NCBI GenBank assembly: GCA_002964805.2
Contig: PUDQ02000066.1
Location: 744,001-808,000, forward strand
Source of the DNA: Trametes villosa
Taxonomy: Eukaryota > Basidiomycota > Agaricomycetes > Polyporales > Polyporaceae
Direction of reading: 5' to 3'
DNA length: 64,000 nucleotides
In this document: in pieces, positions 1 through 64,000 of the stretch
How the letters are laid out: every line of letters starts with the position of its first letter
Numbering within the stretch: position 1 is the first letter of the stretch
Made by a program: the position numbers and the translations under genes
Notes under the pieces: model-generated
Seen by the model: the letters and a program-made list of their open reading frames with translations, nothing else
What the model was told of the DNA's origin: nothing
Database searches by the model: none

Positions 1-223
1 CGCTGTCCGGCTTGTCCGAGCCCCCTGCGCCCAGGATGTCCGGCACGACAAGCCCGTAGCCCTTCGGCTGGAAGTACGCGACCTGGCGCCGCCAGTCATA
101 CGAGCTCGACGGGAAGCCGTGGATGAAGAGCAGGGTGGGCTTGCTGGGGGCGGCGGGGGAGTGGAAGTAGCGATAGGTGTACCCGCGCGAGACGGGGGTG
201 GTCTTGTACAGGGTAGGGTCCAT
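1..223 (-). CDS. epoxide hydrolase (alpha/beta hydrolase), 5' part only
   Basis: The ATG lies at 221-223 on the minus strand and 74 codons stay open until the window edge, so the 3' part is missing. The protein resembles the neighbouring gene at 675-1898 almost residue for residue. It starts MDPTLYK and carries the oxyanion-hole motif HGFPSSSYDW at residues 35-44, followed by YGLVVPDILGAG. In fungal microsomal-type epoxide hydrolases this N-terminal region precedes the catalytic HDWG. These enzymes open epoxides to vicinal diols, often for lipid or xenobiotic metabolism. With the neighbour it forms a tandem duplicate. The substrate cannot be told from the sequence. Confidence 0.85.
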   Translation of the reverse strand, partial: MDPTLYKTTPVSRGYTYRYFHSPAAPSKPTLLFIHGFPSSSYDWRRQVAYFQPKGYGLVVPDILGAGGSDKPDS

Positions 224-674
224 CCTGAGCAGCGTGAGGTCGCTCCCGAAGAGATGGTCGGTGCGTGTGATTCCCTATGGGATGGGAGATGCCTCGTCTG
301 ACTATATGCGCGGTGGTTAACAGGCCAGAGATGAGAAGGGGGTGGTCTGTCAGCGTTCGCGCTCGTCGGAGGGCAGGCAGGCTTCTGCCCGAGCGCGGGG
401 GCGAAGCTCATGCAGCTGACCAGAAGGCGGACGCTTGAGAATCCGAAGGCCGTCCTGTCGGTGTGGCATGCTAATCTTTCTCATGCAGGGAAGAGCAGTA
501 AACATCATCAAGGATCTCCAGAGAGGACCACCTTTCGGGAACAAGAGGAAGCCCCAGCTCGGGTGCGCCTTCTGCAGTCAGGCAACAGGCGATTCATTCA
601 ACCTACATTTCCGTTGGCCACTAGTAAATTCATCATACATTCGTCACCGTACCTTTCACCACACGTCAACGCGC
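224..674. other. intergenic region between the two epoxide hydrolase genes
   Basis: This stretch lies between the start of the first hydrolase gene and the end of the second. A TATA-like CATATA at about 301-307, read on the minus strand, lies about 80 bp before the ATG at 223 and may serve that gene. I see no further gene. Confidence 0.5.
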
Positions 675-1898
675 TCACAGCGCACTCTTCAAGCTCAGCC
701 CCTCGAGCCACGCCTCCCACTCCTGGTTCAGGCGCTCCGTCGCCTCGAACTGGACCCAGTGCCCGACGTCGAGCGAGACGACCTTCGCGTGGGGCACGTA
801 CTTCTCGACGTTCGGCCGGCCCATCGCGGGTGCGCCCGCCGCGTCGCGCTCCGTCGCGACCCACAGCGCCGGCTTGCGAATCGTCCACGCTTCCTGCGGG
901 ATCTCTGCGAGTATTATGTGGATAGTTAGCCTGGGCGAGCAAGAGATGAAGGGATGAGAGGGGTACGCACGCTTGTCGTCGGCGAGGTTGAGGTTGCGGA
1001 CGGCGGCTTTGTAGAAGTTCATGAAGGACTTGAGGCCGCTCTTGACCAGGGTTTGGCGCAAGACGTCGTACTCCTGTAGGATGCGTTAGGTAGTGCTTCG
1101 TTTCTTCGACTGAATGCCTACCTCTTGCGTCAGCCACTGAGGGAGCCCTGGGGTGCGGTTCTCTTCAACCCACTGCTGGATCTTACCAACCGGGGTCAGC
1201 CATTCGAGCCACGTCTCGGGGCGCTGTGGATACACGAGCTGCAAGAACGAGTCGATCTATAGGGAATCAATGTCAATGATGAGATATACAGGGGTTATCA
1301 GCAAATGCACTGACGTTCTTCTCGCACACAACGTGCCCGTCCTCGCTGCTGAAGTATTTCCAGTACCCGAAGCGTGGATCGCCAGTGAGCTTCGTCAGGG
1401 TCTCGATGAGAGTGTCGATGTCGATCGGATGAGGCCTCGGCGGCGAGTATGCCACGGCGTTCCAGGCGTACGCGTGGAAACGGTCGTCGAACAGGTTCGC
1501 GAGGCGCGACAGGACCGCCGATCCCCTGTATGCGAGTGTTAGTGTTTGTCCAGCTACTTGTAATGTTGCGACGGGTGTTACCAGTCGTGCGCGATCCCGA
1601 CCACCTTGTCGAGGGCCTCCGCGTCGAGTTGGTCGACGATATCGCGGGCGATCAGGGAGAGACGGAAAGCCTCTGGATCTTCCGGCCTGGACGTCTCGCC
1701 GGCACCGATGATGTCTGGCACGAGGAGGCCATATCCCTTCGGCCTGAAGTACTCGACCTGCCTGTGCCAGTCGTACGAGCTGGACGGGAACCCGTGCAGC
1801 AGGAGCAAAGTCGGGTGCCCTGCGACCGCCGGGGAGTAGAAGTAGTGGTAAGTTAGCCCCCGAGAGACCTTGACGTCCTTGTACAGCGATGCGTCCAT
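675..1898 (-). CDS. epoxide hydrolase, five exons, 331 aa
   Basis: Exons on the minus strand are 1898-1582, 1525-1315, 1256-1122, 1073-971 and 904-675; the phases close to 332 codons including the stop. The product is an alpha/beta-fold hydrolase. It shows HGFPSSSYDW at residues 35-44 (oxyanion hole), GIAHDWG with Asp105 as the expected nucleophile, and GHWVQFE near the C-terminus with His304 as the catalytic histidine. This order and length match fungal soluble/microsomal-type epoxide hydrolases, which hydrolyse epoxides to diols through a covalent ester. The start is MDASLYK because it aligns with the neighbour at 223. The second intron has the weaker donor GTCAGT. The lid tyrosines were not placed. 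The substrate is unknown. Confidence 0.88.
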
Positions 1899-2530
1899 GC
1901 TTGTAGTGATGTCGAGGAGGAGACTAGGAGATCGATAGAGATCTGCTAGCGATGGGCGCCACAAAGCTTACATCTCTTATACCCGAGGGCCGGCCTGAAG
2001 GAGATGCTCGGCTGAAACGGATACCGGCTTGTAGTCATGATCACCTGCATCGCGTACACTCGATATCAGGTGCACACGTAAGTTGCTCGCTCCGACCAGC
2101 CTGCGCGGATGCGACGCGCGCGGTAGCAAAGAGAGTTCGGTAGACGCGCAGAACGCGCTCGATGCAACACTAGTCATGACGTCACTGACGCTCGCGACTG
2201 CGGCAGAGAATCAAATGGACGGCGGACGCGTCTATCATCCAAAATATTGCTTCCCCCCTTTACCACCACGTCCGCCACAGCCAGATTAGCGGAACGAACG
2301 ACGAACAGCGCATCATGGACGGCGTCTAGAAACCACAACGTCGCCGTCCAGACCGCGGTGCCCGAGGTTCGCGATACCATAACGCGCCCACCGTTTAACC
2401 CGGTCCCCGCGCAGCGCAAGAACCTGCCCAACGCTGGTGAGCAATGCGCGAAGACATACTTATTTGCAACGCGCGCGACTTGTCTCATGTTATTCTAGAT
2501 ACCGCGCGGGCGAACCGCGCACCCACCACA
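1899..2530. other. intergenic region
   Basis: The first 100-200 bp probably hold the promoter of the hydrolase that starts at 1898. Open frames here are short and show no family resemblance. I see nothing else. Confidence 0.5.
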
Positions 2531-2695
2531 GAGTCGCCCGAGGGCAGTCCAGACTGGACGAACGCGCACGCGCACCAGACCGTGCTCCAGTAGCACTGCG
2601 ACTTCTTCGACCCCGACGGGGACGGCATCATCTGGTCCCTCGACACTTGGTACCGCGGCTTCTACGCGCTCGGCTTCGGCGTGTTCCTCAGCATC
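2531..2695 (+). pseudogene. caleosin (lipid-droplet peroxygenase) fragment with in-frame stop
   Basis: Frame 2531-2695 reads as the EF-hand end of a caleosin. A TDWTNAHAHQ-like lead is followed by the calcium loop DPDGDGII, then YRGFYALGFGVFLSI, the start of the lipid-anchor segment. Caleosins are lipid-droplet proteins with a haem peroxygenase activity that needs calcium. Only about 55 codons remain of a normal protein of roughly 200 residues or more. The codon at 2591-2593 is TAG, two residues before the EF-hand, where family members keep an open codon. The piece therefore appears to be a decayed gene fragment. The rest of the gene is not visible on either side. Confidence 0.7.
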
Positions 2696-3031
2696 CGACC
2701 AGGTCAACTTGCAGGATCACCGACGGTTCATGCGCAAGGAGCTATACAGTACCCTGATACGAGATATACATATCAGTCCAAGATCAGCGAGAAGTCAGCG
2801 AAAGGTAAACGTGCCTTCGATTAAGGGAGGGAGCCAACGCGTGTCGTTAATCATGACGGGCTCCGTGTCTGACTCTTTCGACTTGCGGAAGTACGGGATA
2901 CCTATACCCTTGCTCGAGGGCATGGACCTGAGATGTCGTCCGCCAGCAGGTGGTGAAGAGAACGAAGGGATTTTGAAGATGTAAGTACATTAGAGGGGGC
3001 GTCCGCGTTGGCGCAGTGTAGGAAATGGCCA
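2696..3031. other. intergenic region
   Basis: A 91-codon plus-strand frame at 2709-2984 is open but has no recognisable motif. I do not support a gene here. Confidence 0.45.
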
Positions 3032-4327
3032 TCACCAGCCGACAGGACCACCCGCACGCGCCTCGTTGTCGAAGAGGAGAGAAAGACCCCGAGCGATCCA
3101 AGTCCCGCCAGTTTTCTTGACAAGGTAGCCACGGTCTAGGTCGAGCGTCTTCACTACGTGGGAGGCGCCGCCCTGCGAGAAGGTCTGTATGGGCTCTCCT
3201 TCGCGCGGGAGGAGCGCGTCTGGGATCGGGACGAGGCCTGTGCTAGCCACTGGCTCAAGTATTCGCAGCACGCGGCACACAACGACACGGCGCCCGGTGT
3301 GCTCTGGGAGCGCCGACTTCTCGAAACGGCAGATAGCGGACCCTGCAAGGCCGCGGTCAGTAATAGGGATACATGTCCTGGCTGTACGGAACGCACCTTT
3401 CAGCAGAGGTCTTCGTCTGAGCAGTAGCGGGAGAGGGTAAACCGCCCTCAGGTTGCCATACGATAGGCACACTGGCAAGACGGTATCCATGCCGATGAAG
3501 CAAAAGCGGTGGTGGACGCGAGTGAAGTCGAAAAGAAACGGCTGTCCAAGCGCATGCACAATGCGGGGTGAGCCAGAGTCGAACGCGGCTGCAGCCGCAG
3601 GCAAGTCGGACGCCACGCGCAGGAGATCATGAGATACGAGACCGTCGTTGAGGAGGCGGAGCCGCAATGCTTCGAGGGTGCTCTTCCGGGCAATCGAGAT
3701 GACGGGAGTGCACCAGGGGAGCCCATCGCTACGGAGAAGATCTTGCCCTTCTGGGAAAAGGGCGGGGTCATTCGTGCCCGTGATGCGGAAGCGGACCTGC
3801 CCGGCGAGGGGAGGGGCGTTGGATGGGAGGTGGTAGTAGAGAAAACCGCGCGTGTGCTCGGGAAATCGTCCATCAGGCATGCCGGAGGGGTGGAGTTCGA
3901 ACTCAACCTGTGATTTGACGGCTGAGTGGGGGATAATTCGTTTGGAGGGAAAGTTTGCCCGGAGTGGTGTACGTTTCCTGTTGCCGAGATCGAGGAATTG
4001 AGAGGGCGTCAGGCGGCTGTGGTCGAGCGTTGACAGGCAATAATGCGAGGGTTTTCCCGGGGTTTTTCTGGGCTTGGCGCCACCTGTGCGCAAGGTAGAA
4101 CTCGAATGCTTGATGGAGGTTGATTTGTCGGGAGGCTTTTCGACAGTAGGGACAGATGAAGGGCCGGAAAGTGTCGGAGTCGTTTGGATACCTCTCAAAG
4201 TACTCCCTCGCATGATAGGGAGGAACTTTGGTCGGATGGCAGTCACAGTAGCTGCGACATGAGTAGGTCGTACTGCCGTCACGGTGGGAAGTTGAACTCG
4301 AACGATCCTCGACGTTAACGCTGGCAT
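3032..4327 (-). CDS. orphan protein, 431 aa, single exon (intact paralogue of the pseudogene at 41.9 kb)
   Basis: One uninterrupted frame of 431 codons runs from the ATG at 4327. I do not recognise a named domain. The first 110 residues are Ser/Thr/Pro-rich and basic. The body has GMPDGRFPEHTRGFLYYHLP, then RFRITGTNDPALF and GSPRIVHALGQPFLFDF. These blocks recur in the broken copy at 41,890-43,104, so the family is duplicated in the window, and the shared blocks suggest that this intact frame is a real gene. No signal peptide or membrane segment is evident. The absence of introns is unusual among the genes in this window. The function is unknown. Confidence 0.7.
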   Translation of the reverse strand: MPALTSRIVRVQLPTVTAVRPTHVAATVTAIRPKFLPIMRGSTLRGIQTTPTLSGPSSVPTVEKPPDKSTSIKHSSSTLRTGGAKPRKTPGKPSHYCLSTLDHSRLTPSQFLDLGNRKRTPLRANFPSKRIIPHSAVKSQVEFELHPSGMPDGRFPEHTRGFLYYHLPSNAPPLAGQVRFRITGTNDPALFPEGQDLLRSDGLPWCTPVISIARKSTLEALRLRLLNDGLVSHDLLRVASDLPAAAAAFDSGSPRIVHALGQPFLFDFTRVHHRFCFIGMDTVLPVCLSYGNLRAVYPLPLLLRRRPLLKGAFRTARTCIPITDRGLAGSAICRFEKSALPEHTGRRVVVCRVLRILEPVASTGLVPIPDALLPREGEPIQTFSQGGASHVVKTLDLDRGYLVKKTGGTWIARGLSLLFDNEARAGGPVGW

Positions 4328-4469
4328 GGAGGGTAATTCTGAGCCCGGTTGAGCTTATAGGCCCTGTCTTGCAATATACCTCCGCGTCAGACATGAGTTT
4401 TTAGCAGTTTCAGGAGAAGAAATGCGCCATTTACCTCGAAGTGCAGACCGCAGGTGGACGTTCGAAGTA

Positions 4470-4738
4470 CTGTACCATTTCGATCAATGCGGCGGGGCTT
4501 GTGACCTGTGACACCCCCAAACCGCCCGGCCGTTTCGTCGGCATCGACCCAAGGCCGTGACCACCGGCCGGATTTCGTCGAAAGCGGGCGCGCGTCAGCG
4601 CGCCGGAGCTCTAGCGCCTGTAAGCGCTTGTAGGTCACTTCCGGCATCCGGCTGGGGTGACCTGTGACGCAGCCCAAAAACTCGGTCGACACGGGGTCTT
4701 GTGACCCGTAACGCGCCGAATTGATCGAAATGGTACAG
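4470..4738. mobile_element. MITE with about 25-bp terminal inverted repeats and a TA target duplication
   Basis: The ends are inverted copies beginning CTGTACCATTTCGATCAAT and continuing, with one mismatch, to CGGCG. TA flanks the element at 4468-4469 and 4739-4740. The interior is non-coding and about 270 bp long, and it holds the direct repeat GTGACCTGTGAC near both ends. Short size, terminal repeats and a TA duplication fit a non-autonomous Tc1/mariner-type element. No transposase gene for it is visible in the window. Confidence 0.8.
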
Positions 4739-4740
4739 TA

Positions 4741-5936
4741 ATAGCAATGGCCCTCCGGGCAGACCTGGACTACGCCCGGCATAGCATCACACCAGCACCC
4801 TGGCAGACAGACATGACCGAGCTCAAGGCGGAACCCTGCGGAACCCTGCGGAACCCCGAGAAAGGCACAGATCTGATCGCTTGTCTCACCTGGTATCGAC
4901 GAGCCAAGGTCTCACTACCAATCACTTATATCTTATTGGACATTGGGCGTTACACCAGTAATCTGTATCGATCTTCGGTGATGGTGGACCTATCCTAGAT
5001 CTTCTAGATGCTTTTCCAGGGCATATATAGTCCGTGAGCAAACCACTGCGGCACTCTGACGCCCTGCAAACCACTTGCCAAATTTGTCCAACTGCCGTAT
5101 AGCCAGGTAATTTTTGTGTCGGGAGATAAACTTCAACCTTAACTGGTGCGCATTGATCATAATGACTTGGTGCATCACTTGTAAACGACCTCACATACTA
5201 TTGCAGTCCACTCACGATTTTCTGAACTGAAATCTACGTGACAGGTAAGGCTGCATTTCGATGACCAGATATTTATGAATTAATCTCATTTCACCCAGAA
5301 TGGGCTATCGTGCATTCCAGATCCCTGTAGGACACCAGCGTAGCCTGAACTCACTGGCAGAGATGATTCCCAATATCGGTCAAAGTCCCACAAAGAAGAT
5401 CAGTGTGCGATATAAAGGTGGTGCGTGCAAACGCTGCTTGTGTAGGACTCTCCAGTATCGTACAACTGATCTACAACACTATGGACGGCAAATTTCCGGT
5501 CATAACCTTTTAATATCGTGCAATATGGTACTGACCTATGTTATAGTTGCTGACGCGTGTCTTTTACTTGGAGGGAGGGAGAACACGCGTAGGGATCGTT
5601 ATTGGCACTGAGTGCATAGAGGTCAGACACAAATTGTTATATTCATATTAGAACCGTACTCACCCTTACACTGCTGCCAGGGGTTGCGCTTTGCACTGAT
5701 CAAGTTGAATGACGGGAGCCGTCCAGTCTCACTTCCGTATGGTGGGCTTGTCGTGATCATTGAACACTTTCACTAACAGTACAATCACAGATACAGCTCG
5801 GTGGTTACAGCACTACCCGGGGACGAGGGGTTTATGATCAGGGTAGCTCATGAAGCTGCACAGCTTGCTTCTCACTGGGGGCTCGCCTGAATACCGCTCT
5901 GTATCTGTCAGAATTTGCGCGCTACTTTTGTAATGC
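4741..5936. other. intergenic region with a short triplicated motif
   Basis: A ten-base unit, GCGGAACCCT, occurs three times in tandem at 4828-4857. The rest is relatively AT-rich, and no frame shows a family resemblance. The last part probably holds the promoter of the gene at 5937. Confidence 0.45.
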
Positions 5937-6897
5937 ATGACTCATACCGCACAGCCGATATTGGGGTATGTTTACATAGAGGTACGTATGTGCGGCGATG
6001 AAAAATTTCCCTTGTCATACCCACCTCCTACCATGCAACAACATACCTCTGCTGCTATGCTTCCTGTGCTTTCAGACCTTCAGCCATATTTTTCTATCGC
6101 ATCGCCCACCCCTCAACAGCCTGTGCTATTCTCCGCTTTTCTGTTCCCTGTCTCAGCGAGCCTTCCATATGCCCCATTGCTGAACGCGTATGGTGCGATT
6201 TTACGCATCGTACCTCCAGCAACGCTAGGGCCACTTGAGTCTCCATCTGACAGGAACAGGCCAGACACAAGAATCCCGCTATACATCAGCTTTCCCCTGC
6301 AAATGCCGACACGTAGCACTCCTTGGATCCTGGACTCGGCGAGAACACCCCCTGCAGTCTTTGTACGCGGCGCAACAGTTTTTGTACCCCTGCTGGGCGA
6401 GGGAGACATTACCGACGTCGTGGACATCTCTTCAACTCACGGAACACTTGTCATCTCACCCACTCGTCGCCAAGCAGACAAGATACACATACAGGTCAGC
6501 CGGGCGAGACTCGGTCTTTCCGCCGAGGTTGATCCCGTCGACGCCGGAACATCGGAGAGCGGAGTCTGGCCAAGGCTGAGGAAAGCACTCAGTGCTCATT
6601 TCAAGTATGTGAACACTTACATCAATCCCACTCATCGCGTCTTACCCGTCACGACTATTCCTAGCCGCGAAGCGACAGCCAACAGCAGAGGCGAGGAGGA
6701 ACGTCCACAGGTCCATCGACGGGGCAGCGGCGAAGGGTGCTACAGCGTTCATCACGTAGTGGCAGTTTCTGAGCCGAAGTACGTGTTTGTTCCAGGCGAT
6801 CAGCGGTGAGTATAACAACATTATAAATTAGACTCACTTCATTGACGGATGTACTAGCAGCAGCGGCCCGGGAGGATCGAGCGGACTTGAAGTCTGA
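5937..6897 (+). CDS. hypothetical protein, two exons, about 302 aa
   Basis: Exon 1 is 5937-6805 and exon 2 is 6858-6897, joined by a 52-bp intron with donor GTGAGT and acceptor CTAG; the frame closes. I do not recognise the family. The first 90 residues are rich in Pro, Ser and Leu. A more structured middle (about 90-240) includes PLYISFPLQM, GATVFVPLLGEGDITDVVDI and LRKALSAHFKYVNTYI. The C-terminus is polar and glycine-rich. A second reading of the 5' end would remove an intron starting at the GTATGT near 5967, or start at a later ATG, so the N-terminus is uncertain. Confidence 0.45.
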
Positions 6898-7718
6898 GAA
6901 TACCTGCAGGCAGGCAGTTGTAAGTAAGGACGGACCGACCCTCCTCAAGCGAGACGAGCTGATCCCGAGCATCCCATAGAATTATATCCCCTACTCGTAC
7001 ATACCGAGCATCTACGGACGGTTTGGGTGTCAAGATGTGCAGCCCACGTCGGCATTATCGTGCACTCACCGTCGGCTGGCCTCTCGTGACCGTCATTTGG
7101 CGCAATCTGACTCAGGAGGTTCCCACCGGGGCTCGGCGGCGGAGGAGTTTACAGCTTCGGCAGCAGCATAACGGATGTCGCAGTAGTGTAAAGCAGCGGT
7201 TGGGTTCTTCGGGGAAATAGACGTCAACATGTACGAGACCGATGTGCCCAGGCAAGGTGTTTGCGACCTCACGTACCACAGGCTCCGCGAAGGCGAGTGA
7301 ATGACACCGTCGGGTGTGTTCAGAATCGGACAACGTGCGTTTTGAGGTATACGACCGCCTCAGTCCAAGTTTGAGTTACTGTGCCGTATAAGAGCTTGCG
7401 TGGCCCAGCACAGACGTCGAAGAACGAGCTATGGTATACAGGAATGAGAGGCGATAGCACAGATCCGCGCCGGCGCAGGTGGGAGTATAGCATTAGCGCG
7501 CGGACTCGGCAAAACCTCAGAGGTTTGACGCCCGCTTCGACAAGCGCCGGTCGGAATGGGCGGGTACCATCGAGTGTTGTCAGTGTTCAGTCGGACACGG
7601 AACTAACCCCCGTACACAACCCCGAGCCAAGAACTCTAGCTAACCGGGGACACTGCCATGTCAAACCAAGTTATCCAGCAAAATCCTCTGATTGCTCGTA
7701 CATGATCAGCCCTACTCG
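6898..7718. other. intergenic region
   Basis: This lies downstream of both flanking genes, which converge on it. Only short unrelated frames are present, and I see no feature. Confidence 0.5.
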
Positions 7719-9520
7719 TCACAGCTCATAATCGCGGGCTGCAATGGTCCGGCTGCGCGTCACCCGTCCTGTGAAACGTTTGGCCAACTCTTCTTCGTCG
7801 ACGGCAACATCGTCGATCAGCCGTTTCTTGCTCCGGGTAGAGGACGAGGACGAGTCCGAAGGGGGCGTCGCCGAGCGCATCGTGGAAGTGGGGCTGACGG
7901 GAGGTGACGGAATAGCCTGCTCGGCGGCGGACGTCGACGGGTGGCAGAAGGGGGTCGTGGCGTGAGGTCCTGACGGAGCATCGCACATGAGCCAGTCTTC
8001 ATCGAGCGTGTCGTCGTCAAGGGACTGCATATACAAGTCGAAGTCGTCGTCCTATGCGCGGTTAAGAGACATGCACGCAGTACGCATTGAAGACTCACGA
8101 GTTTGGCCGTTTCCGCGGGCCAGGATGGCGGAGACGGACTCGGTGAGAACTCGATAAGACCGTCCCACGGCCCCCTCGCGTCGCTAGGTCCAAAGTTCAC
8201 AACGTTTGTGACTTCAGCCGCTACGACGTCCGCGGTGTTGATCAGGCCGGCGTCCTGCATGGTGTGGCTACCGACTTGGAGTTGTGTCTCGGATGGTGTA
8301 GCGTCGTCGGGATGGGGAACCACGGCAGTGAGCTCCTCAGGCTGTGTAACCGCGACTGGGGTCTCGGTGAGGGTAGGAGGCACCGCGGCGGTCAGGTCGG
8401 GCTGGACGTCGCCCACGAGGTCTGTCGTAACAAGGTCAATATTACATAGCGAAGCAAAAGCGCGACACTGACCGATACGAATCTGTTGGCCGGCCACGAG
8501 GCGCGGGCGACAGTCTTCATTATCTTCGCTCATACCCTGGCCGTCCCCGATGAGGTCGGGTGAGACTGACCCGACCCGGACGATGTCGTAAGGCGTGAAA
8601 GTTGTCGACCAGTTGTTTATGCCTATGATAAACTCCACGAAGAAGCTTATCCACACCAAATCCCCCGTGCGGATGTGCGATGGGTTGCAATCCGCCATGT
8701 TGACAAGGACACCTTGCGAGGGCTCGAAGAACATCGGGCGATCCGGGTTGGGGAAGTACGGCGTAGTCTTCGAGGCCATCTCGATCCACGGGTGGAGAGA
8801 ATATTGACGTTTAGCCTCCTTCTTGGCGGTGAACTTTGTGCGCTTGAAGAACATCTGCGCGCTCATGACGTACGCGGAGGCCTTCTCATCGGTGCCGTCC
8901 TGCCAAGTTCGCCGCTGCTTCTTGCTCTTGTTGAAGCCCGGTAAGGTGAGGATGTACGTCTCGAAGGCCTGAATCCGTTAGCACTCCGTGGTCGATATGA
9001 CAAACCGTTATCGAACACGAACCTTCTGAGCTTCCCATAGCGTAGCGTCCCGGCTCGTGTCGAGCGCGTACGAGAGCTGACAGAGACTGCTTGGGGCGGA
9101 TTGACTGCGCTAATTGCATGAGCTACGCAGGATGGGGGATAGAAGCCACAACGTACACTCGCGACTCCGCCAGTCTCTCCGGTGCCATCTCTCCGGGAGG
9201 CACGAAGTTGCCCGTCTCGGGGTGTGAGCCCCAACGCCATACGGCCGCAGTGTAGAAGACTGCTGGGGTTGTCCCCCTTCCGGTAGTGGAACTAAGCTGG
9301 AGCGCAGAGTTAGCCATGACAGGGTATACAACACACAACGCCGGGGACTCACGACCCAACGTGCGGCATAGTCTTGCCGCGCCTCGACCAGCCGACCGGG
9401 TGTTCCGATCGTGCTGACAGCCCTGTCGAGAGGGATATAACCGTCCAAGAAGGAGCGTTGCTTCCAGTAGCTCAGGTTGTGCTGGAGTTTCTGAGGGGTG
9501 TCGATGTACTGGTCAGCCAT
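7719..9520 (-). CDS. orphan protein, five exons, 530 aa
   Basis: Exons on the minus strand are 9520-9353, 9296-9157, 9104-9023, 8968-8099 and 8051-7719. Four canonical short introns close the frame to 530 residues. I recognise no named domain. The N-terminal half is globular, with YWKQRSFLDGYIPLDRAV, FETYILTLPGFNKSKK and a conserved-looking core NPDRPMFFEPSQGVLVNMAD, then DLVWISFFVEFIIGINNWS. The C-terminal 200 residues are acidic and Ser/Thr/Pro-rich, and they end in a basic stretch (TRSKKRLIDD, RVTRSRT) that could direct nuclear entry. A TATA box lies 66 bp upstream of the ATG. Well-formed introns and promoter make a real gene likely. The function is unknown. Confidence 0.75.
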
Positions 9521-9585
9521 GATGAGGAAGTGGTGGGCAGGAGGGGTCCCGTGAAGACTGTGCTAGATCTACACTCACCTCACCC

Positions 9586-9593
9586 CTTTTATA
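9586..9593 (-). promoter_or_regulatory. TATA box of the 530-aa orphan gene
   Basis: TATAAAAG on the minus strand lies 66-73 bp before the ATG at 9520, a common core-promoter spacing. Confidence 0.6.
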
Positions 9594-10559
9594 GGCACAC
9601 TCCCGCGCTGTACGAACCCATCCGCAGAGCGAAGTGTGCCCCAGTGGGCTAGGAGTGTTCGTACGCGACTGGCACTGAGCAGAGAGTCCGCTCAAGCATC
9701 GGAGTCGAACTGCCTGACAAAGAAGGTGATGATGTAAGCCCACGTGTTTCATCCGTGACTTCGGAAGCGCCCAGGAACGTACCGTCTCCCCTCCCGACCG
9801 GCCGACATTTTGGATAGGAAGAGCAGCATTCCCGAACCCCGACTGCATATGTCTGACATATATTCCACACATCCAGCAGAGGCCTGCTAGTTTTTCAAAC
9901 ATGTGAGTCACGCGCCGGATGAACTCTCGCGGCCATTGATCGCTACTTCTGTCTTGCACAGCGACCGCCACAGCCGCGATGTGCGTATCCGTACGGCCGT
10001 CTATGCAACAACCTCACAAAGCTACGCTGAGTTCAGGGATGATCGTTACATATCTGCCCAGAACCGCCCTCGTGCATTGCCTCCGCCAGTCTTCAACGGT
10101 GCACCACAATACCGGTTCCGTGCCGCGGCATCGGTAAGTGCAAACCTTGTCATTCAGCAGCGCCTCCTTCGCTCGCTGTTTCATATCTCTTACGCTCTCA
10201 AATACTGACGACGCCGAAAATGTTCTAGACGCTGCCAAGCGTTTCGGCTTTCTGTCGGACAGTGCGAGTGCATGCGCCATCGCCGAGCAGAAATTCGTGT
10301 TGTTCTGTAGCACAGAGGAGCTCTGGTGACGACAAGTTTAGCCACCCGTCGGCATACGGAATCGCTAAGATGCATCGTCATGACTTTCCCCGTCAGGATA
10401 GGGCGGTACGCCCAAGGTGACTGCTACGTTTCGCCGTTCAGATAAATACCCAGCCTCCTCTACTAGCTGACATCCCGTATTCATCGTCATACCAATCTCG
10501 AGTTTTCCAAATGTCTCTCTCATTCACTCTGCGCAAGTAAGCCGTCTATTTGTTCTTGT
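9594..10559. other. region with a possible small two-exon gene
   Basis: A plus-strand frame from about 9903 runs into a canonical GTAAGT donor at 10,134. A CTAG acceptor ends at 10,228, after which 64 codons stay open to a TGA at 10,418-10,420, in matching phase. The product has no recognisable motif, so this is only a candidate. A few bases before 10,560 an ATG followed by GTAAGC may be a 5' leader of the next gene. Confidence 0.25.
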
Positions 10560-11696
10560 ATGCCACATACTGAGCGTACCCATACACAGAATCCACGGGC
10601 ACAGCAGCAAAACGCATTCCTTCACAGGAGCATACCGCGCGACATGCGGGTTAGAACGGTACGCGTACAACCGCACCTCCTCAGACTGGCACTTAAGCCC
10701 TTTAGGTTGACGTACGACGTCATGTTCTACATTGCCTCAGTGCTGGATCTGCCCACTTTACAGGCATGGCGCGCGACATGCACGAGAGCCGACGAGTCTG
10801 CTGCTGCACTCCTCCGCACTCGTTACCACAAGGCCCTCCGACGGTACTTCCCCGATCCCGCCGGATTCCGCGCCATCCTCCGTGTGACGGGATCGGTCAT
10901 ATCTGGTTCCTCGGCCCTCGCGATCCTCGACTACGAACGAGCCGACAAGTCGGCACCTCGCGATATTGACATCTATACCCCCATCGACTTCGCCGACCGC
11001 CTGCACACGTACCTTACGAGGGTGGCCGGGTACATGCACCTCCAGACGCACACCCCCAGATACCACGAGGACTCCGCTGGGTTCTTGACCATCGCCCACT
11101 ACGAGAACTATGACGCGATGCGCGTCGACATCATCAAGAGCTGCACCCACTCCGCGCTTTACCCTATCCCTTTCTCCTGGTCGTCTCATCTCATGAACTA
11201 TGTCTCTGCCGACTCCTTCTGCATCGCGTACCCCAACTTCACTCTCCACGGACGAGGCCTCACGAACCCGATGTCTCTGACGCAATACCAGTACGCGCAC
11301 CAACGGATTGTGGGGTACATGTTCCGGTCCTCACAGTACGGATACGACTTCCGCCTCCATCCATACGCATGGGAGGCCGACGCCGAGGCTGAATGCGCAC
11401 TCGAGAACGATGAGGGGTGCCCCCGAACCATCCGCTACTTCGGGGACCCCTTCTGCCTTACGGGAACTTTCACCACCCTATCCGATGCCACCCGGTCGAA
11501 GGAGAGCCGCGCACAGCCTAACAAGGGGCTACTCGTGCGGTGGTGGCGAGGGGGAAACGCGTGCGGAGGCAACTGTCAGCACGAGTGCGAGCTGTCCACA
11601 CGCTTTTTCCCGCATGTTGCCACGCATCGAGTGCCGCGCGGTTTTTTCGAGGCGTTCGTGGGAGGACGATGTGTGGAAGCGGTCTGCACACCGTAG
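10560..11696 (+). CDS. F-box-like / nucleotidyltransferase-like protein, 378 aa
   Basis: A single open frame of 378 codons. Residues about 47-78 (PFRLTYDVMFYIASVLDLPTL and what follows, ending in a conserved-looking WRATCTRAD) resemble a fungal F-box. Residues 111-120 (GSVISGSSAL), followed by 133-139 (PRDIDIY), match the G-S and D-x-D spacing of the minimal nucleotidyltransferase fold. This pairing occurs in a large agaricomycete family of unknown role. The C-terminal third has a cysteine- and histidine-rich stretch (CGGNCQHEC). Whether it transfers nucleotides is inference; only the two motifs are seen. The first in-frame ATG was taken, but a later start at MRVRTV is possible. Confidence 0.65.
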   Translation: MPHTERTHTQNPRAQQQNAFLHRSIPRDMRVRTVRVQPHLLRLALKPFRLTYDVMFYIASVLDLPTLQAWRATCTRADESAAALLRTRYHKALRRYFPDPAGFRAILRVTGSVISGSSALAILDYERADKSAPRDIDIYTPIDFADRLHTYLTRVAGYMHLQTHTPRYHEDSAGFLTIAHYENYDAMRVDIIKSCTHSALYPIPFSWSSHLMNYVSADSFCIAYPNFTLHGRGLTNPMSLTQYQYAHQRIVGYMFRSSQYGYDFRLHPYAWEADAEAECALENDEGCPRTIRYFGDPFCLTGTFTTLSDATRSKESRAQPNKGLLVRWWRGGNACGGNCQHECELSTRFFPHVATHRVPRGFFEAFVGGRCVEAVCTP

Positions 11697-11962
11697 GACG
11701 CTCGGCGAGATGGCTTAGGTACGCCCATTTGCAATTGTGCTTTATTGCGTCGCCGCTGTATACGTTCCCGCGTGTTGACTCACACCCTTAGGTACACATT
11801 CCGTGATGTCGGACATTGCCTCGAACCTTGCCTCGCTCGCTCGGCGGCCCGGATGCGTAGTCCTACTGTAGTGCACGATTGTACGTACGGAATTCCGCGT
11901 CGATAGACATACACATATATACACGCGCGTGTACATGCAGTACGACTTAGCCCATCCCCCGC

Positions 11963-12046
11963 CGTCCCGTCTCATCGCCCGCCACTGCGCCGTCCCGTCT
12001 CATCGCCCGCCACTGCGCCGTCCCGTCTCATCGCCCGCCACCGCGC
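11963..12046. repeat. minisatellite, three 28-bp units, just upstream of a start codon
   Basis: The unit starting CGTCCCGTCTCATCGCCCG is repeated at 11,963, 11,991 and 12,019, with a single difference in the last copy, and a partial fourth copy follows. The array is pyrimidine-rich and ends 20 bp before the ATG at 12,067. Confidence 0.9.
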
Positions 12047-12066
12047 CGTCCCATCACACCGATCGA

Positions 12067-12897
12067 ATGGATCATACCACTCTGAGCGAGGAGCTCACCC
12101 GGACGGGGAAGCACTATCCTCCTCTCAAACTGAAGTATGTCGTATATCAACGCGCACTCTTGATACGTGCTCATCGCGACGACCGTACAGGGCCGTTGCC
12201 GCGTTACAGGAGGAGTCTAGAGATTCGTCTCCATACTCGATCGCCAGTCTCCCGTACTCGCTCGCTCACTGGGAGTTCTTCCACTCCCCTTTGCGCGACG
12301 CAGTCCTGAAGATCGACAAAGAGCCCGTCCCTATCCGACTAGTCTGCGTCCTCAGCGACAAGATACAGTTTCCTCGCAGGCTGTCTTGGTACGTTGAGGT
12401 GATACCTCTGTACGAGGGCGACTGTATCCGGAGCAACGCGATGATGAAAGACCACACCCGTTTCAATCCGGGCGTTGACCTGGGCTGGTTCTCTGGTAAG
12501 CACTCCCATTATCTATTACTCGCCGTAGTTCAATGCGACACAGATCGCAAGTACCACCCTATCCGAGTCTACATCCCTCGTCGTGAAGTAGGACAACCCG
12601 GACAATACTATACAACTCCGCTTGTAAGCCGCTTCATATCCTCTGTGCTACTCTCGATCTCACTAATGTGCACAGCCGAAGTATGCCGTCGACATTTTCG
12701 ACCACACGGACCTACGCTTCGATGACACCACCCGCCTCATCTCCCCGCACGTCCTCAAGACGCACGATCTCGTGGTGATGATGTGCTACCTCCACCTCGA
12801 CGCGGACCCTGCCCGTGGTGAACCGGCATACATGCTCGTAGCTCAGGAGATGCAGCTGATCCATATGACACCGCAGGCGGGTGCTGTTCGACCTTAG
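12067..12897 (+). CDS. orphan protein, three exons, 240 aa
   Basis: Exons are 12,067-12,134, 12,191-12,623 and 12,676-12,897; donors GTATGT and GTAAGC and acceptors ACAG keep the frame, giving 240 residues. I recognise no domain. The protein has a mixed alpha/beta look, with SLPYSLAHWEFFHSPLRDAV, PIRLVCVLSDKIQFPRRLSWYV and a C-terminal HDLVVMMCYLHLDAD. A GTAAGC-like stretch inside exon 2 (12,495) was read as coding because removing it would leave an intron of only 33 bp. The 28-bp minisatellite occupies the leader. TATATA lies near 11,915. Confidence 0.65.
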
Positions 12898-15063
12898 TGA
12901 TTACCTGAATACATAGTTTCCCCTTAATTGCGACCCCTGAACGTCTCGCTGATATCGAAGAGCTGGGTCGGATGGATGTACCTCAACTAGCCCCCTTCAA
13001 TACATTGGACGATGGCGTCGCGGGTTACAAGAATGAAGGCGGTGCTCACGGTGCTCGGTGAAGGCCGTGTGGAGACTATTACTGTCATCCGAAGACGCGT
13101 CGCCGGCGTCCTGGTACTCCCTCTACGCACAGCGGTCGCAGCCAAGAGGCGAACCTGACAGGACAAAGGAGACATGGCGGGGACCTGCTCCGAGTCAACG
13201 ACCTACACCGCGCCTCGCCCGAGTTCACCATCCATCTCTCGCAGTTGCTGTAGTCCTCCCAGGAAGCCCTCCCGCCAGATAAGCTTCGTGTGCTAAATTC
13301 ACCTGGATCTCCTCTACGATATACTCTGCCTGGTACGAGACGTCAGCGCCGATCAGGTAGACTCAGCACGCTGCTAATATGGGAATCGCACTCCATTTCC
13401 ACATCCCCATTCCCGCAAAGTCCGCGTCACCCTCTCCGCTTGTGCACCACCTCGGAAGCGCAAAGGTAACAATGTCGATGTCGAACGCGAACTCTTCGAC
13501 CCTACGCGTGCCCACGCCGACGTCCGACTCGTGCCATTCTCCGGCGGTTCGGACCTCGAACAGCGCCGACGACACACAAGCCGGGCGCGATGCAACCTGC
13601 GCGAGTATGCCCAGCCTCGCCCAACCACCGTTCACCGCGCCCGCGTACACCCACCACAGAACACCGTCCTGGAGAACATCGCTAACATGACGCTGTTCAC
13701 CCTAAACTCCGAAGCTGCACGGGGCGTGACTGTCGGGCTCGGGGTGAGCTGTAAGCAAGAGCTCGTTGGGCCTGGCGAACGGCTGCCGAGGGGCAATGTC
13801 CCAAAGCGAGCCCGGTCAAAGTCCGTCGGCTCACTAGACGACTGGCGCAACGCATAAGTACGTACCTCCGATATCAACGGCGTAAACTAGTCCACGCAGG
13901 TTGCGCGACACCGGTAATCGCTTGCACCTCGAATTCTCTCCGGGGATAGCGATGTACCTGGCACGGTGACTCGTAATTGTCGGGCGACGGTGCCGTACGA
14001 GATCGTACTCTGAGTAGGCAATTCTGAACAGCGGAGTATTTCCGGTCAGCCTCAGTAATAACTGACAAGGATCTGAAAGACTGTAACTCACCGGTTCTGT
14101 ATTTCTTGAAGGATCATATTGCCGTCCAGATGCCGAGCTCCCTCGTTTGCCCCGCTAGGTCGACTACACGGTCAACAGTCGACCGCGACCAGGTAACGTA
14201 TAGCGCGGAACATGAAGACACCGCAGCACGCGCGCGGACGAAGATCGGTGTTCTGTCAAAAAAGGTATTAGCCGACATCACGCAGGTGGACTAGGGCGCA
14301 ACCAAGCACGGAGAGCGCGGCAGCTGAATGGAGAATACCCACACGAGGCTATGCAGCACATACGCGGTATCCCCGGAAAGGAGCTTGACAGAACGCGTCA
14401 GCCGGTGGTTACAATGCAGAGATCAAACTTACCGCTGACATTCAAGAACTGTACCCTTCCGACTCTCAAAACCGTCGAAGGCATTCAGCCGCCCGGGGAG
14501 ACTACAAACACGGCGTCGTCGTGCGCAAGTGTGTCCGAGGTGGCGACACGAGAAGCCAGTGGACGTAGTTCACGATTCCGGTTGTTGGGTGCAACGGACA
14601 TCCGTGAGATTCCTGAGCGTGCGAGACAAAGACGCTCCAGCGGTGTGTCAAGGCCGTACAGACTCCAGAAGCGAGGTATATCACATCGGTCCGGGTAAAA
14701 GCAGGCGCCTAAGATAGAGTTAAGGTTCACGATGTGAGCAAGATTAGAGTTCAAGTGCGAGTGTGTCCGTGTACCACAACACCGGCCGAACGGATGGGCC
14801 ATCGGGATTTGTCGACTCACGAACAGGTACCTGTTACCGGAGCCCATCCTCGCCCTAGTAGCACCTCTGGGTAAGCACTTCGCGATCTACTCCTGACGGC
14901 CCACAGTACTTCAGCAATCTCGCGGACGGTCAGATGTACCGACCCATGCATTGGACGCGCGCAGGGTCGTGAAAGCGCAGCGTTCGGTGAATTGGGCGGT
15001 TGAAGACTGCGTAGGCGAGGGGTCTGGGAGAGCATCTCCACACCCGCTCGTGGGGATTAATAT
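12898..15063. other. intergenic region with decayed coding remnants
   Basis: Pieces at 13,012-13,260 read in one frame as a leucine-rich block (GDLLRVNDLHRASPEFTIHL) followed directly by a stop and further coding-like sequence (QEALPPDKL). This looks like a decayed gene of unknown type. A plus-strand frame from about 13,430 to 13,857 is open but unplaced. From 13,860 to the C element at 15,071 I see no feature. Confidence 0.4.
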
Positions 15064-15070
15064 GTGCAAA

Positions 15071-17685
15071 CACAAGCTGTGGTAGTTATAATATAACATG
15101 TACCGTCTAATAGCCCAGAGCGCATTACATTATAAACCGTAGAGCTTTTATTATATCATTTTCCGGCCCTCCCGCCCTAGTAGCAGCCCGGGCACCTGCC
15201 TAATACAGCCGATTTCGGCGGGTGGCTGCTTATCAGCCCGGGCCATTCTTATCTCTCATAGATAACACTCTAATCTCATCAATCCGAGCTCCCGGCCACC
15301 CGGGTGGCGCGGGAATCCGAGCGCTTTGGCTCTCGGCTGGGAACTGCCCCGATTAGGCAGGCTCTCCTCTTACCTCCTCCCTTGGGCCGCTCTTCAGCTC
15401 CATATCTCACTCGTTTCTCATCCGATTTGCCTCGCAAGTGGCTCATTCGATTCACAGAAACGAGCGCTACAATTCGCTCCAATAGCGCAAGTTGTTTTGG
15501 TACGTACTCATCCCGATACAGCGTGTACAGATAGGCCCACTTGGGCGACGCGACCCGGGCGATATCTCGCCCGTTTCGCGTCGCACCGGGGCGCGTGCGG
15601 GCTCCCCAGAACGAGGCTGAACAGGGCTTTCTGGCGAGCCCACGCGCGCGCGGATCGGCCCAGCGGTTGTGATTCTGTGCTTCGCCCATCCAGGGCAGGA
15701 GCACAGACTCACCTCCTGGGCTGAATCTCGCTCATTTTGCCAGGGTTCTGGCTGAAACGTTGTACAGGCCCCTATTATTTGGTGGGCATTCGCTCATTTG
15801 GCTTTCCATCCCAGGTACAACAGTCCAAAAGCGCCAGACAGCCTCATGCTGGGGCCTGGCCCCAGGACGGCCCTTTTCCCGATATCCTGCGAACGCGGAC
15901 GCGCACCGCCACGAAACGCATATCCCCGGAAAGCTGCTGAACGCAGCTTTCCGTCGGTATGCTTTTCGTCGTGGTCCGACCGCTGGAACCGTCGCAGTCG
16001 CCACATGCCTCTCCCCACCCCCCTGCCCCCTTCACCTGGCCACTACTCGTCCAAATCCTACCCGTTTCGCCTTATCTAAGCTGTCCCTCCCTAGGAATAC
16101 ATAGCAGAACCGCATCGTACCATGCGATCAGTGTACTAATCACTAACCCTCATTTTCCGGGCTTATCAGTGCCTCCAGGCCTCTCCAGGTAGTCAACGCG
16201 ATCCCCGACCCGTCTCGCGCCCGATAAGCGTGTTGAGCGCGGATCCCTGTAGGTATGCATTACGGCTACGTATGTACAAAATATCTAAGGGATAGGAGCC
16301 TCGGTGGTAGAGCTATGGTGAGATCTCCTCGGGGAGGGCTCAGCCACAGGCCGTCTTAAGACGGTCTCAGCGGCTGCCCTGGGCTTGCATACAGTACAGC
16401 ACTGTAGGGAGCCCATCTAAAGGTGTAAAATACATATCTGTGCGAGTTTCCTACCGTTTGCCCCCATTCTTGATGTCCTGGATAGGTATATAGTAGTAGA
16501 ATCTAGCATGATTATCAGTTGATTTAGCCATGGCTTCCCTCACCGGCTATAGGGTAGTATATGGGACACTGAAGGTCCCAGATCAGCAAAATTGTACATT
16601 AGATGGTATTGCTTGAGCCTGTACATGTAATGACGGCTAGTACATCTACATGAGCACATAGAGGTACCTAGGCATCAGTTACCTTGCGCATAGAGTGGTA
16701 GCTGAGAGAAGGAAAGGGAGGGGAAGGGGGAGAGTAGCATGGGGAGGGGGAGAAGAGGCTGCGCGACGACGAGCGGCCGAATCGCCACAGCAAGCATACC
16801 GACGGAAAGCTGCGTTCAGCAGCTTTCCGGGGATATGCGTGCGGTGGCGGCGCGCGGTCGTATGCTCGAGATATCGAGGAAACCGTCGTCCAGGGGCAAG
16901 GCCCCAGAACGGCGCTTTCTGGGGTTTTCTAGATGCTTTACCTGGGCTGAAAAGTTGGATGAGCAAACGACCATCGAGTTCTGGGAGCCTGTACAAAGTT
17001 CAAGCCGCATCTGATGCGAATTGAGCGATGTACAGCCCAGGAGGTGAATCTGTGCTCCTGCCCTGGATGGGCGGAGCGCAGAATCACAACCGCTGGGCCG
17101 ATCCGCGCGCGCGTGGGCTCGCCAGAAAGCCCTGTTCAGCAGCTTTCTGGGGAGCCCGGGCGCGCCCCGAGGCGACGCGAAACGGGCGAGCTATCGTCCA
17201 GATCGCGTCGCCTTAGGTGGCCAGTATGTACACTGTGTAGTGACGTTAGTACGCACCGTATCGATTTGCTCCATTAGAGGATATTGTAGTGCTTGACGAT
17301 ACAAATCGAATGAGCCACTTGCGAGGCGAATCGGGTACGAAACGAGCGAGATACGGACGAGGAGAGCTGCCTAGGGGAGGTGGAATGAGGAGAACCTGCC
17401 TAATCGGGGAGGTGGCCAGCCGAGGGCCAAAGTGCTCGTATTCCCGCGCCACCCGGGTGGCCGGGAGCTCGGATTGATGAGACTAGAGTGTTATCTATGA
17501 GAGATAAGAATGGCCCGGGCTGATAAGCAGCCACCCGCCGAAATCGGCCGTATTAGGCAGGTGCCCGGGCTGCTACTAGGGCGGGAGGGCCGGAAAATGA
17601 TATAATAAAAGCTCTACGGTTTATAATGTAATGCGCTCTGGGCTATTAGACGGTTCCTATTATATCAGAACTACCACAGCTGCTG
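15071..17685. mobile_element. foldback element C, 2.6 kb, with 7-bp target-site duplication
   Basis: The element is flanked by GTGCAAA at 15,064-15,070 and again at 17,686-17,692. Its ends are CACAAGCTGTGGTAG on the left and the inverse of CAGCAGCTGTGGTAG on the right. The arms are long inverted repeats: about 15,107-15,330 pairs almost perfectly with 17,430-17,650, and weaker pairing goes on to about 16,000 and 16,740. A near-palindrome built around GGAAAGCTGC lies in both arms, at about 15,930 and 16,805. The roughly 700-bp centre is non-coding. No transposase is present, so it must be mobilised in trans. Its termini relate it to elements A and B. Confidence 0.85.
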
Positions 17686-17872
17686 GTGCAAATACGGTAG
17701 GTACGGATAGCGCCAATGCGACAACACACGCGAAGGGCCGACAGTACTAAAAGCAGTCCACAACAGCCGCCTTCGCTGCTCTCCACCCCTCCGAATCCAC
17801 GAGACCGACTTGAAACGGGAAATCCGCCCAGCCACAGCAAGACGAAGTATACCATCCTTCGAGCACCTCGAA

Positions 17873-20670
17873 ATGGCGACGATCAACTCAGCGGGCCCTC
17901 CGGGAGGCGCTACAGACCCGTACGTGAAATCTGTCACCTCCGCCGTGCACACTCACCGAGAACCTATGTTTAGGTCAGTACGGATCCGCCTCACCGTGCC
18001 ACCATCTGGTGTAGAAATGATACATCAGGAACCGGTAAGTCCTGTGGGACGCCATACAAATATAACCGGCTATAAGCGAACCCCCCCGGGGCTTCCGGGA
18101 TCAGTGATGGCTCTTGCCTTATAGGGTAGGCAGCCTCCGGGAGGCCTGCTATCTCCCCAGAGATAGCAGATGTGGCTAATCTAGAGAGATAGCAGCCTTA
18201 TCTCTCCTGATTAGCCACATCTGTTATCTCCCGGGCCTCCCTCCCTTCCCGGTGGCCCCGGAGCGCGGGCGCTTATTTCCCGTTTAGGTCGGCAGGAGGG
18301 GGGGTGCTCTCCCCTCCATACATAGCTCAGTTCCTGGCCGTTTGGGCTGTAAATATACTCATTTTGTTCGCATTTTCAGGGCGAATACAACGGTGGAACG
18401 TTCCTGGCGATTGGGTAACGTACAAGCCCGCTGGTATGTAGTACTGATCTACCCTTACAGGACTAGAAAAACGGCGATATCTCATCCAGTTCCCCTCGCG
18501 CCGCCGCGGTAAAAATACTCCCGGAATCGGGTCACCAACGCGCATCTAACGAGCCCTCACACGCGGGAATCCGACCGCGGGGGGCCGAGATGTGTAGGTG
18601 CCTCCTGGGAGGAGGTGCCCCAGCTCTACCTCGAGTATCTGTGGGCGGATCCGGCCGTGGAAGGGCTTAAAATACTCATGCTACGTATGGCAACGCAGGA
18701 AACCCATCCTGGGCGCGCCCAGCGAGGTCTACCCAATTGGAGAGGGCAGACAGTACCTACCTAGTAGTCAGCTCCCTCGCTCGATTCAGTGCTCCCCCCT
18801 GCCTCCAGACGGGCGCTGTTTTATGCCGTAGATGTATACCATACTGTACCATAGATATCCCAATTTTCAGGCCCATGCGCAGCATACTGTAAAAGATATT
18901 GAGCTCGCGCTTTCTGAGGATATTCAGCCTCCTGAATATCCTCCTGGGGGCGTATTGCGCTCGCGAGGGCACCGTCAGGTTTGCGTTAAGAATACCTACA
19001 AAGCGCAAAAAAAAGCATGTGAATTGGTGAAGAATTGAGCGAGAAATTAGAGTAACACTGTCCCAGAGACAGAAGTGAGACGCGTCTCACTCTGCTCACA
19101 AGCAGTGCCACTCGAGAATTCACTAGAGTGAGTGTCTGTACATTGTAAAATGCATATCTCCGTCAGTTCTGGACCGTTTTCCGCAAACTAACCTGCGTTC
19201 TGCTCGTGTTTGCTGCCCCATTTTAGGTGTGTACTGCTTCCCCTGCCAGGGGTAGGCGATCTGCCCCCAGAATGGACTACATTCTCAAACTGATAAGCAA
19301 TTTCGTAGCTTTCGCACGGCGCGATAAGGACGATGAAGGCATGCCTGAATACATGCATTCCACAGCTCTTAGGATCAAAAAAGATCGGGGGAAACGGTAA
19401 GGAACTGAGCTTTGTATGTACTATTTACTGTAGGTGTCTCAGAAAGTGTCTCATGAGGAATTCCTGCCTCTTCTACGAGGGTGAGGGCTGGGTACTTGGC
19501 CTGCCTATCCACCATGCTATTACAGCTACTGTATAAGCCCTTCCTCACTCAAATCCGTCCATAGATGGTTGAGATACAGCTGGGGCACCTCCTCCCAGGA
19601 GGTACCCACACAGCTCAGTCCCCCGTGGTCGGATCCCCGCGCGTGAGGGCTCGTTGGGTGCGCATCAACGCTCCCATTCCGGGGATATTTTTGCCGTGGC
19701 GGCGCGTGGGGAAATGGGCGAGATATCGCCCATTTACCAGTCCTGTAAGGGCAGATCAGTGCTACATACTAGCGGGCTTGTACATGGCCCAATCGCCGGG
19801 ATAAAACCACCATTGTATTCGCCCTGAAAATGCGAACAAAATGAGTATATTTACAGCCCAAACGGTGGGGAACTGAGCTATCTATTGAGGGGGGAGCACC
19901 CCCCATCCTGCCGACCTAAACGGGAAATAAGCGCCCGCGCTCCGGGGCCACCGGGAAGGGAGGGAGGCCCGGGAGATAAGGGATGTGGCTAATCAGGAGA
20001 GATAAGGCTGCTATCTCTCTAGATTAGCCACATCTGCTATCTCTGGGGAGATAGCAGGCCTCCTGGAGGCTGCCTACCCTATAAGGCAGGAGCCATCACT
20101 GATCCCGGAAGCCCCGGGGGGGTTCGCTTATAGCCGGTTATATTTGTATGGCGTCCCACAGGACTTACCGGTTCCTGATGTATCAACTCTACAACAGCAG
20201 CTGACCGTGCGCGGGCTCTTTACCACGGCGGTCGGGTTGGGCGAACTCTCGTCTTGCTGGGTTCTTGCGACATTGAACGTGGTCGAAGTCCGCGAGTGCG
20301 CGCCCGGTAGACCCTACGGCTCGCGATGTACGCACCATTCCTCTCTTACCCCTCTCCCTACGCTCATCGACACTTTTAGGGGGTGTCGGAATACTGTTTT
20401 CTCCGCCCCAGGAGGCCGTTCTGATCGACATCATGTCCGATGAATGGACGATCGAATACTTGGAGGTCAGTACCACGTCCCATCTCCCGCACGCAACTTG
20501 CCTGAAGTACGTGTTAGAGCTACAAAATGGTGGTCTTCCAGCGCAACTTCCCCGGCGGAACGTACACTCGGCAGTGCGTGCTGCTACAGGACCGTAGCTC
20601 CTTCTTGATCCTCTCTAGTGTATGCGCTAGTATCAAGATGTACACGTTGACCAGCGTGCTGCCCTCTTAA
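17873..20670 (+). CDS. orphan gene interrupted in a coding exon by element A
   Basis: The ATG is at 17,873. The frame stays open through the target duplication ACCGTGC at 17,993-17,999. On the far side of element A the second copy (20,204-20,210) continues in the same frame. Counting one duplication copy and no element, coding pieces 17,873-17,999, 20,211-20,306, 20,380-20,465 and 20,518-20,670 give exactly 154 codons including the stop. If element A is spliced as described in the next entries, the product gains 16 residues and stays in frame. The C-terminal part (MVVFQRNFPGGTYTRQ to IKMYT) weakly resembles the gene at 22,078. The function is unknown, and expression is unproven. Confidence 0.5.
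18035..18040 (+). promoter_or_regulatory. splice donor inside the left terminus of element A
   Basis: GTAAGT at 18,035-18,040 follows GAACCG. The host reading frame is open from 17,873 to 18,034 (54 whole codons), so an intron starting here would be in phase 0. The same donor occurs, facing inward, in the other terminus and in both ends of element B. Confidence 0.5.
20175..20197 (+). promoter_or_regulatory. branch-point and splice acceptor in the right terminus of element A
   Basis: CTGAT at 20,175-20,179 matches the fungal branch-point CTRAY and lies 19 bases before ACAACAG, which ends at 20,197. An exon starting at 20,198 continues in phase 0 into the host frame. Together with the donor at 18,035 this defines a potential 2163-bp intron. 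No transcript evidence is available. Confidence 0.45.
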
Positions 20671-20825
20671 GTCGATACGAGCACGTCTCCGCCATAATAC
20701 ATTCTGTTTGGGCGGTACATGGATAGTGGGCGAGCTGTTTCATCACACATACTCACACACAGAACGATGGCGTCCGGGACATGAGATATAATGCTTGCAT
20801 ACAACACGACATCGCCAACATATGC

Positions 20826-21555
20826 TCAACACAAGTCATCGTCCGAGATGTCCATCGCCGTCTCCTGAATCTGGAGCCACCTGGTGTATCCCTCAGCGGG
20901 CCGAACGTCGTTACTGCATCAGGGACACATACCGGTGAACCAGCGTGTTGATCATCGAAATCTCCGGTCGTGTGATGCTAACCGCGCGATTATACTGATA
21001 CCGGCCGCGTTTGACCACCAACAAGTTTCCTATCCAGTCAACGTCGAACGTACGACGAACCGCGCGGTTTGTAATCTTGGTGTGATGCGAGGCTCCGCCT
21101 GGGCGCAGCGTGATGAGATCGAAGCTATTGGAGAGTCGGCAAGTCGTCCCCGGGAAGGTGTACAATGAGTGAAGGGTTTGTTGATCGCCGAACCAGGGGT
21201 CCGTGTCGAGGTCCTCGGTGCATGGAGGGGCACCGCAGGCGGAGTCCCAGTCATCCCTTGCGGGAATGAGGACCATCCGCGGACGCGTGGAGTGCACCTC
21301 GTAGATGACCGCTCGACGTACGAGGGTCACGAGCGACTATGAGAGTTGCCGTGAGGAAGCTGTCAGCGACACCCCGGATCGACAGACGACGACGTACCAC
21401 TTCGCGGAACCATTTGATACGCGTGTTGTGCTCTGCGACCGTGATGTAGTGTCCCGCCGTTTCGGTGTCGCTCTGGCTGGATATCAGGCGTGCAGACACA
21501 GCTAGAGCCTCGGTTTACTTACCCCGTGCTCGGCGTCGTTGGAGTGTGCGGGCAT
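20826..21555 (-). CDS. orphan protein, four exons, 188 aa
   Basis: Exons on the minus strand are 21,555-21,523, 21,472-21,398, 21,336-20,933 and 20,880-20,826. Three introns of about 50-61 bp close the frame to 188 residues. The third donor is GTATGT and its acceptor is ACCAG at 20,881. I recognise no named domain. Visible blocks are EHNTRIKWFREV, RRAVIYEVHSTRPRMVLIP and WIGNLLVVKRGRYQ, then VSITRPEISMINTLVHR. The end is acidic (MDISDDDLC). A TATA box stands 64 bp before the ATG. The WIGNLLVVK block loosely recalls WPGNVVVLK of the MYND genes at 28-30 kb, which may indicate a shared C-terminal module. Confidence 0.65.
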
Positions 21556-21618
21556 AGTCAGAGAGCGCGAGCGTCGAGGGATGTTTGATGGGTAGAGCTA
21601 GCTACCGGGGGAGGCCAC

Positions 21619-21625
21619 ATTTATA
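21619..21625 (-). promoter_or_regulatory. TATA box of the 188-aa orphan gene
   Basis: TATAAAT on the minus strand lies 64-70 bp before the ATG at 21,555. Confidence 0.55.
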
Positions 21626-21954
21626 CCTCAGGACGTATGGTGGGAGCGACAGGCGCGAAGGACGCAGCGCCGGGCCCACCAGGAGCACGCTTTCGGCGTG
21701 CATCGACTGTGTATGACATCGGGCTGTGGCAATACACAAGCAGATGAGGCACTGCGCAGCGGGCGTGTACTGAGCGGGATGCTTACCGACGGAATACCCC
21801 GTCCGAAAAGGAGGATGACCAACAAGCCCGGGCCAACTGCGATCTGCCATAACACGTCCCGTCACGCGCACCGTCCGAGTCAGCGCGCCACGATGGGCAA
21901 CGGCGGCAGCGACGGGACTATACATACCTGAGCGCAGCTACCGCCGAGGCAAAT

Positions 21955-22066
21955 CCCCGCACGCACAACTCCCCGCACGCACAACTCCCCGCCTGCACAA
22001 CTCCCCGCCTGCACAACTCCTCGTCTACACAGCTCCTCGTCCGCACGACTCCTCGCCCGCACGTCT
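21955..22066. repeat. minisatellite, seven 16-bp units, just upstream of a start codon
   Basis: Seven consecutive 16-bp units of the form CCCCGCCTGCACAACT run without a gap and end 11 bp before the ATG at 22,078. Units drift gradually toward CCTCGTCCGCACGACT on the gene-proximal side. Confidence 0.9.
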
Positions 22067-22077
22067 CTACTCCCACC

Positions 22078-22622
22078 ATGGCGTGGCGTACCTACTTCGA
22101 GAGCGGCATGGTACAGTACAGCACCACCAGAGATGTCAATGGCAGAATCAGCAGTCTCGACATCTGGAAAAGCGCAAACGCGCATATCAGCGAGGTCACC
22201 CAAAACAAGCGTGCGTTCTGTGCGCACCTTCGGAGAGTTGAGCAACTAAGGACTATTTGTGCAGGCTGGCTTGTCATTTTCACTCAGCCCGACGCTGTCC
22301 CTGTCATCTGGAATGTTATAACAGAGGGACTTACGATCATCAGCGAAGAGGTGAGCAGTACAAAGAGTGTTAGTACAGTCTCATGACACCACTGATTTCA
22401 TTATACCTTCAGGCGACCCTTGTCGTGGCGTTGAAGCACATCACGCCCGACGGTGACCCCGAGGTCACCCACAAGGTCCGCTTCCAGACACGCCAAGAGT
22501 TCTGGACCTTCGTCGCGCACGTTGCGTTCGCCAGAGTCCATGCGTACAATCAGTGGTGTACAGACTCGGCTCGTACGTCGTCCGAGGGAGGATCGCGGGA
22601 GGCTACTATGAGCGAGGCGTAG
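22078..22622 (+). CDS. small orphan protein, three exons, 142 aa
   Basis: Exons are 22,078-22,210, 22,265-22,350 and 22,413-22,622; the product has 142 residues. The first intron is a multiple of three and has no stop, so it could also be read through. The last exon (LVVALKHITPDGDPEVTHKV, then FQTRQEFWTFVAHVAFARV) resembles the end of the gene interrupted by element A. This makes a small local family of unknown function. The leader is almost entirely the 16-bp minisatellite. No signal peptide or membrane segment is seen. Confidence 0.55.
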
Positions 22623-23812
22623 AGGGCACGGGTCGATACACTCGCGTACATCACTGTAGTTGACCTAGCATAGTTGAACGAAGGTCCTGCGGCACACATA
22701 GAGTCTGATTTCGAGTCACCACAGAAGCGGGACATGGGCGCGAGGACAGGCCAAGAGACAAGCGCCAAGATGCCGGGGAGATGAACGACCGCGCTCTTCC
22801 AGGGCGCCACACCGACATCAGACGCCCATCGTCTCTCTCTTCTTCCCCTTTCCCTGTCTGCTCTGTCGACGATCATCCTGTCTCCAGTAATCATACCCCT
22901 CCCCATTATGCCACCACATATCATCCAGATCCTTCCCTACAACTACCGGTATCGGTTTTTGCCGACTACCCACGTTCAAAATATGCGATACATCAGTGGT
23001 GAGGTCCAGTCCCGTCGATGTCTCTGGCCACACCGTCGACGAGCACCGGCGTGTACTACCGACCAGGCCTGTCAGGTATGCATGCGCTCATCGGTTGACA
23101 CGCCTTACCACCCCTCCCTGCATGGAGACGCGCTATATACGGAAACACGGTACGTTTCTCGCCCTCTCAGGCTGATCACACCGAGGCTCACTCGCTCCGG
23201 TAGCCAGAGCATATGCAGATGTTTGACTCGGTACAAACAAGGGATGCAATGCCGGAATCTTCGGAGTTTCATCTCTGGTATGTACACGCCAAGAATTTCA
23301 TCTCACACCCTCTCGTCCCTATCGAACAGCCCGCTCGGTCGGACATACGCACAGCCTGCCGTCTTCACGTACCACCCCCTGGACGTACCACGCTGAATAG
23401 TCATGCGGGAAAGACCATTTTTGTCCACATTCGGGCGTTCGGACGAGGTTGGGAGGGAATTCCGGTGCGTACTAAGCGTCTCGTGCACGCGTCGTCGTTG
23501 CTTACTCCGCCACTGTGCAGTACGCGTTGCTCATTGTACAAGCACGTCGTATGCCCACACTGCTCGTGTAATCCCGGGGCACTAGCCCCACGGCCTACAT
23601 CACGGTTTGACCGGACTTCATGTCCGTGAGCAGATTTTGACGATTGAGGTACGCGTGTCTGTCATCGTCCCAACGTCCGAGCATGGCCCGAAATGATTGC
23701 GAGTCCCAAAAGGTTACCAAACGCGCATGGAATTTGGTGCTACAGCACCGGGTCGTAGAAAACCAGCCCCTTGTGCAACACGACCTCGTCGCCCAACTCT
23801 CCACCCACCACA
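22623..23812. other. region with possible unassigned exons
   Basis: An ATG at 22,908 opens a plus-strand frame with several plausible GT-AG pairs. One stretch (about 23,332-23,460, ending FVHIRAFGRG) looks coding. I could not chain these into one closing model, so I claim no gene. An eroded member of the local orphan families is possible. Confidence 0.3.
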
Positions 23813-24138
23813 ATGCCCCGTTCACAGCCACATATCACGTTCTCTACGTCCATAACCACCGTCCCGGGCGGAACCAACGGTGACCCCGAGGTGAGAGATA
23901 CAACTTACCGCCTCAATATCTCTCCCCTCACGCCCGGTAGTGGAATCTACGGGTCTACGCCATCGTAGAACATCTCGGTCGTGGACGCTCGCATATCCAC
24001 ATAGTCTTCGACTGTTCGGAGGGTCCCGCCGTCGCAGCAGAATCAGCATACCTCTGGAGCTCGCTCACGGCGATCCTTGTCCAGCAATGGCTCGGAGTCG
24101 AGGATGGGCGGGCAGGTCGTCGGTTGGGAAGCCAGTGA
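23813..24138 (+). CDS. small orphan protein, two exons, 91 aa
   Basis: Exon 1 (23,813-23,890) and exon 2 (23,941-24,138) are joined by a 50-bp intron with donor GTGAGA and acceptor GTAG; the frame closes at 92 codons including the stop. Exon 2 has a regular strand/helix pattern (NLRVYAIVEHLGRGRSHIHI, then FDCSEGPAVAAESAYLWSSL). It is not assigned to a family. The exon-1 ending GTNGDPE resembles DGDPE in the gene at 22,078, which may be chance. The upstream limit is uncertain; more exons may exist. Confidence 0.4.
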
Positions 24139-25933
24139 CATCGTGCTCGACGCTCCGCATGCAACAGTGTACGTGCGCGTGTTCACAGGTCTTTATCACA
24201 TCCTCACGCGTCTACTCGCAGCTACGTCTGCTCCGTGCAATGCCATAGACCGCGCACGAATTCGTATCTAGATAGTGCTCCGGTGGATATCCAGAGCGTG
24301 CGCCTACGCTGCTATAGCGCGACCCGACGCTAGCCCCTAGACACGTCAAGCCTCGAGGTCGTGTCCGAGCAAGTACCCGCCGCTGTCGCCCCTCCCCTGT
24401 CGGGCCCGGCTCAGCATGCTCGATACTCCAAGAGGATCCCTGGAATGTATATGACGCGCACATCGAGCGTCAGCGTTTTCCGACTTCGTCTGCGATATGA
24501 CCCGCGGCAGCCGAGCAAGTAGTAGTACGGTTGTCCGAGTTGGCGCTGCGAGCGAACTCGGTCGCTTTTGCTACTGCGTGGGCTGACGGTTGACCATGTG
24601 ATCCGTCTTCGGACAGCTACTTCAGGTGAGAATTGTACGAGTGATGAACGTGTGTGCAGCGTGTCCGTCCGCCGCCCACAATGGCTATGCTGCTCTGGTA
24701 TGTATCACATAGCCGTCTTCGCGCTGGACGTGATAAGTCACCTCCACGATAGAGCCGCGGTACATGTGCTGTGCACATCCCGACGAGAATTACTACGCTT
24801 CGATGATCAGGTGTGTGCTTCAGCACACGTTGACGTTCAGATACAGCATACCCCTTTCCTCAGTACGCATGTCGGAGATCGGAGAGCACATAATTGGGGT
24901 GAAAGTGGACCCTGCTGTGCGTAAGGGGAAGTACACCGTCCCACAGTGGTATGGACATATGTCCAGCTAGCGTCGCCCATGTGAGGAGTCAAGAAGATCA
25001 CGTCGCACTATAGTGCGTGCGGGTTTCCTGTACAAGGTCATATTGATATGCTCTAAGCGAGGAGACAGGTATATAACTGGTAACAGCACCGATCGCACGC
25101 CGGCAGCCCGGCGACCGCAGATGATGAGACCGCGCCAGGTTCACGATAGGTACGTACACCGTCGGAAACTGCGCTCTCGTACGTGAGTCCTCCCTAATTG
25201 ATGGTGCGGCTAGGCTGGACCGTGATCTTCGCCACACGATCATTGACTTTTGTACCTCACGATCATTGACTTTTGTATGGGGCCGACGTCAGGCTGCAAG
25301 GCGGTCGTAGGTCCCTAGAGTGTCTGTTACATAAAATACCTGCCTTAGCTGGCTGTCAGGAGGTATGCATACACATATAAACCACCGGGCTTCCCATGCT
25401 GACACTATCCATCCAAAACTAGGTTCGGGGGTGGGTGCGTGGCAAGGAAGCCTGAGCGGCAGAGATTCAGTATCGTAAGCCTCCTGCCAATGTCACTGAA
25501 AGTTTCATAACACATGGAACAGGGCTGGTGTAAGATAACCCAAGATGTAGAGGTGGTTGACGGCTCACCCAATCCTTTTTTGAACAAATCGTTCCATGGT
25601 GCGCTGAAATGCACGCTACCCGGTGTCACGGTGATCTCTGTCGGTGATACGCGAGGATTAATGAGCACCACTAATCCCTGTAGCATTACTAGCGCATCAT
25701 TCGGGTAGCAGCAGCAAAAACTGTGCTAGTATAAAGTCGGCCAAGATATAATTCCAGAGGTCGACTTTGCAGCGAGCCCTACACATATCCCACATAAATA
25801 TGTGAGATTGCGTACGACTCGTTGCAAAGTACCGGAATTGTGGAGCAGACAGGCTATTCGCCGGTCTCCCTGTTAAGGTCAAATCCGTGGATGCCACGAG
25901 GACGCTTGGACAGACGCTACAATACTTGGTCAG
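24139..25933. other. intergenic region
   Basis: Short frames with donor-like and acceptor-like sites occur at 24,560-24,800 but do not form a closed model. At 25,405-25,686 a 93-codon minus-strand frame is open without a motif. Two copies of CACGATCATTGACTTTTGTA lie side by side at about 25,236-25,278. No gene is supported. Confidence 0.4.
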
Positions 25934-25940
25934 CCAACCT

Positions 25941-28144
25941 CAGCTGCTGTTGTAGAGTTGATACATCAGGAACCGGTAAGTCCTGTGGGACGCCATACAA
26001 ATATAACCGGCTATAAGCGAACCCCCCCGGGGCTTCCGGGATCAGTGATGGCTCCTGCCTTATAGGGTAGGCAGCCTCCAGGAGGCCTGCTATCTCCCCA
26101 GAGATAGCAGATGTGGCTAATCTAGAGAGATAGCAGCCTTATCTCTCCTGATTAGCCACATCCCTTATCTCCCGGGCCTCCCTCCCTTCCCGGTGGCCCC
26201 GGAGCGCGGGCGCTTATTTCCCGTTTAGGTCGGCAGGATGGGGGGTGCTCCCCCCTCAATAGATAGCTCAGTTCCCCACCGTTTGGGCTGTAAATATACT
26301 CATTTTGTTCGCATTTTCAGGGCGAATACAATGGTGGTTTTATCCCGGCGATTGGGCCATGTACAAGCCCGCTAGTATGTAGCACTGATCTGCCCTTACA
26401 GGACTGGTAAATGGGCGATATCTCGCCCATTTCCCCACGCGCCGCCACGGCAAAAATATCCCCGGAATGGGAGCGTTGATGCGCACCCAACGAGCCCTCA
26501 CGCGCGGGGATCCGACCACGGGGGACTGAGCTGTGTGGGTACCTCCTGGGAGGAGGTGCCCCAGCTGTATCTCAACCATCTATGGACGGATTTGAGTGAG
26601 GAAGGGCTTATACAGTAGCTGTAATAGCATGGTGGATAGGCAGGCCAAGTACCCAGCCCTCACCCTCGTAGAAGAGGCAGGAATTCCTCATGAGACACTT
26701 TCTGAGACACCTACAGTAAATAGTACATACAAAGCTCAGTTCCTTACCGTTTCCCCCGATCTTTTTTGATCCTAAGAGCTGTGGAATGCATGTATTCAGG
26801 CATGCCTTCATCGTCCTTATCGCGCCGTGCGAAAGCTACGAAATTGCTTATCAGTTTGAGAATGTAGTCCATTCTGGGGGCAGATCGCCTACCCCTGGCA
26901 GGGGAAGCAGTACACACCTAAAATGGGGCAGCAAACACGAGCAGAACGCAGGTTAGTTTGCGGAAAACGGTCCAGAACTGACGGAGATATGCATTTTACA
27001 ATGTACAGACACTCACTCTAGTGAATTCTCGAGTGGCACTGCTTGTGAGCAGAGTGAGACGCGTCTCACTTCTGTCTCTGGGACAGTGTTACTCTAATTT
27101 CTCGCTCAATTCTTCACCAATTCACATGCTTTTTTTTGCGCTTTGTAGGTATTCTTAACGCAAACCTGACGGTGCCCTCGCGAGCGCAATACGCCCCCAG
27201 GAGGATATTCAGGAGGCTGAATATCCTCAGAAAGCGCGAGCTCAATATCTTTTACAGTATGCTGCGCATGGGCCTGAAAATTGGGATATCTATGGTACAG
27301 TATGGTATACATCTACGGCATAAAACAGCGCCCGTCTGGAGGCAGGGGGGAGCACTGAATCGAGCGAGGGAGCTGACTACTAGGTAGGTACTGTCTGCCC
27401 TCTCCAATTGGGTAGACCTCGCTGGGCGCGCCCAGGATGGGTTTCCTGCGTTGCCATACGTAGCATGAGTATTTTAAGCCCTTCCACGGCCGGATCCGCC
27501 CACAGATACTCGAGGTAGAGCTGGGGCACCTCCTCCCAGGAGGCACCTACACATCTCGGCCCCCCGCGGTCGGATTCCCGCGTGTGAGGGCTCGTTAGAT
27601 GCGCGTTGGTGACCCGATTCCGGGAGTATTTTTACCGCGGCGGCGCGAGGGGAACTGGATGAGATATCGCCGTTTTTCTAGTCCTGTAAGGGTAGATCAG
27701 TACTACATACCAGCGGGCTTGTACGTTACCCAATCGCCAGGAACGTTCCACCGTTGTATTCGCCCTGAAAATGCGAACAAAATGAGTATATTTACAGCCC
27801 AAACGGCCAGGAACTGAGCTATGTATGGAGGGGAGAGCACCCCCCCTCCTGCCGACCTAAACGGGAAATAAGCGCCCGCGCTCCGGGGCCACCGGGAAGG
27901 GAGGGAGGCCCGGGAGATAACAGATGTGGCTAATCAGGAGAGATAAGGCTGCTATCTCTCTAGATTAGCCACATCTGCTATCTCTGGGGAGATAGCAGGC
28001 CTCCCGGAGGCTGCCTACCCTATAAGGCAAGAGCCATCACTGATCCCGGAAGCCCCGGGGGGGTTCGCTTATAGCCGGTTATATTTGTATGGCGTCCCAC
28101 AGGACTTACCGGTTCCTGATGTATCATTTCTACACCAGATGGTG
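25941..28144. mobile_element. foldback element B, 2204 bp, inverted copy of element A
   Basis: CCAACCT flanks the element at 25,934-25,940 and 28,145-28,151. The element reads as the reverse complement of element A over the same 2204 bp. All short frames translated from the two copies are identical, including those of 83, 79, 77, 72, 68 and 67 codons. Because its target duplication differs from that of A, B moved by transposition and did not arise by segmental copying of the site. Its right end lies 76 bp before the ATG of the MYND gene at 28,221. Both ends keep the inward GTAAGT and outward acceptor-like CTACACCAG or CTACAACAG. Confidence 0.9.
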
Positions 28145-28220
28145 CCAACCTGCAATCCTCAACCCCGTCCCACGTACCTTCGCTGTGATCGCCCTCCGCC
28201 ATACTGGCCCCTGTTCTCTG

Positions 28221-29035
28221 ATGACCACGGCAGTCCCCAGATGCGTCATATGTGGGGAGCAGTGCACGCTCCGCTGCGCATTCTGTCCAGACGGCCCAAC
28301 GTACTGTTCCAACGCCCACTACAAGGAGGTGAGCACGGCTACATGCATGGCAATGGGAAGGACACCGTGTAACGATCGAGAGTTACCTGGTAGCACTGGA
28401 GCACACACAAGCCTCAGTGCGGGGAGGCTCGTGCGTCGGCTGTATGGAACCAAAGGCGGCTGTCAGCGCAATCGTCGGCATCGCGGAACCAAGCCTCGAC
28501 CGTCTCAAACGAGACTCCGTGCACAGCCCCGACCCGAGTTGTACAGGCATTCAAGTATAGCGTCGTTGCGTACATACTCGAGGCACATGATGGTACGCGT
28601 GCGCTGATCAGGGCTGCATGGCCACACGGTCTGATAGACTTACCTACTACAGCGCAACCACGATTCGAATCGATCGACTGCTGGACCTCTGCGCTAGATG
28701 GCGTGCAGCCCAGCACCACGCCCGAACTATCAGCTTTCTTCCCTCGCGGTCGGGGAGCCCATATCCTCCACTACGGAGCAACCATGTCGATCCTCTCCAA
28801 TCCCTATCACATCTTCTACTGCACCCCATCGTTCGCCCAACAGATACCTCCGAACGCGGCGATCAGGGCGCTGCTTTCCGACATGCCCCGGCAGACTGTC
28901 GCGATCTGGCCGGGGAACGTCGTGGTACTGAAGTTCGCAGACGACACGTGTAATGGGTATGGGGACATGGGCGGGAGCGACGTACCGAACATTCGAGCGC
29001 ACTTTGCGACGTTCGGGAGGCAGCGGTGGAATTGA
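28221..29035 (+). CDS. MYND-type zinc finger protein, three exons, 229 aa
   Basis: Exons are 28,221-28,328, 28,394-28,592 and 28,653-29,035, with phases 0 and 1 at the two junctions, and 229 residues. Residues 8-53 form a MYND-like finger: CVICGEQC, then CAFC, then CSNAHYKEHWSTHKPQC, which is completed across the first intron. The fifth position of the last block is His where most MYND fingers have Cys. MYND fingers bind proline-rich peptides and often sit in chromatin regulators; the partner here is unknown. The C-terminal module contains SNPYHIFYC and WPGNVVVLKF, and it ends VPNIRAHFATF. The paralogue at 29,606-30,418 has the same exon phases. Element B sits immediately upstream. Confidence 0.8.
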
Positions 29036-29605
29036 CGCTCGACACGAACTCGGGGATACCGTGATCGAGTGCACATACTACTAGTACCGATTTCGACCCA
29101 GTGCACGGTACATGTTCTGTAAACGCAATGATACTGCTTCAGTAGCACGCATGCCCGAGATATACTCACCTGCATCACATAGAACCTGGCGACACGCGCA
29201 GGTGCCGAATTTCCGAGTCAGACGCGACTCAGACGCGGACGACGCGAACTCCCGGGAGTCGATCAACGAACATCGAACGCCAGTTGCGCTGCACAAGATC
29301 TGCGATCGACTTCAGTTTCCTCTATACACAGCGAATGATCACGGAGTACTTGGTACGATACCATAGCTGCATACGGCAGATTGGAGGCTCGCGACAGGCG
29401 AGATTCAAGGGCTACTAGCAGCGGCGGGGAGAGAGCTAGCAGACAAGCGCCCATTCACACGCGAGGCGCCAGGCATGACCGCTACGCGGCGTGTCGCCGA
29501 TCGGTGCTCCGGGGCGTAGATACCTACATACCTCACAACACGAAGCACACCGGCAGACTAGCAGAGCGCCGTAAGACACTGAGGGCGACTCATTACACGT
29601 ATATA
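29036..29605. other. intergenic region between convergent MYND genes
   Basis: Both flanking genes end here. I see only short unrelated frames. Confidence 0.6.
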
Positions 29606-30418
29606 TTAGATAGAACTTGGGTCCCACAAAGCCGCATGTATGGTGAAGTACGCTCGTATGTCGGCGATATCATCCGAGGTGATGTCTTCGTACGCCATGC
29701 ACAGCGCGCTTGTGTACTTCAGGACGACAACCGTCCCTGGCCACCGCAAGACGTGCCGCGCCGACGAGTCACCGCTGACCAATACGGTAACCGAACGGTT
29801 GTACTGGGTGCGGCGCACATATGAGTAGGAGCAATAGAAAATATGGAGAGGGTTTGCAAGCGGGAGTTTGTGCCTATCGAAGTGAAGAACGAGCGACGCG
29901 CGTCCGTCGGGAAAGAAGGAAAACAAGTCGGGGATCGTCCACGGCTGCCGTCCGTCGATGTTCGCGGTGAAGCACGATATTGGACGGAACAGGGGTTCAC
30001 CTGGTATGCGATATGTCGGGCGTGAGCAAATATACAGAGAGATAAGTATTACCAGTCGTGCATACCACTATGAGCATCCAAAACGTACCCTGTCACGGTG
30101 TGTTGACACACCTGAACGGTCCGGGGCGGTGAGGGTATTGTGGGCAAGGGCGAGCATGGCGACGGAGATGTTGACAGACTGACGTGAGTCGGCCGAGAAT
30201 GTCGAGGCTCGTGAGCGATCCACCAGTGCTATACAAGCGCAAGTCAATCTGCTATCGTTCGTGCTGCATAGGATGCGACTCACCTCGTGATAATGACCTA
30301 GGGAGCAGAAGACTACAGGTGTAGCGGCGCGGCAATGTAGGCACCGTACGGTCCCCGGGCGAGAGCAGTGCGAGCACAGCGTGTACACTGGAGGGAGCGT
30401 ACACGAAGAGCGGCTCAT
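29606..30418 (-). CDS. MYND-type zinc finger protein, three exons, 230 aa
   Basis: Exons on the minus strand are 30,418-30,284, 30,228-30,066 and 30,000-29,606, giving 230 residues with the same intron phases as the plus-strand paralogue. The finger reads CSHC, then CLHC, then CSLGHYHEHWWIAHEPRH. The last metal ligand is His in place of Cys and the spacing is one residue longer, so metal binding may be altered. The C-terminal module matches the paralogue (ANPLHIFYC, WPGTVVVLKY, DIADIRAYF). The two genes converge tail to tail, consistent with an inverted duplication. The function is unknown beyond the finger. Confidence 0.78.
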
Positions 30419-32089
30419 TGTAGGTGGTGGTGCGAAGGAAAATGCTGTTCACTAGGAAAGATCCTTAAGTATATGTTAGGTTACACACGTGGCATTATTT
30501 GTATGACCAACAAAGATCCAAGCGCCATCGTCCGAAGGAAACAAGGCGCCTGCTCTGCCTTACGCCGGGACTCTCGTACGGCGCCGTTACCTGCTACGAG
30601 ACGTCCTCGGAACCGCTAGCGTAACGAACGTGTAACGGGTGCGAGGACGTATGCATGGTACGCGGTAGCTTGCTAGTGAAGGAGACGATAATTCTGACAG
30701 TAGGGCTTGCAGTATGATGTAGCTAAATCACGGTGAAAACGCCTACGGAGCGTTCCACCGACACTACGGACGATAGACGGGTGCAAGCAGTGGTCGGCCC
30801 GCGGATACTGCCCCTAGATAGCCGATCCACGCGACAACCGGTGGACTAAACATGCTGCCACATGGCACGTATCTTGACCCCGTACAGACCTCATGACAAC
30901 AAGGTCACAAATACTGGTCTCGGACGGGGTCAAGAAACATTACGGACCATGGGGAAATACTAGAACAACCGAGACCGAACGACGTAACGGAAACATACCT
31001 CGGATGGCTTGCTCGCTATCGTCCACGGGAGTTCCAGCCAGTTCTGGCAGGTAGTCGGAACCGTGGGCTAGATGGGCCTATGATACCTGGTTTGCTGTGA
31101 CCGGCTGCTAGCAGGATGATCAGCGCTAAATTCGAAGGGCGTGGATACCGCACAAACCTTCACTAGATGCCGGCTACACCTGTGAGGGATGTGAGCTGCG
31201 GTGCGTGGCTTCACGGCGGAAGACGTATACAATGGCGATTCGAACGTAAGTCTGCCTACTAAAAAAGGTACCTCAACATACTTGGTGCATATCTTTATCG
31301 GAAACTCCGATACGAACCGTGATGGGATCGCCACAAGACGGTGGCACGGCCGCAGTAGTGATGTGGTACACGATCACTGGTGTCGCGGTGAACAGCTGGT
31401 TCGGTACATGTTAACGCAGATTCAGACGCCAGAGCACCACGCAACAGCACGGATACCAACTAGACGAACCTGAGAGCGCGGCTGGGCCGACACCAGGTGG
31501 CCTATGTGGCGGGGCTGCTAGGTCTGGAGCGACAACAGAGGGGCTGGGGACTGCTGAGAGGAGTTCCTGAAGGCGCTCGGTGAGCTACTAGCTCGTTCTG
31601 TGGGAAGTACTGGTAGTAGTGTAAGCGCAGAGTCTCATTCACTGACAACGCCGCACACCGGAGTTACGACAAACCATCAATGCACGAGACGCCGGTTATG
31701 CACGGTTACGAACCATATCGCCTAATCGCTGGGCGTATGCTACACCGTGGCTTGGAGGCAGACACCGTGTTTAGAGACAGAAGACAGAAGCCAGCTACTC
31801 GTTCAGTGGCTGAAGTAACTTCACCGGTGCGTACAGAGTTTCTGGTGGGCATCGGAGTTTGAACCACTTCACGAGCAACTCGGCGCGCAGCGCATGCGAG
31901 CGCCCTCTGGTGGCCGGGAGTAAGCGATGCTGGTCGTCCCCTCCGTACTTGGCGTCAGTGCCGACAAACTTATATCCAGACCACTTCTCATATCAATTCA
32001 AGCGTCAACAATGCTGGGCATACAAATATGGCGACTACAAATAATCAGAATCGGCGGTGCCTACGGTGCCTGCCACTAACGTATGTCCG
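30419..32089. other. long region without a recognised gene
   Basis: The only structure I see is a short stem at 30,873-30,934, in which CTTGACCCCGT pairs with ACGGGGTCAAG and the pairing extends through GACC and GGTC. Open frames are short and unplaced. Confidence 0.5.
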
Positions 32090-33565
32090 TCACCCTAGCT
32101 GAAGCGTCTGGAGCGCGTCGAAGTAGTGATGCTTGACTGCGTCATCCATACTGAGTCGCTCGGCGGGATTCAGCCGCGTCAACTTGCGAATCAGATCGCA
32201 GAGGACCCGGTTATGTACTTGGGCCTGAGGCGGATCAGGAGAAAACACCGTGCTGAGGACATGTACAACTTACTGAGATGGGCTGGAGCTCCTCGAGGCG
32301 ACGTGCAACATCTCCGTATTCCGGGTCAGCCAGGATATCCCCACCGGCCGGATACTGCACCGCCACATTCGACCCGTGGAACGTGAATGTTCCTCGGGAC
32401 ATATCCTCGATATGGCGTGCGTACGCCGGCGGGAATGGCCCGAACAGGATGTCTATAGAAGCGAGTTGCTCTTGATCGTTCGCCAGCTCCGTGGTGATGA
32501 GAGTGTCGGACAGGTGGATCTCTGCGATGACGCAGCCCAGCGAGAACGAATCAACGCCGTATGACCACGGAAGACCTGCGAATGCCGTGAGATACGAACA
32601 CAGACAGATATACGAACACTTACCGAGAGTGACCTCTGGCGCGCGGTATTGCCGGGTTCCAGCACGACCCATGTTCCCGAAGGGCAACAGAGCATCGACA
32701 GCCGTTCCGAGGTCGAGGATGCAGATTTGAGGTGTAACAAGAATCTTCTATAGTGCAGACAGTAAGGTAGTGCTGCGGGCTTGAGAATGCGTACGCACCT
32801 TATCGTGAAACCCGGTGAACGGATCGAGCCACTGGACGACCGTCGAATCTGGGTACCTCACGGCGATATTGTCCGGTTTGAGGTCGCAGTGGATGATTCC
32901 GAGAGAATGCAAGTCTGACGGACATATTAACAAGCTGCACAACAATCTATAAGCGGATTGAAGCACTTACACGCCAGCGCGCAGAGCATCTGGAACGACA
33001 TTTCCAACACGTGACGAGCGGGGAGAGGCGCGAGCTCAGACACCCCGTTCAACACGTCGAACAGGGTGGCGTGACAGAGTTCGAAGACGATGCAGTGGAA
33101 TCCGTCGTGTTCCCCGACGCCGATGACCTGAGCGAATAGGCTACTTTGCATGAATAGAGGAACGCTAGTGGTAGACAGAGAACTTACGTTACTCGAGGGT
33201 CGCAACCGTTCACCAGCTTCTGGTACATCCGCTGCTCCAAGTGGGGGTCGGGTTCGTCGTCGTCGTCGAAGCCACGGTGCAGAACCTTGACAGCGACCGC
33301 CCTACCCGTAACCACGTCCGCAGCTTCCACGACCGTGCCATAGCCGCCGTAGCCAAGCCCAGTGCGGACACAGTCTGAAAACTATTGAATGAGATATCCC
33401 AGCATGAACGTTATCGCGAACACCTACATCGGTCCATTATGATGTCGGAAGTACGAGCACGATATACGCTGCAGTTGCTCAGGCTCACGCACTATGACAG
33501 TACGGGTAAACGTACCTTGGGGCCATGCACGATGGGGGGTTGCGAGACGGTAGGTCGCTGTGCAT
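32090..33565 (-). CDS. SRPK/CLK-like protein kinase, eight exons, 374 aa
   Basis: Exons on the minus strand are 33,565-33,516, 33,468-33,428, 33,374-33,188, 33,140-32,971, 32,914-32,799, 32,747-32,624, 32,575-32,274 and 32,224-32,090; all phases close. The protein is a complete kinase domain. The glycine loop GLGYGGYGTV spans residues 36-45, AVK has Lys60, the catalytic loop HCDLKPDN is at 158-165, DLG is at 200-202 in place of DFG, and TRQYRAPEV is at 219-227. HCD for HRD, DLG and QYRAPEV point to the SRPK/CLK branch, whose members phosphorylate SR splicing factors; this copy lacks the long spacer of classical SRPKs. Introns 2 and 3 were placed by phase and by the DRY and VTLFAQ junctions. 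Confidence 0.85.
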
Positions 33566-34697
33566 AGGGTGAGGACGCCGACCAAGCAGGGTCATAGTTC
33601 TGGGAGGCCGCTGGGTAGAGCCTAGCATAACTACATTAGCGCTGTATATGCACGTATACCAACTGCGCACTCACTAAGAGATGTCGCAGCAGAACCTGTC
33701 TGGAGTGCTCTGGTCCGCTTTCGCACGACTCGAGGCATGGCAGGGGTTGTTCGAATCTAGGGTGTCGACGAATCCTGGTGTTGATGAAGGCCGCCCATCA
33801 TGGGAGGGGTCTTATATGGCAGTGGACGCCGCCCACGCCAACCGTGACGGGCAGGAGGAGCGCAAAGCACTCTCGCCAGATGCTGACTGGACATGTGAGA
33901 AGTCATACAGAGTCTAAGATCGGCCGAAGGAGTGAGCACGGCAAGCCTCCGACAGCGTCGGGATTGTCGACAAACCGGAACGGTGGTCTACACAGCGGCA
34001 TAGTCGTTGGAGGCGGTACATGCGGCGATAGTAGGCCCGACGTACGCAGCACGCCTGCTTATGCCGCGAGAGATTTGATCTACTTATGAAGAGCTCGCGG
34101 CCGAAAGTCGAGTCACCTATGTCTCCGAACGATCGGATCGCGGTGAACGCGCAGAATAACGGTAAACGCGGCAACTTACGAGTTAGGATGTATACCCTCC
34201 CAGTGTAATGCCCGGTGGGTTCACTGTTGAACCACAGTCCTAGTTGAAGGTAGCTACAGTCGCAGCTAGGAGCGAGCGACACGACCGCAGACTGGTTAAG
34301 GATCAGCGGAGTCTTCCATGCTTAGTGGTAGCAGATGTGAGGAAACGGGGCCGCGGTCACCAAGGCGTCCGACGACAAGAAGCCTCGCCGCGCAGCCTCA
34401 CGCCAGCAGTAGAGAACCAAACACTTACAAACAAAGCTGTAGCGCCTCCGCGGGCCTTGCTCGAACTTAGCGCTCGAGGTTGTACGTGCCGGACCCTCCG
34501 CCACAAGGTTGATGGATGCGCGATCCGGGCACCACACTCACTCTTACCACCGCCCTCACGCTATCGACCAGCACGGCTGAACCCTCGACCACACGTACCG
34601 CATGGTACAGCCGGCAAGAGAAGAGCTCATCGCATATCTACACCCGCACGCGCAGGCTCAGCCAAATCCGACCCGCCCGCTACACTAGCTAGGAGAA
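33566..34697. other. region between the kinase and the Helitron helicase
   Basis: This should hold the kinase promoter and possibly the 3' end of the Helitron. I did not find a CTRR end preceded by a hairpin that I would defend. CTAGCTAG next to the helicase stop (about 34,686-34,693) is too close to the coding end to be convincing. Confidence 0.4.
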
Positions 34698-37055
34698 TCA
34701 GCTGCTACGAGAGAGACTGGCGAACCAGTCCCGTGTTGCTTCATCGAGACGATCGATTCGAGCTAGTTCATCCCTTAACTCCTGAGACAATCGCGAGCAC
34801 AGTTTCGCCACCGAGAACGGGCGAAGAATTATCAGGCCGTCCAACGACCTCACTCTGGAAAGCATCACATAAACTCCTTGGATTGTCTTCGCACTCTCTA
34901 TGTCGACTATAGCTGTTGTGAGTGACTTCCCCTGGCTTTTGTAATCCGTATACGCGTAGGCGGGGACCAGTGGCAGCTGCTCCCTCACCACAGTTTTCAC
35001 CACTTTTCTGCCACCGATAGAAACAGTACACTTAAACCGCGTCGTCTCTGGAAATATAGGTACTACGTCATCATCAAGATCTGGCACGATATTTCCTGCT
35101 CCAGGTACGTGCACGTATGCAACCGTAGCATGCAATTGACCGTCAACATTCGCATATAGCACGTTGCGCACGGTCCCTTCCGTTCCGTTGACAAGACGCT
35201 TACTGAAAGCTATGTTCTCTCGTATCATGACTTTCATTCCCTTGAACATAGGCAAGTGTCCCAGAGAATCCTCCGTAGCGCTTGATGGTAATTTCCACAG
35301 TCCACGGCGCAAATCACCCTCTACAGCCTTCCCGTCGAGTTTATCTTTAGCATAGAAGATCGAAACCTCCTCGCCAAGCCGTTGAGCGACATGGGTGATC
35401 ACCCGGGCGTTCAGCGCATCCCTCAAGACCTTCGTTCCGACAATTATCGGTGCGTCGCTGAATTTCGCCAAGCTCTCCGGGTTGTCACGCCCTACCCGTT
35501 GCAGTATACGTCCGTACAACACGTCTGGATCACTGCTCTCGCCGCTCAGATTGTCTCGCTGGCCACGAGCCTCGCCGCATCGGACGCGGTCCAACAATGC
35601 TGCGTACGTAGGGTCAGACGACTGCCGCTGGTTCTTCTGAAGCTTGACGACGGTCTTCACCTGTCGCCAGAGGTAGACTCCCTGTAAGTTGTCCAATCCT
35701 GCATGATTCCGAATAGTCTGCAACCCGGGGTTGTTGATCAGCTTGTGGTTATACAGCGTCGACGCACGCACAGGTTTCAGTTGTCCGAAATCACCTGTAA
35801 ATATGATGTTTACGCCGCCGAAGGGCAAGCTTGCAAGAGCTCCGTCGTTCGATTTTCCTTGCTGCAGTCGCTTTGATACATCGTTCAAGAAACCCGCCCC
35901 GATCATGGAAATCTCGTCGATCACCAGGTACTTGACTGGCTTCCACAGCTTCCTTAGTTCTACTAAAGTAGTCTTGCTCTTGCTAGGCATCATCGTCAGA
36001 GAATGCACGGTGTAACCGCCAATATTCAAGGCTGCAGCGCCTGTAGGAGCGCTCACTAATATCTCTCTGCTGCGGTTCAACAGCTCAAACAGGCGCAGTA
36101 TCGCTTTTACAACGTACGTCTTTCCAGTACCCCCTACCCCAGCGATATACATCAGCAACTGCTCACCACCGCTTTGAACATGTTTAGCGACGATTCGGAA
36201 TGCTCTTTCCTGCTCCTCGTTGCTATACAGCTTCATCTCCTGCACTACTTGCTCTACAATCGGCTGAAAATGGTCAACGGTAATGCCTTCGTTTGCCTCA
36301 CCACCGCTCGACGCCACTCCAAAACTAGGGTCTGTAAGCGTAGCCCGCGTGATGTTCTCCGTCGTATCACGCGTCCGACGACGTTTTCGCGGCCTGCTAC
36401 CCTCAATGTCGTCCTCATCCTCGAAAGAAGGTCTGCGCTGCCTCTTCAGTGACTGCATGATCTTTGTCTGCTGGAGTAGCAAAGGTCCGTCATCCTCGCG
36501 ACGCATTCTTGAGGGGAAACCTTCTGGCGAACGCTCACGGCCTCGGCACAGATCGATTCCAACGGACCCAGCGCCAAAACAAGCGTCGAGAAGCTCTCTG
36601 GCCTGCGCGCCAACCTTGTCGTCGAGAGCTTGTTGGGATGTGTCGAGCTCGTTCACAAATTCGTAAGCATCAACGTCGCGCGAACTGTCGAATAGCTGAA
36701 ATGGCTGATTTTCTGTCTCATCAAATTCACCCGCACGCTGTTGGTCCGTGGACGGTAGGCCATCTGTGAGAGACGCAAGAGCCTCCGCACGGCGCAAATT
36801 GCGGAACACATCCCTCGCGTCCCTACACTCTGAGAGGACGCCCATGTTCCGTATCACTTCGAGGTGTCGATCAGAAATCTGACCTCGTCGACTCTCAAAC
36901 GCCTCTGTCCAAGTTTGACCGTCGTCGCACAGATCGGATGGTTTCCGCCAAGGGACGAACAGGATCAACATCATGCGAGACCAATGTTCTTTCTCTTCCG
37001 GCTCTCTATCAGGGCGCGGCACGCGCTCGCCAAGGATGACTGGCACTGTCCACAC
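34698..37055 (-). CDS. Helitron PIF1-type helicase half of RepHel
   Basis: The frame holds 785 codons counted from 37,055 and continues open and in frame up to the TGA at 37,137-37,139. Residues 306-313 are Walker A (GVGGTGKT) and 378-383 are Walker B (VIDEIS), followed by FTGDFGQLKPV. The C-terminal block AYAYTDYKSQGKSL and VMLSRVRS complete a PIF1/RecD-like superfamily 1B helicase. A basic run (RPRKRRRTR, about 221-229) may be a nuclear signal. In Helitrons this helicase is fused to the Rep nuclease and unwinds DNA during rolling-circle transposition. The first codon reported here is GTG, so this is the second half of a larger gene and not a separate gene. Confidence 0.9.
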   Translation of the reverse strand: MWTVPVILGERVPRPDREPEEKEHWSRMMLILFVPWRKPSDLCDDGQTWTEAFESRRGQISDRHLEVIRNMGVLSECRDARDVFRNLRRAEALASLTDGLPSTDQQRAGEFDETENQPFQLFDSSRDVDAYEFVNELDTSQQALDDKVGAQARELLDACFGAGSVGIDLCRGRERSPEGFPSRMRREDDGPLLLQQTKIMQSLKRQRRPSFEDEDDIEGSRPRKRRRTRDTTENITRATLTDPSFGVASSGGEANEGITVDHFQPIVEQVVQEMKLYSNEEQERAFRIVAKHVQSGGEQLLMYIAGVGGTGKTYVVKAILRLFELLNRSREILVSAPTGAAALNIGGYTVHSLTMMPSKSKTTLVELRKLWKPVKYLVIDEISMIGAGFLNDVSKRLQQGKSNDGALASLPFGGVNIIFTGDFGQLKPVRASTLYNHKLINNPGLQTIRNHAGLDNLQGVYLWRQVKTVVKLQKNQRQSSDPTYAALLDRVRCGEARGQRDNLSGESSDPDVLYGRILQRVGRDNPESLAKFSDAPIIVGTKVLRDALNARVITHVAQRLGEEVSIFYAKDKLDGKAVEGDLRRGLWKLPSSATEDSLGHLPMFKGMKVMIRENIAFSKRLVNGTEGTVRNVLYANVDGQLHATVAYVHVPGAGNIVPDLDDDVVPIFPETTRFKCTVSIGGRKVVKTVVREQLPLVPAYAYTDYKSQGKSLTTAIVDIESAKTIQGVYVMLSRVRSLDGLIILRPFSVAKLCSRLSQELRDELARIDRLDEATRDWFASLSRSS

Positions 37056-37136
37056 CGTACGTCTTCGTAGTCGATGAGTCGCGTACTGCGTATGCTGATC
37101 AGACGAGAAGCGTCCACGCGGCTCAGCATTCCGCCC

Positions 37137-40100
37137 TCATCTGCGAGCTGTTGGTGGGACTGCACCCGTCGCGATCTGCGGTTCCGCGTCGCTAGGCTTC
37201 AGCCTCTCCTTGTCCGTCATACCTACGAACTCGTATAGCGCCATGCTCTCAAAAACCGGATCCACGCTGCGGTACATGTAGTCCTGCTTTTGGTTTGTAG
37301 ACGATATTGACCCGTCCCTCTCTAGGCTAAGAACAAAGGAGTCTTCGGTACCCGATCTAGATTCTTGCATAGTCCGTGAAGTACCCCCACCTCCTTCGTT
37401 GTCGGCCGTATCTGAGCCTCTGCGCATAGAACCCATATCCTCATCGACATCGAATGGGATGGCGTCTTGGCCCATCGCGACGCCGCTCTCATCGATCATG
37501 ACAATGTCCTCGCCGCCCGCGACACCACGATCATCCTCCATCACTACGTCCTCACTCTCTACGACACCATTTCCCTCCGCCATTTCGACGTCCTCGCCTC
37601 CCGCACCAGCATGTACTGCAGAAGCATGGATCCCTGACGCCATGCCGGTGCTCTCGACGTTCACAGGTACGCTAAGACTCGTTGTAGCGTCTAAGGCGTT
37701 GACTGTTTCCTCATTAACTGTCCTCATAGCACTCCGAAATAGCCTGTCGAAAGATCCCCAATGCAGCACCCGGAAAGTGTGGCCAGTGTACACATCACCA
37801 CCACCCACCAGGTAGCTCATGACTTGCTGGTGAGAAATCTCTTGACGCGATATCATTCTGTTGACAACTGTGGTGAGTGCTCCTCTAGCCTTCCCTGGAG
37901 TCTGTTCGTCGAGCATGTGCGGAAATTTCTCGTTCACGCGCTGAATGGCGTAAGACAGCGCGCCCAAGCCGTCGTGCAGCTGCAACGACGGTTTTGTGAT
38001 ATAATCAGTTATATAGTACAGCAGCGCCTTCGCAGCTTCACCGGACCCGATAAATTTCAGCTCTACGTTCGATTTGAAAAAGAATATCAACAAGTCATTG
38101 TAGCTAGCGATACGCGGGTGTAATCGTCGAAGAATCAGCGCGCCCGAGTCGTCGTCTAGGTGAGTTATGGGGCACGTAGACCCATCGATCCGCATCCTGC
38201 AAAGTGCGTCACGCTGACCTGGTTCTTTCGGTATTACCCCATTAGGTACATACTTGAAGCAGGTAGAGTTGTGCTCGTGCCAATTATACTCCTTCACCAG
38301 CTCTGTCACGAATGCATTGAACGCAGTTTCAAAGTCCTCGATCCGGTCGAACGCACGAATGGAAGGAGAAGGCGCGGCGCCGGGATGTGGATTGCCTGAC
38401 TCCTCTGCTCGTTTCGGCCGCGGTAGGGGCTGTCCCGACTCACTGACGACTTCCACGGTGCCCGGAAGCTCACATTTAATGACAGATTCGAGCCAACGAA
38501 ACATCTGCTCTCTGTAGGTATCGGAAGACATCATTTTGTCGCGCAATATCTGCGGGGACGGATGTCCGTCAAGCCATATCAACATATGGCAATGAAGCGT
38601 ACCTCGCCCCTGCGCTTCGACGGTACCATAGTACGCATTGCATTTCCCGAAGAGCCCTCTTCCAGGTTTGCCAAATCGCAGCACGGTACCGATGAATTGG
38701 CTGATCATTTTGTGGAAGAACCGTGCACAGGCGGAAGGGTTTCGTGCGGCGAGGATGGTCCGATCCCAGCGGTTCATATCCTCGCCCCGAAGCACGTCCT
38801 CTGCGACGACCTCGTGCCCTGCGTATAGTCGCACCAATGGGTGGTCTCGATCGGACGGGTTCAGTGTTATGAACAATGTAGGTGTTCCGCGAAAGTTTAT
38901 CAGGGCGCGAATCTGGTTACGGAGATTTATCTTATACCCATTAGATCCCGGTAAGTCGTGGGCAGCTGTATTGACACGCAAGAGGAGCTTCAAGATCTTC
39001 GCCTCGTCATCGTCCTGTGCCTTGCACCGAGGATCAGTCTCGGAACGCGCGATCAGTGCGTCTAATTTCTTTATGTCTACCTTCAGTAGCTCGCTGACGA
39101 CATCATCCCGCTGGGACTCCGCTACACGAAACGTTACCGAATCCAGAACAGCCTTCTTCTGTCGGATGTTGTAGAAGACAAAGGCAAATCCGGGGTCATT
39201 TCGGAAAGGCGAGTCCGCTACCATGAGCAAATACTTCAACTGCTGCTCGAGAGTAAGTTTACGCTGACGCTTTTTGTGGAAGAATCCACCAATGCCCCAT
39301 GGATCTAGGTGAGGGAACAACCAGGAGAGTAGCTCACTGTTCTCGAAGTCAGGTATGAACCTAGAACCGGCTTGCGACTGAACGAATCCGCCGCCGCGCA
39401 GACAGTGGGCTAAAGCCTTCTTCCCCATGCTATCGATATCCACCGGCGAATCGTCCGCATCCGTATATCCCACAGTCTCGATCAGCAAGTCATCATGGGG
39501 GGAGGAGGGGTGCTCGTTCTGCCCCGGAACGTAGCCCTCGGTGGCACCGTCTACAGCATCGTTATGCTGGATGTGACCGATCTCCATAGCGCAAGGTACG
39601 CCCGCGTCCGCGTCCGCGCCGTCTGGGGCATTACTGAACAGCGCATTCATGTTCTCCTGACTGTACCCCCTGAAGGTTTCAGACACGCCATAGGAGGGGT
39701 TATGAGCGACCAGGAAATCAATCATAGTTTTCACGCGCGACTTTCGCACGAGAACGGGGCGCAAGCTCTGGATATTCTGCATGGTTGGCTTGTTCTCCCC
39801 GACGAACACCGCACATACGGTATCACGTATGATGTCGTACCCAGGCGGTAGAACATGATTCAGATGTGTCGCATCCTGAGGATGTATTGCAACGTTTCCT
39901 TTGACAAAACTCTGAGAAGCTCGAGGATCCGTCTGGTGCAGGAAGTGTCCTTTCATCTGGCTAAATTTGAACGAGATCGCGCTCGCACGCGCACGCGCGA
40001 CCAACATACGCTCCATGTGCGTAGCTTCCCTGAAGGCAGTCGCAACATCGGAAGGAAGACTATCCTGACCATAATATAGCCAGTTAGCCAATGCGTATTT

Positions 40101-40949
40101 GGGCATAACCCCGCACGTCAAGTCCTTACTACATTCCCCACAGAAAGTCACCTCGCCTCTGACATCGCGAGATTTGAGGCCCCTAGGATGAAGGATCGCT
40201 CCGTCGTATGCATCACGGTTGTACGACACGGGTAACAGAGCGGCAGGTAGACTATCATTCCGGAGCAGCGTCAGGTCAATCTGGTCGCACGTTCGCCGTA
40301 CAGTGCGCTCGGGAGGTGTAAGGCGTCCACAAGCAGCACAAACAAGATCCGTCAACGCCGCTGCAGACATTGCCTGCTCCCATTCTGTGATTATTGCATG
40401 ACGGAGGGCATCGTCTGCGACGGACAAGTATGCATCCTCCTCATCGACTGCCATGCCATGCTCACCCTCTGCTTCCACAGGAGGCACGTCCTCGTCGGCG
40501 ACCACAGATGGCAGCTCCGGTCCTGCGTGCGCTTCAGCCTGCTCGACATGTGCTGCGGGAGCTACGACTGTATTGCACTCGTTTGCGTGCTTTACCGCAG
40601 GTCGAGGTCTACTCAGAACCTGAAAGATGTATTCGACCTGAACGCAGCGATGGACGACGCAGTCGTGTCCCGAGAGAAGAATCATAGCATCCTCCACGCG
40701 GATCTTCTTCGAAGGTACCTGGATACCATGAGCTCTGCCTAACGTCCGCAAGTGAGCGACTTTCCACAACCCGAACAGCGGCAGGAGATCTTGCAGAGAA
40801 CATGAAAGGATGAGATCACCGGCCTTCGCCTGTGCGCTGTATGCAAATGGTACCGCGTGCGACAAGCATTTGAACTGGAACATAAAATCGAGGTGTGCGC
40901 GGGATATACGACGGCTTGCAGGTTCCAGACGACCGTGAACGATAGACAT
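37137..40949 (-). CDS. Helitron Rep (HUH endonuclease) half of RepHel, 1270 codons
   Basis: The frame is open from the ATG at 40,949 to the TGA at 37,137-37,139. A cysteine pattern (CAACG at 204-208, CGEC at 270-273) and LANWLYYGQ at 288-296 are typical of the region before the Rep domain. The Helitron-like N domain spans about 580-990 and contains TPTLFITLNPSD and the two-histidine metal site in GRGTLHCHMLIWLDG (His786, His788). The paired-tyrosine motif YYITDYITK is at 978-986. This is a rolling-circle nuclease that nicks and joins DNA strands. Acidic, low-complexity sequence occupies about 140-175 and the last 200 residues. The helicase follows in frame beyond the stop. Confidence 0.9.
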   Translation of the reverse strand: MSIVHGRLEPASRRISRAHLDFMFQFKCLSHAVPFAYSAQAKAGDLILSCSLQDLLPLFGLWKVAHLRTLGRAHGIQVPSKKIRVEDAMILLSGHDCVVHRCVQVEYIFQVLSRPRPAVKHANECNTVVAPAAHVEQAEAHAGPELPSVVADEDVPPVEAEGEHGMAVDEEDAYLSVADDALRHAIITEWEQAMSAAALTDLVCAACGRLTPPERTVRRTCDQIDLTLLRNDSLPAALLPVSYNRDAYDGAILHPRGLKSRDVRGEVTFCGECSKDLTCGVMPKYALANWLYYGQDSLPSDVATAFREATHMERMLVARARASAISFKFSQMKGHFLHQTDPRASQSFVKGNVAIHPQDATHLNHVLPPGYDIIRDTVCAVFVGENKPTMQNIQSLRPVLVRKSRVKTMIDFLVAHNPSYGVSETFRGYSQENMNALFSNAPDGADADAGVPCAMEIGHIQHNDAVDGATEGYVPGQNEHPSSPHDDLLIETVGYTDADDSPVDIDSMGKKALAHCLRGGGFVQSQAGSRFIPDFENSELLSWLFPHLDPWGIGGFFHKKRQRKLTLEQQLKYLLMVADSPFRNDPGFAFVFYNIRQKKAVLDSVTFRVAESQRDDVVSELLKVDIKKLDALIARSETDPRCKAQDDDEAKILKLLLRVNTAAHDLPGSNGYKINLRNQIRALINFRGTPTLFITLNPSDRDHPLVRLYAGHEVVAEDVLRGEDMNRWDRTILAARNPSACARFFHKMISQFIGTVLRFGKPGRGLFGKCNAYYGTVEAQGRGTLHCHMLIWLDGHPSPQILRDKMMSSDTYREQMFRWLESVIKCELPGTVEVVSESGQPLPRPKRAEESGNPHPGAAPSPSIRAFDRIEDFETAFNAFVTELVKEYNWHEHNSTCFKYVPNGVIPKEPGQRDALCRMRIDGSTCPITHLDDDSGALILRRLHPRIASYNDLLIFFFKSNVELKFIGSGEAAKALLYYITDYITKPSLQLHDGLGALSYAIQRVNEKFPHMLDEQTPGKARGALTTVVNRMISRQEISHQQVMSYLVGGGDVYTGHTFRVLHWGSFDRLFRSAMRTVNEETVNALDATTSLSVPVNVESTGMASGIHASAVHAGAGGEDVEMAEGNGVVESEDVVMEDDRGVAGGEDIVMIDESGVAMGQDAIPFDVDEDMGSMRRGSDTADNEGGGGTSRTMQESRSGTEDSFVLSLERDGSISSTNQKQDYMYRSVDPVFESMALYEFVGMTDKERLKPSDAEPQIATGAVPPTARR

Positions 40950-41889
40950 ATACTGAGCTCCAACACCTGGGGTACATCATAATACAGGACACACAACATC
41001 GCAGACGGCATACAACATCAAGGGCGCACGGGGCGACGGGAGGGGATAGAGGTCAGAACGTATAGGTTGGTAGAGGAGCGAGACGACGAACCGTCAACCG
41101 AAGCAGCTGCCGGCGGGTTCATGTAGGGTCCGTTGGACCCAGACAGCGCTTCTAGCAAAACATGAGAGGGTGTCGGAAAGTAGATTGAACACTTACCGAT
41201 ATGCCTCCCAGCCGCTATGTGTTGCTCTGGATCAGGACGCGCCCCTGCATAGAGTCTCGTCAGAAGCGACCAGTGGCGGACTTGATCGAAACATACGTAC
41301 CCAACGCGTCCGAAACAGGGAGCAGACGGCTGTGCTCAACGGGACCTGGGATGGCATACGCCACGTCTGAAGGGATCGGTGAGCTACGAGACACTAAAGG
41401 GATGCAATTGTACTCACCGGTAGCGGTACTCTTCATGGCAGGTGATGAGACTAGAGAGTAAATATGCAGGTTCCGACGTGGTGACGGGGAAGAGAGAGAG
41501 AGAAACTATAAGCGCGCAAAGACACTTGTATGTCTGAGCGTGGGAAAAAAACCAAGCAAACCAAGACAAAAGCGTGAGTCACTCCTGTGAGGAAACCGTG
41601 GGTGACGTGACCGTCACAGAGGAAGCGTGATTCTACCCCCTAAGACCTGTTCTACTTCGTAGTCCAGGAATTAATACCCTCGGGGGGCTAGCGCTCGAGC
41701 TTGTGGGAGCGCGTCTCTTTCGGCGCTTAAAGACTTCGCATGTTACCTTCTTCCCTTCATCGCCTGCGCACACTTCGAGGTAAGTAACTTACGCATGCTC
41801 TGCTCTTGAACGGTGCCGTACACTTATGCACATGCGAAGGTATACTACTCTAAGGACTCTTACCCAGGGAGATACAACTTGTTCCTGTC
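40950..41889. other. region upstream of the Helitron and of the orphan pseudogene
   Basis: The 5' end of the Helitron may lie here. A GAGAGA run at about 41,492-41,503 would read TCTCTC on the minus strand, but no hallmark fixes the end. The palindromic GTAAGTAACTTAC near 41,778 lies in the leader of the pseudogene, 5' to 41,890. Confidence 0.4.
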
Positions 41890-43104
41890 ATGGCAGTACG
41901 GTCGCGTCAGGCTGTCGCTAGTGTAGTGACCAGCGTGTCCGCCATTCGGCCCAACGCCATCACTGCCGTTTCGAGGAGCATCCTGAAAGGTTTTCGAACG
42001 ACAGCGACGCTTTCTGGCGGGTCACCGCCAGCCTCTATCGAAGGGCGTCCCAGCGGCGCAGAGGGGTCCGACAATATCCTCCTACGCTCGCCATTCAGAT
42101 TGTCAACGCTCGACCATGACCGCTTAACAACTTCTCAATTCATCGATCTCGATGACAAAATATATCAGGGACCTGCAACCGGCATCCACTCCAAACGAAG
42201 CGGCTCGGGCTCAGCTGCTAGACTATCGAGGTTCGGGCTATTCCCCTCCGGCATGCCCCATCTACGATTCCCCGAACACGCGCGCGGGTTTCTCTACTAC
42301 CACCTCTCACCCAGCACCTCTCCTCTCTCCGGCTAAGTTCAGCTCCGCATCACAGACACCAACGACCCCGCCCTCTTTGCAGGAGGGCAAAACCTCCTCC
42401 GAACAAGCGACGGCCTCCCTTGGGGCTGTAGCCTCATCTCGACTACGCACAATATCACTCGAAGGAATACGGCTCCGCCTAATCGAAGCCTGTCCGAATA
42501 GCTCCTGCGAACCGTGTCAAGCTTGCCTGCAGCTTCCATCGAGGTTAACACTAGCTCGCCGAGCCTCGTGCACGCATTTGGCCAGCCGTTCATGTTCGGC
42601 TTCTGAATGACCAACCAACTCAACTTCTTCATTGGCTCAGACACCGTCATGCCGGTGCGCACGACATGCAGGATATCGATATTCCATCGTGCTACGGGCG
42701 GACTTCCCCGGTGGTCGCCTGTTCTGACAGGTAAACGTCCTGTAGACGCCTAATCGCGAACCTGTTGTGCTGAACGTGCCGTTCCAGGGACCGCTCTCTG
42801 CTGTTTCGAGAAGTCGACGCTCCCTGAGCACGCCGTCGGACGTCGCGTCGTCGTGTGCCGCGTCTTGCGCATTCTGAAACCGGTAGAGAGCACAAGCATC
42901 AACCGAGTTCCAGACGCTCTCATCCCGCGCAAAGGAGAATTCGTACGGACCTGGCCAATTCGACCTGCAGGCCCCCCGGAGAAGACATTTGACGTTGATC
43001 GTGACCTCGCCAAATTGCCTAACGGAACCTGGAACCCGGAACCCGGATCGCGCATGGCCTTGCTCTCCTCTACGACAATGAGCGGCGCGCGGGTGGTCAA
43101 GTAG
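41890..43104 (+). pseudogene. decayed paralogue of the 431-aa orphan gene
   Basis: The first 148 codons align with the intact gene at 3032-4327 (STLDHDRLTTSQFIDL, FPSGMPHLRFPEHARGFLYYH). A TAA near 42,334 then stands where the intact copy has a Gln codon, and the same frame goes on as LRITDTNDPALF. Later blocks (HAFGQPFMFGF, FIGSDTVMPV, GRRVVVCRVLRIL) occur in shifted frames with more stops. At least two frameshifts and three stops are therefore present. The copy is not expected to make a full protein. Confidence 0.8.
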
Positions 43105-43594
43105 GCTGGTGAAGGGTATCTACGACGTTGCGACCGTGCGGAAACTGCAGATGTCCCCGAGCTATCCGAGAGTGTCGGATGAAAGGTTATGCCGCACACG
43201 CGAAAGCTATTTACATAATCGCGAGGTGATGTTACGCCCACGCTCCGAGTCGACCTCCCTTCCCCCTGTTCTACTGTCGAGATTTATGACATGACGGCTT
43301 GGTCACAAGTTGTAGATAGCCTAACGCCAGGGCGGCCGTCTACGGCGAGGTATTCAACGCCGCCCAGTCAGACATTTCTCTGATTTCCACCAAACCTGTA
43401 TTCCCCCTGCGCTACGGTTCGCGGCGACCTATGTGTAAATGCCCGGCACCAGGTATGTGGGCGGGCTACAATGCATATATACACGGGCCAACTAATCCTA
43501 GCCCCCGGTACCGGTGTACGCGTGCCTCAAGTTGTGTGACGGTACATACTGACTCTGAAGGGCGCATACAACTAGACCACATGTATAGGGAATA
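43105..43594. other. intergenic region
   Basis: No feature is seen between the pseudogene and the end of the F-box-like gene. Confidence 0.55.
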
Positions 43595-44887
43595 TCAGGG
43601 CTGTAATCCGTAAAAAGAATATCCTTCCTCTGCGTTTGCTTTCCCGACACCCTTCCAGCAGCCTTCGCCCCCGTTCAGACGATCGACCCACTCGCCTCGT
43701 ACGCCGGTGCTCCAGTTTTCGAACGACTTATCGTGAGGCTTAACCAGCGTAACGTGTATGCCTCGGTCTCGACACATGTCACCGAAGTACCGCAGGGACT
43801 CCTGGAGCCTGTAAAGACGGTCTGTCTCTTGAAAGGTCGGTTCTGATTGAAGGACGATGTGGCGCAGGCTCGCGTACGGCCGCTCCGAATCCTCGGTACC
43901 CTCCGCCCCAGGAGGTTCTGCGGGCTCGTGCGAAGAAGGATCTTCCTGTTCTCCTCGGGGATGAATCCACAGACTTGCGGCCATGGACGATGCGAGTATA
44001 ACGGGAAGAGGGGTGTCCCTCCGCGCCGAGGCGAGGAGAGCAGCGCGCAGGTGACCGACGGGGTTGCGGAAGCACGAGCAGCGCAGGTGGGTCACGCGCG
44101 GTGCGTGCGTCCCGAGCAAGTTGAGGTCGATGTACGGCCACGACAGCAGTCCCTTGCGGACGAAGTGCAGACGCGCGAGGGCAGGGAAGAGGACGGGGAC
44201 GCCACCGAGCGCTTCCAACGTCGCACCGTGCACGAGGACCTCACGTAGGTCGGGCAGGCCGAGCAGCGTCAGCTCGCGGAGGCGGGGGAATGGCTCGTCC
44301 AGAAAGCGGGGCTTCTCCGCCTCCTTGTCGGCGTTCCCCCCGTCCCCGTACTGGAGAACGAGTGTCTCGAGGTCGGTGGACAGAAGGGGCATGAGCCTGC
44401 AGAGGGCTGCGGCGTAGGCGGGTGTATACCGAACGTATCGCGGTCGCTTTGGGCTGCCTGGGGGCCCATAGACAGCTGCAGGCGGGTCGGGGAGAAAGAA
44501 ACCGCGCTCGTGTGCTGGTATGGCTGAAACACCGAATATGGCCCTTGCTTGCTCAGGGCTCAGGCTCGACGAAGCCCACTCCCATTCCGCCGCATCTTGA
44601 GAGAAGTATGTTCCGCCGTATTGCACAACAGTAGCGGGGATGGTGAGGTGGAGGTGTGCAATCCTCGGCTTGCTCCCCAGTGTAGCGTTGCTCTCCCGCT
44701 CGTATAGGGCGATAAACGATGCGAGACGGGAGGGGTATGCGATGAGGGCGACAGAGTGGAAGCGCGCCGTCCGAGAGACGGCGCGGACGCCCTTGGATGT
44801 GAGGGAGAGCGCACAGCCGGTGCGACCGCCGTCCTTGCAGGCGAGGGCAAAGACATCCTCAAGCACCTCAACCGGAAGAACGTCCAT
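43595..44887 (-). CDS. F-box/LRR-like protein, 430 aa
   Basis: A single open frame of 430 codons. Residues 1-48 (MDVLPVEVLEDVFALACKDG, then ALSLTSKGVRAVSRT and RFHSVAL) have the F-box pattern, in which an LP-x-E-x-L start and a Ser/Thr-Lys turn are followed by RFHSV. The rest has leucine-rich stretches (TDLETLVLQY, LRELTLLGLPDLREVLV, APRVTHLRCSCF) like the repeats that bind substrates in F-box proteins of SCF ubiquitin ligases. The neighbour at 45,467-46,944 is a tandem paralogue, and both end with the block GCWK near the C-terminus. The substrate is unknown. Confidence 0.8.
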   Translation of the reverse strand: MDVLPVEVLEDVFALACKDGGRTGCALSLTSKGVRAVSRTARFHSVALIAYPSRLASFIALYERESNATLGSKPRIAHLHLTIPATVVQYGGTYFSQDAAEWEWASSSLSPEQARAIFGVSAIPAHERGFFLPDPPAAVYGPPGSPKRPRYVRYTPAYAAALCRLMPLLSTDLETLVLQYGDGGNADKEAEKPRFLDEPFPRLRELTLLGLPDLREVLVHGATLEALGGVPVLFPALARLHFVRKGLLSWPYIDLNLLGTHAPRVTHLRCSCFRNPVGHLRAALLASARRDTPLPVILASSMAASLWIHPRGEQEDPSSHEPAEPPGAEGTEDSERPYASLRHIVLQSEPTFQETDRLYRLQESLRYFGDMCRDRGIHVTLVKPHDKSFENWSTGVRGEWVDRLNGGEGCWKGVGKANAEEGYSFYGLQP

Positions 44888-45466
44888 AGCTAGGACAACA
44901 CCTGGGGGTCCAAGTACTGGTGAGTCACATCGATCTAAGGTAGATGTAGTCGCTACGTGATCAACGTACCGCCGACTGGCACTTGAGGCTCACTGAGGCC
45001 TGAATTGTAACAGCCTATGTAGTCCTGTATTACGGCTTTTCGTGCTGATGGTAGTCTGTGAGAGAGTAGCTCTGCGCCTAACTTCCTGGATCCAGACTTC
45101 AGCTTACAGCGCGCATTTTCACACGGAAGCTGCGTGTAAGACGCCGCGGCGGCTCTTGCGCGGGCGTAGGCAGACGTACTGGACTTGACAGTAAGTGCAT
45201 TCCCTAAGAGCCAGCGATCATGGGCTATATGAGTGATGAAAGGTATAAATTGAGGAGAGCGCGTCTGGTAAAGCGGCCCGCGTCGTAGAAAAGAGTCAAA
45301 GACATAAAACTGCTGCAACACCATGTCTGCATCCGGGTATCGCATGGTAGCAGGACAATCCTGGATAGTGGTCGCAAGAAGCGCATCTCCGCACATTAAA
45401 GCCACAACGCGTGAACCCAAGAAAATGATACAACCAGGGGCTGCGTATAACAGGGACGTGCGCTGC

Positions 45467-46944
45467 TTATGCAGCGTGAGTAGACTGTTTGCGATACCAT
45501 CAATGAGCGAGACCGTGATTGAGGGGCTTGAAGAACGTACCTCCACTTCCGTGTTCGAGCTGGCGTGGTCCAATCTCTTCCAACATCCCGGCCCACCATC
45601 CATGCGCTCCAGCCAATCCTTTCGGAGGATCTCACCCCACTCCTCGAAGTGGATGTAAAATGGTTCGACCACCACCGCCTTCACGCCTTGCGCCGGACAG
45701 GCCTTCTTAAAATGAGCCAGCGACTGCCAGAGCATCGTGTACGCCTCAAGGACCCCGGCACGCTCCTGCTCCGCCAGCGTCGGCGGGTCCTGGTGCAGCA
45801 CCACCACGCGTAAAGTCGGGTACGTCCGGCTCGGCGGTGGTGGGAGGTCCTCGAAGTGCGCGATCCCAACGCTCCCCGCGAGCGAGGGCACGAACTTCGC
45901 GAACGGCGCGCGGAGGCACGAGACGCGGAGGTGCGTAGCGCGCGGCGCGTGCACGCGCCAGAAGTCCATGCAGTCGTGCCCCGCGAGGCCCTTGCGCACG
46001 AGGTGCAGGTGCGTCGCGGCGGGAAAGAGCGGCGCGACGGCCGCGTGCGGGACGACGAGCTCGCCCGCGTCGGAGAGCCCGAGGAGCGCGAGCTCGCGCA
46101 CGCGCGGGAAGGGCGTGTCGATGAACGCGAGCGCGGGCGAGAGCAGGCGGACCTGGCACCGGAACCCGCGCTGGATGACGAGCGTCTCGAGGTGGGGCGC
46201 GACGAGCCGGGCCAGCGTGTGCAGGGCCTCTCGGTATTGCGGGCTGTACAAGATTTGTTGGGGTTCGTTCTCGGTGGGCGACGGGGGGATGATGATCGTT
46301 GGACCAGAGGGTGGGGTGGTGGGGGTGATCGAGGACGAGTCGGCAGGAATGGGTATCGAGAGAAGTGCAGCTGTGTTGCCGCTGTGGGGAGACTCAGGCG
46401 GGAGGTTTGTCGAGCTGTGCCAGTCCCCTGCTGAGGGCGACGCTGATTCGACTGGTTGCGGCGCGCTGGTAATGGGGCGAGGCCGACTGGAGGGCATTTG
46501 GTTGCCGGACCTAGAGCCTGAGTCAGGAGGCGACGCAGACGCGGACGCGGGAGGAACGCTCTCCGCCGGAGCCGCCGGCTGCGGTGGAAGCTGAGTGATG
46601 TTTGGGGATCGGGGGGAGTCTGGTTTGACGCTAGGGCTAGGCAGTGTGTCGAGCACGCCGCCGCAGATGAACCGGCGCGGGCTCATGGATGGAGGGATGA
46701 CCAGGTGGAGGTGTTCAACCCGTGGCGCGTCCCCGAGGGTGGAATCGCATTCTCGCGCATACAGATCGACGAATGAGTCAAGGCGTGCAGGATAGGCGAC
46801 GAGGGAGACGGAGTGGAAGCGGACCGTACGCGCGACCGCGCGTACCGCCTTGGAAGTCAGAGACAGAGAGCATCCAGTGTAGCCTCCGTCCGTGCAGGCA
46901 AGTCTGAAGATACGCTGTAGAATCTCGAGTGGTAGGGTGTCCAT
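45467..46944 (-). CDS. F-box/LRR-like protein with low-complexity insertion, about 473 aa
   Basis: The start MDTLPLEILQRIF at 46,944 aligns with the neighbour at 44,887; the frame is open further upstream but without homology. The F-box region ends RFHSVSLVAYPARL. Residues about 100-215 are a Pro/Ser-rich insertion absent from the paralogue. Homology returns at APHLETLVIQRG and continues to GPGCWKRLDHASS. There a GTACGT donor at 45,540 and a CAG acceptor ending at 45,485 define a 56-bp intron, after which six codons reach a stop at 45,467. Without that intron the frame would run on to 44,953, leaving only 65 bp before the next gene. The spliced form is preferred. Confidence 0.75.
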
Positions 46945-48194
46945 GACGTGAGAAGAGAAGGTGTAGAAGCAAGAGGCCGCCCAGGGCTTATGTATATGCA
47001 AGTGCGAGGCTGTGCGTGAACGCGCAGTGGACGAGAAGGGGAAGACGCCCCCGATTCCCGCCGCTAGCGGTTGCTTCTTGTAGACATTCGGGCGTGAGCG
47101 CCAGGGGGATTGCTGCGGTCGGCGACAGGCCATAGCATAGCATCTGTAGCGCACGTCGGCGTACTAGTCTTGGCAGTCGCAGCTACACGGCTGACCGAGA
47201 AGCAGCTTGCAGGGTCCAGGTGCTGACAAAAGCAGTAGCCCCCAGGAAAGCGTATTCGAGCATGGCTGCGTTTCGATATATCGGCAAGCCGATGATACCT
47301 GCAGGCTCAAATACGTAAGTCCCTCACAACGACGTACTGCGCCACGGGTGGAAGAAATACGGTGTGCCAGTGGCATCCGCGGTGAAGGGTCAGCAGACCG
47401 TATAGCAGGCCTAACGTAGCTCAATCAGCATGACTCCTGCTATGCCATGAGGAGCGACACGTACGGCGGAACTCAGAAACCCCATTGTGATTCAGTTCAT
47501 AATCAGTACCAGAGCCACGCATCTGACACGTCGAAGTCTGGGGAGGGCCAGCATCGCCTGCATCTCCGGCATCAGAGGAAGCTCTGCTAGAGGGTGTACA
47601 ACGTTTGCCATCTTCGTACTCGAAATGCCACAGAATTCTCCACTCACTGCGCTCGTAGCTCGAAGACAACGCTTCATACGGCTGCGGGGGGCCTAGCTGA
47701 GATGCCGAGTGACGGTCCTTAGCGCGAGGCCGACACAAGCCATGCAGTTTCGCGGGCGCCCATACACAGGCTTGTGACATGCCTGAGTTTCGGGAACAAG
47801 GTACCTGTCCATCCGCATCTTGAGTTGGTACAAGATGAGAGACGCTTGCACGAACGCGTTTCAGAGGACGGAGAAAAATTCGAATGTGTTGTAGGAACAT
47901 CCCAAGGGTCACGTTGTGTTCGAGCTCGTTGTGAGCGCTGACACCGAGACACAGTTGGCCCCGACAGCCTAGCCTACAACGAGAGAGAAATAGCTTTGCG
48001 GCACGGCGGACCAGGCAGAGCGATGCAGATGATGGTGATGGTCGGCGGTCAAGATGAGCGAGCGCGCTGAACGGGCGCTGCCACTCGGACCCGGCTTGCC
48101 ATCTTCCACCACCACCACTCCCCGGTTTCCTTGGCTTGTCGATCGCAGAGGCTTTCTTGGCTGCCCTCTGTCTGCACCTTAGGCCCACGTCTAC
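46945..48194. other. divergent intergenic region between the F-box-like gene and the TBC gene
   Basis: Promoters for both neighbours must lie here. Pyrimidine-rich sequence precedes the TBC start. A 263-codon minus-strand frame (47,421-48,212) overlaps the TBC leader but shows no family resemblance, so it is not called. Confidence 0.5.
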
Positions 48195-51018
48195 ATGTCT
48201 GAAGAGGCTCAAAATGCATCCAAGACGCTCACGCCGTTGGTAACCGCGACGGAGCCGACCTCGTTGACGACCACGGAATCGGGAACACCAATTTCGCCGG
48301 GGCTGCCTACAGTCACTGCGCTCAATCCGCCGACCAATCTTGGCTCACCTACGGAGGCTGATACTCCCATCGCAACTTCAGCAGATGGTGCTCACTCCGT
48401 AGCGCCAGACGCGATTGAGACAGAGCCTTCCGACGCGTCCCCAGGCGAGCATTCAGACGCGTCCGAGACAAAGCCTCAAGCGGCGCAGCCGTCGGTGCCG
48501 GAATCCAACCCTGCAGAGATCAAGCCCACCTCAGAACCGAGCAATTCAGAAGACGATGAGGAGTACCATTCATCCAAAGAGGAGACCGCCGGTGAGGGTG
48601 TTTCTGCGAGCCCCGTGAAGACGCGTTCCTCCATCCCTCCACCTGTCTCGACGGAGAAGGCCGCGACATCTCCAGCTACTCTAGACTCGCTCCTATCTCC
48701 CACAGAGACCGAGGGCAAGTTCTCCGTGCGCGAGTCCGTCGCGGCATCCGACGTGACCGACGACGAAGCGCGCTTCTCCACCGTCCTACTCAGCAGCGCC
48801 CGCCAGAGCCTGAACGTCAACCCGAGCCCCAAGGTCTCCGTCGCGTCGAGCGACCTGGTGTCTGTCGATGAAGGTACGGGCTCGGACGAGATCACGCTCG
48901 TGGACGACTGGCGGAAGCACAAGAAGACCGCGTCGAACTCGACCATCCTCTCCGTCAGCAACGTGCCGTACCTGATTTCGCGACTAGATGAGGGCGCCAC
49001 TGCCGGGTCGCGCTCGCGGCCAAACAGCATGGGGGACAAGATCCGGGAGGAGTTCTACCAGAAGCAGACGGAGGGTGAGCCGAGGGAGCATGCCCCGGAA
49101 GGAGAGGCTGCCGTAGATTGGGGTGCGTGGTGCTGCAGTCTATCTCCTCCCAATGGTCAAGTAACCACACCTGTACATAGATTTCTGGGGACAAGTCATG
49201 AATGGTACATTGCATTCGAACACGTGTTGGAACCTATCCCTGAGCATCATATGCGAGTGTAGATTACCAAGGGTTCGCCTCACAACACCCCGAACAACTA
49301 GCGAGGGCCATCGAGCGAGGCATCCCGAAGGCGCTACGAGGCATGGTTTGGCAACTAATGTAGGTATGCGAGAGCGGCCGTATATTGTCGGACGCGTACC
49401 TAACCCTGCTCAGGTCGGCATCCAAGGATCCCGAACTCGAGGCAACATATCTCCGCCTACTGAAGGAGCCAAGTCCACACGAGAAGGCTATTTTGCGCGA
49501 TCTCGGAAGGTCATGGTAGTCGGAATATCTGCTGGAGTCCACACTAACGCGTTCTGTTCTTAGGACATTCCCCCATCACGCGTTCTTCACGGACGGGCAG
49601 GGTATTGGTCAGGAGAACCTCTTCAACGTATTGAAAGCATACTCCTTGTAGGTCATTTGCGCTTCCAAGCGGGGTGTATGCTCACATTCACGTAGGTATG
49701 ACCCGCAAGTGGGTTACTGTCAAGGCCTACCTTTCATCGTCGCGATCCTCCTTCTGAATGTAAGGAGACAGCACTTACGCGCACAACACAAACACTGACG
49801 AAAACACAGATGCCCGACGAGGAAGCGTTCTGCCTTCTCGTCCGTCTCATGCACTCGTACGACCTTCGAGGTCACTTCCTGCCCGACATGCCAAAACTGC
49901 AACTTCGCCTAGTGAGTGCCTATATGCGTCTAAACACATATATCGACTGACGCGCGAGATCGGCATAGTTCCAGGTAGCATCGCATGAATGCGCGTTCAA
50001 CAGCTATAGTTGACACTCTGTGAACAGTTCGAGCGATTACTGGAAGAGCTCCTCCCCGTTCTCCATCTACACTTCGTCCGACAAGGCATCAAAGCGAGCA
50101 TGTACTGCTCGCAATGGTTCCTCACCATGTTCAGCTACCGGTAAGCACCACTATTGCTCCCCCGTCCGATCGCCTCTCACAGGTATGGCCCTATCTGACA
50201 GGTTCCCGATGGACATTGTTTTCCGAATATACGACAACTGTCTGGCGAGCGGCATCGAGGCGCTGTTCACGTTCAGCATGGCGCTCCTCATCAAGAACGA
50301 GGAGACGCTGCTCTCGATGAAGTTCGACCAACTCCTCTCCTTCCTCAACACGCGCGTGTTCGAGATATACCAGGTGCGTCCCCATCCTCTCCAACTATCA
50401 GTCTCCTGCTCATGCTGCGAGGGTAGGTGGAGCCGCCATACGAAGGCCAGACGGACGTGCGGTACCGCGTGGACCAATTTGTGCAGGACGCGATGTCGCT
50501 CCGTATCACGCCGTTTATGCTCGACAGCTACGCACACGAGTACGAGGAGCTCGTGCGTGCGCGCGACGCGCACAAGATCGAGATCGATACCCTGAAGAAC
50601 GCGAATAGGCAGCTGGCCGCGCAGGTGTACGTGCTCTGATCTCGCTGTCCAAGGTTCGAAGACTAAATATGGGGGAAATAGTAAGAACCTGGAGTCGAAT
50701 CTTGCGCAGCTCAACACGGAGCACTGCGAGGTTCTGGTTAGTAGCTTCATCGCTCGATTTGTGGAGGCCACTCACGAACTTGATGTTAGAATGAGCTAGT
50801 GAGGGCCCGACTGCGGCACGAGGATCTGGAGTCTGAGCTTGTGAGATACAAACTATTGTGCGTCCTCCGTGCTCCTTTCATTGCACCCCGTTCCCTCGCT
50901 AACGCTCACTGTGCTGCCCAGGTACGCCGAGGCGATGCACCAGAGCGAAGACGCAATGTCCTCGCACCGCCAGTCGCTCGTAGCAAGCAAGCGCGGCAGC
51001 GCCAGCACGAACGGCTAG
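48195..51018 (+). CDS. TBC-domain Rab GTPase-activating protein, 13 exons, 699 aa
   Basis: Exons are 48,195-49,122, 49,181-49,204, 49,263-49,359, 49,414-49,509, 49,564-49,647, 49,696-49,759, 49,810-49,911, 50,028-50,140, 50,202-50,373, 50,427-50,626, 50,682-50,736, 50,790-50,857 and 50,922-51,018; all phases close to 699 residues. Residues 1-300 are acidic, Ser/Thr/Pro-rich and probably disordered. The TBC domain follows from about 340 to 560. It has IPKALRGMVWQL, the arginine finger in RDLGRTFP (Arg382) and the glutamine finger in VGYCQGLPF (Gln419). A C-terminal coiled coil (about 600-680) has the NELVRARLRHEDLESE pattern. This layout matches Gyp5/EVI5-type GAPs, which switch off Rab GTPases in secretion. 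Confidence 0.92.
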
Positions 51019-51974
51019 CCGCCGTCGCTTCAACTGGCCACAGCCTGAACCAGGAGGGATTTGGATACCGGATGATGAATACCACAACGCCCCGCATTAG
51101 CATTGATCGAAGTTCACGCGCATCCACGAGGGAGGGGTCGAGCTGCCATGCATTAGCTGTCGATGTCGTTTGTTTTAGTACTGGAGCCCAACTTTACGTG
51201 CATGTATGTCGAGTAATAACGCAGTCCGTATAGATGATCTTACGCGTCAGGAGGGTTGTTGTGGAGAAATTCAAACCGCGAATGAACTGGGTGGTTGGGC
51301 GCTAGACTTGTGCCGTTGCAACTCAGACGCGCGACGGTTTCCCTCTTTCGTAACCTTCACCACAACATATCCTTCGACACGATCATGCCGTGCTGCGCTA
51401 ACAGCTTGGATGCTACGTATGACATGGCACGTATATACATCTGTTGGACAAGAATTTTCATATAATCATACCCTGCGGCGCTCTCAAGACGTTCCTCCAA
51501 AAAGGTACCGTTCTAGGGCGGATTCGGCTTGGCATTTCGACAGGTGGGTCACGTCCGTGCTGCGCTACGTTTCGTTTTCGTGCTTCTGACGGCGGTCTTT
51601 TTAAGGGTGCATGGGTCGGGCGCGCCCATCTCGCAAGAGGCCGAGCCATGCCCGGTTGCGCCGCCTGCTGGGTCGTTCAATCAGATGCTAGACCGGTGAT
51701 GCTATCGCTTTGCATCGACTTCAACTAGGACGTAGGCTCAGCGCAAGTTTTGGTGCTGGCACGTCATCTTGATCTACCGGACAGTAAGTACATCATCATG
51801 CCGTGTCCGCGACCTCACGAGAAGGCTCAGGAAGCTCTGGCGAAGCAGCGACCAGTTACGAGAACGTCAAGCTAGCTGTCACACACCCGCACTGCGGACT
51901 ACCGCCGAGTACTTAACTCCGAGTCAAGCTTCTCGGACCCCCTCTCCTCTGTCACTCTGGCGGGCTGACCTCTC
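51019..51974. other. intergenic region
   Basis: No gene is seen. The last part probably holds the promoter of the F-box gene at 51,975. Confidence 0.55.
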
Positions 51975-53434
51975 ATGGATCGCGCCGGTCTTCCCGTCGA
52001 GCTGTGCGAGCAGATCATCGACTTCACCGCCACAGAGCCTCCCTTGTGGACCACCCGGGAGGAATACGAAACGTTCAGACGATGTGCGCTCGTCTGCCGC
52101 GCGTGGCTCCCGCGCAGCCAGTGGAACCTGTTCTACTCCATCCATCTCAACAAGGCGTCACAAGTGGATCGGCTTCTTGCCGTTCTCGCCGCCAATCCCT
52201 CCCTGGCCGCCTGTATTCAGTATGTTCACGTCGGCGACTTCCTACTGCAGAGGGCATCTTCCAGTGGACCCTTTACGAAAGATGGGTACATCCCCTTCGC
52301 GACCGGACGCCTCACTCGTGCTCTTCGGAATGCTCGGGTCTTCCGGCTCACAGGCTTGACTTGGCCTTCGTATCCCCCGGTGTACACGTCTCTCTTCCGC
52401 CAGTTCAAGTCTCTCACCGAGCTCCAGCTCAACTCCGTGACCTTCGGCTCTGCGGGCGACGTGATTCGAATGGCCTGGAACTGTCCTGCCCTGGAGAGCC
52501 TCACGCTGGAGTACATCCGGATCGCTCAGCCTACGTCCGAAACGGAGTCTGCGCGGCTGATGGGTGCGCGCCGACCAAACGCCTGTTGTAATTTGCGAAG
52601 CTTGACTGTGGAAGACGTACGTTCCTGCGACGAATGCTCCCGTCCCTTTGGGCTCGGCTTGTCTGACGACGTGGACAGTGGTACGACTCTGACGCGACGC
52701 CTCCTCTACTGGCTCTCGGAGACACAGTTACGTCCCTAAAGCTAAGCTTCAACACTGCGGAGCCTTGGCGAACCGGAGGTAACAGCTTTCAACCTACTTC
52801 TGTGAACATACTTGGCCACTAAACTGGTACATTAGGGCGCATCCTGGACATGGTCTCGCACTACCACGCCCTGGAGACGGTCCAACTGACGATCACGTTT
52901 GCTGGACTCGAACCTGCTTCCACCAAGGAGAGTGCTTCGGAACCCCATTGCAACACGCCTCTCTTCGGCTTCCTCTCGCGCATCCAACCTGAGAACCTAC
53001 AGAAGCTGTCTCTCTTCCTGCGCCCGCACGTCATCCGCCGCACGCTGCGTGATACCGAATCCGAACTCGAAGAGGAGATCCCTGGAGAAGACATCCCTAT
53101 GCGCACCTATTCGATCACCCGGTCCCAGATGGCCAGCGAAGTCGTCGGTCGTGACATCAAGAGCGTCCTTGACTGCGCTCGCTTCACAAGGCTCACGGAG
53201 TTCCAGCTCGAGATCGAGGACGACGTGTGGACGCACGATAGTACTTGGTGGCTAGCACGCTTGGAGCCGGCCTTACCTGGCTGGCCGGAGTATCTGGGGG
53301 TGAAGATCAACGCCGGTGAGTGTGACAACGTTGGACTTGTAGACGCGCGTATACTGATTTGGCTGCGGTTGTGGGACGTAGCCCCGGACGACGGCGTGGA
53401 TATCTCGGAACTATGGCTGGACGGCGACGCTTGA
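51975..53434 (+). CDS. F-box protein, three exons, 451 aa
   Basis: Exons are 51,975-52,680, 52,728-52,778 and 52,836-53,434, giving 451 residues. Residues 1-55 form the F-box (GLPVELCEQIIDF, FRRCALVCRAWLP, QWNLFYSI). A leucine-rich region follows (FKSLTELQLNSVTFG, CPALESLTLEYIRIA, VTSLKLSF, ALETVQLTITFA). The first intron was fixed by the return to a leucine-rich frame after GTACGA...CACAG; without it the frame ends early at a TAA. As an F-box protein it would recruit substrates to an SCF ubiquitin ligase. This type is greatly expanded in agaricomycetes, and the target is unknown. It is not close to the pair at 43.6-46.9 kb. Confidence 0.82.
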
Positions 53435-54240
53435 ATTTACTGTGGTGATATAATGGCACGCTGGCTGTGTACTAGCTCGTCGCCCATAGTGCTCACTCGA
53501 CTCTAGGACTAGCAAGCTCGCACTTTCCGAAGAGTTCTAGCAGGCCGGCGCACTCATTGACTCAGGGCATGGGTTTGGGTGTAGGTTAGGTTTCAGTGAG
53601 GTCAGTAGCCCCGGCCCCGCTCGGAGCTTCGTAGAAGTGTGCGGGTGCCTCAAAAATATTCCTGCTAGGTCTTCGCACCGTCGAGAACGGAGATTTTACG
53701 CTTGGTCATCTGTGCGAGTAGTCCGGAGGGTTCAATGACTCGCTAACATGCTCCGCATCTTCGTCCGGCTCGGGAGACGGTACAAGGATTCCGAACTTGA
53801 AGGAGGTATTTGATTCGCTACATCGTTCAAGACAAAGCTGTGTCACCAGTGGATACACAAACCGACACGGTCCACGCGCTGAGTAAAGACCGGCCGGGAA
53901 ATGCGTGGCGTAAAAGAAGCTCTTGAAATCTTCGCGAAGCGCCGTCGAACTACATGTCAGGCGCCAACGGTACCTGGTGACCTCCCTACAGACGCCTACA
54001 AGTGCAATCGGTCCTAGGACGTGGTACGTACGAGCAGGAATAACAGCAGATGCATCATGATTCCTGTGGACACTCATAATCGCACTCGATATTCAGAAAG
54101 CGTATTGGACATTTCTCGCTGATTGCTGATTCATTGGAGACAGTACAACATTTCTCGAGCTCGTAACTTCAAAGATTCTAATCGGAGGATGCACCTTTAC
54201 ACTGACACATTGAGAGGGGGTGGGAGTCTTGCGGGTCCTT
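53435..54240. other. intergenic region
   Basis: A 123-codon minus-strand frame (53,706-54,077) is open but has no motif or supporting splice context. No gene is called. Confidence 0.5.
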
Positions 54241-55684
54241 CTACACTTTGAGCTTGGACTCCTCGTAGGTAGGCCAGTCGATGTAGCCGTGGGGATCCTC
54301 CGCGGCGTAGTAGACGTCGCGAGACCAGCCTTCCAGAGGCAAGTTCTTCATGAGCCTGACGGGGAGGTCGGGCTAGAGAGGGCGATTGCGGGTAGAGCTT
54401 CCCAATCAGTACCCATCGCTAGGTGGGTGTAGAATACCACGACATACGTTGCTCAAGAAACGCCTCCCGAATGCGATAAGCTCTCCAGTCTCTTCGGCGC
54501 GCGCAATAGCGGTCTCCCGCGTGTAGCGGCCTGCGGAGATGAGCGTACGGGGGAGCCATATCTTGCGGAGGAAGTCGTTGGTCTCAAGGGGGTAGCGGTC
54601 AGCTCCATGTAAGGGGTGAGGAACGTAGAGGGGGGTGGACATACCTCTCCTTCTTCGATGTCCTTGTCGTCCGTGCCAGAGAGGCCCGGCTGAACGAGGG
54701 AAATGTAGGCGAGGTCGGGGTGCTTCTCAGCCAGGCTAGAGACAAGATGGGAGAATGTCGGGATCTGGTCCGCGACGGCGACGTCTACGAATAGGTCGCC
54801 GTGTAAGGAAGTGGACGACGCATGCATAGTGGCGGGTAGCGGGTGGACTCACCGTTGAACGCGCTCCACGGACTCATGCGGATGGCCGTCCTCTTCGCGC
54901 CGACAGCTGCGACGACGGCGTCGACGACCTCGAGCGAGAAGCGGCACTTCTTCTCGGGCGAGCCGCCGTAGTCGTCCGTCCGCTTGTTGGTGTGGTCCTG
55001 GAGGAACTGGTCGAGCAAGTAGCCGTGGGCGGAGTGGATCTCGACGCCGTCGAACCCGGCGCCGAAGACGGCGTTCTTGGCGGCGGTGGCGAACCCCTCG
55101 ACGTGTTGCTTGATCTCTGTGCGCCGGCTGTTAGCGGCTAGGAGGAACGGACAATGTGCCTGAGGTACGCACCGTCGACGGTCATAGCCCTAGGAGCGAC
55201 AATGCTTCCCTTCATGGGTACAGCGGAGGCGGAGAGGTAGGGATAGTCGCCATCCTTGGCGAGCTCAGTCAGGTCGGCGGCACGTCCGATGGCCCAGATT
55301 TGCATGAAGATGTAGGACCCCTTCGCATGGACGGCGTCGGCGACCTGCCACACAGTGCGTCAGCCCAAGCGATGTGGGATGAGTCGCTATACGTACCCGC
55401 TTCCAGGCAGCGATCTGTTCATCGCTCCAGACGCCAGGGATGTGGACGGAGATGCTGCCGGCCCAAGGGGCGATGTACGTGGCTTCGGTGATGCAGAGGG
55501 TGCCGGGGACGGAGGCGCGTTGGGAGTAGTACTTGACGGCCATGTCGCCGTGGACGTGCTTGTCGTTGGCGCGCATGCGGGTGAGAGGGGCGAGGACGAT
55601 GCGGTGGGCGAGGGTGAGGTTGCCCACTTGCACGGGCTGGAAGAGCTTGGGAAGGGTGGGGGTAGAGGGCGGCTCGAACTGCAT
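54241..55684 (-). CDS. old yellow enzyme family NADH:flavin oxidoreductase, six exons, 376 aa
   Basis: Exons on the minus strand are 55,684-55,397, 55,344-55,173, 55,116-54,853, 54,784-54,645, 54,582-54,448 and 54,372-54,241. The protein is a TIM-barrel FMN enzyme. It shows [40 protein letters not shown] and the substrate-binding pair in HSAHGYLL (His181 and His184; many yeast members have Asn at the second site), then DYGGS and the phosphate-binding region near GRRFLSN. Such enzymes reduce activated alkenes with NAD(P)H. The acceptor before TNDFLRK is GAG, so its position rests on the paralogue. The paralogue at 57,448-58,868 is closely similar. Confidence 0.9.
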
Positions 55685-57447
55685 TGTTAACGAAGTAGCG
55701 GTGGGGAACTGGGGGCGAGGTTGGCTGGGGCAACAGGGCGCGCGCCTTCGGGTTATATGGTGCTCGAATTCCAAAGACCGCTGTTGCTCTTATCTGCACA
55801 TCCGTGGTTCTAGCGGGTCGCAGCCCAGGGCCCCAGAGGTGCGCTATCCGCCATGAGAGTGCAGGTCCCACTCCATGTTTGTCTAGTTGTCGTGTCCGAG
55901 CGTTGTAGCACCGGGCGAAGCACAGAAGGGGTACGGAGGAAGAGAGAGCCGGGCGCAAGGTGGTGAGTGTGAGAGTTGCTGGGCGTCGTACCGAGTGGAT
56001 ACGATGGTTCCGGGGGCCTGGGGTGCGGCGAATTTCGCAGCAGCAGAGCGCTGTGGGTTGGGGAAGGTGCTGTGCGTGCTGATTCGGCGGTCGGCTGACA
56101 TCGCGTAGGCCTCGTTGACAGGTTCTACGCGGACTAACCAGGGACCCGGAATGGTGCCGGAGCATCGATTGGTGGGGGCGCCCATGGTACGTTCACATTC
56201 GTGCTGAAGAAACGTCGATGCAGAGGTGGTGCCGAGGTCGTCGGGCCTGCGGATATAGAAAATTCGCAGGACGGCGATCCGGTCAGCGAGAGTACAATTG
56301 ATAACGAGGGAGCGGAGAACTGACTCTACATGCGGTGAGGAGATTCGAACCCTTGAGAACCACCCGGTGATGTTGTCAAGGCGCGCGGGCGGCCGACGAT
56401 TGTACATCACGAGGGGCCGCCGATCTCCAGGGGCGTGTTTCATGATCTCACTCTCCGTGCATTCGTGCATCCGTAGACGAGTTATGTTCTGCACGAGTCA
56501 GAGGGAGGAAGCAGCGGCTCCATCGAGAGTCACGGTGAGCTTTGTCAGCCGCAAAAAAATTGCTCGTACTTCGACTCCCTACGGCTCTTGGTCAGCAGTT
56601 GAAGACATCATAGGCATTGATATTTTACCTCGAATGATCCTGTAGGATTCCATGGCGGCCCCGCGTCGACTCATGCAGTATCTTCAGGATGCATGAGTTG
56701 TTAGGCGCCTGTGCGGCATCTTCGAGCCATGCGCGTTTCGAGCGGACGCATCGGCCCCAAACTCGAAACGGCGCATTATTGAACCCTCTTGAGACCGTCG
56801 CAGAGGTTTCTGAACTTGTTATTGACAAAACCCATGGGTATTTCTCCCGGTGGTGGTGGCAAAAGGCTCAACAAAACCGAACTACAGCTTTGGCGCCCAG
56901 CGTACACTAAGCTCGGGAGCTCGGTCCGGCGCACACTACGAGCGCCTCATGGACTCTCGGGGGAGAGCACCGGCGGTACCTGAGCCTCGCTCGATGTCTC
57001 TCCTTCCCTCAGGCCGCCACCATGCATGTGGGCCCCATCCGCTACACCCTCCACCACAAGTTGTAACCCTGGAATCTGCTTTCAGTCTTTCCGCTCCTAT
57101 GATGTTTCCCGTAAAGCACGTACCAGAAGATGTTGCGAGAGCGGCGGTTGGCGTTTACTCGGCTGCTCCTCACTCGCGTGTTTGAGCATTTACTCAAGGG
57201 CTATCATATGTCTATGGTCGACACCAGCATCCATGCCTACTCGCATACGGAGTCAGGCTGTCTGCAGTACGTTCTTGCCAACCTCCGCTATCGCTAGGCT
57301 CCTATGCAGCTTGTCTCGTCAGAAGTCCGCACCATTGGACGGTTTGTTATGAAGACTCGTGTACATTAGGTCTAAATATTACAGCGCGTACAGGTGTTCT
57401 AATGGTAATATAGCAAGCGAAAGCGTTGAAATCGATCAAAGGGTCTC
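55685..57447. other. region between the two old yellow enzyme genes
   Basis: A TATA-like box (TATAACC, minus strand, 55,751-55,757) lies about 67 bp before the ATG at 55,684. Minus-strand frames of 203 and 248 codons cover 55.4-56.5 kb but show no family signature. I see nothing recognisable in 56.5-57.4 kb. Confidence 0.45.
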
Positions 57448-58868
<1,421 letters not shown>

Positions 58869-59939
58869 TGCGATCGATCGAAGAGTCGGATGGGAGGGGA
58901 GGAGAGGAGAGGATGTGAGGAGGATGTGTTGTACTTTGGTGGGCCATTTGTCCTCGGGTTTTATATCTGCAGGATCTGCACGATAGCACCCCCGGTTCGG
59001 CCTCGAAGCAGGTGGCACTGACTAAGTTTTTCCTTCCCCCCGAGAGGGCCCGGAGCCGCCTCATCTGTTGTGACCGCCGTTCAGGCTGCGCGAGCTGGAG
59101 AAAAACCGGGTGGGTCGGTTACGGTACATGCTGAACCGGTTACCGGCGGCTGCGATCGTGGGGGCCGACCGAGTGGATGCCTAAGCACCCCGATGCTGTG
59201 CAGCAACGCCCGATCGGGAGTCGATCTCGTCCAGATCGACAGCGGATCTGGTATCTGTGCCCGCTCGGAGGTTGTTGACGTCTCTCGTCCATTCAGTCGC
59301 TGCGCGAGAGTGCGACCCGGGATTGAACAGGAACGAGAGCAGTCGCTTGTACTCAGCGAGGAGTTAGTAAGTGAGCTCGCGTCCAATGGCTACGGGAGTG
59401 CATGACGAAACTGCGTAAGGATACGCTAGCTGCTTCTGAACACTCGGAAACCACGCGCCGGCGACTCGAGAAAGTACATGCCGTCGACTGAAAAGACTAC
59501 GAGCCCTCTTCAGCGTCAGGACGCATCACTCGGTGGTGAATCAAAAGGTGTCGCGTATTCTGCACTGCATCGTCTTAGAAGAAAGGTCTTAAAATCCCAC
59601 ATACCCGAAGCCCGACGCGTGCTGAACGTCGGGACGAATGGCTTTTGAATGCCGATCGGGCATGCTACACGTCCCCGCGAGAATGCGACCGGTGGATTAC
59701 CAAGACGGAAGCAGTGCAGGACACATAGGCACGCTTCATCCCGTACACCGCACGGGGACTGCGATAGCCGAACTGTTGTTCCTACGCCATGGACTGTCGG
59801 TGGCAGTGAGCGAAGAACCGTGCGGGCCGCCAATGGGTCTAGCGCTTGCAAACGAAGCAACGGTCTATGTACTGGAGGTAGTGCGCGCCGTGCCTATCAC
59901 CATCATCATGATACCTCCAGTGCCGTGTTTGTAGCAGTC
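58869..59939. other. intergenic region
   Basis: The first 100 bp are the promoter and leader of the old yellow enzyme gene. In the rest I see only short unplaced frames. Confidence 0.5.
58959..58965 (-). promoter_or_regulatory. TATA box of the second old yellow enzyme gene
   Basis: TATAAAA on the minus strand lies 91-97 bp before the ATG at 58,868. The downstream CCCGAGG resembles CCCGAAGG after the TATA-like box of the paralogue. Confidence 0.55.
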
Positions 59940-60913
59940 TCAAGCAGGTGGATTCATTCCTGTCTCTGACGTTAGTGTCTATCTGGATAGCTGGTACACA
60001 GAGCTTACGCATAGAAGGATCAGCACACATAACTAGTCGACCTGCTGAACGATACAGGTGTGCAACGTTCTCAGAACAGGACAAGCTCAGGTCCACGCCT
60101 ATCTGATGCAATTCCGGGTCGAGTTGAGTGCAGAGGCCGAAGGCAGCGAACGAACGGGGCAGAAAGCCGACGTGCTCAAAGTCCACGCGCCATAGTTTGT
60201 GGGTAGCGGCGTCGTATAGGAAGTTCCTATCCGCGGGGTCGGAATCGTAGAACTGGAGGGGCTCGTTTTCGAAGTTGGCCCTGTGCCTTTCCCGCCGATA
60301 GGCCCACTTCAGAACCTGTGAGTTATAGTTAGCAGTCTAGCCGAGGCCACGAGCAAAGGAAGTTAGCTTGAACGCGACGTACTCTGTTGATATATTTTTG
60401 CAGATGCTCGACGCTGGTAAACGGGAACGGTGCTTCGTGATCCTGGAAGAATTTATGCCTAGCCCACCCGCCTCCCACTGGTCCAAGGAGGTTATCGCTC
60501 GGAATCGGGAGGTTTACGATCCAGTTCACCGCCGAGGTGATCAGCGGACGGACGGTGGCAGCGTCATCGGGATGCTCTTCAAGCCATTTCTCCACCGTGG
60601 GCAGAGGTACGTAGTCCATGACCATATAGCCTATCGGGCGACGGTAAAACGCGAGGTAGACCTTCGCGACGCGTGGTGCGGCGGGGTCGCTGAGCGTGTG
60701 GCGGTAGATGTAGTCCTGGGTGCGTGCCTGTTGTTCGACATCCGAGGCGTACTTGATGAAGAATCGTGGGGCCTCAGCTGACGGGTACAGGGTGTAGTTG
60801 ATGTTGAAGCCTGTAGTGTGACAGAACTCGACGATTTCTTCTATTGACGGGAGTACGACGCCGGGGCAGGGTCGATGATCGACTGTGATGAGGGTATCGG
60901 ACTCCTCCGACAT
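59940..60913 (-). CDS. aminoglycoside-phosphotransferase/kinase-like protein, three exons, about 285 aa
   Basis: Exons on the minus strand are 60,913-60,383, 60,315-60,009 and 59,959-59,940; the last is a 20-bp exon that closes the frame with RMNPPA. An alternative ATG lies nine codons upstream at 60,940. The fold features of APH-type kinases are visible: RFFIKYAS near the N-terminus (ATP-side lysine), GYMVMDYVPLPTVEKW (hinge), DRNFLYD at 206-212 (catalytic-loop remnant with Asp206 and Asn208) and WRVDFEHVGF (metal-binding Asp222). The classical HGD before the Asn is lost, so activity is uncertain. Agaricomycetes have many such choline-kinase/APH-like proteins with unknown small-molecule substrates. 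Confidence 0.7.
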
Positions 60914-61406
60914 GGTTCCACGCAAGCGAAGACAGAGCACGTCGCGGTATGTAGGGTTCTGTTGGTCTGACAGATGAGTTTCGTGGCCGCGTACTGGGGC
61001 TGAGAGTAACTCGAGAGGACCAGCTGTAGGCTGGGACCGCCCTTCCTCCGCAGCCCGATGGTCCCCGTGAAAAGCGCCCGGTGGTTGCGGGGGCCCCCAG
61101 GCCGTCTTGCTACTGCGAACTTTCGATGTCGATATCTATTCAAGTATCGAGCTCAACAAGAGTGCATACCATGAAGCTTTGAAGGATGGCTGAGCCCATC
61201 GATGTCGTCGACGTCGAACACAACTGCCAAGGGCGGCCTCCAACAAATGGCAAAGCGGCCCCGGCTCCGCCCCGCTCGGTCCGGAGAGCCACAGCGGGAG
61301 CATCCTCCGCGCGCCATCCTCTTCCGCGGCGTCATACTCCTCCGCCAGCTCTGGAGGTCCTCGCGCATATGTCTCGACGTTGAATCTGCAGCTAGCTCAC
61401 CTTCTC
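60914..61406. promoter_or_regulatory. divergent promoter region of the APH-like gene and the ABC1 kinase gene
   Basis: The two start codons face away from each other across 493 bp, so both promoters must lie here. A short plus-strand frame from the ATG at 61,186 overlaps the leader of the ABC1 gene. No clear TATA box was found. Confidence 0.5.
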
Positions 61407-63803
61407 ATGTTACCTCTGCGCCAGCGCAGCGTGCTTTGTCTGCGTCGTCCGAGTCCACGTTCTCCAGCGTTCCATCTCGGGAGTCACTCGGCGCGCGCGA
61501 AGCCACCATCACTCGGGCAGTACTCTCGTCAACTCTCTACTCCGGCAGCACACTCCTCGAATTCGCAAAGCAAAGTCCCTGGATGGATAGTTGCGCCAGC
61601 GACGATACTCCTGCTTGGCGGCGCCGGGGTGCTTACTTACAACTATAGCCAGCCCTTTCGTCACACCGTGCTTGCAGTGGTCCGGTGCTCCAGGGTTGCA
61701 GAGGCCGCCATTCTGGGCGCCGTCGACTACAAGCTCACATTCGCAAAATCCTACGAGTCAGACGAGGAGAAGACGGTAGCGTATTCAGAATGCCATACGC
61801 GAAGTGCGCGGCGGGTACTGAAAGCGCTCCTCGCGAACGGAGGTATGTCGTGTGCACGCCTTCGAACGGTCTCTAGGTTGACTAGGGTGGGCCAGGCATA
61901 TTCATCAAGCTCGGCCAGCACATGGCCTCGGTGTGAGTCCTCCCGAGCATGCTCGTCTCGCTAGTGAGTCCCAATGACCGTAAAGTGCAGTTTTGCCGTA
62001 CGAATGGACGAGCACCATGCGCCCGCTGCAAGACCAGTGTGAGCCGACGGCGTACGAAGACCTCGAGAAGCTGTTTATCTCAGATATCGGGGTGTCAATA
62101 TCGGACTACTTCGAGGAGTTCGACCCGAAGCCTATCGGGGTTGCCAGTCTGGCCCAGGTGCACGTCGGTCGGCTGAAGAGCTCGGGCGAGCGCGTCGCAG
62201 TGAAGCTGCAACACCCGCATTTAGAGGAGTTTTGCGAGATCGACATGGAGATGGTTGAGGTTTCTCTTGGTAAGCGCACCTGCTCGATAGAGCGCACCTC
62301 GGTGTTGATCGTGTGACACACAGGTTGGATTAAGCACCTCTTCCCAACCTTCGAGTTCACCTGGCTAGGCGAGGAAATGCGCGAAAACCTGCCCAAAGAG
62401 ATGGACTTTGCGCACGAGAAGCGGAATGCGGAGCGCGCTATGTCCGACTTCGAGAATATCCGCACCTCCCTCTACATTCGTGAGTCTGCCCACTGGATAT
62501 ATGCGCTTCTGGAAGTGCACCTCTCAGACGAACGCTCCCAGCCCAGGTGAAAGAGGCTAGAAAGCGAATATTGGTAATGGAATACATCCAGGGCGGCCGC
62601 GTAGACGACCTCGTCTACCTCTCGGATAACAACATAGACCGGAACAAGGTGTCTCTGGAGCTGTCGAGGATATTCTGCCAGATGGTTCACATTAACGGAT
62701 TCTTCCATGCCGTGAGTTATCACTGAGGGCTCAACCGAGGCTTGTGCTGAGTCAATTGCATAGGACCCTCACCCTGGCAATCTCCTCATACGTCCCGCGG
62801 TCCCTGGCTCAAAGTCGCCCTACAACTTCGAAATCGTGCTCCTCGACCATGGCCTGTACTTCGACCTCGATACGCCATTACGGATCAACTACAGCCGATG
62901 GTGGCTCGCGCTTATAGCGCCCGCGACGTCGGAGACGCTTGAAGACCGGAAGAAGTACGCCAAGCTTGTTGGGAATATTGACGAAGACCTCGTACGTGCA
63001 TTGGTTGTGTACCGCGCAGTGTTGTGCTCATCTCGTTGTGCTCATCTCTATATCAGTACCCTGTGTTCGAGGCCGCCATCACTGGACGCGCTGCTCTGGA
63101 AGACTCTTGGGATCATATTGACGGCCCGGATGGTGTACCGCGAGCGAAGAGTATGATCGACCTCTCCGCGCAGACAGAGGAGGAGATGGAGGCCATCCGG
63201 AAAGCCGTCGTCGAGAAGGAGGGACTCTTGCTCTCTGTGTTTGACGTGCTTAGGAGGGTACCGCGGAGGGTGTTGATGGTGTTGAAGCTCAACGACCTGA
63301 CGCGGTACGTCTTCCGACCATCTCCCTTCACTGAAAGCGTGAATATGCTCACTAGGGCTGTAGGAGTCTTGACCGCGCGCTCATGACCACTCACTCAAAC
63401 GTAAGTAGCATATTGGGACGTGCATGAGGCGCATAGCTGACACTGTCACGCAGATCCGCATCTTCTTGATCACGGCGAAATACTGCACCTTCGCCGTTTG
63501 GCTCGACGAGAGCCAACGCCTCATGTCTGAGCTCCGTCGCAAGGGGCTCTCGGGCATGTCGCTTGGTCTGCTCTATGACTATTTCTGGGTATGGTGGTAG
63601 GTGTTCTTCCCCTATAGTTCGCTGCGTCCGGATTCTGACTTTCGTGTTCCAGGCGCTATGAAAAGATGTACCGCTCACTCGCGCTCACGGAGTGGTGGAT
63701 GGACACGGGCGCACGCATAGTCACCGCGAAGGCGTGGGTTCGCGGGCTCTTCACTGTCGGCGGGCTGCAGGGCGCGCATAGGGCGGCGGCCGGGCTCGCG
63801 TAG
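61407..63803 (+). CDS. ABC1/UbiB-family atypical kinase, mitochondrial, ten exons, 629 aa
   Basis: Exons are 61,407-61,842, 61,896-61,932, 61,986-62,269, 62,324-62,479, 62,542-62,711, 62,764-62,991, 63,057-63,304, 63,364-63,400, 63,454-63,596 and 63,653-63,803; phases close to 629 residues. The N-terminus is Arg-rich without acids, like a mitochondrial presequence, and a membrane segment follows at about 55-75 (IVAPATILLLGGAGVLTY). Family motifs are KxGQ as KLGQ (150-153), the Ala-rich loop PIGVASLAQVH (207-217), Lys231, ADPHPGN (Asp362) and LLDHG (Asp389). WTSTMRPLQDQ points to the Mcp2/ADCK1 branch and not to Coq8. These proteins act in mitochondrial membrane lipid or quinone homeostasis. 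The second intron ends in AAAG. Confidence 0.9.
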
Positions 63804-63951
63804 ATGCACTATGTGAGAGACATTCAAGATTGCCCAGTTACACATATAGTACAGCAATACTAGCCCATCGAGCGTACATCCAGATACTCGTATACAGACA
63901 GTTCAAAAACGAGAAAACGCAAACAGACATAGCAACATCCGGACAGCGCAC
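63804..63951. other. short intergenic region between convergent genes
   Basis: This is the 3' flank of the ABC1 gene and of the gene entering from the right edge. I see no feature. Confidence 0.55.
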
Positions 63952-64000
63952 CTACTTTCCGAGCTTAGCAAAGAAGGAGTCAATAGCGGCGCTACCCTTC
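63952..64000 (-). CDS. 3' end of a gene truncated by the window edge
   Basis: The last 15 codons and the TAG stop (63,952-63,954) of a minus-strand frame read KGSAAIDSFFAKLGK. The I-x-x-F-F arrangement at the C-terminus resembles the PCNA-binding PIP box of replication and repair enzymes, although the usual Gln is missing. Too little is visible to name the protein. Confidence 0.35.
   Translation of the reverse strand, partial: KGSAAIDSFFAKLGK

Follow-up and report, generated by a model that had tools for sequence, protein, structure and literature searches.

Organization of the Locus

The window analyzed here is a 64-kb stretch of DNA from a genome of 46.7 Mb in 140 contigs. We took this genome to be basidiomycete-like because it contains matches to KDZ transposases, tnp2-type and Helitron genes, and a host gene with introns of ~50 nt; the host gene is thus probably fungal. 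This gene has three exons and two introns of 52 nt each, and its exon 1 is interrupted by a transposon that we call element A (Table 1). An identical copy, element B, is a second insertion within ~10 kb, and each of the two has its own target site duplication (TSD). A longer element of a sister family (F2) ends ~180 bp before the ATG of the host gene.

Several other features were found in the window. On the minus strand, a Helitron_like_N/DUF6570 frame and a PIF1 helicase frame (34701-40976) lie in the same reading frame, one codon apart. Tandem duplicates with 73-82% identity are located ~3.19 kb apart (54259-55666 and 57460-58859), and the frame in the first of these matches the NADH:flavin oxidoreductase (old yellow enzyme) family. 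Diverged inverted duplicates (3279-4052 and 42084-42851; 75-78%), which cover long reading frames, are separated by 38-39 kb, and a 28-bp tandem repeat occupies 11960-12061. No RNA family reached its gathering score within the 64-kb window.

Table 1. Coordinates of the host gene, the transposons, and the candidate splice signals in the window.
Feature	Position	Strand	Remark
F2 element	15071-17685	+	2615 bp; 910-nt TIRs; TSD GTGCAAA; without donor
Host exon 1, part 5' of the insertion	17873-17999	+	holds one TSD copy
TSD ACCGTGC, left copy (element A)	17993-17999	.	
Element A (family F1)	18000-20203	+	2204-bp non-autonomous transposon
Left terminal inverted repeat arm of element A	18006-18669	+	664 nt; 89% complementary to right arm
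Candidate 5' splice site GTAAGT	18035-18040	+	element position 36
Competing internal branch site and acceptor CTGATCTACCCTTACAG	18444-18460	+	inside element A
Right terminal inverted repeat arm of element A	19534-20197	-	pairs with left arm
Candidate branch site CTGAT	20175-20179	+	~20 nt before ACAACAG
Candidate 3' splice site ACAACAG	20191-20197	+	ends 6 nt inside element end
Host exon 1, part 3' of the insertion	20204-20327	+	begins with second TSD copy
TSD ACCGTGC, right copy (element A)	20204-20210	.	
Host exon 2	20380-20465	+	based on paralogue L066
Host exon 3 and stop	20518-20670	+	based on paralogue L066
Element B (F1 copy identical to A, inverted)	25941-28144	-	TSD CCAACCT

The Host Gene and Its Paralogues

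When the protein predicted from the empty site was searched against the genome, we found three collinear matches on contig C18 (E 5e-7 to 3e-5), one of which spans the insertion joint. The paralogue at this site (locus L066) encodes 156 aa and is identical to the host protein at 71 of 160 aligned positions (44%), end to end. Its introns of 49 and 52 nt are in positions that match both host introns. L066 runs uninterrupted through the point equivalent to the insertion of element A, and a weaker paralogue, L068 on C82 (E 6e-4 when L066 was the query), is likewise ungapped there. Because the paralogues have no gap at this point, element A is a derived insertion into an exon, and the originally proposed exonic insertion with a TSD is supported. 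The idea that the host ORF is spurious was dropped once the C18 paralogue was found, and by this comparison we judge the predicted gene to be real. The empty-site model has 161 codons.

Relatives of the host protein outside this genome were sought in a large protein collection. With an early exon model, which was 15 residues short of the corrected version, there were 34 candidates and none had E <= 10; with the alignment of the two paralogues, there were 258 candidates and none had E <= 1. Both searches were blank, and thus no relative outside this genome was found in that collection. No Pfam family was found for the protein of the early model, and the flank at 20204-21700 matched only itself in the genome.

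Element A and the F1 Family

The two terminal inverted repeat (TIR) arms of element A are separated by a spacer of 864 nt, and no ORF of >83 aa lies wholly within the element. Its termini read CACCATCTGGTGTAGAAATGATACATCAGGAACCGGTAAGTCC and, for the reverse complement of the other end, CAGCTGCTGTTGTAGAGTTGATACATCAGGAACCGGTAAGTCC. The genome search, which gives lower bounds, found at least 7 complete copies of this family (F1) plus fragments. Among the 7 complete copies, four have exact 7-bp TSDs, one has a TSD with 6 of 7 bases matching, and two have none. Based on the TIRs, the fixed-length TSD, the several unrelated insertion sites, and the absence of a transposase, F1 is a non-autonomous TIR DNA transposon family. 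Elements A and B are in opposite orientations and have 100% identity across a 2208-nt match, which indicates recent activity.

A search with the F1 ends gave 34 matches. Of these, 18 are exact and belong without exception to the 7 complete copies or to 4 fragments, and 16 have 1-2 mismatches. For 12 of the 16 mismatched ends, an inverted partner was sought within ~1.5 kb, and no convincing short paired derivative was found; one weak inverted end pair, with 4 mismatches, is present in L051. In one F1 copy (L013:2018-4203), both ends are of the CAGCTG type and the TSD is absent, which is what recombination between copies would produce.

The insertion sites of the F1 copies are diverse, and only copy A was found to interrupt a host coding exon among the 7 complete copies. 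Element B is located just upstream of a cysteine-rich reading frame, and a 196-codon frame crosses its empty site; the cysteine-rich frame looks MYND-like by eye, with Pfam matches that are all sub-threshold. Three of the 7 complete copies are in or adjoining retrotransposon genes. C107a splits a pol frame whose reverse transcriptase, RNase H, and integrase domains are distributed over the two sides of the insertion; C23 splits a gag-like frame that has a zinc knuckle on one side; and C107b is near a frame with a Tf2-1-like SH3 domain typical of retrotransposon integrases. Copy C1b had seemed by eye to be inserted in a hAT-transposase gene, but no Pfam family was found in either of its flank frames, and it is left without assignment, as is C1a. 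A truncated copy on C140 adjoins a tnp2-type transposase frame (E 9.5e-8).

The Sister Families F2 and F3

Two other families, F2 and F3, carry the F1 end pattern, and exact 7-bp TSDs were found in all copies read (8/8 in F2 and 8/8 in F3). The genome search for F2 gave 18 near-full-length single matches, including the element in the window, along with further matches broken into two parts. At C45 and C65, the end pairs are larger and resemble F2 copies interrupted by other sequence. F3 copies are present on C1, C3, C14, C65, and C88. TIR lengths are ~660-930 nt across these families, and the 15-bp end pattern has 143 matches in the genome, compared with 50 for a reversed-pattern control. At the position of the F1 GTAAGT, F2 has TCTAAT or TCTATT and F3 has T(A/G/T)TAGC. 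In the seven F2/F3 elements scanned (7 of the 16 read), the first 80 nt of each end contained nothing resembling a donor.

Frames of >=400 codons cross the empty site in 5 of 16 F2/F3 copies, compared with 2 of 7 complete F1 copies; at the F3 copy L022, this frame has 890 codons. A large ORF without a Pfam family (L067:2153-4810) is located downstream of a retrotransposon pol frame, and the F3 elements L018, L019, and L022 interrupt its relatives. The frames at L044 and L025 had been considered as parts of an autonomous partner and were rejected, as they are an ORF that follows a retrotransposon pol frame.

Candidate Splice Signals in the Element Ends

From the ATG at 17873, exactly 162 nt (54 codons) can be read without a stop before the GTAAGT at 18035 is reached, and the branch site and ACAACAG near the other end are present as originally predicted. 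The exon that would start at 20198 keeps the phase and continues into the host exons downstream, but its predicted product of 170 codons had to be corrected to 177 including the stop, with exon 3 starting at 20518 according to the paralogue. The putative splicing of 18035-20197 would retain 35 + 6 + 7 = 48 nt (16 residues), and thus the host frame would be kept. By inspection, the 35-nt head contains TAG in one of three phases.

The splice motifs are at fixed positions in the terminal repeats, and GTAAGT was found in all 15 F1 family ends examined. Since the F1 ends are inverted repeats, both orientations carry the donor/acceptor property. The GTAAGT columns are no better conserved than much of the surrounding TIR: invariant columns across the F1 ends amount to 92-98% at positions 61-300 and 67-85% at positions 1-35 and 42-60. 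The related ends found on C11, C69, and C140 have the sequence GGACAGTGG or GGACAGTGGGG, with no donor. The local RNA fold around the donor of element A is unremarkable (z -0.35).

Virtual splicing left the frame open in all three copies tried (A, C107a, and C23), compared with a chance expectation of two thirds per copy, or ~0.3 for three of three. There is no sign of a bias toward host exons among the 7 F1 copies, a small set assessed without gene models.

We estimated how often the full arrangement may arise by chance by requiring a GTRAG(T/C) donor in the first 60 nt, a branch site and acceptor in the last 60 nt, a remainder divisible by 3, and an open host frame. When the TIR was shuffled with its dinucleotides preserved, all of these occurred together 22 times in 20,000 (~0.1%); when window stretches were taken as perfect TIRs, they did so in 17 of 9,135 (~0.2%). 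Both figures are only suggestive, because the criteria were chosen once the case was known and perfect TIRs were assumed.

Acceptors that could compete for the same donor were scanned for introns up to 700 nt or at sites after 20150. An internal acceptor ending at 18460 would give a 426-nt intron, and translation would stop after 55 residues. This acceptor and the one ending at 20197 both have CTGAT, and the internal site has more pyrimidines (10/15 vs 8/15). A genome search for the footprint of the spliced joint, made with <=3 mismatches and for the first acceptor rather than the site 3 nt further, gave four matches, all at 3 mismatches, a number equal to that of the reversed control.

Origin of Element A and Alternative Explanations

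The best explanation, to which we assign a probability of roughly 70%, is that a non-autonomous cut-and-paste transposon with long TIRs, perhaps mobilized by a Kyakuja/KDZ-type transposase, recently disrupted a small gene and that its splice motifs are a by-product. The long TIRs, the 5'-CA..TG-3' ends, and the 7-bp TSDs are those expected of a cut-and-paste DNA transposon, and mobilization would probably have occurred in trans. The recent insertion into exon 1 of the three-exon gene most likely knocked the gene out. The CAG of the acceptor may be part of an end motif that is common to the sister families and presumably bound by the transposase, while the GTAAGT donor appears to be a coincidence specific to F1. 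KDZ transposase pieces have 116 matches in the genome. Among the 100 of 143 end matches that were listed, there was no end pair spanning a KDZ match and no autonomous element with such termini, and the Kyakuja/KDZ mobilizer is thus a lead.

A different and rather unlikely outcome is that the spliceosome removes element A through its own GTAAGT and ACAACAG, so that the gene survives with 16 additional residues; this would be accidental splicing at one locus in the manner of maize Ds1, for which a precedent is cited in the available text of PMC3260210, and not the work of an intron-making family. The donor matches the consensus, the branch site and acceptor are suitably spaced, and the product would be open. 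Low-level in-frame splicing of copy A may still occur, because the full arrangement is rare by chance. However, the proposed intron of 2163 nt is far longer than the 52-nt introns of the host gene and than those of its paralogue (the original prediction had compared it with introns of 47-65 bp); nearer acceptors exist, of which the one ending at 18460 would truncate the protein; and the donor and acceptor are both within the complementary arms. We estimate at about one in five the chance that in-frame splicing of element A would be of real consequence.

It is much less probable that element A is an introner of unusual size, i.e., a member of a transposon family in which selection has favored splice sites that turn exonic insertions into introns. 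Copy A is an exon insertion, has candidate splice sites near both ends, and would keep the frame if spliced; across the family, these sites are at fixed positions in both ends and both orientations, with a frame-neutral remainder. Yet, the occurrence of multiple family copies as host introns was not observed: among at least 7 complete copies, one is in a host coding exon, two are in pol/gag frames, one is beside a retrotransposon gene, and element B is only beside a host-like frame. The original proposal of an introner also fits poorly with the low copy number, the lack of short derivatives among the ends examined, the ordinary conservation of the GTAAGT columns, the related ends without a donor, and the lack of a spliced-joint footprint. 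Furthermore, the donor-less F2 and F3 cross long frames about as often as F1. The general proposition that a 2.2-kb transposon with a long hairpin may serve as a ready-made, orientation-independent intron, in which insertion with a 7-bp TSD leaves 48 nt and two of three phases survive, is similarly improbable.

Inverted repeats play a role in the SOS splicing of animals, and the arms of element A are long and 89% complementary. According to the available text of a review (PMC13247085), DNA transposons can be excised from mRNAs in animals, and the process is described there for metazoa. The removal of element A from mRNA by such a hairpin-dependent, spliceosome-independent route is the least probable explanation.

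The disruption of the host gene by a cut-and-paste transposon remains our preferred reading. If element A is spliced, a kilobase-scale transposon would have turned into an intron in a single step, within a gene that otherwise has introns of ~50 nt, and intron gain would not be confined to short elements. If it is not spliced, the presence of a donor and an acceptor near the ends of a transposon would be insufficient to define an introner even where the frame is kept, because the sister families insert similarly and have no donor. No earlier report of element A was found in the literature searched, which does not show that none exists.

Comparison with Known Systems

Ds1 is a non-autonomous TIR transposon that is found in exons and has usable splice sites near its ends. 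Dennis in 1988, Wessler in 1991, and Giroux in 1994 are said to have described maize Ds1 insertions that are spliced as introns. Element A is also a non-autonomous TIR transposon in an exon with candidate splice sites near its ends. However, Ds1 is ~400 bp long with 11-bp TIRs and is reported to be spliced according to the available portions of the sources, whereas element A has 2204 bp and 664-nt TIRs and is known from its sequence.

Among introners, the Aureococcus family brings its own donor and acceptor and adds 12 nt, i.e., whole codons, as described in the available text of Gozashti et al. (2022; PMC9860276). Element A resembles introners in having TIRs, a TSD, and both candidate splice sites, and would add whole codons as the Aureococcus family does. 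It differs in that its length is ~3 times the longest of the family medians given in that text (30-654 nt), its copies are few with no genic burst seen, and the donor is absent in its sister families.

The Kyakuja (KDZ) elements of Agaricomycotina have 7-bp TSDs and CA..TG ends, and the families of Laccaria are described as lacking TIRs, according to the available text of PMC12730594. Element A has a 7-bp TSD and 5'-CA..TG-3' termini, and KDZ matches are abundant in this genome, but it has no coding capacity and has long TIRs (664-928 nt across A and its relatives). Because Kyakuja is described without TIRs, we propose only possible mobilization in trans and do not claim membership. The hAT7 elements of Puccinia, as described in the same text, also have 7-bp TSDs; this TSD length is the likeness to element A, which has no transposase.
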